64,000 bases of DNA. It comes from Bradyrhizobiaceae bacterium Ga0074131 (GTDB taxonomy: Bacteria > Pseudomonadota > Alphaproteobacteria > Rhizobiales > Xanthobacteraceae). This document shows positions 1 through 64,000 of this stretch, in pieces. The stretch covers positions 1 to 64,000 of the forward strand of contig LNEC01000019.1 of NCBI GenBank assembly GCA_001464035.1. Direction: 5' to 3'. A program made the translations under genes and the position numbers. The notes beneath the pieces are model-generated. The model made no database searches, was not told the origin of the DNA, and worked only from the letters and a program-made list of their open reading frames with translations. Numbering within the stretch: position 1 is the stretch's first letter; each line of letters starts with the position of its first letter.

Positions 1-122
1 GCACCGCTACAATTGGCACCGGCCTCACGGCGGGATAAAGTCTCAAACACCGATCAGCAGACTCGGTCTAACCGGGAACAACCTGTTGAGGCTCCACAGC
101 TAGTCCTTCTGGCGTCGGCAGA

Positions 123-914
123 TCAGCCGCCGAACCGGTAGTTGACGCCGATCCGGCTGATGACGACCTGATCCTGCATTTCCATGCGATACGGCACGCC
201 CAGGTTTCCAACACCATTACCGTCGCCGATAAAGGTAGCGTCGTCCTTCTCAAAGCGCATGTAGAGCACTTCGCTCTTCAGGCTCCAGTTCGGCGCAAAC
301 GCCCACTCGGTTCCGACGCCGGCCGTCCAGCCAAAGCGAGTTCTGTCCGAGTTCAGGATTCCGATGGCGGGGGGGACGTTGTCATTGAAGAAAGTCGCCG
401 ACCTCTTGAAGTTCGCGAACGCAAAACCGCCGGTCGCATACAGCAACAGGTTGTCGACCACGACGCCCGTACGCACGCGCGCAGTGCCGAACCAATCCAG
501 TTTGCTCGATACCGTGACCGAGTCGGTCAGAGGGGTTGCGGCGGTCTGGTCGCCGTCCTGATTGAAGAAAGAGGCGCGAAGGCCGGTCCAGCTCCAATCG
601 GCCTCGACGCCGAACACGGTGCAACCGGTCTGATAATTGTAACCGGCCTGCACGCCGCCGTTCACACCGCTCCTTGTAGCGACGTCCGTGCCGCTCGCCA
701 GATCGTCATCGATACTTCCGCCCAAGCGGTCGCGGTCGTTGAATTTGTGATCATAGTAACCGTAGCCAACGTTGGCGCCGGCGTACCAGCCGCCGAAACT
801 GGCACAGCGGGGGACCGCTACGGGGCCCGCCTTGTAAGCAGGGCGCATATCCGCGGCGATGGCCCCGCCGGCGGCGAATGTCGCGAACACGGTCGCGAGA
901 AGCAATTTCTTCAT
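123..914 (-). CDS. Outer membrane beta-barrel protein (Omp25/Omp31-like porin family)
   Basis: 263 aa ORF with signal peptide (MKKLLLATVFATFAAGGAIAA), GGWYAGANVGYGY start of barrel, C-terminal VGVNYRFGG; RBS aaggagcc upstream. Confidence 0.88.
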   Translation of the reverse strand: MKKLLLATVFATFAAGGAIAADMRPAYKAGPVAVPRCASFGGWYAGANVGYGYYDHKFNDRDRLGGSIDDDLASGTDVATRSGVNGGVQAGYNYQTGCTVFGVEADWSWTGLRASFFNQDGDQTAATPLTDSVTVSSKLDWFGTARVRTGVVVDNLLLYATGGFAFANFKRSATFFNDNVPPAIGILNSDRTRFGWTAGVGTEWAFAPNWSLKSEVLYMRFEKDDATFIGDGNGVGNLGVPYRMEMQDQVVISRIGVNYRFGG

Positions 915-1031
915 TTTGTTGGCTCCTTTAAAAAAGTACCCGTCTAAACGATGGGAACAATTTACTATGGAACCCGGGAACCGGCTGTAGCGGAGGGGCC
1001 ACAGAAGTTCCGAAAAGTTCCGGGCGGGAAC

Positions 1032-1916
1032 CTACGCCCCGAGAAGGTCGACAAGGGTCTTACCGAGCCGCGCCGGCGACGGCGAAACTTTGATTCCGGC
1101 GGCTTCCATCGCCGCGGTCTTGGATCCGGCGTCGCCTTTGCCGCCGGAGATGATGGCGCCGGCATGGCCCATGCGGCGGCCGGGAGGGGCCGTGACCCCC
1201 GCGATGAAGCCGACCATCGGCTTGCCGCGGCCGCGCCTGGCCTCATCCCTGATGAACTGGGCGGCGTCCTCCTCGGCCGAACCGCCGATTTCGCCGATCA
1301 TGACGATCGAGGTGGTGGCGGGGTCGGCCAGGAACATTTCCAGCATGTCGATGAATTCGGTGCCCTTGACCGGATCGCCGCCGATGCCGACCGCTGTGGT
1401 CTGCCCGAGGCCTTCCTGGGTGGTCTGGAATACGGCTTCATAGGTCAGCGTGCCCGAGCGCGAGACGATGCCGACAATGCCGGGCTTGAAGATGCTGGCC
1501 GGCATGATGCCGATTTTGCATTCGCCGGCGGTCATCACGCCCGGGCAATTCGGCCCGATCAGCCGCGACTTCGATCCCGACAGCGAGCGCTTCACGCGCA
1601 CCATGTCGAGCACCGGAATGCCTTCGGTGATGCAGACGATCAGCGGAATTTCCGCGTCGATGGCTTCGCAGATCGCGTCGGCCGCGCCCGGCGGCGGCAC
1701 ATAGATCACGCTGGCATCGGCGCCGGTTTTTTCCCGTGCTTCGGCCACGGTGTCGAACACCGGCAGGCCGAGATGGAGCGCACCGCCTTTGCCGGGCGAG
1801 GTGCCGCCGACCATTTTGGTGCCGTATGCGATTGCGGCTTCGGAATGAAACGTGCCGTTCTTGCCGGTAAACCCCTGGCAAATGACTTTCGTGTTCTTGT
1901 CGATCAGGATGGACAT
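1032..1916 (-). CDS. sucD: Succinyl-CoA ligase (ADP-forming) subunit alpha
   Basis: 294 aa; [38 protein letters not shown] and [16 protein letters not shown] motifs. Confidence 0.97.
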
Positions 1917-1953
1917 GTTTCGGGTTGCTTTCGCAGGCGGCGGGTCAAGGGGA

Positions 1954-2433
1954 TCAGTGAATGCGGCGGTAAACGCCGGTGAGCACGTCGGCCCAGCCTT
2001 CCGCGTCGGGCGAGAACTGGATCTTCATGGTGTAGCTGTCGTCGTCGATGACTTCGTAGACATGGCGGGCATTGCCGCGCAGCGAGCCGCGCACCAGGAT
2101 CAGGCTCTTGCCGGTCCAGCCGCCGGAGGCCGGCGACGGCGGGTAGTAGCCGAGCGAGTCGTGCCAGAACAGTTTGTAGAGCCGGTCTTCGCGGTCGTAG
2201 GTGAAGACGCCATGGGTGGCGAAGCTTTCCTTGCCGTCGCGGGTCTGGCGGGTGTCCTGAATGAGATAGAGGCCGTTGAGATCGATACGGGCCGTGACGC
2301 GCGACGTGGCGGGGCCTCCGGCGTTCCAGCGCGACGGGTATACCATCTCCTCGCCGGTCCACTCGCCCGCGAACGCTGCGAGCCTGCGATGCTCCTCGAG
2401 CGGCGTCGGTGCGGCGAGATGGTCCTGGGCCAT
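1954..2433 (-). CDS. DUF1579-type heme/lipid-binding-like beta-barrel protein (conserved hypothetical)
   Basis: 159 aa; [18 protein letters not shown]...W...G.YLIQDTRQ pattern; lies in the sucC-sucD gap on the same strand. Confidence 0.65.
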
Positions 2434-2437
2434 CGGA

Positions 2438-3634
<1,197 letters not shown>

Positions 3635-3816
3635 CTGGACGTTCCCCGAGCCCTCGTGCGGTGAAGTTGGAATTCATCCGCTCTTGCCGTCTGGCATACC
3701 ATATATCACCGCTGCGAATCCCGACCGGTTCGGAGTTCGATCGCGCCTGTGCTGCTCTTATGCGGCGTCCGCATGGAACGCCGGAAGAAAAAGGCTGCGC
3801 CGGAATCCAAACGCGA

Positions 3817-4863
<1,047 letters not shown>

Positions 4864-4973
4864 TCAAGTCGCGCCATGGCAATTATGGGCCATGCCTTGG
4901 TTTCGTTCGGGGACGCTGGTCATTCCGGGCCGCGGGTGCCTCGTAGACGCGAACCGGCCGTCACGGCACGCCC

Positions 4974-6158
4974 TCAGGTTTCCACCAATCCCGTGCTCGA
5001 CCCGCTTGCCGCGGAATCCTTGTGGCCGTGGGGCAGCGCCAGATAGGACTGCGAACTCATTTCAACCAGACGCGACGACGTCCGCTTGAACTCGTTGGCC
5101 TCATGGCCTTCGGTCGCGGCATACAGCGACAGCGGATCGGCCGCGGCCGAGGCCATCAGCTTCACCGCGTTGTCATAGAGGGTGTCGATCAGCGTGATGA
5201 AGCGCTTGGCGGCGTTGCGATCGGCGTAGTCCATCACAGGAATGCGGTCGATCATGATGGTGTGATAGTCGTGCGCGAGCCGCAGGTAGTCGGACGCCGC
5301 CTGCGGCTTCTCGCAGAGATCTGCGAAGGAAAATCGCGCCACGCCATGCGCCGAACACGGTACATGCAGGATGCGCCCCTTGATCGAGATATCGCGCGGC
5401 CGGCAGGGTGCATTGCCGGTCATCCTGACCCAGGCCTTGTCGAGGGCATCAGCTGCGGCATGATCCGCCGGCACCAGCCACATTGTCACGCCCGCGAGCT
5501 TTTCCAGCCGGAAGTCGGTGCGGGCGTCGAGCCGCAGCACGTGCATCCGCGCGGCGATCTGCGCGATGAAGGGCAGGAACAGCGCGCGGTTGAGGCCGCC
5601 CTGGTAGAGATCGTCGGGCGCGACGTTGGAGGTTGCCACTACCACGGTGCCGAGTTCGAACAGTCTTGAGAACAGACGGCCCAGGATCATCGCATCGGCG
5701 ATGTCGGTGACGTGAAATTCGTCGAAGCACAAAAGCCAGGCCTCGTCGAAGATCGACGCCGCGGTGAGCCCGATCACATCGCCGTCGGCGATCTCGCCGC
5801 GCGCAATATTCTGGCGGTAGCCGTAGATCCGCTCATGCACCTCGGCCATGAATTCGTGGAAATGGGCACGGCGCTTGTGCTTGACCGGGCTCTGCTGAAA
5901 GAACAGATCCATCAGCATGGTCTTGCCGCGCCCGACCTCGCCGTGGACGTAAAGCCCGCGCGGCGGCGCCTCGTCCTTGTCGGCGAACAGCCGGCCCAGC
6001 AGACCCTGCTTGCGCAGCGGCTTGTAGCCGGTCAGCCTCGCCTCGAGGTCCGCGAACGCATCGGCGGCCTGCGCCTGGGCGGCGTCGGCCTCGATCGCGC
6101 CGGAGGACACGAGGCTCTGATATTGGCTGCGGAACGAGTCGTCGGACGGAGACAGCAT
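4974..6158 (-). CDS. zapE: Cell division protein ZapE (AFG1-like ATPase)
   Basis: 394 aa; GLYVHGEVGRGKTMLMDLFF Walker A, LLCFDEFHVTDIADAMIL. Confidence 0.94.
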   Translation of the reverse strand: MLSPSDDSFRSQYQSLVSSGAIEADAAQAQAADAFADLEARLTGYKPLRKQGLLGRLFADKDEAPPRGLYVHGEVGRGKTMLMDLFFQQSPVKHKRRAHFHEFMAEVHERIYGYRQNIARGEIADGDVIGLTAASIFDEAWLLCFDEFHVTDIADAMILGRLFSRLFELGTVVVATSNVAPDDLYQGGLNRALFLPFIAQIAARMHVLRLDARTDFRLEKLAGVTMWLVPADHAAADALDKAWVRMTGNAPCRPRDISIKGRILHVPCSAHGVARFSFADLCEKPQAASDYLRLAHDYHTIMIDRIPVMDYADRNAAKRFITLIDTLYDNAVKLMASAAADPLSLYAATEGHEANEFKRTSSRLVEMSSQSYLALPHGHKDSAASGSSTGLVET

Positions 6159-6332
6159 GGCCCCTTACGGCCTAGCCCGAGGAAAATTGCAAGGTGGGAA
6201 ATGGTGTGAGGGGTATGCGCTTTCTTCTCCCTCTTCCCGTTCTTACGGGGAAAGGGCTGGGGTGAGGGGCTCTCTCAACCAGTACGACTCGCCGATAGTC
6301 CCCTCACCCGAATTTCTTGCTTCGCGTGAAAT

Positions 6333-6364
6333 CCGACCTCTCCCCGCTTGCGGGGAGAGGTCGG
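6333..6364. repeat. Perfect REP-like palindrome
   Basis: CCGACCTCTCCCCGC-TT-GCGGGGAGAGGTCGG, 15-bp arms, directly after the thpR stop. Confidence 0.8.
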
Positions 6365-6367
6365 AAC

Positions 6368-6904
6368 TCACGCGCTCAGCGCGTAGGAATCCTCGACCAC
6401 ATAGGGTCCGCCGCCGGTGGAAGCGCGCGAGGAGAACAGCACGAAGCGGGACGCCGTAAACACGCGCGTGGGGAAATAGCCGCGCACCGACAGATAATCG
6501 GCGACGTCCTGGTTGGAGGCGTCGCGCAGCCGCGCCAGCGTCACATGCGGAGTGAATTTGCGGCCTTCGGGACCGAGCCCGAGGCGTTGCATCAGGCGTT
6601 CCAACTCGGCCTGCAGTTCGATCAGGGGCCGGCTCGGCACCACCGAGGCCACCACCGCGCGCGGCTTTTTCCCGCCAAAACTCGACAGGCCCTGCAGCGC
6701 CACTTCGAACGGCTTGCGGTTGATCCGAAACAGCAGCGAGGCGATTTCGTTCGCGGCGACGCCATCGATATCGCCGATGAAGCGCAACGTGACGTGATAA
6801 TTTTCGGGGTCGATCCAGCGTGCGCCCGGAAGGCCGCCACGCAAATTGGAAAGCGTCTGGCCGATCTCGGCCGGGATTTCCAGTCCAGTGAACAAACGCG
6901 GCAT
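6368..6904 (-). CDS. thpR: RNA 2',3'-cyclic phosphodiesterase
   Basis: 178 aa; two HxTx motifs (YHVTLRFIG, FTPHVTLARL). Confidence 0.93.
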   Translation of the reverse strand: MPRLFTGLEIPAEIGQTLSNLRGGLPGARWIDPENYHVTLRFIGDIDGVAANEIASLLFRINRKPFEVALQGLSSFGGKKPRAVVASVVPSRPLIELQAELERLMQRLGLGPEGRKFTPHVTLARLRDASNQDVADYLSVRGYFPTRVFTASRFVLFSSRASTGGGPYVVEDSYALSA

Positions 6905-7095
6905 CGTAAGACTCCCGATGCTGAGGCGTGATCCCGAAATGTGGACACCGGTTTTCGGGAACGATCACGCCCTGTAACAAAGACCCGGCAACGAATCACC
7001 GATCGTTCTTTTCTAACTTAGATATGTGACTCTGCGAAGCATCCGGCGCGAGGGTCGGAAAAACTCCTGTGCTTAAGGCGATCGCGGCCTGCTTT

Positions 7096-7749
7096 TCAAC
7101 TGCGTTGGGCCGTTACCTTACCCAGAAATGCTTCCACCGTCGGCAGGATGTTCTTGACGATGACGTCGATCCCCTCCGCGGTCGGATGCAAGCCATCGGC
7201 CTGATTGAACCTGGCCTCCGCCGCCACGCCCTCCAGGAAAAACGGATACAGCGGCACCCCGAACGAGGCCGCAAGGTCAGGATAGATCGCGTTGAAACGG
7301 GCGGCATAATCGCTGCCGTAGTTCGGCGGCGCGACCATCCCGCACAGAAGAACGGCAATTCCGCGCGCCTTCAGCCGCGTCAGGATGTCCGTCAGCGCCG
7401 ATCGGGTGACCTTGGGATCCACTCCGCGCAGCGCATCATTGGCGCCGAGCTCGAGAATCACCGCCTCGGTTCCCTTCGGCACCGACCAGTCGAGCCGGTC
7501 GCGGCCGCCGGAAGTGGTATCGCCGGACACCCCGGCATTGATGATGTCAACTTCCATCCCCTTGGACTGCAAGGCCTTTTGCAATCGCGCCGGGAACGCC
7601 GCGGTACCCGACAGGCCGAAGCCTGCACTCAGGGAATCCCCCAAGACGACCATCTTCACCGGCCTGGCCTCCCGGACAGACGTCGCCTGGGCACAGGCCA
7701 TTGCGGGCGCCAGCAGGGTCAGGCTCAACACGAGCATGTGCGCGAACAT
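7096..7749 (-). CDS. GDSL-type arylesterase / lysophospholipase TesA-like
   Basis: VVLGDSLSAGFGL, GANDALRG, DGLHPTAEG; start taken at MFAHMLVLSL with signal peptide rather than the 7869 ORF start. Confidence 0.9.
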   Translation of the reverse strand: MFAHMLVLSLTLLAPAMACAQATSVREARPVKMVVLGDSLSAGFGLSGTAAFPARLQKALQSKGMEVDIINAGVSGDTTSGGRDRLDWSVPKGTEAVILELGANDALRGVDPKVTRSALTDILTRLKARGIAVLLCGMVAPPNYGSDYAARFNAIYPDLAASFGVPLYPFFLEGVAAEARFNQADGLHPTAEGIDVIVKNILPTVEAFLGKVTAQRS

Positions 7750-7798
7750 CCGCCATGCCCCCTCGACCTCGCCTGCGGAAGTGCCATATGAGCGGACC

Positions 7799-8533
7799 AT
7801 GGACAGTCTCATCAAACCCTCATCATTGGCCGGCCTCGAGCCGGACACCATTGCCATCTCGAACGTCAATCTCTCGCTCGGCGCGGGCGCGGCGCGCGTT
7901 CACATCCTCAAGGACATCAGCCTGCGAGTCGCTCCAGGTGAAGCGATCGGCCTGATCGGCCCCTCCGGTTCGGGAAAATCCACCCTGCTGATGGTGATGG
8001 CGGGATTGGAGCGTCCTGACAGCGGTGAGGTGGTGGTCGGCGGCACCCCGTTCAATGCCCTCGACGAGGACGCGCTGGCGCGATTTCGCGGCCGCCAGGT
8101 CGGCATCGTGTTCCAGTCGTTCCATCTGATTCCGACCATGACGGCGCTGGAAAATGTCGCAGTGCCGCTGGAACTCGCCGGCAGCCGCGACGCGTCCCGG
8201 CGCGCGGCGCAGGAACTGACATCGGTCGGCCTCGGCGACCGCCTGCATCATTATCCCACCCAATTGTCCGGCGGCGAACAGCAGCGCGTCGCCCTCGCCC
8301 GCGCGCTGGCGCCAGATCCGGCGATCCTGGTGGCGGACGAGCCGACCGGAAATCTCGATGAGGCCACCGGCAAGCAGATCGTCGATCTCCTGTTCACCAA
8401 GCATGCCGAGCGTGGCATGACGCTGGTGCTGGTCACCCACGACACCTCGCTGGCGCAGCGCTGCGACCGCGTGGTGCGCCTGCGCTCCGGCCGGATCGAC
8501 ACCCAGCCGGCGGATCGCGAAGCCGCTTCATGA
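7799..8533 (+). CDS. ABC transporter ATP-binding protein (YbbA/LolD type)
   Basis: GPSGSGKSTLLMVMAG, LSGGEQQRVALARAL, DEPTGNLDE; start chosen at MDSLIKPSS, divergent from the arylesterase. Confidence 0.93.
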   Translation: MDSLIKPSSLAGLEPDTIAISNVNLSLGAGAARVHILKDISLRVAPGEAIGLIGPSGSGKSTLLMVMAGLERPDSGEVVVGGTPFNALDEDALARFRGRQVGIVFQSFHLIPTMTALENVAVPLELAGSRDASRRAAQELTSVGLGDRLHHYPTQLSGGEQQRVALARALAPDPAILVADEPTGNLDEATGKQIVDLLFTKHAERGMTLVLVTHDTSLAQRCDRVVRLRSGRIDTQPADREAAS

Positions 8534-11124
8534 GCCTTGCCAGCAGCCTCGCCGCCGTGCCCGCCTCGCGCAGCCACGCCACATCGCTCGCCCTGCGTTA
8601 CGCCCTGCGCGAACTGCGCAGCGGCCTGCGCGGCTTTTATGTGTTCATCGCCTGCATCGCGCTCGGCGTGATGGCGATTGCCGGGGTCGGCTCGGTCGCG
8701 GCGAGCCTCGGCGAGGGGCTGGCGCGCGAGGGCCGTACCCTGCTGGGCGGCGACGTCGCCTTCTCGCTGATCCAGCGCGAAGCCAGGCCCGGGGAAGTCG
8801 CGTTTCTGCGGTCGCGCGGGGAAGTATCGCTGGCGGCGACGCTGCGCGGCATGGCGCGCAGCGACGACGGCCGCCTTGCCCTGGTCGAACTCAAGGCGGT
8901 GGACCGCGCCTACCCGTTGCTCGGTGAGCTGACGCTCAAGCCAAAGATGCCGGTGGCGGATTTGCTGGCCGAGCGGCAAGATTCGTTGGGCAGCGCGTTT
9001 GGCGCCGCCGCCGACTCGATCCTGCTGGCGCGGCTCGATCTCAAAATAGGCGACCGCCTCACCGTGGGCAATGCGACTTTCCAGATTCGCAGCGTGGTCG
9101 TCGCCGAACCTGACAAGCTGGCCGGCGGCGTCGGGTTGGGCCCGCGATTCCTGATCAGCGAAGCAGGGCTGCGCGCCACCGGCTTGCTGCAACCGGGCAG
9201 CCTGGTGCGCTGGATCTACCGGGTCAGACTGCCCGATAGCGCCGCCAACGATCGCGCCGCCAACGCGCTCGTCAGCGATGCACGAAATACCCTGCCGGAG
9301 GCAGGCTGGGAGATTCGCAGCCGCGGCAACGCCTCGCCGCAGCTGGAACGCACCATCAACCGGTTCACCCAATTCCTGACGCTGGTCGGCCTCGCTGCCC
9401 TGCTGGTCGGCGGCGTCGGCGTCGCCAACGCTGTCAAGAGCCACATCGATCGCCGCCGCGACGTCATCGCCGCCTTCAAGGCGCTGGGCGCCACCGGGCG
9501 CGACGTCTTCACCATCTACCTGACCCAGGTGGTCTTGCTCGCCACCGTCGGCTCGGTGATCGGCCTTGTCGCCGGCGGCGCGTTGCCCTTCGCCATTGTC
9601 GGGGTGTTTGGCAAGCTGTTGCCGCTTCCGGTGGTACCGGCGCTGCATCTCGACGAGCTGGCGCTGTCGTTCATCTACGGCCTCTTGACCGCACTCGCCT
9701 TCGGATTGTGGCCGCTCGGCCGGGTGCATGACGTCCCCGTGGCGGCGCTGTTTCGCGAGGCGGTCAGCAGCGAATGGCATCGTCCGCGCTGGGGATATCT
9801 GGCGCTGATGGCCGTCGTCATCGGACTGCTGATCGCGGTGGCGATCGGGCTTGCCTATGACAAGCGGGTCGCCGCGGTGTTCGTGGCCTCCTCGATCGTG
9901 GTGTTCGCGCTGCTGCGCGGCATCGCCGCCGGACTGATGGCGCTGGCGCGGCGCTTGCCGCGCACCCGCATCACGATGCTGCGGCTGGCGATCGCCAACA
10001 TCTACCGGCCCGGCGCGTTGACGCCCTCGGTGGTCATGTCGCTCGGCCTCGGGTTGGCGGTGCTGGTCACCATTACCCAGATCGACGGCAATCTGCGACG
10101 ACAATTCCTGGCGGCGTTGCCGGACCGCGCGCCGTCGTTCTATTTCATCGATATTCCCACCGGCGAGGCCGAACGTTTCGACGCGTTCCTGAAGCAGACC
10201 GCGCCGCAATCGACGGTCGAGGACGTGCCGATGCTGCGCGGCCGCATTGTCGGCGCCCGCGGCGTCAAGGCGGAAGAACTCAACCCTTCGTCCGACATCG
10301 AATGGGTGCTGCAGAGCGACCGCGGCCTGACCTATACCGGGGAAATCCCCAAGGGGTCGAAGGTGGTCGAGGGGCAGTGGTGGAGCGCCGATTATGACGG
10401 AAAGCCGCTGGTTTCGATCGAGAAGAAAATCGCCGACGGGCTGCGGCTCAAGATCGGCGACGAGATCGTCGTCAACGTGCTCGGCCGCGATATCCCGGCC
10501 ACCATCGGCAATATGCGCACTGTGGATTGGCAAGGCCTCGGCATCAATTTCGCATTGGTGTTCTCGCCCAACACCTTCAAGGGCGCGCCGCATACCCATA
10601 TCGCGACCCTGACCGAGGCCCACCCGGACTCGGCCGGCGATGCCCGGATCATCAAATCGGTGGCCGACGCCTTCCCGATGGTGACCAGCGTCCGGGTCCG
10701 CGAGGCGCTGGAAACCATTGGAACGGTGGTAACCAACCTGGTGCTGGCGATCCGTGGCGCCAGCACGGTGACGCTGATATCGGCTATTCTGGTGCTGGGC
10801 GGAGCGCTCGCCGCCGGCCATCGCCACCGGGTCTACGATGCGGTCATTCTCAAGACCCTGGGCGCCACAAGGGCGCGGCTGCTCGGCGCCTACGCGCTGG
10901 AATATCTGATGATCGGCTTTGCCACCGCCGTTTTCGGGGTGATCGCGGGGTCCATCGCGGCGTGGCTGATCGTGACCCGGCTGATGACCCTGAGCTTCAT
11001 CTGGCAGGCCGGCAGCGCGGCGGGCGTGGTCGCGGCGGCGCTGATCGTGACCGTGGGCCTCGGGCTCGCCGGCACGCTGCTGGCCCTGAACCAGAAGCCC
11101 GCCACCGTGCTGAGGAACTTATGA
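8530..11124 (+). CDS. ABC transporter permease, FtsX/YbbP-like
   Basis: 864 aa with FtsX domains; ATGA overlap with the ATPase. Confidence 0.92.
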   Translation: MSLASSLAAVPASRSHATSLALRYALRELRSGLRGFYVFIACIALGVMAIAGVGSVAASLGEGLAREGRTLLGGDVAFSLIQREARPGEVAFLRSRGEVSLAATLRGMARSDDGRLALVELKAVDRAYPLLGELTLKPKMPVADLLAERQDSLGSAFGAAADSILLARLDLKIGDRLTVGNATFQIRSVVVAEPDKLAGGVGLGPRFLISEAGLRATGLLQPGSLVRWIYRVRLPDSAANDRAANALVSDARNTLPEAGWEIRSRGNASPQLERTINRFTQFLTLVGLAALLVGGVGVANAVKSHIDRRRDVIAAFKALGATGRDVFTIYLTQVVLLATVGSVIGLVAGGALPFAIVGVFGKLLPLPVVPALHLDELALSFIYGLLTALAFGLWPLGRVHDVPVAALFREAVSSEWHRPRWGYLALMAVVIGLLIAVAIGLAYDKRVAAVFVASSIVVFALLRGIAAGLMALARRLPRTRITMLRLAIANIYRPGALTPSVVMSLGLGLAVLVTITQIDGNLRRQFLAALPDRAPSFYFIDIPTGEAERFDAFLKQTAPQSTVEDVPMLRGRIVGARGVKAEELNPSSDIEWVLQSDRGLTYTGEIPKGSKVVEGQWWSADYDGKPLVSIEKKIADGLRLKIGDEIVVNVLGRDIPATIGNMRTVDWQGLGINFALVFSPNTFKGAPHTHIATLTEAHPDSAGDARIIKSVADAFPMVTSVRVREALETIGTVVTNLVLAIRGASTVTLISAILVLGGALAAGHRHRVYDAVILKTLGATRARLLGAYALEYLMIGFATAVFGVIAGSIAAWLIVTRLMTLSFIWQAGSAAGVVAAALIVTVGLGLAGTLLALNQKPATVLRNL

Positions 11125-11188
11125 CAAATTGAAGCAGGTGGCGCGTTCAGGGTTAACGCGGATGCGGCCCGCCGGCCGGTTGCCGGGG

Positions 11189-11227
11189 TATCAGGGATTG
11201 TCACCCCGCCGGCATCGGGGCCTGATA
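11189..11227. repeat. Bulged stem-loop after the FtsX-like permease gene
   Basis: TATCAGG-(8 nt)-CCCCG-CCGGCAT-CGGGG-CCTGATA. Confidence 0.45.
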
Positions 11228-11254
11228 ACATGCCGCAGAGCGACATTCAGCCGC

Positions 11255-11418
11255 GCATGGAAGCTTGCGATGAATGTGTTAGTTTCCCACATACCACTCG
11301 GGTCGGATGCCGCCTTGATGACGCAAGCTCGATGTCAGTCAATCGCGGTATCTGAGATAGTTTCTAGCTGGCGTCGCAAACCCTTGCGCTCCGCCGGGCC
11401 AACAACGGGAATTCGACC
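11255..11418 (+). ncRNA. Possible ybhL-type cis-regulatory leader upstream of the Bax inhibitor-1 (YbhL) family gene
   Basis: Long non-coding leader in a Rhizobiales-like genome directly upstream of a ybhL-family gene; assigned from context, covariance model not run. Confidence 0.4.
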
Positions 11419-12210
11419 ATGTCGGACCTAGACCGCAACTACGCTTCTCCCTTCGGCCGGGCCGCCGGGCGCACAGACGCTGCGACCGTCGACGCCGGTC
11501 TGCGCTCCTACATGCTGCGCATCTACAACTACATGACGATCGGCCTGGCCATCACCGGCCTCGCCGCGCTCGGCGTCTATATGGCGGCGGTGACCACCGA
11601 TCAGGCCGGCGCCGCGGCCAAGTTCGGCAATGCCTATCTGACCCAGTTCGGCTACGCGATGTATGTGAGCCCGCTGAAGTGGCTGTTCATCCTGGCGCCG
11701 CTCGCCATGGTGTTCGCGATCTCGTTCGGGATCAACCGGCTCAAACCGGCGACGGCACAGTTGCTGTTCTGGGCCTTCGCGGCGCTCATGGGCATCTCCC
11801 TGTCGTCGATCTTCCTGGTGTATACGCACACCTCGATCGTGCGGGTGTTCTTCATCACCTCCGCCGCCTTTGGCGCGCTGAGCCTCTACGGCTACACCAC
11901 CAAGCGTGACATGACCGGCATGGGCTCGTTCCTGATCATGGGCCTGTTCGGCGTCATCATCGCGAGCCTGGTGAACATCTTCCTCGCCAGCTCGATGCTG
12001 CAGTTCATCGTGTCGGTGGTCGGCGTGCTGGTGTTCGCGGGCCTCACCGCCTGGGATACCCAGCGGCTGAAGAACGACTACATCTACGGCTACGCCTCGG
12101 AGGGCGGTGAAGTGGCCGAGCGCGCGGCGATTACCGGCGCACTGTCGCTCTACCTGAACTTCATCAACCTGTTCACGCTGTTGCTGCAGCTGCTCGGTCA
12201 GCGCGAGTAA
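11419..12210 (+). CDS. Bax inhibitor-1/YccA (YbhL) family membrane protein
   Basis: 263 aa with 7 TM; AWDTQRLKNDYIYG motif. Confidence 0.94.
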   Translation: MSDLDRNYASPFGRAAGRTDAATVDAGLRSYMLRIYNYMTIGLAITGLAALGVYMAAVTTDQAGAAAKFGNAYLTQFGYAMYVSPLKWLFILAPLAMVFAISFGINRLKPATAQLLFWAFAALMGISLSSIFLVYTHTSIVRVFFITSAAFGALSLYGYTTKRDMTGMGSFLIMGLFGVIIASLVNIFLASSMLQFIVSVVGVLVFAGLTAWDTQRLKNDYIYGYASEGGEVAERAAITGALSLYLNFINLFTLLLQLLGQRE

Positions 12211-12238
12211 TCCACCGCGGCAAGCGGAACGAATTCGA

Positions 12239-12264
12239 GCCCCGGCCTCGCGGCCGGGGCTTTT
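12239..12264 (+). terminator. Rho-independent terminator of the Bax inhibitor-1 gene
   Basis: GCCCCGGCC-TCGC-GGCCGGGGC followed by TTTT. Confidence 0.85.
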
Positions 12265-12340
12265 CCTTGAGAAGATAGTCCTCTTCTTGGCCATGACGAA
12301 GAGAAGTTGATCCATCACCGTCGGCTGCTATCTTCGACCC

Positions 12341-12871
12341 ATGCACGCTCTCGACATCAGGCCCTCCATCGCGGCCGACCTGCCCGCCATCACCGAGATT
12401 TACGAACACGCGGTCCGTGACGGCACGGCGACCTTTGAACTGGATCCGCCCGATCTCGCCGAAATGAGCCGGCGCTTCGGCGTGCTGATGGAAGGCGGAT
12501 TTCCCTATCTCACCGCCGCCCTCGAAGGCCGCGTGGTCGGATATGCCTATGCAGGCGCCTACCGGCCACGGCCGGCCTACCGCTTCACCGTGGAGAATTC
12601 GGTCTATCTTCGGCCGGCGATCCACCGGCGCGGAGTCGGACTGAAATTGCTGCAACGGCTGGTCGCCGAATGCGAATCCCGCGGCTATCGCCAGATGATC
12701 GCGGTGATCGGCGACTCCGCCAACGCCGGGTCGATCGGCGTGCATCGCAAATGCGGATTTCAGATGATCGGGACCCATCCCGATGTCGGCTTCAAATTCG
12801 GACGCTGGCTCGACACCGTGATGATGCAGCGCGCGCTGGGGGACGGCGGCAGGACACTTCCGGTTGAATAG
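12341..12871 (+). CDS. GNAT family N-acetyltransferase (phosphinothricin acetyltransferase-like)
   Basis: 176 aa; IRPSIAADLPAITEIYEHAV, RRGVGLKLLQRL, LDTVMMQRALG. Confidence 0.9.
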   Translation: MHALDIRPSIAADLPAITEIYEHAVRDGTATFELDPPDLAEMSRRFGVLMEGGFPYLTAALEGRVVGYAYAGAYRPRPAYRFTVENSVYLRPAIHRRGVGLKLLQRLVAECESRGYRQMIAVIGDSANAGSIGVHRKCGFQMIGTHPDVGFKFGRWLDTVMMQRALGDGGRTLPVE

Positions 12872-12874
12872 CGC

Positions 12875-13246
12875 CTACACCACCGCCAGCTTACGGTCGA
12901 TCACCAGCAGCACACGATCGAGTTCCTGGCCGCGGCGCAGGATCAACCCGCTCGCCGATATCACACTGTAGATTCCCTGCTTGCGAGCAAGACGCGGATC
13001 CTTCTCGATGCGATAGATCGGGACCTCGGAAGCGCGGCGGAACACCGAGAACACCGCGCGCTCCCTCAGAAAGTCGATGGCGTAGTCGCGCCACTCGCCG
13101 TCGGCAACCATGCGGCCGTACAGATTCAGGATGCGATTGAGTTCGATGCGATTGAACGTCACAAGGCCCGGCACCGGACTAGCAGCGGCATTGCGCGCCG
13201 CTGCGCGGGCGTCGCTTGGATCGACTTCCTCCGACATTGAACCCAT
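12875..13246 (-). CDS. DUF2794 domain-containing protein
   Basis: VTFNRIELNRILNLYGRMVADGEWRDYAIDFL...REKAVFSVFRR-like; start at MGSMSEE. Confidence 0.82.
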   Translation of the reverse strand: MGSMSEEVDPSDARAAARNAAASPVPGLVTFNRIELNRILNLYGRMVADGEWRDYAIDFLRERAVFSVFRRASEVPIYRIEKDPRLARKQGIYSVISASGLILRRGQELDRVLLVIDRKLAVV

Positions 13247-13387
13247 TGGCCGCCTCCTTGTCATCTCCCCTGAATGATCGCGCCAACCGGGCGCGGCCGC
13301 AAGAGGCCCCCGCGGTCGAAATAGCCTGCGAGCGAGGGACCGCGCGCTCAAAACGCCGTCACGGGATCGTTAGCGTAATCATAATAC

Positions 13388-13567
13388 GGCCCAACTTCCG
13401 CCCAGCAGCCGCCCTGCTGGGTTGCAATAAACAATCACTGCGTTGGCCCGGTCCTTTCGGTTCCGGATTCCTCAGCCCCCAGCCCCCCGGGGCCGTCGGG
13501 ATCGGGCCTGTTCGCAGGATAGTTTATCCCCATCCTGGGCCAACGAAAGTTGGTCCTTTTTCTTTTT
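13388..13567 (+). ncRNA. Candidate structured non-coding RNA ending in an intrinsic terminator
   Basis: Intergenic; GGGCCAAC-GAAA-GTTGGTCC hairpin then TTTTTCTTTTT; further helices 13388-13397/13547-13556, 13441-13451/13535-13545, 13401-13408/13414-13421, 13515-13520/13532-13537. Confidence 0.5.
13537..13567 (+). terminator. Rho-independent terminator with GNRA (GAAA) loop
   Basis: GGGCCAAC GAAA GTTGGTCC TTTTTCTTTTT (one G-U wobble). Confidence 0.8.
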
Positions 13568-13722
13568 GGGGTTGGTGCTTCCGCGGTTCGTATTCCGGGA
13601 ATGCGTCAATTGAGTCGCCGAGGCACGGCGTGATAACGCACCGCGCCAGACCGCAATCCGGGAGTTGCTCGATCCGCTGGTCCGCGCGAACGGCGCATAT
13701 CCGGCAGACGACCGCGGCGAAT

Positions 13723-14499
13723 TCAGTGCAGTGACGTGTAGGCCGCGCCCAACATCGCGCCGGGCTTGTCGCGATTGCCGCCTTGGACAAAGACCACCGC
13801 GGCGTCGATGCCTTCCCGAGAGATATCTGCCAACGGCAAAGTCCAGCTCCCGGACGAGCCGTTCCAGTCCCCGACCTTGAGCAGGTCACGCACCACATTG
13901 TGGTAGGTGACTTTCTGGCCGCGATTCTCGCCCTTGCCGATGGCAATCGGCACCGACTTGGTGACCGAACAGATCCAGATCTCGCCAAGTGATTCGCCAA
14001 GGGAGGCGGCGGGCCCCCTCATCGAGGCTGCGACCGAAATGATCACATGCTTGCCGGTGAGCGAAATCGATACCGGCACCGACATCACGCCGTCGGCCTT
14101 CGTGGTCTCGCCGATCGCACTGTCGATCTTGGCACGGTCGCTGCCGATCACCTGCGCCGATCCATTGACGATGACCTGTGGCGTGTAGACGTTACGATCG
14201 CCCCGCGTATGCGAATAGGCCTTCTGACGCGCGCTGAACCGCGAATCCGCCAGCGTGTCCTTCCAGCCGAGATAGTCCCAGTAGTCGATCGGCATGCTCA
14301 GCGCGATCACGTCGGGATCCTTCGCCAGTTCGCCTATGATCCTGTCGGCCGGGGGACATGACGAACATCCCTGCGAGGTGAACAGCTCGACCACCGCGCG
14401 TGGCTCGGCATGGGCCGGACCGACGATCGCAACGATCGCGCAGACTCCAAGCGTGCCCGACCATCGCGAAAAGCAGTTATAGGCCATCAACACTGTCAT
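13723..14499 (-). CDS. DUF1223 domain-containing protein (thioredoxin-like, secreted)
   Basis: 258 aa; AVVELFTSQGCSSCPPADRIIGEL, YSHTRGDRNVYTPQVIVNG. Confidence 0.92.
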   Translation of the reverse strand: MTVLMAYNCFSRWSGTLGVCAIVAIVGPAHAEPRAVVELFTSQGCSSCPPADRIIGELAKDPDVIALSMPIDYWDYLGWKDTLADSRFSARQKAYSHTRGDRNVYTPQVIVNGSAQVIGSDRAKIDSAIGETTKADGVMSVPVSISLTGKHVIISVAASMRGPAASLGESLGEIWICSVTKSVPIAIGKGENRGQKVTYHNVVRDLLKVGDWNGSSGSWTLPLADISREGIDAAVVFVQGGNRDKPGAMLGAAYTSLH

Positions 14500-14624
14500 A
14501 TTAAGAAACCACGGGCGTCCGCTTCGAAACCGTTAAGATCCGCGGCTTAAACGCGCGAAGGCGGCTCTTCATAGGCCGCCTTCCCATCACTCGCCACTCA
14601 CTTCGCGGTGAGGCATGGTCCCGA

Positions 14625-17345
<2,721 letters not shown>

Positions 17346-17369
17346 GTGTGGCAATCCCAATTGTCAGTC

Positions 17370-17385
17370 ATACCCGCAAGGGTAT
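17370..17385. promoter_or_regulatory. Small perfect hairpin in the acnA 5' untranslated region
   Basis: ATACCC-GCAA-GGGTAT inverted repeat 24 bp upstream of the acnA start. Confidence 0.4.
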
Positions 17386-17458
17386 TTAGGCACCGCTGGA
17401 GAGGCTTGGCCGGATGGCTTGCAGCTGCGGATTGTGTGCTGCATCAAGTTCCGGCTTA

Positions 17459-17471
17459 TAGAATCTTTCTA
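17459..17471. promoter_or_regulatory. Candidate Irr/ICE-like operator between acnA and ccmA
   Basis: Palindrome TAGAA-TCT-TTCTA in the divergent intergenic region. Confidence 0.4.
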
Positions 17472-17567
17472 GCAGCACCGCCACACCGGCAAGCGGGCCG
17501 CGGCTTTGCGGTACCCACAAATTCTGATGCGGTACCGATCGTTTCCAAGGGGCTGTGAAGGGGCAAA

Positions 17568-18170
17568 ATGCGGCTCTCGGGAAGCGGCGTCAGATGCGTC
17601 CGGGGCGGCCGGGAGGTGTTCTCGGGCCTCGACTTCGCGGCATCCGCAGGCGAGGCGCTGGCCGTCACCGGTCCCAACGGCTCCGGCAAGACCTCGCTGC
17701 TGCGCTTGATCGCGGGCGTGCTGACCTCGGCGGGCGGATCGATCGGCCTTGAGGGCGGTGAGCAGGAATTGACCCTGGCGGAGCAGGCCCACTATCTCGG
17801 CCACCGCGACGCGCTCAAACCGGCCCTCAGCGTGGCTGAAAACCTCCTGTTCTGGCAAGAATTCCTGGGCGGCGAGGCCTGCGACATCGCGGAAAGCCTG
17901 ACGGCGGTGGGCCTCGATCATGCCACGCATCTGCCGGCGGCATTTCTGTCGGCCGGGCAGCGGCGGCGGCTCTCGATCGCCCGTCTGCTCGCCGCGCGGC
18001 GGCCGATCTGGCTGCTCGACGAGCCGACCAATGCGCTCGACACATCAGGGCAGGCGCTGTTCGCCGCCCTGATGACCGATCATCTGGCGCGCGGCGGCCT
18101 CATCATCGCCGCAACCCATGCACCCCTGGGAATTGCAGCGCGCGAACTGCGAATCGGGATTTCAGAATGA
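17568..18170 (+). CDS. ccmA: Heme exporter ATP-binding protein CcmA
   Basis: [42 protein letters not shown]; followed by ccmB/ccmC. Confidence 0.95.
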
Positions 18171-18835
18171 CCGCGCTGGCCGCGCTGATCCGGCGGGACA
18201 TCAAGATCGCGCTGCGGGTCGGCGGCGGCGCGTTGATCGGGGTCCTGTTCTTCCTCACCGTGGTGGTGCTGATGCCGTTCGCGGTCGGGCCGGATCTCGC
18301 ATTGCTGACGCGGCTCGGCCCCGCGATCCTCTGGCTCGGCGCGCTGCTGGCCAGCCTGCTCACCCTCGACCGGCTGTTCATGGCCGACCATGAGGATGGC
18401 TCGCTCGACCTGATCGTGATGAGCCGCACACCGCTGGAACTGACCTGTGCGGCGAAAGCGCTGGCGCACTGGCTGGCCGCGGGATTGCCGCTCATCCTCG
18501 CCACGCCGGTGCTCGGCCTGTTGTTGAACCTCGATGCGACAGCGACCTCGGCGGTCGCCCTGACCCTGCTCGCAGGCACGCCGGCGCTGACCTTTACCGG
18601 CATGATTGGAGCGGCGCTGGCGGTGACGCTGCATCGCGGCGGATTGTTGCTGGCCGTCCTCGTGCTGCCGCTGTCGATCCCGGTGCTGATTTTCGGCGTG
18701 GCCGCCTCCCAGGCCGCGATATCGGGACCGCTGTCGTTCGGAACGCCGTTTTCGATCCTGTGCGCGCTATCCCTGGTCAGCCTCGTGATCGGACCGTTCG
18801 CGGCCGCCGCGAGCCTGCGGCACGGACTGGATTGA
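18167..18835 (+). CDS. ccmB: Heme exporter protein CcmB
   Basis: 222 aa, 6 TM; overlaps ccmA. Confidence 0.95.
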
Positions 18836-18929
18836 GCTCCAGCTTGATGCCGATCAACTCTCGCTGAGACAAGATGAAACAAGGGAAGTCAGATTGCCTG
18901 CCGCGGCCGCTGCGACTATCAGGGATGCC

Positions 18930-19661
18930 ATGACGCTGATCGATCTCGCCAACCCGACCCGATTCCTCACCCTGACCGCGCGGATTCTGCCATGGCTGGC
19001 GGCCGCCACCGCGATCCTGCTGCTGGTCGGCCTCTATCAGGCGGCGATGGCGCCCGACGACTACCAGCAGGGCTCGACCGTCAAGATCATGTTCGTCCAC
19101 GTGCCGAACGCCTGGCTTGCGATGTTCGTCTGGGGCGTGATGAGCCTCGCCGCATTGGGCACGCTGGTGTGGCGGCATCCGCTGGCGGACGTCGCCGCCA
19201 AGGCCGCAGCGCCGATCGGGGCGGCCTTCACCTTTCTGGCGCTGGTCACCGGCTCGTTGTGGGGGCGGCCGATGTGGGGCACCTACTGGGAATGGGACGC
19301 GCGGCTGACCTCGGTGCTGATAATGTTTCTGATGTATCTCGGCCTGATCGCGCTGTGGCGCGCGGTGGAAGACCCCTCGCGCGCGGCGCGCGCCGCCGCC
19401 ATCCTGACGCTGGTCGGCGCGCTCAATCTGCCGATCATCAAATTCTCGGTGGACTGGTGGAATACGCTGCATCAGCCGGCATCGGTGCTGCGGATGGGCG
19501 GCCCTTCGCTCGACCGCGCCTTCCTGATTCCGCTCTTGGTGATGGCGGTGGCGTTTTCGCTGTTGTTCGTCACGCTGCATCTGGCGGCGATGCGCAACGA
19601 GATCCTGCGCCGCCGGGTGCGCCGCTTGCAGATGATGCAAGCCGGCCGGCGTTCGGCGTGA
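18930..19661 (+). CDS. ccmC: Heme ABC transporter permease CcmC
   Basis: [35 protein letters not shown] tryptophan-rich motif. Confidence 0.97.
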
Positions 19662-19666
19662 CCGCG

Positions 19667-19843
19667 ATGACGCTCGGTCCCCACGCTTCCTTCGTCGTGA
19701 CATCCTACGCGCTGGCGACGGCCGTGGTGCTGATCCTGATCGCCTGGATCGCGATCGATTATCGCCGACAGAAGGCGCGGCTGCGCGAGCTCGAAGCCAG
19801 CGGCGTGGTCAGGCGTTCCGGCCGCGGCGGGGCGGACATCTGA
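19667..19843 (+). CDS. ccmD: Heme exporter protein CcmD
   Basis: 58 aa; [46 protein letters not shown]; between ccmC and ccmG. Confidence 0.9.
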
Positions 19844-20439
19844 TGGGCGAGCCTCCGATCTCCCTCGCGCCGCCGCGCAGCCGGCGCTGGCTGGTGGCGC
19901 TGCCGCTGCTCGGATTCATGGCGCTGGCCGGCCTGTTCCTGCTGCGGCTGTATGGCGGCGATCCCTCGAAAATCCCCTCCGCCCTGATCGGCCGCCCGGC
20001 GCCGCAAACCGCGCTGCCGCCGCTGCCGGGGCTGGTCGAAAACGGCGTCCAGGTCCCCGGGCTCGATCCGGCGGTGTTCAAGGGCAAGGTCAGCGTCGTC
20101 AATGTCTGGGCATCGTGGTGCGTGCCGTGCCACGACGAGGCGCCGCTGTTGACCGAGCTCGGCAAGGACAAGCGGCTGCAGCTCGTCGGCATCAACTACA
20201 AGGACGCGCCCGATAACGCCCGGCGCTTCCTCGGCCGCTACGGCAATCCGTTCGGCTTCGTCGGCGTCGACGGCAACGGCCGCGCCTCGATCGAATGGGG
20301 CGTCTACGGCGTGCCGGAGACTTTCGTGGTCGGCCGCGAAGGCACGATTCTCTACAAGCTGGTCGGCCCGGTGACGAAGGCGAATTTCGAGACCGTGCTC
20401 AAGGCCGAGATCGACAAGGCGCTGAGGGCCGGAAGTTAA
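19843..20439 (+). CDS. ccmG: Thiol:disulfide interchange protein CcmG/DsbE
   Basis: VVNVWASWCVPCHDEAP; WGVYGVPETFVVGREG. Confidence 0.95.
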   Translation: MGEPPISLAPPRSRRWLVALPLLGFMALAGLFLLRLYGGDPSKIPSALIGRPAPQTALPPLPGLVENGVQVPGLDPAVFKGKVSVVNVWASWCVPCHDEAPLLTELGKDKRLQLVGINYKDAPDNARRFLGRYGNPFGFVGVDGNGRASIEWGVYGVPETFVVGREGTILYKLVGPVTKANFETVLKAEIDKALRAGS

Positions 20440-20616
20440 CCCTTCGACGTCATTTGCGGACTTGCTTCCTTCGGTCACGCCCGGGAAAGACGAAGACAAA
20501 TAAATTTCGGCCTTTATCTGCCGTTCATTTGGCGGCCATGTCGCCGCCACGAATTCGCAGCTAGCTTGTTGGCGTTGCTTAAACCATCCTTGAACCACCT
20601 TTGGAGGGAAACCCAA

Positions 20617-20994
20617 ATGCGTCATTTCACGCTTGCTTCTCTTGCTGCCACCGCGCTCACCCTTGGCTTGCTGACGGCCATGCCTGTCATGGCCCAGGCC
20701 CCGCAGCCCGCCACGCCGCCTGCCGCCAAGTCCGACAGTAAAATGGCGCCCGCGCCGAAGGCCCCGGCCACCGAATCGAAGATGGCGCCGGCTCCCAAGG
20801 TCGACCTGCTCGACATCAATTCGGCGACCGCCGAACAGCTCGACGCGCTTCCGGGTGTCGGCAAGGCCTATTCGGCTGCCATCATCAAGGGCCGTCCCTA
20901 CAAGGGCAAGGACGAGCTGATGAGCAAGAAGATCCTGCCCGAGAAAACCTATGACGGCATCAAGGACAAGATCATCGCCAAGCAGAAGAGCTGA
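20617..20994 (+). CDS. Secreted helix-hairpin-helix (ComEA-like) protein
   Basis: Signal peptide; [31 protein letters not shown]-rich linker. Confidence 0.82.
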
Positions 20995-21011
20995 TCTTTC
21001 CTCACCTCACC

Positions 21012-21115
21012 CGCTTGCGGGGAGAGGTCGACGCGCTCGCAGAGCGCGGCGGGCGAGGGGGGTACGGCCCTCGCCCCATCGACCGGATCTTGAAAAAGCC
21101 CTCTCCCCGCAAGCG
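21012..21115. repeat. Large palindromic intergenic repeat (REP-like)
   Basis: Arms CGCTTGCGGGGAGAG (21012-21026) and CTCTCCCCGCAAGCG (21101-21115) are perfect complements. Confidence 0.75.
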
Positions 21116-21133
21116 CGGGGCGAGGAGAATAAC

Positions 21134-21733
21134 TCACCCCTTCGTCACATCACCCGCTTCGGCCTCGCTCGCCTCCAGCGAGACGGGCTCCAGACGATAA
21201 CGCTTGACGAGCGGCATCTGCGTCAGCGCAAACAGCATCGTCAGCGGCACCATGCCGAAAACCTTGAAGGCGACCCAGAAATCCGTGCTCTGTGTCCGCC
21301 AGATGATCTCGTTGAGCACCGCCATGGCGAAAAACCAGAACGCCCAACGCAGCGTCAGGACGCGCCAGCCCTGCTTCGTGAGATTGAACATCTGGTCGAA
21401 CATGATGGCGATGAAGGAGCGGCCGAACAACAGCCCGCCGCCGAGGATCGCCGCGAACAGCGTGTAGACGATCGTCGGCTTCATCTTGATGAAGGTCTCG
21501 TCCTGCAGCAGCAACGTCAGGGCGCCGAACACGACGACGACCACGGCGGTCACGATCGCCATCATGGGAACGTGCCGGGTCACCACATAGGACGCGATCA
21601 TCGCCACGATCACCGCCACCATGAACGCGCCGGTGGCGATGAACAGGTTGAACCTGCCATTGGCGAAGAAGAAAATCAGCAGTGGCCCGAGTTCGGTCGC
21701 GAGCTTGAACAGCGGATGCGGCGCGGCTTTGTC
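21134..21733 (-). CDS. yciB: Septation protein A / inner membrane protein YciB
   Basis: [49 protein letters not shown]. Confidence 0.93.
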
Positions 21734-21790
21734 CATGGTGTGACCTATGTTGCTGTCACGCCCGCCTGCGCGTGGCATGACCAGAAAAAA

Positions 21791-22735
21791 CTAGGACTCG
21801 ATCCCCGCGATCGCCTGCGCAAAGTCCCGTGCGGTAAACGGCGCGAGATCGTCGATGCCCTCGCCGACGCCGATGAAATGCACCGGCAGTTTGTGCTTCT
21901 CGGCCAGCGCCACCAGGATGCCGCCGCGCGCGGTGCCGTCGAGTTTCGTCATCACGAGACCCGTCACGCCTGCGGTACGATGAAACGCCTCGACCTGCGA
22001 CAGCGCATTTTGTCCCACCGTGGCGTCCAGCACCAGCAGCACCGCATGTGGCGCCGAGGCGTCGACCTTCTTGATGACGCGAACGACCTTTTCGAGTTCG
22101 TTCATCAACTCGGCCTTGTTCTGCAGCCGTCCGGCGGTGTCGATCAGCAGCACGTCGAGCTTGCCCTCGCGCGCCGCGGTCAGCGCGTTGAAAGCCAGGC
22201 TCGCGGAATCCGAGCCCTGCGCGCCCGCGATGACCGGGGATCTAGTGCGCTCGCCCCAGATCTTCAACTGCTCGATGGCCGCGGCGCGGAACGTGTCGCC
22301 GGCCGCCAACATCACCTTGCGGCCCTCGGTGCTCAATTTGGAGGCAAGCTTGCCGATGGTGGTGGTCTTGCCGGAACCGTTGACCCCGACCACCAGAATG
22401 ACGAACGGCGCTTGCGTCCCGTCGATGACAAGCGGCTTTGCGACCGCCGCGAGCACTTTCTCGACCTCGGTCGCGACCACCGCTTTCACGTCATCCGCCG
22501 AGATCGCCTTGTCGTAACGGCCATGGCCGACCGCCGCCGAAATGCGCGCCGCCACCTCGGTTCCGAGATCGGCGCGCAGCAGCACGTCCTCGATGTCCTC
22601 GAGCATGGCGCGGTCGAGCTTGCGTTTTGTCACCAGATCGGCGACCGCGGTTCCGAGCGAGCTCGAGGTGCGCTTCAGGCCGCTGGACAGCCGCCGCCAC
22701 CAGCTCAGTTTTGTCGTTTCCGGAGTGTCGTTCAT
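21791..22735 (-). CDS. ftsY: Signal recognition particle receptor FtsY
   Basis: VVGVNGSGKTTTIGKLA; DTAGRLQNKAELMNEL; TKLDGTARGG. Confidence 0.97.
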   Translation of the reverse strand: MNDTPETTKLSWWRRLSSGLKRTSSSLGTAVADLVTKRKLDRAMLEDIEDVLLRADLGTEVAARISAAVGHGRYDKAISADDVKAVVATEVEKVLAAVAKPLVIDGTQAPFVILVVGVNGSGKTTTIGKLASKLSTEGRKVMLAAGDTFRAAAIEQLKIWGERTRSPVIAGAQGSDSASLAFNALTAAREGKLDVLLIDTAGRLQNKAELMNELEKVVRVIKKVDASAPHAVLLVLDATVGQNALSQVEAFHRTAGVTGLVMTKLDGTARGGILVALAEKHKLPVHFIGVGEGIDDLAPFTARDFAQAIAGIES

Positions 22736-22763
22736 GCTGACGGTGTGTTAGCGGTTTCGCGCC

Positions 22764-23486
22764 ATGAGCGAAAGTCTCGACCGAGGAATCCAGGTTCCCG
22801 AATTGACCGCGGACGAGATCCAGGCCCGCGTGCTCCATCGCGACGGGCTGATGCTGGTGATCGACAAGCCGGCGGGTCTTCCGGTGCATCGCGGTCCCAA
22901 GGGCGGCGCCAACCTGGAATCCTCGTTCGAGAGCTTGCGCTTCGGCCTGCCGCGGCCGCCGGTGCTGGCCCACCGGCTCGACCGCGACACCTCCGGCTGT
23001 CTCGTGCTGGGACGCCATCGCAAGGCCACGGCCTCGCTCGGCCTGCTGTTCAAGCATGGCAAGATCTCGAAGACCTATTGGGCGGTGGTCGAGGGCGGCC
23101 CCGCCGAAGATGAAGGCACCATCGACATGCCGCTCGGCCGCCTCAACGCGGAGCGCGGTTGGTGGCAGAAGCCCGACCCCGAGGGGCAAGAGGCCGTCAC
23201 CAACTGGAAAGTGCTGGGGCGGGGCGGCGGCCTCAGTTGGCTCGCGCTCGAACCGGTTACCGGCCGCACCCATCAATTGCGGGTCCACTCCGCAGCATCG
23301 GGCTGGCCGATCGTCGGCGACAACATCTACGGCAGCGGCCCGCGTTTCGGCGAGCCGACCCTGCATCTGCATTCCCGCGAGATCGTGATTCCGATTTCGA
23401 AGAACAAGGAGCCGGTGCGCGTGGTCGCGCCAGCGCCGAAGCATTTGCACGAGCGGCTTCGCGCGTGCGGCTGGAATGGGGAGTAA
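22764..23486 (+). CDS. RluA family pseudouridine synthase
   Basis: VLAHRLDRDTSGCLVLGR; GRTHQLRVH. Confidence 0.94.
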   Translation: MSESLDRGIQVPELTADEIQARVLHRDGLMLVIDKPAGLPVHRGPKGGANLESSFESLRFGLPRPPVLAHRLDRDTSGCLVLGRHRKATASLGLLFKHGKISKTYWAVVEGGPAEDEGTIDMPLGRLNAERGWWQKPDPEGQEAVTNWKVLGRGGGLSWLALEPVTGRTHQLRVHSAASGWPIVGDNIYGSGPRFGEPTLHLHSREIVIPISKNKEPVRVVAPAPKHLHERLRACGWNGE

Positions 23487-23535
23487 CGGCGTGTGGAGAA
23501 GAGGCATCGTGCTGCCACAGCCGTGGCGTACTGGG

Positions 23536-23556
23536 TCGCCCGATCGAGTCGGGCGA
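23536..23556. repeat. Short palindrome of a dispersed intergenic element
   Basis: TCGCCCGA-TCGAG-TCGGGCGA preceded by GGCGTACTGG, also seen near 28.8 kb. Confidence 0.6.
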
Positions 23557-23583
23557 TGAGTAAGGGCGATGACGTTTAGCGCC

Positions 23584-24855
23584 TCACACTGTCAACCGTG
23601 CGCCGTCATGTCCGGTGATCACTAGCGTCTGCACCGCGCCGGGGGCTTTACCCGCAATCGCCACTGGCAGGAAATGCTCGGTGCGGCCCTGCGTCGGGCT
23701 CTCGATCAGCACCTGGCGCGTGGCGCCGGTCTCCGACGGCAGCCGCTTCTGCAACGCAGCCTCGCCGGCCGCCCGCAGCCGCTTCGCGCGCTGCCTGATC
23801 GCGCTGCCGTTGACCTGCGGCATCCGCGCCGCCGGCGTGCCCGGCCGCGGCGAATACGGAAACACGTGCAGGAAGGTGAGGCCGCATTCCTCCACCAGAT
23901 CCTGCGAACGCCCGAACATCTCCTCGGACTCGGTCGGAAAGCCCGCGATGATATCGGCGCCGAGTGCGATGTCCGGCCGCAGCCGCCGCACCTGCGCGCA
24001 AAACGCGATCGCATCGTTGCGGGAATGCCGCCGCTTCATCCGCTTCAGGATCAGATCGTCGCCCGACTGCAGCGACAGATGCAGATGAGGCATCAGCCGA
24101 TCATCGTCCGCGATAGCGTCGAGCAGGTCGCGATCGACCTCGACCTGGTCGATCGACGAAATCCGCAACCGCTTCAGTTCCGGCACGTGCCGCAGGATTT
24201 GTTTGGTCAGTTGGCCGAGTCTTGGCGCGCCCGGCAGGTCGGCGCCATAGCTGGTGAGATCGACCCCGGTCAGCACGATCTCAGCATGACCGCGTTCGGT
24301 CAGTGCGCGGACCTGGTCGACCACCGCGCCCATTGGGACCGAGCGCGAATTGCCGCGACCGAAAGGAATGATGCAGAAGGTGCAGCGGTGGTCGCAGCCG
24401 TTCTGGACCTGGACGAACACCCGCAGCAGGCCCTTTGCAAAACCTTGCAGCAGATGCGGCGCCATCTCGCGCACCGCCATGATATCGGCAACCGCGATCT
24501 TTTCGCTCGCATCGGCGCCGAACGACGGCGTCGCGTCGAACGCCATGCGCGTATCACGCCACGCCTCGCCTCGCATCTTGTCGTCATTGCCGACGACGCG
24601 GTCGACCTCGGCCATATCGGCGAACATCGCCGCCTGCGTCTGCGCCGCGCAGCCGGTCACGACTATGCGCGCCTCCGGTCGTTCGCGCTTCAGCCGCCGG
24701 ATCGATTGCCGCGCCTGGGCGACGGCCTCATTGGTCACCGCACAGCTGTTTATGACGATGGTGTCGGTAAGCCCGGCACGCCCGGCCTCGCGCGCGATCA
24801 CTTCGGATTCGAAGGCGTTGAGACGGCAGCCGAAGGTGACGATGTCGACGCCCAT
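23584..24855 (-). CDS. mtaB: tRNA (N6-threonylcarbamoyladenosine(37)-C2)-methylthiotransferase MtaB
   Basis: MGVDIVTFGCRLNAFESEVI; QNGCDHRCTFCIIPFGRGNSRS radical SAM. Confidence 0.94.
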   Translation of the reverse strand: MGVDIVTFGCRLNAFESEVIAREAGRAGLTDTIVINSCAVTNEAVAQARQSIRRLKRERPEARIVVTGCAAQTQAAMFADMAEVDRVVGNDDKMRGEAWRDTRMAFDATPSFGADASEKIAVADIMAVREMAPHLLQGFAKGLLRVFVQVQNGCDHRCTFCIIPFGRGNSRSVPMGAVVDQVRALTERGHAEIVLTGVDLTSYGADLPGAPRLGQLTKQILRHVPELKRLRISSIDQVEVDRDLLDAIADDDRLMPHLHLSLQSGDDLILKRMKRRHSRNDAIAFCAQVRRLRPDIALGADIIAGFPTESEEMFGRSQDLVEECGLTFLHVFPYSPRPGTPAARMPQVNGSAIRQRAKRLRAAGEAALQKRLPSETGATRQVLIESPTQGRTEHFLPVAIAGKAPGAVQTLVITGHDGARLTV

Positions 24856-24857
24856 GG

Positions 24858-25730
24858 TCAGGCGACGCTGGCGAATAAAGCGGGATCGAACCGGCCCTCA
24901 TATTCAAACGTCGCCGTCCCCGTCATCAGCACGTGGTCGTCGCCCTCGCGCCATTCGATCGCAAGCTCGCCGCCCGGCAGGGTGATCTGCACGATGCGGT
25001 TGGAGCGCTTCAGGCGCGCCGCGGCCACCGCGGCGGCGCAGGCCGCCGAGCCGCAGGCTTTGGTCAGTCCCGCGCCGCGCTCCCAGGTGCGGATCGTGAT
25101 GTGATCGCGATCGACGATATGAGCCAGCGTGATGTTGGCGCGCTCGGGAAAGATCGGATGGTTCTCCAAGAGCGGTCCGAAGCGGGCGAGATCGTAGGCA
25201 TTCACGTCGTCGACCCAGAAGATCGCATGAGGATTGCCCATGCTGACTACCGAGGGCGTGTGCAGCACCGGCGCGTCGATTGGGCCGATCTGCAGCTCGA
25301 TCGAGCGGGTGTCGCGAAACTCTTCCGCCAGCGGAATGTCCTTCCAGCCGAATTTCGGCGGACCCATGTCGACGGTGTAGAGATCTGGCGACGGGCCCTG
25401 CCAGCAATTCAGCAGGCCGGCCCTGGTTTCGAAGGTGACCGCGGTTTGCCCCGTCTTCTCGAACAGCCGGCGCACCACGCAACGCATGCCGTTGCCGCAG
25501 GCGCCGGATTCGGAGCCGTCATTGTTGTAGATCCGGATGAAGGCCTCGGTGCCCGCCAGTCGCGGGGGTTGCAGCACCATCAACTGATCGTAATGCACGC
25601 CCGCCGGCGAGGCGACGGCGCGCGCGTCCTCCGGCGTGATGGCGGCAGGGGCATCGCGCAGATCGACCACGACAATCTCGTTACCGATGCCGTTCATCTT
25701 GGCGAATGCGTGATTGGCCAGCGCGCTCAT
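24858..25730 (-). CDS. dapF: Diaminopimelate epimerase
   Basis: [34 protein letters not shown]. Confidence 0.97.
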
Positions 25731-25958
25731 CGAACTTCCCGAATTATGCCTGCCTTATATGGCGAATGGAGGCGAATTGGCCAGTGCGGCAAATCTGTGT
25801 CGGACGCCCGCGCCCGGCGGCGGCCGCGCATGACACATATCTGTCATGGGACGAAATCGGGCCGCACGTGCTACCATTCCAGTGTCGTGCGTTTTGCCGG
25901 TCTGGACCGGGACAAGGCCGCGCAACAAAATTCTGCACGGACGATGGGGACCATCCGA

Positions 25959-26696
25959 ATGAAGTTCAGGAACTCTTTTCGCATTGGGCTGATCCCGGTG
26001 GCGGCGTTAGCCTGGGGCAGCATCGCGCTGGCGCAAGCGCCGACGCCAGCGGCAAGCCCGTCGGCTGCACCGGCGCCTCCCGCGGCGAGCAGCCCCGCAA
26101 CGCCGGCGCCTGCCCCGTCAGCCGCACCCGCCCCGGCGCCGACCGGGGCCCCTGCTCCGGCGGCCAGCCCTTCGGCGCCTCCCGCAACGCCGCCGGCGGC
26201 CGCGCAAACCCCCGCCCCGGCGCCGGTTCAGACCGCCGACCCCTTCGGCGAAGAGATCACGCTGGAACCCAAGAAGGTCGTCATCATCAAGGGCACCGCC
26301 AACTGGGATTCGGCGTTCGACACGCTGATCGAGGCGTTCAAGGCGCTGACCACGCTGCTGGACAAGCAGGGCATCAAGGCGTCGGGCAATTCGATGATCG
26401 TTTATACCTCGACCGACGATACCGGCTTCACCTTCCTGGCCGAAATTCCGGTCGAGCAGGATCCGAAGAATCTGACCAAGGACATGAGCATCGGCAGATC
26501 GCCCGACGGCAAGGCGTTGAAATTCGTCCACCGCGGTTCCTACGACAATATGGACAACACCTATGAGGCGATCACCAACCACCTCGACGAGAAGAAGCTG
26601 GAGGCCAAGGACACCTTCATCGAGGAATACATCACCGACCCCCTGAAGACCGCCGAGGACACGCTCGTCATCAACGTCTACGTGCCGTTGAAGTGA
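25959..26696 (+). CDS. Exported GyrI-like (AraC effector-binding fold) domain protein with Pro/Ala-rich linker
   Basis: Signal peptide, ~65 aa A/P-rich tract, then GyrI-like domain ending EEYITDPLKTAEDTLVINVYVPLK. Confidence 0.78.
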   Translation: MKFRNSFRIGLIPVAALAWGSIALAQAPTPAASPSAAPAPPAASSPATPAPAPSAAPAPAPTGAPAPAASPSAPPATPPAAAQTPAPAPVQTADPFGEEITLEPKKVVIIKGTANWDSAFDTLIEAFKALTTLLDKQGIKASGNSMIVYTSTDDTGFTFLAEIPVEQDPKNLTKDMSIGRSPDGKALKFVHRGSYDNMDNTYEAITNHLDEKKLEAKDTFIEEYITDPLKTAEDTLVINVYVPLK

Positions 26697-27400
26697 GCGT
26701 GATGAAGCATCTCAGGCCCGTGCCCGCCGCGGTTGCCGCGATGACGTTGCTTGCCGCGCCCACGCTGGCGCAGACCCCGCCTCCGGCCATTGCGGTCACC
26801 GGCGAGGCGACCGTCTCGGTACCGCCCGATCTGGCGCTGATCGATGGCGGCGTCACGTCCGAGGCGAAAACCGCGCGCGAGGCGTCGGATGCCAACAACG
26901 CCGCGATGGGCAAGGTGCTGCTGGCGCTGAAGGGCGCCGGCATCGAGGAGAAGGATGTGCAGACCTCGCGGCTGTCGCTGCAGCCGCAATACGCGCCGAA
27001 CCGTTCGGGCCCCTCCCCCGTCGTCGGCTACCGCGCCAGCAATCGGGTGACCATCCGGGTGCGCGACGTCGGCAAGGTCGCCGGCGTGATCGATACGCTG
27101 GTGGGCGCGGGCGCCAACGAGATCGGCGGCATTAATTTCATGGTGTCGCAGTCCTCCAAACTGCTCGACGAGGCCCGTGAAAAAGCCGTCGCCGACGCCC
27201 GTCGCAAGGCCGACATCTATGCCAGAGCCGCCGGCGTCACGCTCGGCGCGCCGCTCAGCATCTCGGAGGAGGGCCATGCGCCGCCGACGCCCTATCGCAA
27301 GATGTCGGCCGGCCTAGTGGCGGCAGCGCCAGTGGCGCAGGGCGAGGAGACGCTTTCGGTCACGGTCAGCGTGTCGTGGGCGATCAAGCCGAAAGAGTGA
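26693..27400 (+). CDS. SIMPL domain-containing periplasmic protein (DUF541)
   Basis: IAVTGEATVSVPPDLALIDGGV; GYRASNRVTIRVRDVGKVAGVIDTLV. Confidence 0.92.
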   Translation: MSVMKHLRPVPAAVAAMTLLAAPTLAQTPPPAIAVTGEATVSVPPDLALIDGGVTSEAKTAREASDANNAAMGKVLLALKGAGIEEKDVQTSRLSLQPQYAPNRSGPSPVVGYRASNRVTIRVRDVGKVAGVIDTLVGAGANEIGGINFMVSQSSKLLDEAREKAVADARRKADIYARAAGVTLGAPLSISEEGHAPPTPYRKMSAGLVAAAPVAQGEETLSVTVSVSWAIKPKE

Positions 27401-27440
27401 GACGTCTCGCGTCGCTCGCTTGACCGGGACGACGAGCTTT

Positions 27441-28523
27441 CTAGACTTCGAACACCTGCCCCGGTTTCAGCGCGACAAAACGCTCGCGCGGAAGCTCCGC
27501 TTCATCGAGTGCCGCATGCAGCGCGGCGACCGGCGCGTCAATTGCTTCGTCGGTGAGCTGGAAGGTGCCATGGTGATGCGCCAGCGCCTGCTCGGCGCCG
27601 CAATCGGCCAGCGCCTTGACGGCGTCGGCCGGGTTCATGTGCTGGTCCTTCATGAACCAGCGCGGCTCATAGGCGCCGATCGGCAGGACCGCCAGCCGCA
27701 GCGGGCCATGCTTCTCGGCAACCTTTCGGAAATGCGTACCCTCGCCATAGCCGGAATCGCAAACGATATAGATCTTGCCCGCCGGCGTTTCCAGCACGAA
27801 GCTGGCCCACAGCGCCTTGTTGCGGTCGAACAGGCCGCGCGCGGTCCAGTGCCGGGTCGGCACCAGCGTCACCGCGATACCGCCGCCGAGTTCGACGCGG
27901 TCGTGCCAGTCGAATGCCTCGGCCTTGATCGCGTCATCGGCGCTACGCATCGTGGCATCGTTGCCGAGCGGCGTGATCACGCGGGGAGCAAACTTCGCCG
28001 CGAGTTTCGACAGCGTCGCGAGGTCGAGATGATCGTAATGGCCATGCGACACCAGCGCGATATCGATCGGCGGCAGCGCGTCGAACGCAATGCCGGGATC
28101 ATTGCGCCGCTTCGGCCCCGCAAAACTCACGGGCGAGACCCGTGCCGACCACACCGGATCGACCAGGATGTTCAGCCCTGATGCCTGGATCAGCCAGCTG
28201 GCATGACCGACAAAGGACAACCGAACCTTGCCGCCATCGACCCGCGGCGGCGGGGTGTCGGCATAAGGGCTGGGTGCCCATTCCGGCCATGCCGCGCGCT
28301 GCCGGTCGCCGCCGAACTGCCAGCGCAGCACTTCGGCAAGCGATTTCGGCGGCACCCCGTCGGGATCGAAGAATTGCGTCCCGTCGAAATGGTCGGAGAC
28401 GGGGCCGTCGTAGATTTTCATGGTTGGAATCCAGATCGACGGCGCGCCGACAGCCGCGGCTGCGCCGCCCAGAGCGGTGAGAACTCGGCGGCGGGTAAGC
28501 TTCATGGGACCGATTGGCCCCAA
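27441..28523 (-). CDS. MBL-fold metallohydrolase, NAPE-PLD/UlaG-like
   Basis: FVGHASWLIQASGLNILVDPVWS; SHGHYDHLD; Tat-like N-terminus KLTRRRVLTALGGAAAAVG. Confidence 0.9.
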   Translation of the reverse strand: MGPIGPMKLTRRRVLTALGGAAAAVGAPSIWIPTMKIYDGPVSDHFDGTQFFDPDGVPPKSLAEVLRWQFGGDRQRAAWPEWAPSPYADTPPPRVDGGKVRLSFVGHASWLIQASGLNILVDPVWSARVSPVSFAGPKRRNDPGIAFDALPPIDIALVSHGHYDHLDLATLSKLAAKFAPRVITPLGNDATMRSADDAIKAEAFDWHDRVELGGGIAVTLVPTRHWTARGLFDRNKALWASFVLETPAGKIYIVCDSGYGEGTHFRKVAEKHGPLRLAVLPIGAYEPRWFMKDQHMNPADAVKALADCGAEQALAHHHGTFQLTDEAIDAPVAALHAALDEAELPRERFVALKPGQVFEV

Positions 28524-28749
28524 AATGCGAATATCGGCAAGGGGGTGACCGATCTCCCGCGTTCACGAAAACGCCATTCTGCCCCGGCTATTCTTGACTT
28601 TCCGGGCTTGGGGGGGTTTAACCGCCGCAATTCTCGGAAAGACCTTCTTTTCGACCCGCCGCCCGGCCCTTGAGGCCGGAGGTCAACGCCCGACAGCGCG
28701 ATGCGCCCTCGGGCGCAAAAGTGTTTGGTTCGGTGTCATCACCTGCCTT

Positions 28750-28850
28750 GTGCGCAATTGCGCACTGGGGCGGGTGATCCAGTATCCCAGAGCAGTTCGG
28801 TTGAGCCGAGAAGCTGCGGCGTACTGGATACCCCGCCTTCGCGGGGTATG
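28750..28850. repeat. Dispersed palindromic intergenic element
   Basis: GTGCGCAATTGCGCAC palindrome (28750-28765) plus ATACCCCGC..GCGGGGTAT hairpin and CCAGTATCCCAGAG/GGCGTACTGGAT segments. Confidence 0.6.
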
Positions 28851-28895
28851 ACGACGGTGAGATGCGGTGCCTGTTGCAGGCATGACGAAGGATAG

Positions 28896-30458
28896 ATGGA
28901 CGTGTTCGACAATCTGTCGGAAAAATTGGGTGGTATTCTCGATCGGCTGACCCGGCGCGGGTCGCTGACGGAGGCCGACGTCGATGCCGCGATGCGCGAG
29001 GTGCGCCGCGCGCTGCTCGAGGCCGACGTCTCGCTCGACGTGGTCCGGAGTTTCACCGACAAAGTCCGCGAGCAGGCGATCGGCGCCACCGTGGTCAAGT
29101 CGGTCACCCCAGGCCAGATGGTGGTGAAGATCGTCCATGACGAGTTGATCGCCACGCTCGGCTCGGACGGCCAGACCATCGACCTCAATGCCGTGCCGCC
29201 GGTCGCCATCATGATGGTCGGCCTGCAGGGCTCCGGCAAGACCACCACCACCGCCAAGCTGGCCCGCCGCCTGACCCAGCGCGACAAGCGCAAGGTGCTG
29301 ATGGCTTCGCTCGACATCTACCGCCCGGCGGCGATGGAGCAGCTCGCGGTGCTCGGGCGCGATCTCGACATCCAGACCCTGCCGATCGTGGCCGGCCAGA
29401 AGCCGGCGCAGATTGCCAAACGCGCGCTGGAAGCCGCCAAGCTCGGCGGTTACGACGTGGTGCTGCTCGACACCGCCGGCCGCACCACGCTCGACGAAGC
29501 GATGATGACGGAGGCGGCCGAGATCAAAACCGCCGCCAACCCGCATGAGGTGCTGCTGGTCGCGGACTCGCTGACCGGCCAGGACGCGGTCAACCTGGCG
29601 CGTTCTTTCGACGAGCGCGTCGGCCTCACCGGCATCGTGCTGACGCGGGTCGACGGTGACGGCCGCGGCGGCGCCGCGCTGTCGATGCGCGCGGTCACGG
29701 GCAAGCCCATCAAGCTGATCGGCACCGGCGAAAAAACCGACGCGCTGGAGGATTTCCACCCTGACCGAATCGCCGGCCGCATTCTCGGCATGGGCGACGT
29801 GGTGTCGCTGGTCGAGAAGGCCGCCGCCAACATCGACGCGGAAAAAGCCGCGCGCACCGCCGAGCGGATGCGCAAGGGCCAGTTCGACCTCTCCGACATG
29901 CGCGAGCAATTGCTGCAGATGGCGAATATGGGCGGCATCTCAGGGCTGATGGGCATGATGCCGGGCATCGCCAAGATGAAGAACCAGATCGCCAATGCCG
30001 GGATCGACGACAAGATCCTGAAGCGTCAGGTCGCGGTGATCGATTCGATGACCCGGCAGGAACGCAAGAACCCCGACATCCTGAAAGCCAGCCGCAAGAA
30101 GCGCATTGCCGCCGGCGCCGGCCTCAAGGTGGAAGAAGTCAACAAGCTCCTGAAGATGCACCGGAACATGGCCGACATGATGAAGGCCATGGGACAGGGC
30201 AAGCGCGGGCCGATGGCCGGAATCGCGCAGGCGATGGGTCTTGGCGGCGCAGGCGGCATGCCTTCGCCGGAGCAGATGAAGGCGCTCGCGGAAAAAATGC
30301 CTGGTGGTGCCGGCCCGGGCGGCATGCCCGCGTTGCCCAAGGACCTGCCCGCGGGCCTGCGCTCCGGCCTGCCCAATTTGCCCGGGCTGACGGGCTTGAG
30401 CGGCAAGCCGAACTTGCCGGGCCTCGGCGGCTTTCCCGGATTCGGGAAGAAGAAATGA
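28896..30458 (+). CDS. ffh: Signal recognition particle protein Ffh
   Basis: 520 aa; VGLQGSGKTTTTAKLA; DTAGRTTLDE; TRVDGDGRGGAAL; M domain with G/P-rich tail. Confidence 0.98.
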   Translation: MDVFDNLSEKLGGILDRLTRRGSLTEADVDAAMREVRRALLEADVSLDVVRSFTDKVREQAIGATVVKSVTPGQMVVKIVHDELIATLGSDGQTIDLNAVPPVAIMMVGLQGSGKTTTTAKLARRLTQRDKRKVLMASLDIYRPAAMEQLAVLGRDLDIQTLPIVAGQKPAQIAKRALEAAKLGGYDVVLLDTAGRTTLDEAMMTEAAEIKTAANPHEVLLVADSLTGQDAVNLARSFDERVGLTGIVLTRVDGDGRGGAALSMRAVTGKPIKLIGTGEKTDALEDFHPDRIAGRILGMGDVVSLVEKAAANIDAEKAARTAERMRKGQFDLSDMREQLLQMANMGGISGLMGMMPGIAKMKNQIANAGIDDKILKRQVAVIDSMTRQERKNPDILKASRKKRIAAGAGLKVEEVNKLLKMHRNMADMMKAMGQGKRGPMAGIAQAMGLGGAGGMPSPEQMKALAEKMPGGAGPGGMPALPKDLPAGLRSGLPNLPGLTGLSGKPNLPGLGGFPGFGKKK

Positions 30459-30465
30459 CCTCGTT

Positions 30466-30528
30466 CGTCATTGCGAGCCAACGGGTCGGCGCAGAGCGCC
30501 GCCCGATGACAGGCTCCTCGCAATGACG
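30466..30528. repeat. Palindromic element in the ffh-rpsP gap
   Basis: CGTCATTGCGAG (30466-30477) and CTCGCAATGACG (30517-30528) perfect arms. Confidence 0.7.
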
Positions 30529-30580
30529 GGAATTATCACCGTTCAAATCTGCTAAATTTCGAACTCAACAGGAGAACTCA

Positions 30581-30967
30581 ATGTCAGTCGTTATCCGCCT
30601 CGCCCGCGCAGGCACCAAGAAGCGCCCGGTCTATCACGTCGTCGTCGCCGACTCGCGCTTCCCGCGCGATGGCCGCTTCATCGAGCGTCTCGGCCATTTC
30701 AATCCGCTGCTGCCGAAGGACAACGAGGCGCGGCTGAAGCTCGATATGGACAAGGTCAAGGGCTGGCTCGCCAAGGGCGCGCAGCCGTCGGACCGCGTAT
30801 CGCGCTTCCTCGATGCGGCCGGCGTGGTCAAGCGCGCCGCGCGCAACAACCCCGAGAAGGCGCTGCCGCGCAAGGAACGCAAGGCCAATGCCGAAGCCGC
30901 CGCCACGGCCTCCGCTGCCGCCGCGTCAGCCGCCAAGGCCGCCGCAGCGGCCGCGGCCAAGAAGTAA
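30581..30967 (+). CDS. rpsP: 30S ribosomal protein S16
   Basis: [26 protein letters not shown]; Ala-rich C-terminal tail. Confidence 0.98.
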
Positions 30968-30979
30968 ACGCAACGGCGC

Positions 30980-31519
30980 GTGGCGATGCCGGCACACATC
31001 TGCATCGCCCGCATCGGCGCCCCGCATGGCGTGCGCGGCGCGGTAAAGCTATGGACGTTTACCGAAGACCCGCTGGCGGTGCAGCGCTACGGACCGCTCC
31101 TGACCAAAGACGGCGCGCGGTCGTTCGAAGTCGCGACCGCCCGCGAGGTCAAAGGCCATCTGGTGGCGACGCTGAAGGGCATCGCCACCCGCGAGGAGGC
31201 CGAACGGCTCAACGGCATCGAGCTCTACATCGCGCGCGAAAAACTGCCTGATACCGACGAGCATGAGTACTACCACGCCGACCTGATCGGGCTTGCCGCG
31301 GTCACGGCCGCGGGTGAGCCGCTCGGGCGCGTCGCCGCGATCCACAATTTCGGCGCCGGGGACATTATCGAAATCGCCCCGCCGCACGGCGCGACCATGC
31401 TGTTGCCGTTCACCCATGCCGTGGTGCCCACGGTGGACCTCGCCAACGGGCGCGTGACAATCGAATTGCCCGATGAACTGGTCGCGGGCGCGCCTGAAGA
31501 TGATAGATCTGCGCCATGA
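30980..31519 (+). CDS. rimM: Ribosome maturation factor RimM
   Basis: [34 protein letters not shown]. Confidence 0.96.
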
Positions 31520-32250
31520 TCTGGCGAGCGACCGTGCTGACGCTGTTTCCGGACATGTTCCCGGGTCCGCTCGGCTTCAGCCTGGCCGGCAAGGCGCTGG
31601 CATCCGGGCTGTGGGCGCTGGAGGCGCGTGACATCCGGGCCTCGGCCACCGACCGCCACCGCAGCGTCGATGACACCCCGGCCGGCGGCGGCCCCGGCAT
31701 GGTGCTGCGCGCCGACGTGCTGGCGGATGCCATCGACGCCGCCGATATCGCGCCGGATCGGCCCAAGCTGCTGATGAGCCCGCGTGGTCGGCCATTGACC
31801 CAGTCGCAGGTCGTGGGACTCGCCGCCGGCCCGGGGCCGCTGATCGTCTGCGGCCGGTTCGAGGGCATCGACCAGCGGGTGATCGAGGCCCGCCGGCTCG
31901 AGGAGGTTTCGATCGGCGATTACGTGCTGTCGGGCGGCGAAATCGCCGCCCTGGCGCTGATCGACGCCTGCGTCCGGCTGCTGCCCGGGGTGATGGGCAA
32001 GTTGGCCTCGGGCGCGGACGAGAGTTTTTCGGATTTCCTACTTGAATACCCTCAATTTACCCGCCCGCAGGAGTTCGAGGGCCGCCCGATCCCGGAAGTG
32101 CTGACTTCCGGCGACCACGCCAGGGTGGCTGCCTGGCGGCAGGCTGAAGCCGAAGCCCTGACGAGGTCGCGCCGGCCCGATCTTTGGGCCGCCCGGCAAG
32201 CCTCGGCAAAGATCGGCCAAAAACGCCCAAAAGACACGACGGACGGGTGA
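31516..32250 (+). CDS. trmD: tRNA (guanine(37)-N1)-methyltransferase
   Basis: [43 protein letters not shown]. Confidence 0.97.
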
Positions 32251-32363
32251 CAAGGCCCGGCCTTTGCCGTATAGGAGCGCCAAATCCGCGCAATGGCAGG
32301 ATAGATGGACGTTCGCGCAGCCCGCGCCTTGCTGGCTGGGGCGCGCCGATGGAGATTTTCAAG

Positions 32364-32753
32364 ATGAACCTCATTCAAGAGCTCGAAAAAGAGCAGTTCG
32401 ACAAATTGTCCGCCAGCAAGGTCATTCCGGAATTCGGACCGGGGGACACCGTGATCGTCAACGTCAAGGTGGTCGAGGGCGACCGCTCGCGCGTGCAGGC
32501 CTATGAGGGCGTCTGCATCGGCCGCTCCGGCGGCGGGCTGAATGAGAGCTTCACGGTTCGCAAGATTTCCTATGGCGAGGGCGTGGAACGCGTCTTCCCC
32601 GTGATGTCGCCGATGATCGACTCGATCACCGTGGTGCGCCGCGGCAAGGTGCGCCGCGCCAAGCTGTATTACCTGCGCAGCCTGCGCGGCAAGTCGGCCC
32701 GCATCGTCGAGAAGAAGACGGACCGCCCCGAAAAGGTTGCCGCCGCCAAGTAA
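32364..32753 (+). CDS. rplS: 50S ribosomal protein L19
   Basis: [43 protein letters not shown]. Confidence 0.97.
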
Positions 32754-32788
32754 TCTCGAGTAATTTTCCCTTATGGGATGTGACGAAA

Positions 32789-32813
32789 AGCGCGGGCTTC
32801 CCCCGCGCTTTTT
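32789..32813 (+). terminator. Rho-independent terminator after rplS
   Basis: AGCGCGGG-CTTCC-CCCGCGCT then TTTTG. Confidence 0.8.
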
Positions 32814-33101
32814 GTTGCGGCATGCCCATCTCAGCCGTCCGCCGCTTGATCGCTTCATTGTCGCGATAGCGGGCGCTGTGCTAGAAAACCAAAATGGTTC
32901 CAGATCAGACCATCACCGCCTGCCGGTTCGCCGCACGGATCGTGATCGACGACCGCAGCCGCCTGCCTGGCCGCTTCTTCGGACGGTTCGCGACCTCGGC
33001 GACATCGGGACGTTGAAGGCGCGCTCCGACGCCGCGCCGATGTTCGTTGAGGTGTGCGTGCTTCCCTTGTTCCCGCAAAATCATTGATAGGGCTGACGCT
33101 C

Positions 33102-34508
<1,407 letters not shown>

Positions 34509-34611
34509 TCCCCTTCACTCAACCCCGAGGCTTTCCGGAAGGAAGTCATTAAACAGTTGGGAGCAGACTGGCCGGCCTAGCAAGGGCAAGGCGTTTCGCA
34601 AGGAGCGGGCC

Positions 34612-34812
34612 GTGGCCGACAAGCCTGAATTCGTCGATATCATCAGCGAGGCGACGCGCCAGGTGCGGCGGCGCATCGTGCGGCGGGTCGTGGAGCCCGA
34701 GGTCAAGCAAGAATCGCGTCTCGGCCACCGGTCGAACGGGATGCAGCAATGGCGGATACAGACGTTTACGCCGTGGAAGCTCAAGCCCTGGAACTGGAAG
34801 GACTGGGATTGA
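34612..34812 (+). CDS. Small hypothetical protein with Trp-rich C-terminus
   Basis: 66 aa, GTG start with AAGGAG RBS 7 nt upstream; ends KLKPWNWKDWD; followed by hairpin at 34843. Confidence 0.5.
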   Translation: MADKPEFVDIISEATRQVRRRIVRRVVEPEVKQESRLGHRSNGMQQWRIQTFTPWKLKPWNWKDWD

Positions 34813-34842
34813 GCGCGGACCATCAGCGACGATCACTGCAGA

Positions 34843-34870
34843 ATTCAGGCGCCCAAGCGGGCGCCTGAAT
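34843..34870. terminator. Perfect 12-bp stem-loop, possible bidirectional terminator
   Basis: ATTCAGGCGCCC-AAGC-GGGCGCCTGAAT between convergent genes; no long T-run. Confidence 0.55.
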
Positions 34871-34892
34871 CATTTCAGCCCTGGCTTGGCTC

Positions 34893-35453
34893 TCACCAGT
34901 AGATCGGCGCGCGAGGACGCCACCGGTATCCCATGTGGTGGTGCCACGGCCGATGGCGGCAGATCATGCGCGGACCGTAATAGGTCGGGACCACCCGGCA
35001 GACCCGGCGCGGGTAGTGCGGGTAATAATGACGCCGCGGATAGTAGATCGGCGCGTAGCCGTAGTGGCGCGGGCGGAAATGGTGACGATGGTGAAAGTGG
35101 ACCCGGCGCGGCGCGAAATGGTGATGCCGGACAAATCCCGGCGCGGCATAGCGATAGCCGCCGCCGCGATGGAAAGCCGGGCCGGCGCGATAACCGCCGC
35201 CGCGGAATACGGCGCCGCCACCGCGGAACCCACCCCCGTGAAAGCCGCCGCCATGACCGCCGCGGTGCCCGCCTCTGACTTCAGTCCTCAGTCCGTCGGA
35301 CGCGTATTTCGCGGCCGGCGCGGCGCCGGGACTGATCAGCGACAAAGCCTCGGCGCGCTGGCTCGTCACCACCGTCATCGCCAGCATTGCGGCTGCCGCT
35401 AGACCGAAGCTGCGGATAACACTCCCGCGCCTTGAATTTGGAACCTTCAACAT
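34893..35453 (-). CDS. Secreted Gly/His/Arg/Tyr-rich low-complexity protein
   Basis: Signal peptide (MLKVPNSRRGSVIRSFGLAAAAMLAMTVVTSQRAEA), GGHRGGHGGGFHGGG and HHHFAPRRVHFHHRHHFRPRHYGY. Confidence 0.7.
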   Translation of the reverse strand: MLKVPNSRRGSVIRSFGLAAAAMLAMTVVTSQRAEALSLISPGAAPAAKYASDGLRTEVRGGHRGGHGGGFHGGGFRGGGAVFRGGGYRAGPAFHRGGGYRYAAPGFVRHHHFAPRRVHFHHRHHFRPRHYGYAPIYYPRRHYYPHYPRRVCRVVPTYYGPRMICRHRPWHHHMGYRWRPRAPIYW

Positions 35454-35633
35454 GCGTGAAACCTCCCCGAAAAGGTTGACGAAGGCGAAGCCAGACTCCA
35501 CCTCTCGGCACGTTCATTTGCGATCGCTCCCGGCATTAAACTAAGGTCGGCGATGTGAACGCTCCCTGAACGGCGCGCGATCTCAAATTCGCTTGCGGCC
35601 GCAAGCCCGCCTCCGACAGGGCAGGAGTTCGAC

Positions 35634-35933
35634 ATGACCGTGTATGTGATCGCGCAACTGAAGATGACGAACCGTGCAGCGTATGATCGCTATCAGGCTC
35701 GCTTCTTCGACGTGTTCAAGAAATTCAGCGGACGGCTGCTTTCGGCGGATGAGCACCCATTGGTGCTGGAAGGCGAGTGGGACGGCGACAAGCTGGTGCT
35801 GATGTCGTTTCCCGACGAGGCCGCTTACCGTGCATGGGCGGGCTCGCCGGAGTATCTGGAGATTTCAAAAGACCGCAAAGCCGGCGCGCAGGGCACGGTG
35901 CTGCTGGCGAAACGGTTTGCGCCGGGCGCCTGA
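35634..35933 (+). CDS. DUF1330 domain-containing protein
   Basis: 99 aa; YVIAQLKMTNRAAYDRYQARFFDVFKKFSGRLLSADEHPLVLEGEWD. Confidence 0.9.
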   Translation: MTVYVIAQLKMTNRAAYDRYQARFFDVFKKFSGRLLSADEHPLVLEGEWDGDKLVLMSFPDEAAYRAWAGSPEYLEISKDRKAGAQGTVLLAKRFAPGA

Positions 35934-35944
35934 CGGATGGGCGG

Positions 35945-36304
35945 TTACCAGTAACGCGGCCCAAACCCGAACCCGATCCCGATCGGGAATGCCGGCGGCG
36001 CATAATAGGGATACGGCCGATAGTAGTACGGGTAAGGCCGGTAATATGCCGGCCGCGCGTAATAGTAAGGCCGGTAATATGGCCGGTAGCCGTAACCGTA
36101 ATACGGGCGGTAGACATGCCGGTGGTACGGGCGATAGCCGTAGTACCGCCGATGGTAACGATGCGCGCTGAAGTCAGTCGCCCTCTGGGAGTCGGCCGTT
36201 TGCGTGGTTGCTTTTGGCGATGCCGCCACCGCTGACGCTGTCGCCACCGGGCCGCCAACGGCCAAGGCTGTGGTCACGATGGCTGCTGCGATCCATGTCT
36301 TCAT
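35945..36304 (-). CDS. Secreted Tyr/Pro/Arg-rich low-complexity protein
   Basis: Signal peptide MKTWIAAAIVTTALAVGGPVATASA; YRPYYRPYYYARPAYYRPYPYYYRPYPYYAPP. Confidence 0.7.
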   Translation of the reverse strand: MKTWIAAAIVTTALAVGGPVATASAVAASPKATTQTADSQRATDFSAHRYHRRYYGYRPYHRHVYRPYYGYGYRPYYRPYYYARPAYYRPYPYYYRPYPYYAPPAFPIGIGFGFGPRYW

Positions 36305-36478
36305 GGCATTCCTCCGTCAATTTCCGTACCTGCTCCACGCGCAACGGCATCAGTGGTTTCCCGGGCGAGCGTTGCGGCGCGGCATCTTAGCAAGAAATCG
36401 ACGCGCCGCTAACAGGCGTCGCTCACGCCCGCCGGACAACAGCGCGTGAGGTTAATGTTACCCGCGGCACCGCGCGAC

Positions 36479-36808
36479 CTAACCGCGCCGCCAATAGCAG
36501 TTCATGCGCGGCGTGATCACGGTGCCGCTCGGCCGGAATTCCTGCACATAGCTCACGGAGCAGTCGCGCACCGCACTGGGCCCAGGATTGTAGCGAGGGT
36601 AGACGTCCGGTCGCCACTCCTCACGCGGATAGACCGGCACGCGCCTGATCGCGCGGCGTCGCTGGGCCGAAGTATCGGCCGGCACCGCCTGCGCGACCCC
36701 GGTCCCCGAAGCCGCGGTCTGCGCCTGCGCGGCCGCCTCGGGCAGCAAGAGCCCGACCAAGGCCGCCAACAATGCCGCCGTCACCATCCGCATCATTACG
36801 TCCACCAC
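36479..36808 (-). CDS. Small exported hypothetical protein
   Basis: 109 aa; hydrophobic N-terminus; VYPREEWRPDVYPRYNPGPSAVRDCSVSYVQEFRPSGTVITPRMNCYWRRG. Confidence 0.65.
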   Translation of the reverse strand: MVDVMMRMVTAALLAALVGLLLPEAAAQAQTAASGTGVAQAVPADTSAQRRRAIRRVPVYPREEWRPDVYPRYNPGPSAVRDCSVSYVQEFRPSGTVITPRMNCYWRRG

Positions 36809-36920
36809 GTCCGCCGAAGCCTGTTGGTCACTGCAACGTCTCCGATTGCCGCACCGAGGTCAACTCGGTCGGGCCACAAACCGGTAGGCACGCCGGGGGA
36901 ACCCGCGTTAAACAGGCGCG

Positions 36921-37319
36921 ATGTGGAAAACGACAAAAGCGCCGTCGCTGGCCGAGATGGAAGCCATGGCGCACGAGATTTTCGAGCGCCTGCCGAAAGG
37001 CTTTCGTGCCCTGTGCGAGGGCGTGATCCTGCGCGTCGACGATTTCCCGACCGACGAGGTGCTGGCGGAAATGCAGGCGGAAAGCGAATTCGACCTGCTC
37101 GGCCTGTTTCAGGGCGTCGGATTGCCGTTCCGCAGCAATGACGACATCGCCCGCCTGCCCAACATGGTCTGGCTCTACCGCCGGCCGATCCTCGACTACT
37201 GGGCCGAGCACGAGGAGACGCTGGGCCATATCGTCCGCCACGTGCTGATTCACGAGATAGGCCACCATTTCGGGCTCTCGGATGACGACATGGAGGCGAT
37301 CGAGGCGCAGGCCGATTAG
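36921..37319 (+). CDS. Metallopeptidase family protein (zincin-like)
   Basis: 132 aa; HVLIHEIGHHFGLSDDDME. Confidence 0.92.
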   Translation: MWKTTKAPSLAEMEAMAHEIFERLPKGFRALCEGVILRVDDFPTDEVLAEMQAESEFDLLGLFQGVGLPFRSNDDIARLPNMVWLYRRPILDYWAEHEETLGHIVRHVLIHEIGHHFGLSDDDMEAIEAQAD

Positions 37320-37409
37320 GGCGCTTTGTACGGCGATTTTCGCTTTTATGACGGTCGCATTCGCGATAAACATCCGGGAAGCTGACCCCCTGGCCGAGAA
37401 GTGCAAACG

Positions 37410-38015
37410 ATGAACAAGTTCACCACGCTGGAAGGCGTCGCGGCACCGCTGAAGATCATCAATGTCGACACCGACATGGTGATCCCGAAGCAGTACCTGA
37501 AGACCATCAAGCGCACCGGCCTCGGCAAGGGGCTGTTCTCGGAACAGCGCTACAAGGATGACGGCAGCGAGAACCCGGATTTCATCCTCAACAAGCCCGC
37601 CTATCGCCACGCCAAGATCCTGGTCGCGGGCGATAATTTCGGCTGCGGTTCGAGCCGCGAGCACGCGCCCTGGGCGCTGCTGGATTTCGGCATCCGCTGC
37701 GTGATCTCGACTTCGTTCGGTGACATCTTCTACAACAACTGTTTCAAGAACGGCATCCTGCCGATCCGCGTCACCCAGGAAGACCTCGACAAATTGTTCG
37801 ACGATGCCGAACGCGGCGCCAATGCAACGCTGACGGTCGATCTCGGCAAGCAGGAAATCCGCGGCCCGGACGGCGGCACGGTGAAGTTCGAGATCGATCC
37901 GTTCCGCAAGCACTGCCTGATGAACGGCCTCGACGACATCGGCCTCACCATGGAGAAGAAGGCCTCGATCGACGCCTACGAGGCAAAGGCGAAGACCGCG
38001 CGCGCCTGGGCCTGA
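37410..38015 (+). CDS. leuD: 3-isopropylmalate dehydratase small subunit
   Basis: [43 protein letters not shown]. Confidence 0.97.
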
Positions 38016-38063
38016 TCTCGCCAGCGAGCCCATTCGCTCGAAAGCGCCTGCGGAAGGTGATGC

Positions 38064-38876
38064 ATGCGGCCCGAAATCGTCACCTTCTGGCATGGTCCGC
38101 TCGATCGACTGCGCCGGACCTGCCTCGGCTCGCAGGTCGCCGCCGGCCATAACGTCACGGTCTACAGTTTCGAGCCGCTGGCGGGCTTGCCCGAGGGCGT
38201 CCGCAATGCCGGGGCGGAAGCGATCCTGCCGCACGCCTTCTCCGAAAAGCTTCGCCCGCCGCAACCGGACGGTTCCTGGCGCGACTGGACCACGCTGCAG
38301 TTCTCGGATTTTTTCCGGATGCGGCTGATGGCGCAACGCGCCGGACTATGGCTCGACGCCGATGTGCTGCTGCTCAGGCCGGTCGAGATCGATCCCGGCA
38401 AACCATTCTTCGCGTGGGAACGCCCGCGCCAGCTCGGCAACTCGGTGCTTTATCTGCCGCCGGACGACCCCATCGTCGCGGCGTTCGAAGCGCTGATACA
38501 GCAGGACGAGCTCACGCCGGACTGGCTGGCGCTGCGACATCGCCTGATCTTCAGCTGGCGCAAGCTGCGCGGCAAGTCGAACCGGCTCTCCGACATTCGC
38601 GTCGCGATCTTCGGGCCGGCGGCACTCACCGCACTGGCCGCGCGCGGCGGCGAACTCGGTTACGCCTTGCCGAAGAAATCGTTCTACGCCGTTCATGCCG
38701 ACCCAAAAATGTTCTTCGATCCTTCCGATTTCGCGAGCTTGATCTCCGACCCCGAGATAGCCGGGCTGCACATTTCGCCGAAGGGGCGCGGCAACCAGCC
38801 GCCGCAGCCCGGCAGCCTCTATGCGTGGGCGGCGGAGCGGTTTGGCCGGCCTTTACCCTCCGGCCGACTTGTTTGA
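38064..38876 (+). CDS. Glycosyltransferase with DXD-type sugar-binding region (capsule/LPS transferase-like)
   Basis: 270 aa; FWHGPLDRLRRTCLGSQVAAGHNVTVYSFE; GLWLDADVLLLRP. Confidence 0.8.
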   Translation: MRPEIVTFWHGPLDRLRRTCLGSQVAAGHNVTVYSFEPLAGLPEGVRNAGAEAILPHAFSEKLRPPQPDGSWRDWTTLQFSDFFRMRLMAQRAGLWLDADVLLLRPVEIDPGKPFFAWERPRQLGNSVLYLPPDDPIVAAFEALIQQDELTPDWLALRHRLIFSWRKLRGKSNRLSDIRVAIFGPAALTALAARGGELGYALPKKSFYAVHADPKMFFDPSDFASLISDPEIAGLHISPKGRGNQPPQPGSLYAWAAERFGRPLPSGRLV

Positions 38877-38945
38877 TCTACCGCAACGACCCGTCCTGCC
38901 GTTTGCACTCATATTGATCAAATACTGCCGTCAGCGGAGGGTCCC

Positions 38946-39371
38946 ATGAGCGCCCAAGACAAGTCCACCGACAAGCCGTTTCCCGTCGTCCAGTTCCTGG
39001 TCGATACCTTCGGCAACTGGCTCAACCACCGCCGCGAACTCAGCGAGATCCGACAGCTGGACCGAAGCGATTTCGACCGCATCGCCAGCGACTTGCGGGT
39101 GTCTCCGGTCGAGCTCGATACGCTGGTCCGGCAGGGGCCGCATGCCGCGGACGAGTTGCCGAGGCTGCTCAAGGCCCTCGGCATCGACGAAGCCGATCTG
39201 GCGCGCACCCAAACCCTGGTGCTGCGGGACATGGAGCGCGTCTGCGCCATGTGCGCCAGCAAGCGGCAATGCGACCGCGATCTCGCCGCCGGCACGTCGG
39301 CGGAGCATTATGAGGGTTATTGCCTCAACGCGCCCACCATCGACAGCCTGGATCAACCGGTGAAACAATAA
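38946..39371 (+). CDS. DUF6455-like protein with Cys cluster
   Basis: 141 aa; LRQLDRSDFDRIASDL-type region and CAMCASKRQCDRDL...YCLNAPT. Confidence 0.7.
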   Translation: MSAQDKSTDKPFPVVQFLVDTFGNWLNHRRELSEIRQLDRSDFDRIASDLRVSPVELDTLVRQGPHAADELPRLLKALGIDEADLARTQTLVLRDMERVCAMCASKRQCDRDLAAGTSAEHYEGYCLNAPTIDSLDQPVKQ

Positions 39372-39389
39372 GGTCGGCGCCTCAAATCG

Positions 39390-39752
39390 GTGGATCAAAT
39401 GAGAATGTCGCGCACGGTCTGGATACGCGTGGTGCTGGCCGTCGCGATCGCGCTGGCGGCACTGTTCTTCATCCGCTTGCACAATGCCGGCGGCGCGTCC
39501 TCCGACAGCGCGACGGCGGGATATCGGCTGGCCACCGCCTGGTGCAAGGACTGTCACTCGATCGAGCCGGCGACCGCGGGCGCCATCACCGGCCCACCGG
39601 ATTTCACCGGGATCGCCAACCGGCACTCGACCACCGCGCTGTCGCTGAGAGTGTTCCTGCAAACCAGCCACCCCACCATGCCGAACCTCATCCTGAAGCC
39701 CGATGAGACCGACAGCCTGGTGAATTACATCCTGAGCCTGAAGCGCAATTAG
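39390..39752 (+). CDS. Membrane-anchored c-type cytochrome
   Basis: N-terminal TM, CKDCH heme-binding motif, HPTMPNLILKPDETDSLVNYILSL. Confidence 0.9.
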   Translation: MDQMRMSRTVWIRVVLAVAIALAALFFIRLHNAGGASSDSATAGYRLATAWCKDCHSIEPATAGAITGPPDFTGIANRHSTTALSLRVFLQTSHPTMPNLILKPDETDSLVNYILSLKRN

Positions 39753-39762
39753 TTAGACTAGT

Positions 39763-39876
39763 GCCCGGACGCGGCGCAGCGCCTGCCGCAGGCTTTTGCA
39801 CAAATCGCGAAAACAACCCCATGCAAAGTAGAATGCCTCGACTCGCAGCACTCGTGCTGCGCTGCGTCCGGGCAGA
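39763..39876. repeat. Palindromic intergenic element
   Basis: Outer arms GCCCGGACGC and GCGTCCGGGC plus GCGCAG extension. Confidence 0.6.
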
Positions 39877-39977
39877 AGAAACATGGTCCGTCGTCGCGCC
39901 CCCAGCCTGATCCCGTCCCGCTAGGGCCCATTTTCCTCACGGTGAGGGGTCGCCTCGGGATACAGAAGAAGCCCGGA

Positions 39978-40853
39978 CTACGGCGGCGCCGTCGCCGCGA
40001 TCGCGTCGGCGATCGCGATCGTGCGCCTGGCCATATCGGCGTGCAGCCGCTCCACCATCTGGCCGTCGAGTGAAATCGCGCCGCGTGCCGCGTTCTCCGG
40101 CCGTTCGAACGCTGCGATGATCTCGCGGGCGCGCGCGACTTCCTCCGCCGGCGGCGTGAAGATCGCGTTGCAGGCCTCGATCTGGCCGGGATGGATCAGC
40201 GTCTTGCCGTCGAAGCCGAGATCGCGGGCCTGCGTGCATTCCTGGCCAAAACCGTCGACATTGCTGAAATCGCTGTAGGGTCCATCGAGAATTTCGAGGC
40301 CGTGCAGGCGGGCGGCGAGGATGCAATGCGTGATCATCGGGATCATCGCCGCGCGGCCCGGCCGCATCCGGATCCGCGTCTCGCGCGAAATATCGTTTGG
40401 CCCGAACACGAAGCCGGCGAGCCGCACGTCGCGCGAGGCGGCGGCGAGTTCTTCGGCGTGCAGCACCGCGCGCGCGGTCTCGATCATCGCCCAGACCCGG
40501 ATCGATACATCGGCGTCGATATCGCTGAGGCGATCGGCGACGGTCCCGAGATCCCCGACGCTGGAAATCTTCGGCACCAGAATGCCGTCGGGCCGCGCCC
40601 TGCCGGCCATGACGACGTCATCGATCCACCACGGCGAATCCAGAGCGTTGATGCGGATCAGCACTTCGCGCCTGCCGAAGCCGCCCTTGGCGATCGCCTG
40701 CGCGATCTGCTCGCGCGCCATCGCCTTGGCGTCGGGCGCCACCGAATCCTCGAGGTCGAGGATGATGCCGTCGGCGGGGAGATTGCGGGCCTTTTCCAGC
40801 GCCCGCGCGTTCGATCCCGGCATGAACAGCAGGCTGCGGCGCGGACGGATCAT
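39978..40853 (-). CDS. HpcH/HpaI aldolase / CoA ester lyase (CitE-like)
   Basis: MIRPRRSLLFMPGSNARALEKARNLPADGIILDLEDSVAP. Confidence 0.93.
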   Translation of the reverse strand: MIRPRRSLLFMPGSNARALEKARNLPADGIILDLEDSVAPDAKAMAREQIAQAIAKGGFGRREVLIRINALDSPWWIDDVVMAGRARPDGILVPKISSVGDLGTVADRLSDIDADVSIRVWAMIETARAVLHAEELAAASRDVRLAGFVFGPNDISRETRIRMRPGRAAMIPMITHCILAARLHGLEILDGPYSDFSNVDGFGQECTQARDLGFDGKTLIHPGQIEACNAIFTPPAEEVARAREIIAAFERPENAARGAISLDGQMVERLHADMARRTIAIADAIAATAPP

Positions 40854-40951
40854 GGCCGGTTTCCCTTCAACTCCCGTATCCCTCGCGATAACATTTCGAT
40901 GGGTCGTCCGAAAGGCTTGTTCCGGCTTGCACCATATGGTTAGCAACTGGC

Positions 40952-41596
40952 ATGTCATTCCCTAAACATCTGCTGGAGGGCTACCGGACCTTCACCTCGC
41001 AGCGGCTGCCGACCGAACAGACGCGCTATCGCGAACTGTCCGAGCGGGGCCAGTCGCCCGCGGTGATGGTGATCGGCTGCTGCGATTCCCGGGTATCGCC
41101 CGAAGTGATCTTCGACGCCGGCCCCGGCGAATTGTTCGTGGTGCGCAACGTCGCCAACCTGGTGCCGGTGTACCAGCCCGACGGCGGCGCCCATGGCGTC
41201 TCGGCGGCGCTGGAATATGCGGTCAACGTGCTCCGCATCAAGCATATCGTGGTGCTCGGCCATGCTCAATGCGGCGGCATTCGCGCCTTCATCGACGATA
41301 TCGAGCCGCTGTCGCCGGGCGATTTCATCGGACGGTGGATGGCGATGTTCATCAAGCCGGGCGAGGTCGTCGCGCAGCGCGAGCAGGAAACGATGCAGGA
41401 ATTCATCATCCGCATCGAGAAGGCCGCGATCCATCGCAGCCTGGAGAACCTGATGACGTTTCCGTTCGTGCGGACGCTGGTGGAAAAAGGCGGGCTGCAC
41501 CTGCACGGCGCCTATTTCGGCGTCGCCGAGGGCTCGCTGTTCCTGCTCGATCAGGCAACGAAGGAATTTCGCAGCGTCGGGGATGCAGGCGAATGA
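40952..41596 (+). CDS. Beta-carbonic anhydrase
   Basis: MVIGCCDSRVSPE; VVLGHAQCGGIRAF. Confidence 0.95.
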   Translation: MSFPKHLLEGYRTFTSQRLPTEQTRYRELSERGQSPAVMVIGCCDSRVSPEVIFDAGPGELFVVRNVANLVPVYQPDGGAHGVSAALEYAVNVLRIKHIVVLGHAQCGGIRAFIDDIEPLSPGDFIGRWMAMFIKPGEVVAQREQETMQEFIIRIEKAAIHRSLENLMTFPFVRTLVEKGGLHLHGAYFGVAEGSLFLLDQATKEFRSVGDAGE

Positions 41597-41634
41597 AATG
41601 GCAAACAGGTTGCCCCACTCCACCCCTCCCCTCG

Positions 41635-42174
41635 CTATTTGTTGCCCCAGCGGTCGGACAGCGCCAGCACCAGAGTTGAAATCACGAACACCAGATGCAC
41701 GGCGACCAGCCAACCCAGCTTCTGGGCATCGAAGGCGGCGTCGATGTTCATGAATGCTTTGAGGACTTGAATCGCCGAGATCGCGACGATGGAAGCCAGC
41801 AGCTTCTGCTTCAGGGCGGCGAAATCCACCTTGGTCATCCATTCCGGCCAGTTGGGATGGCGGCGTGGGTCTATTCGCGATACGAAATTCTCGTAGCCGG
41901 AAAACACCACGATCAGGATCAGATTTCCGGTCAGCGTTACGTCGATCAGGGACAACGCGCCCAGAATGATGTCAGCCTCCTTGGCGGAAGGCGCGTTCAG
42001 GATGAACTCGAACAGTAGCAGAGCGAACTTGTACAGCAGCACCGCAAGCGTGATGACGAGGCCAAGATAGAACGGCGCCATCAGCCAGCGGCTGTTGAAG
42101 AGTACGCTTTCGAGCAGGCCGACGGCGCGATTGGCCGAAGGGTTCGGAGGATAGGGGACCGGCTGTTCCGTCAT
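41635..42174 (-). CDS. YqhA/UPF0114 family membrane protein
   Basis: ESVLFNSRWLMAPFYLGLVITLAVLLYKF; VFSGYENFVSRID; start at MTEQPVPYPP. Confidence 0.92.
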   Translation of the reverse strand: MTEQPVPYPPNPSANRAVGLLESVLFNSRWLMAPFYLGLVITLAVLLYKFALLLFEFILNAPSAKEADIILGALSLIDVTLTGNLILIVVFSGYENFVSRIDPRRHPNWPEWMTKVDFAALKQKLLASIVAISAIQVLKAFMNIDAAFDAQKLGWLVAVHLVFVISTLVLALSDRWGNK

Positions 42175-42215
42175 TGCAACTCCCGACCCGCAATCCCCCT
42201 GCCGACGCAGCCCCT

Positions 42216-43250
42216 TTACGCCGCCTTCTTCTTGGCGTTGATCAGCTTGCGGTTGATCAGGCATTCGGCGATCTGCACCGCGTTCAGCGCGGCACCCTTG
42301 CGCAGATTGTCCGACACGCACCACAGCACCAGGCCGTTTTCCACCGTCGGATCGGTGCGGATTCGGCTGATATAGGTGGCGTCCTCGCCGGCGGCTTCAT
42401 AGGGGGTGACGTAGCCGCCCGGCTCGTGTTTATCGATCACGAGGCAGCCCGGCGCGTTGCGCAGGATGTCGCGCGCCTCATCGGCAGAGATCGGATTTTC
42501 GAACTCGATCGTGACGGCTTCGGAATGGCCGACGAACACCGGCACCCGCACGCAGGTCGCCGTGAGCTTGATTTTGGGATCAAGAATCTTCTTGGTCTCC
42601 ATCATCATCTTCCATTCTTCCTTGGTGTAACCGTCCTCCATGAACACGTCGATTTCGGGAATCACGTTGAAGGCGATGCGCTTGGGAAATTTCTTGTTGA
42701 TCAACTCGCTGTTGGTGTAGACCGCCTTGGTCTGCGAAAACAGTTCGTCCATGGCGTCCTTGCCGGCGCCCGACACCGATTGATAGGTCGAGACCACGAC
42801 CCGCTTGATCACGGCCTTGTCGTGCAGCGGCTTCAGCGCGACCACGAGCTGCGCGGTCGAGCAGTTCGGGTTGGCGATGATGTTCTTCTTGACGAAGCCG
42901 GCGACCGCGTCCGCATTGACCTCGGGCACGATCAGCGGCACGTCCGGATCCATCCGCCATGCCGACGAATTGTCGATCACCACCGCGCCGGCGGCGCCGA
43001 TCTTCGGTGACCATTCCTTCGACACCGCGCCGCCCGCCGACATCAGGCAGATATCGACGTCGCTGAAATCGAAATGCTCGAGCGCTTTGCATTTCAGGGT
43101 GCGGTCGCCATAGGACACTTCGACGCCCATGCTGCGGCGCGAGGCCAGCGCCACCACCTCGTCAGCCGGGAATTTGCGTTCGTCCAGGATGTTGAGCATT
43201 TCCCGCCCGACATTGCCGGTTGCTCCGACCAGCGCGACTTTGTAACCCAT
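42216..43250 (-). CDS. asd: Aspartate-semialdehyde dehydrogenase
   Basis: VALVGATGNVGREMLNIL; NPNCSTAQLV. Confidence 0.97.
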   Translation of the reverse strand: MGYKVALVGATGNVGREMLNILDERKFPADEVVALASRRSMGVEVSYGDRTLKCKALEHFDFSDVDICLMSAGGAVSKEWSPKIGAAGAVVIDNSSAWRMDPDVPLIVPEVNADAVAGFVKKNIIANPNCSTAQLVVALKPLHDKAVIKRVVVSTYQSVSGAGKDAMDELFSQTKAVYTNSELINKKFPKRIAFNVIPEIDVFMEDGYTKEEWKMMMETKKILDPKIKLTATCVRVPVFVGHSEAVTIEFENPISADEARDILRNAPGCLVIDKHEPGGYVTPYEAAGEDATYISRIRTDPTVENGLVLWCVSDNLRKGAALNAVQIAECLINRKLINAKKKAA

Positions 43251-43475
43251 CGTTCACTCTCCGACGAAAATGCTCACCCGCCGCCCGAAGCGGAAAGGGA
43301 AGAGGCAGCGCTTCTATGCGAGAAACGCCCTTAAGACAACGTTAGACCCGAGACCCCTTCCGGTGCCCGGTCTTGCCCCGGCGCCCGATGCGATCGTTTG
43401 GCTTTCCCTGCCAACACCCACTATCCGAGCAGGATACATCCAGCGCTGAGCAGCCTTGCAGATGAATGCTGCGGC

Positions 43476-43740
43476 ATGCTGGCGCGTCTGATTGCCTATG
43501 TAGGAGCGCTAGCGCTGCTTGCCATCGCCGGCGTCCATCGGGGGGCGATTGCCCGAGATTGCCGACGCCGCGCCGGCGGAGGGGCGTGGACTGGCGCCAG
43601 CGCCCGGCATTTCCCGTCGATTCATCAGTTAGAACAGAATCTTATGAGGTCTTCCGACCTTCCGAAGGGGGCTGCAAGGATGTCTTGCGCTGAGCCCTCC
43701 CAGGGTCTCGCCGAATGCGCGACAGCTGCGCCGCCGCCCG
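43476..43740 (+). pseudogene. Frameshifted remnant of a small exported protein gene
   Basis: Coding-like peptide continues through three frames: MLARLIAYVGALALLAIAGVH / LPEIADAAPAEGRGLAPA / PAFPVDSSVRTESYEVFRPSEGGCKDVLR. Confidence 0.45.
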
Positions 43741-43955
43741 CCTTATCGGTCGATGGTTGACCGTTCCGCGAACCCGCTTCGGTGCGGCACGCTGTGGGCG
43801 CGCGTTCGCCAAGGCGTTGGTTTTTATGAAACTTTTTAACCCGCTCCTGCATTATTGTGACGTGGTGTGGCGCAATTGACCTAGCGTCGATGTCACCGCT
43901 GCGGTTAAGATGGCTGCAAATCGGATATGGCGGTCCGGCCGCCCGTGAGGACCTG

Positions 43956-44336
43956 ATGACCCTGAAATTCCCTGCTGCGACCAAGGTTGCGGCGTTGCTG
44001 GCCGCCGCAGCGGTTGTCGCGATCAGCTTTGATGTCACTTCGGCGGGCGCACAGACGAGATACGACCGCGATGGCCGGCCCTACTACGGCAGCCAGGGCC
44101 CGAACCGGTCCTACCAGCAGGGACCGCGCACGCGCGTCTACGTCACCACGCGCTCCTGGCTCGACGCCGGCACCGAAGTGTTGCCGGGCGACCGCAAGTT
44201 TCAGGACTACGCATTCCCGCCGGCGCTGGGATACCCGTCATTCGCCCGCGAGAACCTGAATCGCCCGATCGATCGTCAGCCGCTGAACCCGCCGTCCGAC
44301 ATGGGCGGCTATCCGACCCGGTTCCCGCTGTATTGA
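43956..44336 (+). CDS. Exported hypothetical protein
   Basis: Signal peptide MTLKFPAATKVAALLAAAAVVAISFDVTSAGAQ; 126 aa. Confidence 0.7.
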   Translation: MTLKFPAATKVAALLAAAAVVAISFDVTSAGAQTRYDRDGRPYYGSQGPNRSYQQGPRTRVYVTTRSWLDAGTEVLPGDRKFQDYAFPPALGYPSFARENLNRPIDRQPLNPPSDMGGYPTRFPLY

Positions 44337-44463
44337 TTGCGAGATCGTAAAGTGGGCAGAGGCGCGCGCTTGCGCCCTGCCCCCCATTTCAAGCTTTGAA
44401 GGACGCTTCGAGTTGACGGTGGGCACGCGCATGCGCTTTGCCCACCTTGTGGATTCGCTGTTT

Positions 44464-45576
44464 TTACGCGTGCAACGCCTGCAGCTCTTGCAAGATCGCC
44501 TCACCCATCTGCGTCGTATTCACCGCGGTGGTACCCTCCGACCTGATGTCGGCGGTACGCAGACCCTTTGCCAGCACAGCCGCAATGGCAGCGTCGAGCT
44601 TGTCGGCCAGTCCGTCCATGTCGAACGAATAGCGCAGCGCCATCCCGAATGAGGCGATCATCGCGATCGGGTTGGCGGCGCCGGTGCCGGCGATATCCGG
44701 CGCCGAGCCGTGCACAGGTTCGAACAGCGCGCGGCGCTTTTTGGTCTTGACGTCGATTTCGCCGAGCGAAGCCGACGGCAGCATGCCGAGCGACCCCGTC
44801 AGCATCGCCGCGATGTCCGAGAGCATGTCGCCGAACAGATTGTCGGTGACGATGACGTCGAACTGCTTCGGCCATTTCACCAGATTCATGCCGCCGGAAT
44901 CGGCCAGCTGATGCTCGAGCTGCACGTCCTTGTACTCGCGCGCATGCACCTGGGTGACCACCTCGTTCCAGAGTACGCCCGACTTCATGACGTTGCGCTT
45001 TTCCATCGAGGTCAGCTTGTTGCGACGTTTTCGCGCGAGATCGAAAGCGACCCGGGCGATGCGCTCGATCTCATAGGTGTCGTAGACCTGGGTGTCGATG
45101 GCGCGCTTCTGGCCGTTGCCGAGATCGGTGATGGTTTTCGGCTCGCCGAAATAGACCCCGCCGGTAAGTTCGCGCACGATCATGATGTCGAGGCCCTCGA
45201 CCACCTCGCGCTTCAGGCTGGAGGCATCCGCCAGCGCCGGATAACACACCGCGGGGCGCAGATTGGCGAACAGCGCGAGCTCCTTGCGCAGCCGCAGCAG
45301 GCCGGCCTCCGGGCGCGCGTCATAGGGGACGCTGTCCCATTTCGGGCCGCCGACCGCGCCGAAGATCACGGCATCGGCGGCCATCGCCTGCGCCATGGTG
45401 GCATCGGTGATGCTCTGCCGGCTCGCGTCATAGGCCGAGCCGCCGACCAGCCCCTGCTCGGTCGCGAAATGCGCGATGCCCTGCGCGTTGAGCCAATCAA
45501 TCAGGCGTTTCACTTCCGCCATCACTTCGGGGCCGATTCCGTCGCCGGGCAGCAGCAGCAGTTTATGCGTGGCCAT
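44464..45576 (-). CDS. leuB: 3-isopropylmalate dehydrogenase
   Basis: [46 protein letters not shown]. Confidence 0.97.
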
Positions 45577-45600
45577 GGTTCGTTACCTCATCCAACTCGT

Positions 45601-45697
45601 CATGCCCGGCCTTGTGCCGGGCATCCACGTCTTCCTTGTCTGGTGAAAACAGGACGTGGATGGCCGGGACAAGCCGGACAAGCCCGGCCATGACGAA
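45601..45697. repeat. Palindromic intergenic element upstream of leuB
   Basis: ATGCCCGGC-CTTGT-GCCGGGCAT; CCACGTC/GACGTGG; TGGCCGGG..CCCGGCCA. Confidence 0.7.
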
Positions 45698-45803
45698 GAC
45701 TGTGATTACCGCGCGAGTGCTAATGCGCCCGGGGCGGATTGGCAAGGCGGCCTGCTTGAGCGACAATTCGCCTTGCGAGCAAGCCCGCCCCAAGACGGAC
45801 CCC

Positions 45804-46667
45804 ATGACCCCAGCCATCCTGTTTGCCTTCGCGTCCGCGGCCTGCCTCGGCGCGGGCGTGGTCACGGCGCAATTCGGGCTGCGCAGCGTCGAGCCGTTCT
45901 CGGGGGCTGCGATCAGCGTTCCCGCCTTCACGCTGCTGTTCCTGCTGCTGTCGCCGCTCATTCTTGCCGATCAACCCGTGGTCTGGCGCGGCGTGCCGAT
46001 CTTCGCGACCATCGGCCTGGTTTTCCCGGCGCTGCTGACCCTGCTGACCTTTGCGTCCAACCGCGCGCTCGGGCCGGTCGTCACCTCTACGCTCGGCAAT
46101 CTTGCGCCGCTGTTCGCGGTGGCGCTGGCCGTCCTGCTGCTCCATGAACCGCTGCGGGAATTGCAGTTCGCGGGCCTGCTGCTCGCCGTGGCCGGCGCCG
46201 TGATCGTCACCGTGACGCGCCCCCGCGACTTCGGGAGCTGGCGGACCTGGGCGCTCCTGCTGCCGCTTGGCGGCGCGGTGCTGCGCGGCGTCATCCCGCC
46301 CGTGGTGAAACTCGGGCTCGAGGTCTGGCCCAGCCCGCTGTGGGCCTGCCTAATCGGCTACATCATGTCGTCGCTGGTCGTGCTGGTGGTTCAGCGCCTG
46401 CGCAAGGGAAGCTTCGTCGCCGCGGCGCCGTGGTCGGGTCGCCTCTGGTTCGCCCTAACAGGCATTCTCAACGGACTGAGCGCGCTGACCCTGTTTGCCG
46501 CGCTGCGCCACGGACCGATCACGCTGGTCGCGCCGCTGGTCGCGGTCTACCCGCTGGTGACGGTGCTGCTGAGCGCCATCCTGCTGCGTCAGGTGCGGAT
46601 CACCGCGCGGATCGCCGCCGGAACCGCGCTGACGGTGGCGGGCGTCGCTCTGGTGCTGATCGGTTGA
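45804..46667 (+). CDS. EamA/DMT family transporter
   Basis: 287 aa, ~10 TM, MTPAILFAFASAACLGAGVVTAQFGLR. Confidence 0.88.
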   Translation: MTPAILFAFASAACLGAGVVTAQFGLRSVEPFSGAAISVPAFTLLFLLLSPLILADQPVVWRGVPIFATIGLVFPALLTLLTFASNRALGPVVTSTLGNLAPLFAVALAVLLLHEPLRELQFAGLLLAVAGAVIVTVTRPRDFGSWRTWALLLPLGGAVLRGVIPPVVKLGLEVWPSPLWACLIGYIMSSLVVLVVQRLRKGSFVAAAPWSGRLWFALTGILNGLSALTLFAALRHGPITLVAPLVAVYPLVTVLLSAILLRQVRITARIAAGTALTVAGVALVLIG

Positions 46668-46694
46668 GGAAATTGGCACGGGCTGCTTAAGCGG

Positions 46695-47978
46695 TTGCGC
46701 GATTGGCAAATCACCATTGCCGGGCGCGCGCCTGTGCAACCGCCGCCTGGCCTGCCAGAATGCCTGCTAGCCGGAGTAGTTCCCTTGCTCGCCCACATCC
46801 CCTCGGCCCCGGCGCATCCCGCGCGGCTGATTCTGATCCTGTCGCTGGCGCCCACGGTCGGCATCGGCATCGGGCGTTTCGCCTATGCTCTGGTGCTGCC
46901 GGACATGCGCGACGCGCTGGTCTGGTCCTATTCGGCAGCGGGCTTCATGAACACCATCAACGCCGCCGGCTATCTTGTCGGCGCGCTGCTGGCGTCGCGC
47001 GCCATCCGGCGTTTCGGGCTCGCCGCGACGGTGCGCTGGGGAACGCTGGCCTGCGTCGTCTCGCTGGCGTTGTGCGCCGTCTCCGGCAACTTTGTCGTTC
47101 TGAGCCTTGCCCGGTTGCTGGCTGGTCTTGGCGCCGCCGCCGGCTTCATCGGCGGCGGCGCATTGGCGGCAACGATCGCGCAATCGCAGCCTGGACGCGC
47201 CAACTTCCTGCTCAGCCTGTTCTACGCCGGACCCGGGATCGGCATCCTCGCATCCGGCCTGGTCGCGCCGTTCGTGCTGCAGGCGCTCGGACCGGGATCA
47301 TGGTGGATGGTGTGGTGGGCGATGACGTTGCTCGCGGTCGCCATGACCGTTCCGCTGCTGTTCGCGCCGATTGAGACCAGTGCGGATATCGCCGACGCGG
47401 CGCCGGGCCAATTCGCGATTCGGCCGGTGCTGTTCTATCTCGCCGGCTACTTCCTGTTCGGCGCCGGTTACATCGCCTACATGACCTTCATGATCGCCTA
47501 TGTGCGCGACGCCGGCGGCGGCGCCGCGGCGCAGAGCGCGTTCTGGAGCCTGATCGGCCTCAGCGCCTTCGTGACGCCGTGGGTGTGGCGACGCGTGCTG
47601 GCGCTCGACCGCGGCGGGCTCTCGACCACCATCATTCTCGGCGTCAACGCCATCGGCGCAGCCTTGCCGATCTTCGGACATTCGCCGCTGCTGCTGGCGA
47701 CATCGGCGCTGGTGTTCGGCGTCGCCTTCTTTGCCGTGGTGGGATCGACCACCGCCTTCGTGCGCCTCAACTACCCGCCGGCGGCCTGGCCGACCGCGAT
47801 CGCGGCGATGACCATCGCCTTCGGCATCGGCCAGATCATCGGGCCGATCGTGGTCGGCGCCGTCACCGACGCGTTTGGAAGCCTGTCCTATGCGCTCAAC
47901 GTCTCGGCGGCGATGCTGGCGGTGGGTGCGATCGCAGCGGCGCTCCAGGGAAGATTGGGGAAGAGTCCCTCATCCTGA
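46695..47978 (+). CDS. YbfB/YjiJ family MFS transporter
   Basis: GIGRFAYALVLPDMRDALVWSYSAAGFMNTINAAGYLVGA. Confidence 0.93.
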   Translation: MRDWQITIAGRAPVQPPPGLPECLLAGVVPLLAHIPSAPAHPARLILILSLAPTVGIGIGRFAYALVLPDMRDALVWSYSAAGFMNTINAAGYLVGALLASRAIRRFGLAATVRWGTLACVVSLALCAVSGNFVVLSLARLLAGLGAAAGFIGGGALAATIAQSQPGRANFLLSLFYAGPGIGILASGLVAPFVLQALGPGSWWMVWWAMTLLAVAMTVPLLFAPIETSADIADAAPGQFAIRPVLFYLAGYFLFGAGYIAYMTFMIAYVRDAGGGAAAQSAFWSLIGLSAFVTPWVWRRVLALDRGGLSTTIILGVNAIGAALPIFGHSPLLLATSALVFGVAFFAVVGSTTAFVRLNYPPAAWPTAIAAMTIAFGIGQIIGPIVVGAVTDAFGSLSYALNVSAAMLAVGAIAAALQGRLGKSPSS

Positions 47979-47997
47979 TGCACGGCGTCCTGGCCGC

Positions 47998-48016
47998 GTC
48001 TCGAACGGTTCGAGAC
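47998..48016. repeat. Palindrome between convergent genes
   Basis: GTCTCGAAC-G-GTTCGAGAC. Confidence 0.6.
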
Positions 48017-48050
48017 CGCGCGCCAGCGCGCCGCCTCACCACACCGAGAC

Positions 48051-48836
48051 TTAAATCCCGCTGAATGAATTATATCCCTGATCTTCCCAGAAGCCGCCCT
48101 TGTAGTCGTTGGTGACTTCCATCGAGATTACGTATTTCGGGTTCTTGAAGCCGAGTTTGGTCGGCACCCGGATCTTCATCGGATACCCATAGGCGCGCGG
48201 CAGGATTTCGTCGCCGAATTTGAACGTCATCTGGGTCTGCGGATGCAGCGCGCTGGCCATGTCGAGCGGCGAGTTATACCCATCGACGTCGGCGCACTGG
48301 AACCAGCAGTATTTGGCGCGGGTATCGGCGCCGACCAGTTTGAGGAAATCGCGCAACGGCGTGCCGGTCCAGCTTCCGACCGCGCTCCAGCCCTCGACGC
48401 AGATATGGCGCGTCACCTGCTTGACCTGGGGCAGCTGGTACAGCTCCTCCAGCGTCCATGACTTCTTGTTGTCGACGAGCCCGCGCACCTCGAGCTTCCA
48501 CTCCTTGCCGTCGATGGTGGGGGCGTCGTCGAGCGCATAATACGCGTTGAACGGGAACGGTTTAGTAATGGCGCTTTCCGGATAGGTCGGCGCCAGCGCA
48601 TTGGGATTGAAAATGGCGGCCTGCACGCCGTCGTTAAATTTCGAAATCTGCGTCAGCATCTGCTCCGCAGAAAAACTGTCGGTCACGTCGCAGCCGGTCA
48701 GCAGCGTCAGTGCGCCGAGGCTGGCGCCGCCGGCGATGAAGCGGCGGCGCGCCAGGTCCGGCATCACTTTGGTGGCGTCCCTGACCAGCAACTGCTTGTC
48801 GACGCCGGGGATCAGGAGCGAGCGAAGTCGGCCCAT
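48051..48836 (-). CDS. Molybdopterin-dependent oxidoreductase (sulfite oxidase fold), Tat-exported
   Basis: RRRFIAGGASLGALTLLTGC; HICVEGWSAVGSWTGTPLRDFL; LPRAYGYPMKIRVPTKLGFKNPKYV. Confidence 0.93.
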   Translation of the reverse strand: MGRLRSLLIPGVDKQLLVRDATKVMPDLARRRFIAGGASLGALTLLTGCDVTDSFSAEQMLTQISKFNDGVQAAIFNPNALAPTYPESAITKPFPFNAYYALDDAPTIDGKEWKLEVRGLVDNKKSWTLEELYQLPQVKQVTRHICVEGWSAVGSWTGTPLRDFLKLVGADTRAKYCWFQCADVDGYNSPLDMASALHPQTQMTFKFGDEILPRAYGYPMKIRVPTKLGFKNPKYVISMEVTNDYKGGFWEDQGYNSFSGI

Positions 48837-48858
48837 GGTGTATCCTCCTCGATGATTC

Positions 48859-49491
48859 TCAGCGTCCGATGATCATGGCACGCAGGCTTTTCGGCACCAG
48901 CACCGCCAGCGCGACATGAACGATCAGGAAGGCGACGATCGCCGCCATGCAAAAGAAGTGGACGTAACGCGCGGCTTCATAGCCGCCGAACAGCGCCGTC
49001 AGATACTGCAGTTGCACCGGCTTCCAGATCGCGAGACCCGACAGCACGACCAGGATGCCGACCGCGATGATCCCGGCATAGAGCAGCTTCTGCACGTAAT
49101 TGTATCTGGTGAGATCCGCGTGCGACAGCCGGCCGGTCAGCGCCGCCTTGGCATCGGACAGAACGCCCTCCGGCGTGATCGGCAGCAGCTTTTTGCGGAA
49201 GCGGCCGGTGGCGAGGCCAAGCGAGAGATAGACGAGGCCATTGATCATCAGCAGCCACATCGCCGCGAAGTGCCAGAGCAGCGCGCCGCCCAGCCACCCG
49301 CCCAGCGTGATGGTTTTCGAAAACTTGAAATCGAACAGCGGCGAGGCGTTGTAGATCTGCCATCCCGACATGATCATCAGGATCATCGCCACCGCGTTGA
49401 TCCAGTGCACGGTGCGGACCCAGGCCGGCTGGATGACTTTTGCCGGCGTGGCGGTCGCGGCGGGCGGGTCGTCGACGGCGAGGCTGGACAT
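48859..49491 (-). CDS. Cytochrome b/b6 (b561-type) membrane subunit
   Basis: RTVHWINAVAMILMIMSGWQIYNASP; RYVHFFCMAAIVAFLIVHVAL; next to the Mo oxidoreductase. Confidence 0.92.
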   Translation of the reverse strand: MSSLAVDDPPAATATPAKVIQPAWVRTVHWINAVAMILMIMSGWQIYNASPLFDFKFSKTITLGGWLGGALLWHFAAMWLLMINGLVYLSLGLATGRFRKKLLPITPEGVLSDAKAALTGRLSHADLTRYNYVQKLLYAGIIAVGILVVLSGLAIWKPVQLQYLTALFGGYEAARYVHFFCMAAIVAFLIVHVALAVLVPKSLRAMIIGR

Positions 49492-49611
49492 GGGAATTCC
49501 CTGGCTGTTCCGCGCTATGGGCAGTCCGATGCACGCTTATACGCCGGAACCCGCCGCTTCGTTACTGCCAAACCGGCTATCAGATTGATGCCTGAAGCCT
49601 ATGACGGTCAC

Positions 49612-49642
49612 AAAAAAGCGAGCCGGGCTGCCCCGGCTCGCT
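49612..49642 (-). terminator. Rho-independent terminator of the fasciclin gene
   Basis: AGCGAGCCGGG/CCCGGCTCGCT stem with T6 on the minus strand. Confidence 0.85.
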
Positions 49643-49684
49643 TGGTCCGCATCCTGTGGGGACTAGGTCAGGATACGAAAGGTA

Positions 49685-50266
49685 TTACGACGCCGGCATC
49701 AGGACGGTGTCGACCACGTGGATCACGCCGTTGGACTGATTGACGTTCGGGATCGTGACGGTCGAGGAGCCGCCCTTGGCGTCGACGATCATCACCTTGT
49801 CGCCCGACTTCTTGACGGTCAGCTCGCCGCCTTCGACGGTCTTGAGCTTCTTGCCGTCGGTCAGGCTGGCGGCGTCGAGCTTCCCGGCCACCACATGGTA
49901 GGTCAGGATCTTGGTCAGGGTTGCTTTGCTCTCGGGCTTCACCAGGGTGTCGACGGTGCCGGCCGGCAGCTTGCCGAAGGCGGCGTTGGTCGGTGCGAAT
50001 ACCGTGAACGGGCCCTTGCTCGAAAGGGTATCGACCAGAGCAGCGGCCTTCACCGCGGCTACCAGCGTGGTGTGGTCCTTGGAGTTGACGGCGTTCTCGA
50101 TGATGTTCTTCGAGGGGAACATCGCGGCGCCACCGACCATGACGGTCTTCTCGCCGGACATTTCGCTTTTCATCATTTTGTCTTGCGCGCTGACAGGCGC
50201 AACGACGGCGGCGGTCAGAGCCAGGGCGCCGAAGGCGGCGGAGAAAAGTGCGATACGCTTGGACAT
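49685..50266 (-). CDS. Fasciclin domain-containing secreted protein
   Basis: MSKRIALFSAAFGALALTAAVVAPVSAQ; GPFTVFAPTNAAFGKLPAGTVDTLV; NGVIHVVDTVLMP. Confidence 0.95.
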   Translation of the reverse strand: MSKRIALFSAAFGALALTAAVVAPVSAQDKMMKSEMSGEKTVMVGGAAMFPSKNIIENAVNSKDHTTLVAAVKAAALVDTLSSKGPFTVFAPTNAAFGKLPAGTVDTLVKPESKATLTKILTYHVVAGKLDAASLTDGKKLKTVEGGELTVKKSGDKVMIVDAKGGSSTVTIPNVNQSNGVIHVVDTVLMPAS

Positions 50267-50468
50267 GGAAAGGTCTCCCGATGATTGTGCTGACCGGCGG
50301 TTCGCCGGCGATGAAGGGGCAACAACGACGCTCGCCCGGTTGGTCAGACTGCGTCGCCGTTGGTCCCAGTTACGGGAGGCGTTGGGGCCGGTTTCGACCA
50401 ATAACTTATCGTGATGCGTGAAACTATTTCGGCGCCGTCCGTACATGGCGGATTTGCGCCGCTGCGCC

Positions 50469-50564
50469 CCTCTCCCGCCCGCCGAGGTGGTTGGGGCGGT
50501 GCTCTCACGGGGCACCCCCACCCGCCGCGCTTCGCGCGACGACCTCCCGCGCAAGCGGGAGAGG
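50469..50564. repeat. REP-like palindromic element
   Basis: CCTCTCCCGC (50469-50478) and GCGGGAGAGG (50555-50564) arms. Confidence 0.65.
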
Positions 50565-50589
50565 TATAGAGCGCCGCGACGACGAAGCG

Positions 50590-51351
50590 CTAATCGCGGT
50601 TATTCGGCGTTTGCATAAAACCGCGATTGTGCGTCGGGCTGATCAGGATCTCGTTGATGCAGACACGGGGCGGCATGCTGGCGACGAAGGCGATGGTGCG
50701 GCCGCAATCTTCGGGCTGCAGCATCTTCGCCTGCTCGGCTTCGCTCGGCACCACCGGCCGCAGCTTCAGGATCGGGGTCGCGACCTCGCCGGGCGACAGG
50801 CAGCATGCCCGCAGGCCATTGACGCATTCGTCCATGTTGAACGAGTGGGTCAGCGCCAGCACCGCATGTTTGGTCGTGGTGTAGGCCGGGCCCGGCATTT
50901 TCGAGACGTGACGGCCGGCCCAGGAGGCGACATTGATGATGCAGCCGTCCTTCTGCTTGCGCATCGCGGGCAACACCGCGCGCATGCAATACAGCACGCC
51001 GTTGAGATTGATCTCGACCAGCTTGTTCCAGCCGTCCAGCTCCATGTCGGCCCAGGAGCGCTTCGGCACGTTGATGCCGGCGCTGTTGACCAGGAGATCG
51101 ATGCGGCCATATTTGGCGAGAATCTGATCCGCAACCTTGGTCACGTCATCGGAATGGCTGACATCGAGCGCGATCGCCTCGGCCGTGCCGCCGCTCTTGG
51201 TGATCTTCGCCACCACCGCATCCAGCGCGTCCTGGCGGCGCCCCGAAACCACCACCATCCAGCCGTCCGCGGCGAGCGCTTCCGCACCGGCTTCGCCGAT
51301 GCCGCTGCCGCCGCCGGTCACCCAGGCTACGCGTTTCCCGTTATTTGACAT
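50590..51351 (-). CDS. SDR family oxidoreductase
   Basis: VAWVTGGGSGIGEAGAEALA; NSAGIN; YTTTKHAVLALT; start at MSNNGKR. Confidence 0.93.
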   Translation of the reverse strand: MSNNGKRVAWVTGGGSGIGEAGAEALAADGWMVVVSGRRQDALDAVVAKITKSGGTAEAIALDVSHSDDVTKVADQILAKYGRIDLLVNSAGINVPKRSWADMELDGWNKLVEINLNGVLYCMRAVLPAMRKQKDGCIINVASWAGRHVSKMPGPAYTTTKHAVLALTHSFNMDECVNGLRACCLSPGEVATPILKLRPVVPSEAEQAKMLQPEDCGRTIAFVASMPPRVCINEILISPTHNRGFMQTPNNRD

Positions 51352-51444
51352 GCAAACCGTCTCCGTTGCTTTGTGAAGGGCGCTTTTGCTATTGAACTGT
51401 GATTGCCGCGGCCTGGGCCGCGTCCGCCCCTCCCGCAATGTTGC

Positions 51445-52983
51445 ATGAACGCGCCGCAGAAAACCATCATGAACGCCAACCTGTTTTCCCGCCTGTTCGA
51501 CGGCCTCGACGATCCCTCGCGCCTCGCGATCGAGACGAGCGATGGTCAGCGCATCAGCTATGGCGAACTCATGGCCCGTGCGGGACAGATGGCGAATGTA
51601 CTGGTGTCCAGTGGCGTCAGGCCCGGCGACCGCGTTGCAGCGCAAACCGAAAAGTCGGTACCGGGTCTGGTGCTCTATCTCGCCACCGTTCGGGCCGGCG
51701 CGGTCTACCTGCCGCTCAACACCGCCTATACGCTGAACGAACTTGAATATTTCATCGCCGACGCCGAGCCGTCGCTGGTGGTGTGCGACCCCTCGAAGGC
51801 GGAAGGCATCGGCGCGATCGCGGCAAAGGTCGGCGCCGGGGTCGAGACGCTCGACGCCGATGGCCAGGGATCGCTGACGCAAGCCGCCGCCGTGGCGAAA
51901 CCGGAATTCGAAACCGTCGCCCGCGCCGGCGACGATCTCGCCGCGATCCTCTACACCTCGGGCACCACGGGACGCTCCAAGGGGGCGATGCTGACACACG
52001 ACAATCTGGCGTCGAATTCGCTCGCGCTGGTCGATTACTGGCGCTTCACCGACCAGGACGTGCTGATCCACGCACTGCCGATCTATCACACCCACGGTCT
52101 GTTCGTGGCGAGCAATGTCACGCTGTTCGCGCGCGCCGCGATGATCTTTCTGCCGAAATTCGATCCGGATCTCATCATCAGGCTGATGGCACGCGCTACC
52201 GTGCTGATGGGGGTGCCGACGTTCTACACCCGGCTGTTGCAAAGCCCTGCGCTGACCAGGGAGTCGACCAGACATATGCGACTGTTCGTTTCGGGCTCGG
52301 CGCCGCTGCTCGCCGATACCCATCGCGAATGGGCCGACCGCACCGGCCATGCCGTGCTGGAGCGCTACGGCATGACCGAAACCAACATGAACACCTCGAA
52401 TCCCTATGACGGCGAGCGGGTGCCCGGCGCGGTCGGCCATGCGCTGCCCGGCGTTTCCGTGCGCGTCACCGATCCCGACACCGGCAAGACGCTGGGGCCG
52501 GAAACCATCGGCATGATCGAGGTCAAGGGCCCCAACGTCTTCAAGGGCTACTGGCGGATGCCGGAAAAGACCAAGGTGGAGTTTCGCGAAGACGGCTTCT
52601 TCATCACCGGAGATCTCGGCAAGATCGACGCCAACGGCTATGTCCACATTCTCGGCCGCGGCAAGGATCTGGTGATCTCCGGCGGCTTCAATGTCTACCC
52701 GAAGGAAATCGAAAGCGAGATCGACGCCATGCCGGGCGTGATCGAATCCGCCGTGATCGGCGTGCCGCACGCCGATTTCGGTGAGGGCGTCACCGCGGTG
52801 GTGGTGTGCGGCAGGGACGCCGGGGTCGACGAAGCGTCCGTGCTGAAGGCGCTCGACGGCAGGCTGGCGAAATTCAAGATGCCGAAACGGGTGATCGTGG
52901 TCGAGGAACTGCCGCGCAACGCCATGGGCAAGGTTCAGAAGAATATTCTGCGCGATACCTATGCGAAGCTTTACGCGAAATGA
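51445..52983 (+). CDS. matB: Malonyl-CoA synthase (acyl-CoA synthetase family)
   Basis: ILYTSGTTGRSKGAMLTHDNLASN; ERYGMTETNMNTSNPYDGERVPGAVG; PRNAMGKVQKN. Confidence 0.88.
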   Translation: MNAPQKTIMNANLFSRLFDGLDDPSRLAIETSDGQRISYGELMARAGQMANVLVSSGVRPGDRVAAQTEKSVPGLVLYLATVRAGAVYLPLNTAYTLNELEYFIADAEPSLVVCDPSKAEGIGAIAAKVGAGVETLDADGQGSLTQAAAVAKPEFETVARAGDDLAAILYTSGTTGRSKGAMLTHDNLASNSLALVDYWRFTDQDVLIHALPIYHTHGLFVASNVTLFARAAMIFLPKFDPDLIIRLMARATVLMGVPTFYTRLLQSPALTRESTRHMRLFVSGSAPLLADTHREWADRTGHAVLERYGMTETNMNTSNPYDGERVPGAVGHALPGVSVRVTDPDTGKTLGPETIGMIEVKGPNVFKGYWRMPEKTKVEFREDGFFITGDLGKIDANGYVHILGRGKDLVISGGFNVYPKEIESEIDAMPGVIESAVIGVPHADFGEGVTAVVVCGRDAGVDEASVLKALDGRLAKFKMPKRVIVVEELPRNAMGKVQKNILRDTYAKLYAK

Positions 52984-53128
52984 TCCATAACGCCTCATGG
53001 TGAGGGGCGCGCCTTCGCGCGTCTCGAACCATCTGGCACATCGGCTGTTTCCATCCTTCGAGCGCTGCGCCAAGGAGCGCGGCTCCTTAAGGATGAGGTC
53101 CGCGCATACGGCGTGAGCTTGGAGCCGA

Positions 53129-54031
53129 TTACAGCAGGCTGATCAAAAACCGGCTGCCTACAATCAACAAATAGCAGCCGAACGCCATCTCCAGCGTGCG
53201 TTTCGACATCGAATGCGCGGCTCTTACGCCGAGCGGCGCGGTCAACAGGCCGGTCGGGATCACCAGCACGGCGCCGATCAGCGAGACGTACCCGATCGCA
53301 AACGGCAGTTGCAGCGCGACGACATCGGGATAGCGCATGGCGGCCGGCCAGCCGGCATAGACATAGCCGATCGCGCCGGGGATCGAGATCAGCACCGCCA
53401 GCGCCGACGACGTCGCGACCGCCTGATGGATCTGCCGGCCGTAAAAAGTCATCAGCAGGTTCAGGAACAATCCGCCGCCTACGCCCATCAAGGTGGAGAG
53501 AAGCCCGACGAAAAACCCGTAGAGCTTCATCAGCGGTCCGGCCGGGAAGTCAGCGACGAACTTCCAGCTGTCGCGCCCCAGCAGCAGGCGTGCCGCGGCT
53601 GAATACGCCACCATCACGAACACGACCTTGAACAGGCGCTCCGGCGCGTAACGCGCGGTGATGCCGCCGGCGATCACGCCGATCACGACCGGCAACCACC
53701 ACGCCCGGAGGATTTTCATGTCGACCGCGCCCCTGAGATAATGGGCGCGAAAGGAGCTGATCGAGGTCGGAATGATGATGGCAAGCGAAGTTCCGATGCA
53801 TAGCGGCATCCGGACCTCAAGCGGGACGCCGGCCAGCCGAAAGCATTCGTAGAACACCGGCACCAGGATGGCGCCGCCGCCGATTCCGAACAGGCCCGCC
53901 AGGAAGCCCGACAGCGCCCCCACCGCCACCAGCAGCAGCGCCAACTGGGCAAGCTCCGAGACATCAAGTCCAGCGGCGGCCATCTCCGGTTCCTTCGCAT
54001 CATAGCCGAGCCACGCGCGCGGTGAGTTCAT
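53129..54031 (-). CDS. Sulfite exporter TauE/SafE family permease
   Basis: ALSGFLAGLFGIGGGAILVPVFYE; LLSTLMGVGGGLFLNLLM; start may be internal (MAAAGLDV, 53983). Confidence 0.93.
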   Translation of the reverse strand: MNSPRAWLGYDAKEPEMAAAGLDVSELAQLALLLVAVGALSGFLAGLFGIGGGAILVPVFYECFRLAGVPLEVRMPLCIGTSLAIIIPTSISSFRAHYLRGAVDMKILRAWWLPVVIGVIAGGITARYAPERLFKVVFVMVAYSAAARLLLGRDSWKFVADFPAGPLMKLYGFFVGLLSTLMGVGGGLFLNLLMTFYGRQIHQAVATSSALAVLISIPGAIGYVYAGWPAAMRYPDVVALQLPFAIGYVSLIGAVLVIPTGLLTAPLGVRAAHSMSKRTLEMAFGCYLLIVGSRFLISLL

Positions 54032-54235
54032 GAATCGAGCTTCAGGTATACCAGCCAGCAGCGTCCGCAGACCTTGTCAACTCCCGCTTCCGCAAGGCTC
54101 ATCCATAGGTATGAACCACGGTTCGGATTTGGCGATTTTCATCGTTGCGCTCACTGTTTCGACTTCGTAAATAGGCTTTATCTCTTGCGATCCACAAAGG
54201 ACCCTGCGCGGGTCCGCCAACTGTCAAAGCCGCCG

Positions 54236-54634
54236 ATGACCGCCAGGATCGAACGACCGCTTTCGCCGCATCTGCAGATCTACCGCTGGACCCTGACGAT
54301 GGCGCTGTCCATCGTTCACCGCTTGACCGGCATCGCGCTCTATTTTGGCACGCTGCTGCTGGCGTGGTGGCTGATCGCGGCGGCCTCCGGTCCGGGCGCC
54401 TACGCCAATGTGCAGGCCTTTACCGGCAGCATCATCGGAAAGCTGATCGTGTTTGGCTACACGTGGGCGCTGATGCACCATCTGCTCTCCGGACTCAGGC
54501 ACCTGGTATGGGACCTCGGCTACGGCTTCAAGGCGACCGAGCGTGAGGCGCTGACCTGGGGCGCGCTGATCGGCGGCGTTTCGCTGACCGTGCTGGTGTG
54601 GATCGCGGCCTATGCGATCGGAGGCGGACGATGA
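54236..54634 (+). CDS. sdhC: Succinate dehydrogenase cytochrome b556 subunit
   Basis: RPLSPHLQIYRWTLTMALSIVHRLTGIAL; HHLLSGLRHLVWD. Confidence 0.96.
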   Translation: MTARIERPLSPHLQIYRWTLTMALSIVHRLTGIALYFGTLLLAWWLIAAASGPGAYANVQAFTGSIIGKLIVFGYTWALMHHLLSGLRHLVWDLGYGFKATEREALTWGALIGGVSLTVLVWIAAYAIGGGR

Positions 54635-55050
54635 GCGTTGAAGAATCCCACGGCTCGCCGCGCAAGGCCCGCTCGATGCGCACGCCGCTCGCCCGTGTCC
54701 GCAGCCTCGGCGCCTCGCATTCCGGCACCTCCGACTTCTGGCGCCAGCGCATCACCGCGGTGGCGATGGCGCTGCTGATCGTGCCTGTGATCGTCGTGGT
54801 GCTGATGCTGCTCGGCCGCAACCAGGCCGGCGCCGCGCAGATTCTCGGCTCGCTGCCGATCGCGATCATCCTGCTGCTGTTCATCATCGCCAGCGCCTGG
54901 CACATGAAAATCGGCATGCAGGTGGTGATCGAGGATTATATCCATAACGAGAAGCTGAAGCTCGCCAGCGTGATGGCCAACAACTTCTTCTCGATCGCGG
55001 TGGCGCTGGCTTCGATCTACGCCATCCTCAAACTGTCGTCTGGAGTTTAG
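54631..55050 (+). CDS. sdhD: Succinate dehydrogenase hydrophobic membrane anchor subunit
   Basis: MRTPLARVRSLGASHSGTSDFWRQRITAVAM; HMKIGMQVVIEDYIHNEKLK. Confidence 0.96.
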   Translation: MSVEESHGSPRKARSMRTPLARVRSLGASHSGTSDFWRQRITAVAMALLIVPVIVVVLMLLGRNQAGAAQILGSLPIAIILLLFIIASAWHMKIGMQVVIEDYIHNEKLKLASVMANNFFSIAVALASIYAILKLSSGV

Positions 55051-55053
55051 CCC

Positions 55054-56916
55054 ATGGCCGGAGGCGGAAATGGCAAGAAAAACGACAAGCGCAACGGCGC
55101 CGACGGCGCTGCAACATTTGCCACCAACGGCCACGCCTATCCGATCGAAGACCACACCTACGACGTCGTGGTGGTAGGCGCCGGCGGCGCCGGCCTGCGC
55201 GCCGTAGTCGGCTGCAGCGAGGCGGGCCTGCGCACCGCCTGCATCACCAAGGTATTTCCGACCCGCTCGCACACGGTCGCCGCCCAGGGCGGCATTTCGG
55301 CGGCCCTCGGCAACATGCACGAGGACAACTGGCGTTGGCATATGTACGACACCGTCAAGGGGTCGGACTGGCTGGGGGATCAGGACGCCATCGAATACAT
55401 GGTGCGCAACGCGCCCGAGGCCGTCTACGAACTCGAACACTGGGGCGTGCCGTTCTCGCGCACCGAGGACGGCAAGATCTATCAGCGGCCATTCGGCGGC
55501 ATGACCCTGGACTACGGCAAGGGCCAGGCCCAGCGCACCTGCGCCGCCGCTGACCGCACCGGTCACGCCATGCTGCATACCATGTATGGCCAGGCGCTGC
55601 GCCATTCGGCGGAGTTCTATATCGAGTTCTTCGCCATCGACCTGATCATGGACGACCAGGGCGTCTGCCGCGGCGTGATCGCGCTGAAACTCGACGACGG
55701 CACGCTGCACCGGTTTCGCGCCCAGACCACCATTCTGGCGACCGGCGGCTATGGCCGCGCCTATGCCTCCTGCACCTCGGCGCATACCTGCACCGGCGAC
55801 GGCGGCGCCATGGCGCTACGCGCCGGGCTTCCGCTGCAGGACATGGAGTTCGTCCAATTCCACCCTACCGGGATCTACGGTTCCGGCTGCCTCGTCACCG
55901 AGGGCGCGCGCGGCGAAGGCGGCTACCTTGTCAATTCCGAGGGCGAGCGGTTCATGGAGCGCTATGCGCCGTCGGCCAAGGACCTCGCCTCGCGCGACGT
56001 GGTCTCTCGCGCCATGACCATCGAGATCCGCGAAGGCCGCGGCGTCGGCAAGAAGAAGGACCACATCTACCTGCACCTCGATCATCTCGATCCGGCAGTC
56101 CTGCAGGAGCGCCTGCCGGGCATTTCCGAATCGGCCAAGATCTTCGCCAATGTCGACGTCACCCGCGAGCCGATCCCGATCACGCCGACGGTGCACTACA
56201 ATATGGGCGGCATTCCCACCAATTATCACGGCGAAGTGCTGACCAAGAAGGACGGCGACGACAATGCGATCGTACCCGGCCTGATGGCGCTCGGCGAAGC
56301 CGCCTGCGTCTCGGTGCATGGCGCCAACCGGCTCGGCTCCAATTCGCTGATCGATCTCGTGGTGTTTGGCCGCGCCGCGGCGCTGCGCTGCGCCGAAAAG
56401 CTGACCCCGAACGGCAGCCAGCCGGAATTGCCGGCAGGTTCCGCCGACAAGGCGCTCGGCCGGCTCGATCATTACCGCTACGCCTCCGGCGGCACGCCGA
56501 CCGCGAAGCTGCGCGAGGGCATGCAGAATGTGATGCAGAACAATTGCGCGGTATTTCGCACCGGCGACATCCTGACCGAAGGCCAGAACCTGATCCACAA
56601 GGTCCATGGCGGCATCGGCGACATCTCGACATCAGACCGTTCGCTGACCTGGAATTCCGACCTGGTGGAGACGATGGAGTTCGACAATCTGATCGTCCAG
56701 GCGGTGGTGACGATGGATTCAGCGGCCAACCGCGCCGAGAGCCGCGGCGCCCATGCCCGCGAGGATTTTCCGGACCGCGACGACAAGAACTGGATGAAGC
56801 ATACCCTGGCCTGGATCGACGACGGCGGCAAAACGTCCATCGATTATCGCCCGGTGCACGACTACACGATGACGAACGACGTTCAGTACATCCCGCCGAA
56901 GGCGCGGGTGTACTGA
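55054..56916 (+). CDS. sdhA: Succinate dehydrogenase flavoprotein subunit
   Basis: [56 protein letters not shown]. Confidence 0.98.
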
Positions 56917-56929
56917 ACGAGGCTTGTCA

Positions 56930-57003
56930 TGCGCGGGCCCGACCCGTGCATCCATCTTTCTTCACGAGAAGATGGACTGCCGGTCAAGCCCGGCAATGAC
57001 ACG
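56930..57003. repeat. Palindromic element in the sdhA-sdhB gap
   Basis: CATGCGCGGGCCCGACCCGTGCATCCATCTT..AAGATGGACTGCCGGTCAAGCCCGGCAATGACA; resembles the 45601 element. Confidence 0.6.
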
Positions 57004-57027
57004 GAGAAACCGCAGAGGCAGCACAGC

Positions 57028-57810
57028 ATGGTTGAATTCGCGCTTCCGAAAAATTCAAGGATCACCGGCGGCAAGGCCTGGCCGAAGCCCTCGGGCGCGA
57101 CCGAGACGCGGGAATTCAAGGTCTATCGCTGGAATCCGGACGACGGCAAGAACCCCGGCATCGACACCTATCATGTCGACATCAATGATTGCGGCCCGAT
57201 GGTGCTCGACGGCCTGATCTGGATCAAGAACCACATCGACCCGACGCTGACCTTCCGCCGTTCCTGCCGCGAAGGCGTCTGCGGCTCCTGCGCCATGAAC
57301 ATCGACGGCCAGAACACGCTGGCCTGCACCAAATCGATGCACGACGTGAAGGAGGGCGCGGTCAAGATCAATCCGCTGCCGCACCAGCCCGTCATCAAGG
57401 ACCTGGTGCCGGACCTGACCAACTTCTACGCGCAATACGCCTCGATCGAACCGTGGCTGAAGACCACCACGCCGACGCCGCAGAAGGAATGGCGGCAAAG
57501 CCACGAGGACCGCGAAAAGCTCGACGGCCTCTACGAATGCATTCTGTGCGCCTGCTGCTCGACCTCGTGCCCGAGCTACTGGTGGAACAGCGACCGCTTC
57601 CTGGGGCCCGCAGCACTTCTGCAGGCGACGCGCTGGGTCAAGGACTCGCGGGACGAGGCCACCGGCGAGCGGCTCGACGACCTTGAGGATCCGTTCCGGC
57701 TCTATCGCTGCCACACCATCATGAACTGCGCCAAGGCCTGCCCGAAGGGACTAAACCCCTCCGAGGCGATCGCCGAACTCAAGCTGAAAATGGTGGAGCG
57801 GCAGATCTAG
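57028..57810 (+). CDS. sdhB: Succinate dehydrogenase iron-sulfur subunit
   Basis: [38 protein letters not shown]. Confidence 0.98.
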
Positions 57811-57853
57811 CGGCTTGCTGGCTTCGGATCCGGTTGCTCCTCGGAACCGGACG

Positions 57854-57878
57854 GGAACCTTCTGATTTCCTTCCCGTT
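57854..57878 (+). promoter_or_regulatory. Candidate EcfG (general stress response sigma factor) promoter
   Basis: GGAAC (57854-57858) - 16 nt - CGTT (57875-57878), immediately before the ABC transporter ATG at 57886. Confidence 0.6.
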
Positions 57879-57885
57879 ATCGGCC

Positions 57886-59850
57886 ATGTCCACACCTCCT
57901 GCGACCGCGAAGCCTGTGAACAAATCGGAATTCGTCGAGGTTGCCGCCGAAAGCGGCGATTACGTCGAGCCGCCGCCGCCGGAACTGCTGGAGCCCGATC
58001 CGGATCTGTCGCCTGAAGAAGCCGAGCAGGCCCGCAAGGACTATCTGCTGACGCGGTTCTGGATCAGCGCCAAGGGATTCTGGAGCAAGGGCGGCGACCG
58101 GCTGGCATGGATATTTTCGATCGGGCTCCTGCTCCTGATCATCACCAATGTCGGTTTTCAGTATGGCATCAATGTCTGGAACCGGGCGATCTTCGACGCC
58201 ATCGAGAAGCGCGATTCGGCCAGCGTGCTGTATCTGACCGGGGTGTTTTTCCCCCTGGCGATCGGCAGCGTCCTGCTCGGCGTGATCCAGGTCTTCACGC
58301 GCATGGGGATCCAGCGCCGCTGGCGCGCCTGGCTGACCAATTCGGTGCTGTCGCGCTGGCTGAGCAACGGCCGCTACTACCAGCTCAATCTCGTCAGCGG
58401 CGACCACAAGAACCCCGAACATCGCATTGCCGAGGATCTGCGGGTCGCCACCGATGCGCCGGTGGATTTCGCCGCCGGCGTGACTGCGGCGTTCCTGTCC
58501 GCGACCACCTTCATCGTGGTGCTGTGGACCATCGGCGGCGCGCTGACCGTGACGGTGGCGGGTTCGGTCATCACCATTCCCGGCTTCCTCGTCATTGCCG
58601 CGGTACTCTATGCCGCGATCGCTTCGGGTTCGATCATGACGATCGGACGCAGCTTCGTGCAGGTCTCCGAGGACAAGAATCAGGCCGAGGCCGAGTTCCG
58701 CTACACGCTCATCCGCGTCCGCGAGAATGGCGAAAGCATCGCGCTATTGGGCGGCGAGGAGGAAGAACGCGACGGCATCGACAAGAACTTCAGCAAGGTG
58801 CTGCGGCAATGGGCGCGACTTGCCGGCCAGCACATGCGAACCACGCTGGTATCGCACAGCTCCAGCCTGATCGCGCCGGTGGTGCCGCTGTTGCTGTGCG
58901 CGCCGAAATTTCTCGACGGCAGCATGACGCTCGGGCAGGTGATGCAGGCGGCCTCCGCCTTCACCATCGTGCAGAGCGCGTTCGGCTGGCTGGTCGACAA
59001 TTATCCGCGGCTGGCCGACTGGAACGCGTGCGCGCGCCGCATTGCTTCGCTGATGATGTCGCTCGACGGACTCGAGCGCGCCGAGCGCGGCGACGGCATC
59101 GGCCGCATCCAGCGCGGCGAAACCGGCGGCGAGGCCATGCTCAGCCTGAAAAACCTTTCGGTGACGCTCGACGATGGCACCGCAGTGGTCGGCGAGGCCG
59201 AAGTGGTGATCGAGCCGGGCGAGCGATTGCTGGTGGCCGGCGAATCCGGCACCGGCAAGAGCACATTGGTGCGGGCGATCGCCGGGCTGTGGCCATGGGG
59301 GGGCGGCAGCATCAATTTCCATCCCGACCGGCGGCTGTTCATGCTGCCGCAGCGGCCCTATGTGCCCTCGGGCACGCTGCGCCGCGCGGTGGCCTATCCC
59401 GGGGCCGCCGAGGACTGGACGCTGGAAGCGATCGGCGCTGCCCTGGACAAGGTCGGCCTCGGCCATCTCAAGGACAAGATCGAACAAGACGCGCCGTGGG
59501 ACCAGACGCTGTCCGGTGGCGAGAAGCAGCGGCTGGCCTTTGCGCGGCTTTTTCTGCACAACCCCGACATCATCGTGCTGGACGAGGCGACCTCGGCGCT
59601 CGACGAGAAGAGCCAGGACAAGATGATGGAGCTGATGAACGCGGAGCTGCCGAACGCCACTGTGGTCAGCGTCGGCCATCGCGCCGAGCTGGAGGCCTTC
59701 CACAGCCGCAAGATCGTGCTGGAGCGCCGCAAGGGTGGCGCCAAGCTGGTCAGCGACATCGAACTCATTCCTCGCAAGGGCAAACGCCGCCTGCTCGGCC
59801 GCTTCCTGCGCCATCGCAAGCCGGCACCCGAACCAAAGCAGGCGGCGTGA
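57886..59850 (+). CDS. Fused permease/ATPase ABC transporter, SbmA/BacA-related (BclA/YddA type)
   Basis: 654 aa; N-terminal ABC_membrane_2 region (FWSKGGDRLAW..GFQYGINVWNRAIFDAIEKRD), C-terminal GESGTGKSTLVRAIAGLWPWGGG and LSGGEKQRLAFARL. Confidence 0.9.
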   Translation: MSTPPATAKPVNKSEFVEVAAESGDYVEPPPPELLEPDPDLSPEEAEQARKDYLLTRFWISAKGFWSKGGDRLAWIFSIGLLLLIITNVGFQYGINVWNRAIFDAIEKRDSASVLYLTGVFFPLAIGSVLLGVIQVFTRMGIQRRWRAWLTNSVLSRWLSNGRYYQLNLVSGDHKNPEHRIAEDLRVATDAPVDFAAGVTAAFLSATTFIVVLWTIGGALTVTVAGSVITIPGFLVIAAVLYAAIASGSIMTIGRSFVQVSEDKNQAEAEFRYTLIRVRENGESIALLGGEEEERDGIDKNFSKVLRQWARLAGQHMRTTLVSHSSSLIAPVVPLLLCAPKFLDGSMTLGQVMQAASAFTIVQSAFGWLVDNYPRLADWNACARRIASLMMSLDGLERAERGDGIGRIQRGETGGEAMLSLKNLSVTLDDGTAVVGEAEVVIEPGERLLVAGESGTGKSTLVRAIAGLWPWGGGSINFHPDRRLFMLPQRPYVPSGTLRRAVAYPGAAEDWTLEAIGAALDKVGLGHLKDKIEQDAPWDQTLSGGEKQRLAFARLFLHNPDIIVLDEATSALDEKSQDKMMELMNAELPNATVVSVGHRAELEAFHSRKIVLERRKGGAKLVSDIELIPRKGKRRLLGRFLRHRKPAPEPKQAA

Positions 59851-59935
59851 AATACCGGCCGTCGTCCTGCGGAAGCGCGGGGCCCATGGCGCAACCGAAT
59901 GACGGCGTTCGGCACACGTCCGGGAAACCGGCACC

Positions 59936-61279
59936 CTATCCCGGCGGCGTGCCGTTCAGGCCCAGCACTTGCCCTGCGAGATAGAGCGATCCCGTGATCA
60001 GGATGCGCGGCGGCACCTCATAGGCCAGCCGCGCCAGCGAACGCAGGGCGGCCTCGACGCCGCCGAGGGTTTCCACGCGCATGCCCAGCGCGCGGGCGGC
60101 GTCGGCCAGCCGGTCCGGCGACATCGCGTTGTCGATATCCGGTATCCGCACGGCGACGATGTGGCGGGTGAGGCCGGCGAAATTGGCGAGAAACCCTTCG
60201 GCATCCTTGTTGGCCATCATGCCGACGATCACCACCAGCGGACGCGATACACGCTCCTCGAGATCGCCCAGCGCGGCGGCAATGACGCGGCCGCCCTCCG
60301 CATTGTGTCCGCCGTCGAGCCAGATCTCGCAACCCGGCGGGGCCTGGTCCACCAGCGCGCCCGACGCCAGCCGCTGCATCCGGGCTGGCCATTCGGCGCT
60401 GACGATGCCGGCCTCGAACGCCGCATTGTCGACCTTCAGGGTATCCAGCGCGCGCAGCGTGGCAATGGCGAGCCCGGCATTGTCGAACTGATGCCGGCCG
60501 AACAGCTTCGGCGCCGCCAGATCCATCAATCCGCGTTCGTCCTGATAGACCAGCCGTCCGCGCTCGACGCCGGCATGCCATTCCTGCCCGGCCGCATGCA
60601 GCGGCGCGTGCATCCGTTTGGCCTGCGCCTCGATGACGGCGTAGGCCTCGGGGGATTGCTCGGCGCAAATCACCGGCGCGTTGCGCTTGATGATGCCCGC
60701 CTTTTCGCGGGCGATCGTGGTCAGGGTCGGGCCGAGAAACTCGGTATGGTCCATGCCGATCGGCGCGATCACGGCTGCCAAGGGCGACTCGATAACATTG
60801 GTGGCATCGAGCCGCCCGCCGAGACCGACTTCCAGCAGCACCACGTCGGCCGGATGCTGCGCGAACAGGCAAAACGCCGCCGCGGTCTCGATCTCGAAAA
60901 GGGTAATGGGAGCACCGGCATTGGCCCGCTCGCAATGTTCCAGCGCCGCGCGCAGCTCTTCATCGCCGACCAGCGCGCCGCCGCCGGCCCGCCCCAGACG
61001 GAAGCATTCGTTGATCCGCACCAGCGAGGGCGAGGTATAGGCGTGAACCCGCAGTTGGGCTGCTTCCAGAATCGCCCGCAGATAGGCGATCGTCGAACCC
61101 TTGCCGTTGGTGCCGGCAACGTGGATCACCGGCGGCAACTCGCGTTCCGGATGTTCGAGCCGCTGCAGCAGAAGCTGCATCCGCTGCAGACTCAAATCGA
61201 TCCGATCGGGATGCAGCGCGGACAGCCGCGCGATCAATTCGCCGAGCGGCTGATCTCGTTTGGCCGCGGATGCGTTCAC
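59936..61279 (-). CDS. folC: Bifunctional folylpolyglutamate synthase/dihydrofolate synthase
   Basis: [38 protein letters not shown] start overlapping the accD stop. Confidence 0.95.
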
Positions 61280-62217
61280 GCGGGGGGTGCTGCCGGCGCC
61301 ACATCCTCGGCCGGGTCGATCTCGGCCGGGTCGATGACCGGAGTGGCGGGCTTGGGGGCGGTTTCCACCGCCGGCGATTTCGTCAGCAACCGACACAGCC
61401 GCGCCAGCGTCGCACGCAATTCGTGACGATGCACCACCATGTCGACCATGCCGTGGTCTTTCAGGTATTCCGCGCGCTGAAATCCTTCCGGCAATTTCTC
61501 CCGGATGGTCTGCTCGATCACGCGGGCGCCGGCAAAGCCGATCAGCGCACCTGGCTCGGCGATCTGCACGTCACCCAGCATGGCATAGGAGGCGGTGACG
61601 CCGCCGGTGGTCGGGTTGGTCAGCACCACGATATAGGGCTGCCTCGCTTCGCGCAGCATCTGCACACCCACCGTCGTGCGCGGCATCTGCATGAGCGACA
61701 AAATGCCCTCCTGCATGCGGGCGCCGCCGGAGGCCGCGAACACGATGAACGGCGACCGCTTTTCGACCGCGAGCTCGAGCCCGCGTACGATCGCTTCGCC
61801 GGCGGCCATGCCGAGCGAACCGCCCATGAAATCGAAATCCTGTACCGCGATCACGACGCCGGCGCCTTCGAGCTTGCCGTAGCCGACCTTGATGGCATCG
61901 TTGAGGCCGGTCCGGGCGCGCGCATCCTTGATGCGGTCGGCATATTTGCGCTCGTCGCGGAATTTCAGGGGATCGGCGGTCACCTCGGGCAGCGCCACGT
62001 CGAACCAGGTCTGGTTGTCGAAGATCGATTTCAGCCGCGCCACCGCGCCCATGCGCATGTGGTAGTTCGAGCCGGGAATCACGAACTGGTTGGCCTCGAC
62101 GTCCTTGTAGAACACCAACTGCCCCGAATCGGGGCACTTGATCCACAGATTCTCCGGCGTTTCGCGGCGCAGGATGTTGCGGATCTTCGGCCGGACGACG
62201 TTGGTGAGCCAATTCAT
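61276..62217 (-). CDS. accD: Acetyl-CoA carboxylase carboxyltransferase subunit beta
   Basis: [58 protein letters not shown]. Confidence 0.97.
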
Positions 62218-62322
62218 GCTTCGCTCCGAAATGCGGTCAAACACGCATCGATTGGAATATATGGCGGTGGGCTATGCCCCGGCAAGCCGCCGCCAACAGT
62301 CTATCTCCACCGCCATTGTGGC

Positions 62323-63159
62323 TTATTCCGCGGCCTGTTTGGCTCCCCGCACCCCTTGCGCCAGCGAGGCCACCAGATCGGCGACCGCGCCGACGGTGTT
62401 GACGGTGGCGTGGTCTGCGGCATCGAGGCTGGCGGCCAAGGCATCGACCAGCGCCGTGCCGACAACCGCGCCATCGGAATTCTCCGCAATCTCGCGGGCA
62501 GCCTCCGCGGTCCGGATGCCGAAGCCGACGCAGACCGGCAATCGGGTATGCCGCTTGATGCGGGCGACCGCTTCGCCGACCGCGGCGGTATTGGCGCTGG
62601 CGCTGCCGGTGATGCCGGTGATCGAGACGTAATAGACAAAGCCCGAAGTGTTGGCGAGCACCGCGGGCAGCCGCTTGTCGTCGGTGGTCGGCGTCGCCAG
62701 CCGGATGAAGTTGATCCCTGCCTTCATCGCCGGCAGGCACAATTCGGCGTCTTCCTCCGGCGGCAGATCGACGATGATCAACCCGTCGACCCCGGCGGAT
62801 TTCGCATCGACGAGAAACCTGTCGACGCCGTAGATGTAAATCGGATTGTAGTAGCCCATCAGCACCAGCGGTGTTGCGTTGTCGCCCTGGCGAAACGCGC
62901 GCACCATCGCCAGCGTCTTCGCCAAGGTCATGCCGGCCTTCAGCGCGCGCAGTCCTGCCGCCTGGATCGCCGGGCCATCCGCCATCGGATCCGTGAAGGG
63001 CATGCCGATCTCGATGATGTCGGCGCCGGCCTTCGGCAGCGCCTCGACGATGGCGAGCGAGGTCGCAGGATCAGGATCGCCGGCCATCAGGAACGTGACA
63101 AAGGCCGAGCGGCCCTGCTTCTTCAGTTCGGCGAAGCGTGCGTCGATGCGGGTGGTCAT
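62323..63159 (-). CDS. trpA: Tryptophan synthase alpha chain
   Basis: [45 protein letters not shown]. Confidence 0.97.
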
Positions 63160-63267
63160 GATGCGGCGACTGAAATGCTGAGACCTGCGCACGCGCGCGC
63201 GGTCGTTAGCGTGTCCAAAACAATCTGGCGCTGTGTGAGCGACTCTTGTGCAACAAATCCAGTCGAT

Positions 63268-63310
63268 CCCCTCTCCCGCTTGCGGGGTAGGGTTAGGGTG
63301 GGGGCTCTAT
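63268..63310. repeat. REP-like element in the trpB-trpA gap
   Basis: CCCCTCTCCCGCTTGCGGGGTAGGGTTAGGGTGGGGGCT, same family as 6333 and 21012. Confidence 0.6.
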
Positions 63311-63334
63311 CGACAAACTCCATGCGAGCGATAC

Positions 63335-64000
63335 TCACTTCTTCCCCCGCAAGATCTCCGCCACCTGCGGAATGTCCTTGTCGCCGCGGCCGGAGAGGTT
63401 GACCACCATCAGATGATCCTTCGGCCGCTTCGGCGCGAGTTCCATGACCTTGGCGATGGCATGCGCCGTTTCCAGCGCGGGGATGATGCCCTCCTGCCGC
63501 GACAGCAGCTCGAACGCGGCCAGCGCCTCGTCATCGGTGGCGCTGAGATAGGTGACCCGCTTGGTCTCGTACAGCCAGGAATGCTCCGGGCCGATGCCGG
63601 GATAATCCAGCCCCGCCGAAATCGAATGCGCGTCCTGGATCTGGCCGTCGTCGTCCATCAGCAGATAGGTGCGGTTGCCGTGCAGCACGCCCGCCCTTCC
63701 GCCCGCGATCGAGGCCGCGTGCAGCTGCGTCAGCCCGTGGCCGGCGGCTTCGACGCCGAATATCTCCACGCCGGGATCATCGAGAAACGGATGAAACAGT
63801 CCGATCGCATTGGAGCCACCGCCAATGCAGGCGACGAGCGAATCCGGCAGCCGGCCTTCGGCCTCCTGCATCTGGGAACGGGTCTCGACCCCGATGATCG
63901 ACTGAAAGTCGCGCACCATCATCGGATAGGGATGCGGGCCCGCGACGGTGCCGATGCAATAAAACGTATCATGCACATTGGTGACCCAGTCGCGCAGCGC
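63335..64000 (-). CDS. trpB: Tryptophan synthase beta chain (5' end beyond window)
   Basis: [32 protein letters not shown]; open to the right edge. Confidence 0.95.

Follow-up and report, generated by a model that had tools for sequence, protein, structure and literature searches.

The small RNA gene lying between the DUF2794 and DUF1223 genes in the window (the whole stretch of 64,000 nucleotides that was analysed) is BjrC174, an sRNA already catalogued in soybean-root bacteria and thus not new at this locus. The unexpected part, and the one worth following, is that the family extends past its Rfam description, carries a near-invariant loop, and is frequently linked to DUF2794. BjrC174 very probably represents, in Bradyrhizobium, an ancient sRNA of Alphaproteobacteria in which a near-invariant AGCCCCC(C)-AGCCCC loop sits on a freely varying stem, with the gene normally divergent from DUF2794 and, in some lineages, present as tandem duplicates. 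The Rfam description does not reflect this breadth. Its most favored function, held at a probability of about 0.6, would be to act in trans as an sRNA, by pairing of its C-rich loop with G-rich sites in mRNAs.

Identity and conserved structure of the locus

A Rfam scan of the whole window returned RF02355 (BjrC174) at 13358-13560 on the plus strand, with a score of 192.3 bits and an E-value of 1.8e-38, passing the gathering cut-off of 45 bits and spanning the full length of the model (positions 1-201 of 201). The earlier note, which had itself proposed such a scan, had reported no match to a known family, and in this it was wrong. The source genome contains a single copy of BjrC174. Within the genus, 148 of 149 genomes carry RF02355 and the sole exception is 67% complete; in the wider family the count is 181/200 genomes. 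The only other Rfam match in the window is RF01793 (ffh sRNA) at 28672-28723 on the plus strand (65.6 bits).

Madhugiri et al. 2012 reportedly detected BjrC174 on RNA blots, with higher abundance in nodules. The literature searched contained no mention of RF02355 and no report of the C-rich loop sequence of BjrC174. The first description of this sRNA, as cited in PMC7143759, came from the initial Bradyrhizobium sRNA survey by the same authors. The B. japonicum promoter was validated with lacZ; it lies upstream of the start site, is active, and lacks a match to either the RpoD or the RpoN motif (PMC4842269).

Upstream of the hairpin, the locus carries the long conserved pattern TCACG..CGTTA..ATCATAAT..CGCCC, a block that is probably promoter or regulatory DNA and possibly includes the 5′ end of the RNA; it could be largely promoter. 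The Rfam model begins at 13358, a position that does not fix the transcription start in the genome of the window. A promoter motif search of the window gave no sigma-70 match for the locus, and no EcfG-type site (GGAAC-N15-19-CGTT) lies near it, the sole match in the window being at 57854. Most members of the order have a GUUGCCUC element upstream of the hairpin, which is replaced in the genus of the window. Between hairpin and terminator, many members of the bacterial family of the window carry a GGTTCAATCCCCC element, in place of which the window has AGTTTATCCCC. The DUF1223 gene adjoins the RNA in many relatives and is absent at a number of more distant loci.

Table 1. Parts of the BjrC174 locus and the flanking genes, in window coordinates
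Feature	Coordinates	Strand	Basis or remark
DUF2794 gene (PF10984)	12875-13237	-	Pfam E 8.8e-40; divergent neighbor
Conserved upstream block, TCACGGGATCGTTAG...ATCATAAT...CGCC	13358-13436	+	First part of Rfam model
Main hairpin	13437-13518	+	Rfam structure, covariation, arm permutation
Basal stem of main hairpin	13437-13442/13513-13518		
Lower stem of main hairpin	13445-13455/13498-13508		
Upper stem of main hairpin	13458-13466/13487-13495		
Apical C-rich loop, AUUCCUCAGCCCCCAGCCCC	13467-13486	+	Near-invariant in relatives; putative mRNA-binding site
Linker with AGUUUAUCCCC (13521-13531)	13519-13536	+	Sequence comparison; resembles GUUCAAUCCCC(C) element of several other Xanthobacteraceae
Intrinsic terminator stem-loop	13537-13556	+	Covariation and terminator prediction
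U-rich tail of terminator	13557-13567	+	Sequence
DUF1223 gene (PF06764)	13723-14499	-	Convergent neighbor

The earlier note had described 13388-13567 as a candidate structured RNA with mutually exclusive helices. All of the segments it quoted are present at their positions, and its view that no convincing coding sequence occupies the stretch is shared here, as none is present. On the plus strand, the 180-nt stretch is predicted to fold more stably than all 200 shuffles (z -5.7), and the minus strand also beats its shuffles (z -4.2), so folding energy alone is weak evidence and conservation must decide. Helices were therefore compared in an alignment of 51 relatives from the family group, aligned by sequence only, with pairs counted for each proposed helix, and in an alignment-free test that set duplex energies between arms in their native combinations against 2000 permutations across 180 distinct loci.

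The conserved parts of the RNA are the main hairpin and the terminator. The main hairpin was paired in 96.8% of cells among the 51 relatives, with two-sided changes at 10 pairs (0/500 shuffles) and 54 two-sided cells compared with 16 in shuffles. The plus-strand terminator proposed earlier, GGGCCAAC-GAAA-GTTGGTCC followed by TTTTTCTTTTT, is real and covaries, with 99.0% of cells paired, two-sided changes in 5/8 pairs, and 29 two-sided cells compared with 5.9 in shuffles. Counting pairs in related sequences makes them look more independent than they are, a weakness that the permutation test shares, but the latter contrasts helices on the same sequences, and there the main stem reached z -25.8 and the terminator z -27.4.

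The remaining helices of the earlier note fared differently. The closing helix 13388-13397/13547-13556 appears in the minimum-energy fold of the single sequence from the window, and among the relatives it is paired in 66.9% of cells, not exceeding shuffles, and is not conserved. Neither is the small hairpin 13401-13408/13414-13421, paired in 51% of cells, nor the CAGGAT/ATCCTG hairpin 13515-13520/13532-13537, the 5′ arm of which overlaps the base of the main stem. The main hairpin and its C-rich apical loop were absent from the earlier list. Real structure is present and its terminator covaries in relatives; the mutually exclusive helices can be written, but covariation in relatives supports neither the alternative helix nor the closing helix and small hairpins.

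The hairpin loop, CAGCCCCC(C)AGCCCCCC, is near-invariant in the 51 relatives of the family group, and CAGCCCCC..AGCCCCC is invariant in 51 diverse members of the order, bar one optional C. Of its 16-mer TCAGCCCCCAGCCCCC, the window contains one exact copy, against 0 expected. In the same 51 diverse order members, the lower stem is paired in 98.0% of cells with two-sided changes in 9/10 pairs (0/500 shuffles). A stem that varies freely yet stays paired, around a fixed loop, is as expected were the loop the working part. Among the matches listed for the loop in public genomes, a terminator follows 3′ in 95/119 loci, compared with 3/98 control positions.

Distribution and linkage to DUF2794

The family reaches across Hyphomicrobiales and into several further families of Alphaproteobacteria, in most cases lying divergent to DUF2794, and the figures given here are lower bounds owing to strict filters. 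RF02355 matched 124 of 398 genomes of the order at E ≤ 0.01 and exceeded the Rfam cut-off in only 34. Most of the weak loci have DUF2794 adjacent and divergent, which independently speaks for their being genuine, and 20 further loci, most of them under the cut-off, gave no match to any other Rfam family. A model of the core hairpin built from the order-wide comparison (R1) was found at E ≤ 0.01 in 100/149 genomes of the order. In 74 of these 100 the RNA lies divergent from DUF2794 within 1 kb (gap 160-558, median 292), and four have no DUF2794 match. Among the 96 genomes with both, the RNA lies elsewhere, more than 1 kb away, or in another orientation in 22, so it is kept without that neighbor. 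The 22-nt loop alone retrieved at least 119 loci from public genomes, with DUF2794 divergently adjacent in 99/119 among the matches listed, and the 80 titles listed for loop matches were Hyphomicrobiales, Alphaproteobacteria, or unspecific "Proteobacteria" bins.

Outside the order, R1 lies divergent from DUF2794 within 1 kb in nine genomes and about 1.5 kb from it in two others. Several of these matches have weak E-values, for which the DUF2794 linkage is the main evidence, and most of the loci fold to the same design with different stems. In two of the nine, both alphaproteobacteria, the hairpin next to DUF2794 is duplicated in tandem, and a third copy lies at another site. Sampling across the phylum covered 200 genomes, a number that counts the whole sample and not the out-of-class genomes, and the sole match outside the class was marginal (E 0.047). 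Presence through much of Hyphomicrobiales and in other Alphaproteobacteria with an almost fixed loop indicates strong selection on a common function, making BjrC174 a good candidate for core regulation at the post-transcriptional level. DUF2794, a protein family of unknown function, gains a conserved genetic neighbor.

Mode of action and alternative explanations

As a trans-acting sRNA, BjrC174 would be transcribed on the plus strand, divergent from DUF2794, and ended by its intrinsic terminator. The long, rigid hairpin would hold out the unpaired C-rich loop, which would pair with G-rich sites of several mRNAs, probably near their ribosome-binding sites. A fixed loop, a free stem, an own terminator, and persistence apart from DUF2794 form the pattern of a trans-acting RNA. 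The earlier note had named a trans-acting sRNA among its options, and this suggestion fits, as RF02355 is an sRNA family, the element here has its own terminator, and BjrC174 is reported to be abundant in B. japonicum (PMC4842269). A search of the source genome for mRNA targets by loop complement found none: the exact complement occurs nowhere else, and complements with one mismatch are not enriched, with 60 in all compared with 98 for the reversed pattern, most of the sites examined lying inside open reading frames.

Protein binding is a serious alternative to mRNA pairing, if a rather unlikely one, and would make the RNA a decoy whose C-rich loop captures and titrates an RNA- or DNA-binding protein. 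In favor of a decoy, the loop has an unusual length and a rigidly conserved sequence containing two AGCCCCC blocks, and the genome lacks an extended mRNA complement; against it, no partner is known, and C-rich loops repeatedly serve to bind mRNA, as in GsrN (PMC5869019). A separate explanation is that the RNA acts mainly on its neighbor DUF2794, or has DUF2794 as its protein partner, either of which would account for the divergent arrangement seen in the order and in several further families. This is improbable, given that the RNA is unlinked, inverted, or more than 1 kb distant in the 22 genomes noted above, and that DUF2794 is the more widespread of the two (140 compared with 100 of 149 genomes, a difference to which missed weak RNA matches may contribute). 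The linkage may only mirror a shared divergent regulatory region, which the conserved upstream sequence would suit and which would explain it equally well. The AlphaFold model of DUF2794 is of fair quality (pLDDT 84), and comparing it with solved structures gave no significant match (best E 0.14). With no informative sequence match either, DUF2794 was rejected as a recognizable RNA-binding fold, and the literature searched offered nothing on DUF2794 relevant to this question.

The conformational switch proposed in the earlier note would have the 5′ arm of the main stem pair with the 5′ arm of the terminator, blocking termination. The complementary segments exist (13441-13451/13535-13545), folding of the single sequence yields the outer closing helix in preference to the terminator, and pairing of the alternative helix reaches 90.9% of cells among the 51 relatives, slightly above shuffles, with 6 two-sided cells. 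Yet across the 180 loci its native arm combinations did not outperform permuted ones (z -1.0), in contrast to the main stem and terminator, so the switch is not a selected feature across relatives, a statement that covers the relatives and not the single sequence from the window. Pairing of the two 3′ arms gave z -2.4, a value within the reach of shared ancestry and composition. Above the base of the main stem, GC to AU is the commonest two-sided change; it occurs in 17/51 sequences and leaves the main stem paired, but the pair of the alternative helix that shares a base with it is broken in 15 sequences. In addition, the gene downstream on the plus-strand side is convergent, leaving no mRNA for read-through control. 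With no conserved, covarying, mutually exclusive helices by either covariation or arm permutation, a switch or antiterminator RNA was rejected as an identity for the locus and is highly improbable as its mode of action.

Comparison with known small RNAs

6S RNA (RF00013) is similar in size to the window RNA, and the earlier note had suggested a 6S-sized RNA. As an identification with 6S this is refuted, since the locus has no match to RF00013 and the same genome carries a separate 6S gene (contig C20, 75299-75459, 77 bits). EcpR1, a Sinorhizobium cell-cycle sRNA of the same order, also has a conserved hairpin loop and a terminator; its locus lies between divK-pleD and rpmG and its loop is UCCGCCGCAUCU (PMC4414408). 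Both the loop and these neighbors are absent here, and EcpR1 was rejected.

The general stress sRNA GsrN of Caulobacter, similar to BjrC174, displays an exposed C-rich loop, for which binding to G-rich sites in mRNAs is predicted (PMC5869019). Expression of GsrN depends on the general stress sigma factor, and GsrN homologs usually lie near the ecfG locus, whereas the neighbors here are DUF2794 and DUF1223 and no EcfG-type promoter was found. Membership in the GsrN family was rejected on promoter and neighborhood, and GsrN is retained as a mechanistic analogy. The closest comparison is with BjrC174 of Bradyrhizobium and Rhodopseudomonas, with which the window locus agrees in sequence and structure over its full length and without difference, including the hallmark long central hairpin and 3′ terminator hairpin. 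The Rfam title of RF02355 names Bradyrhizobiaceae, and the family reaches well past that group.
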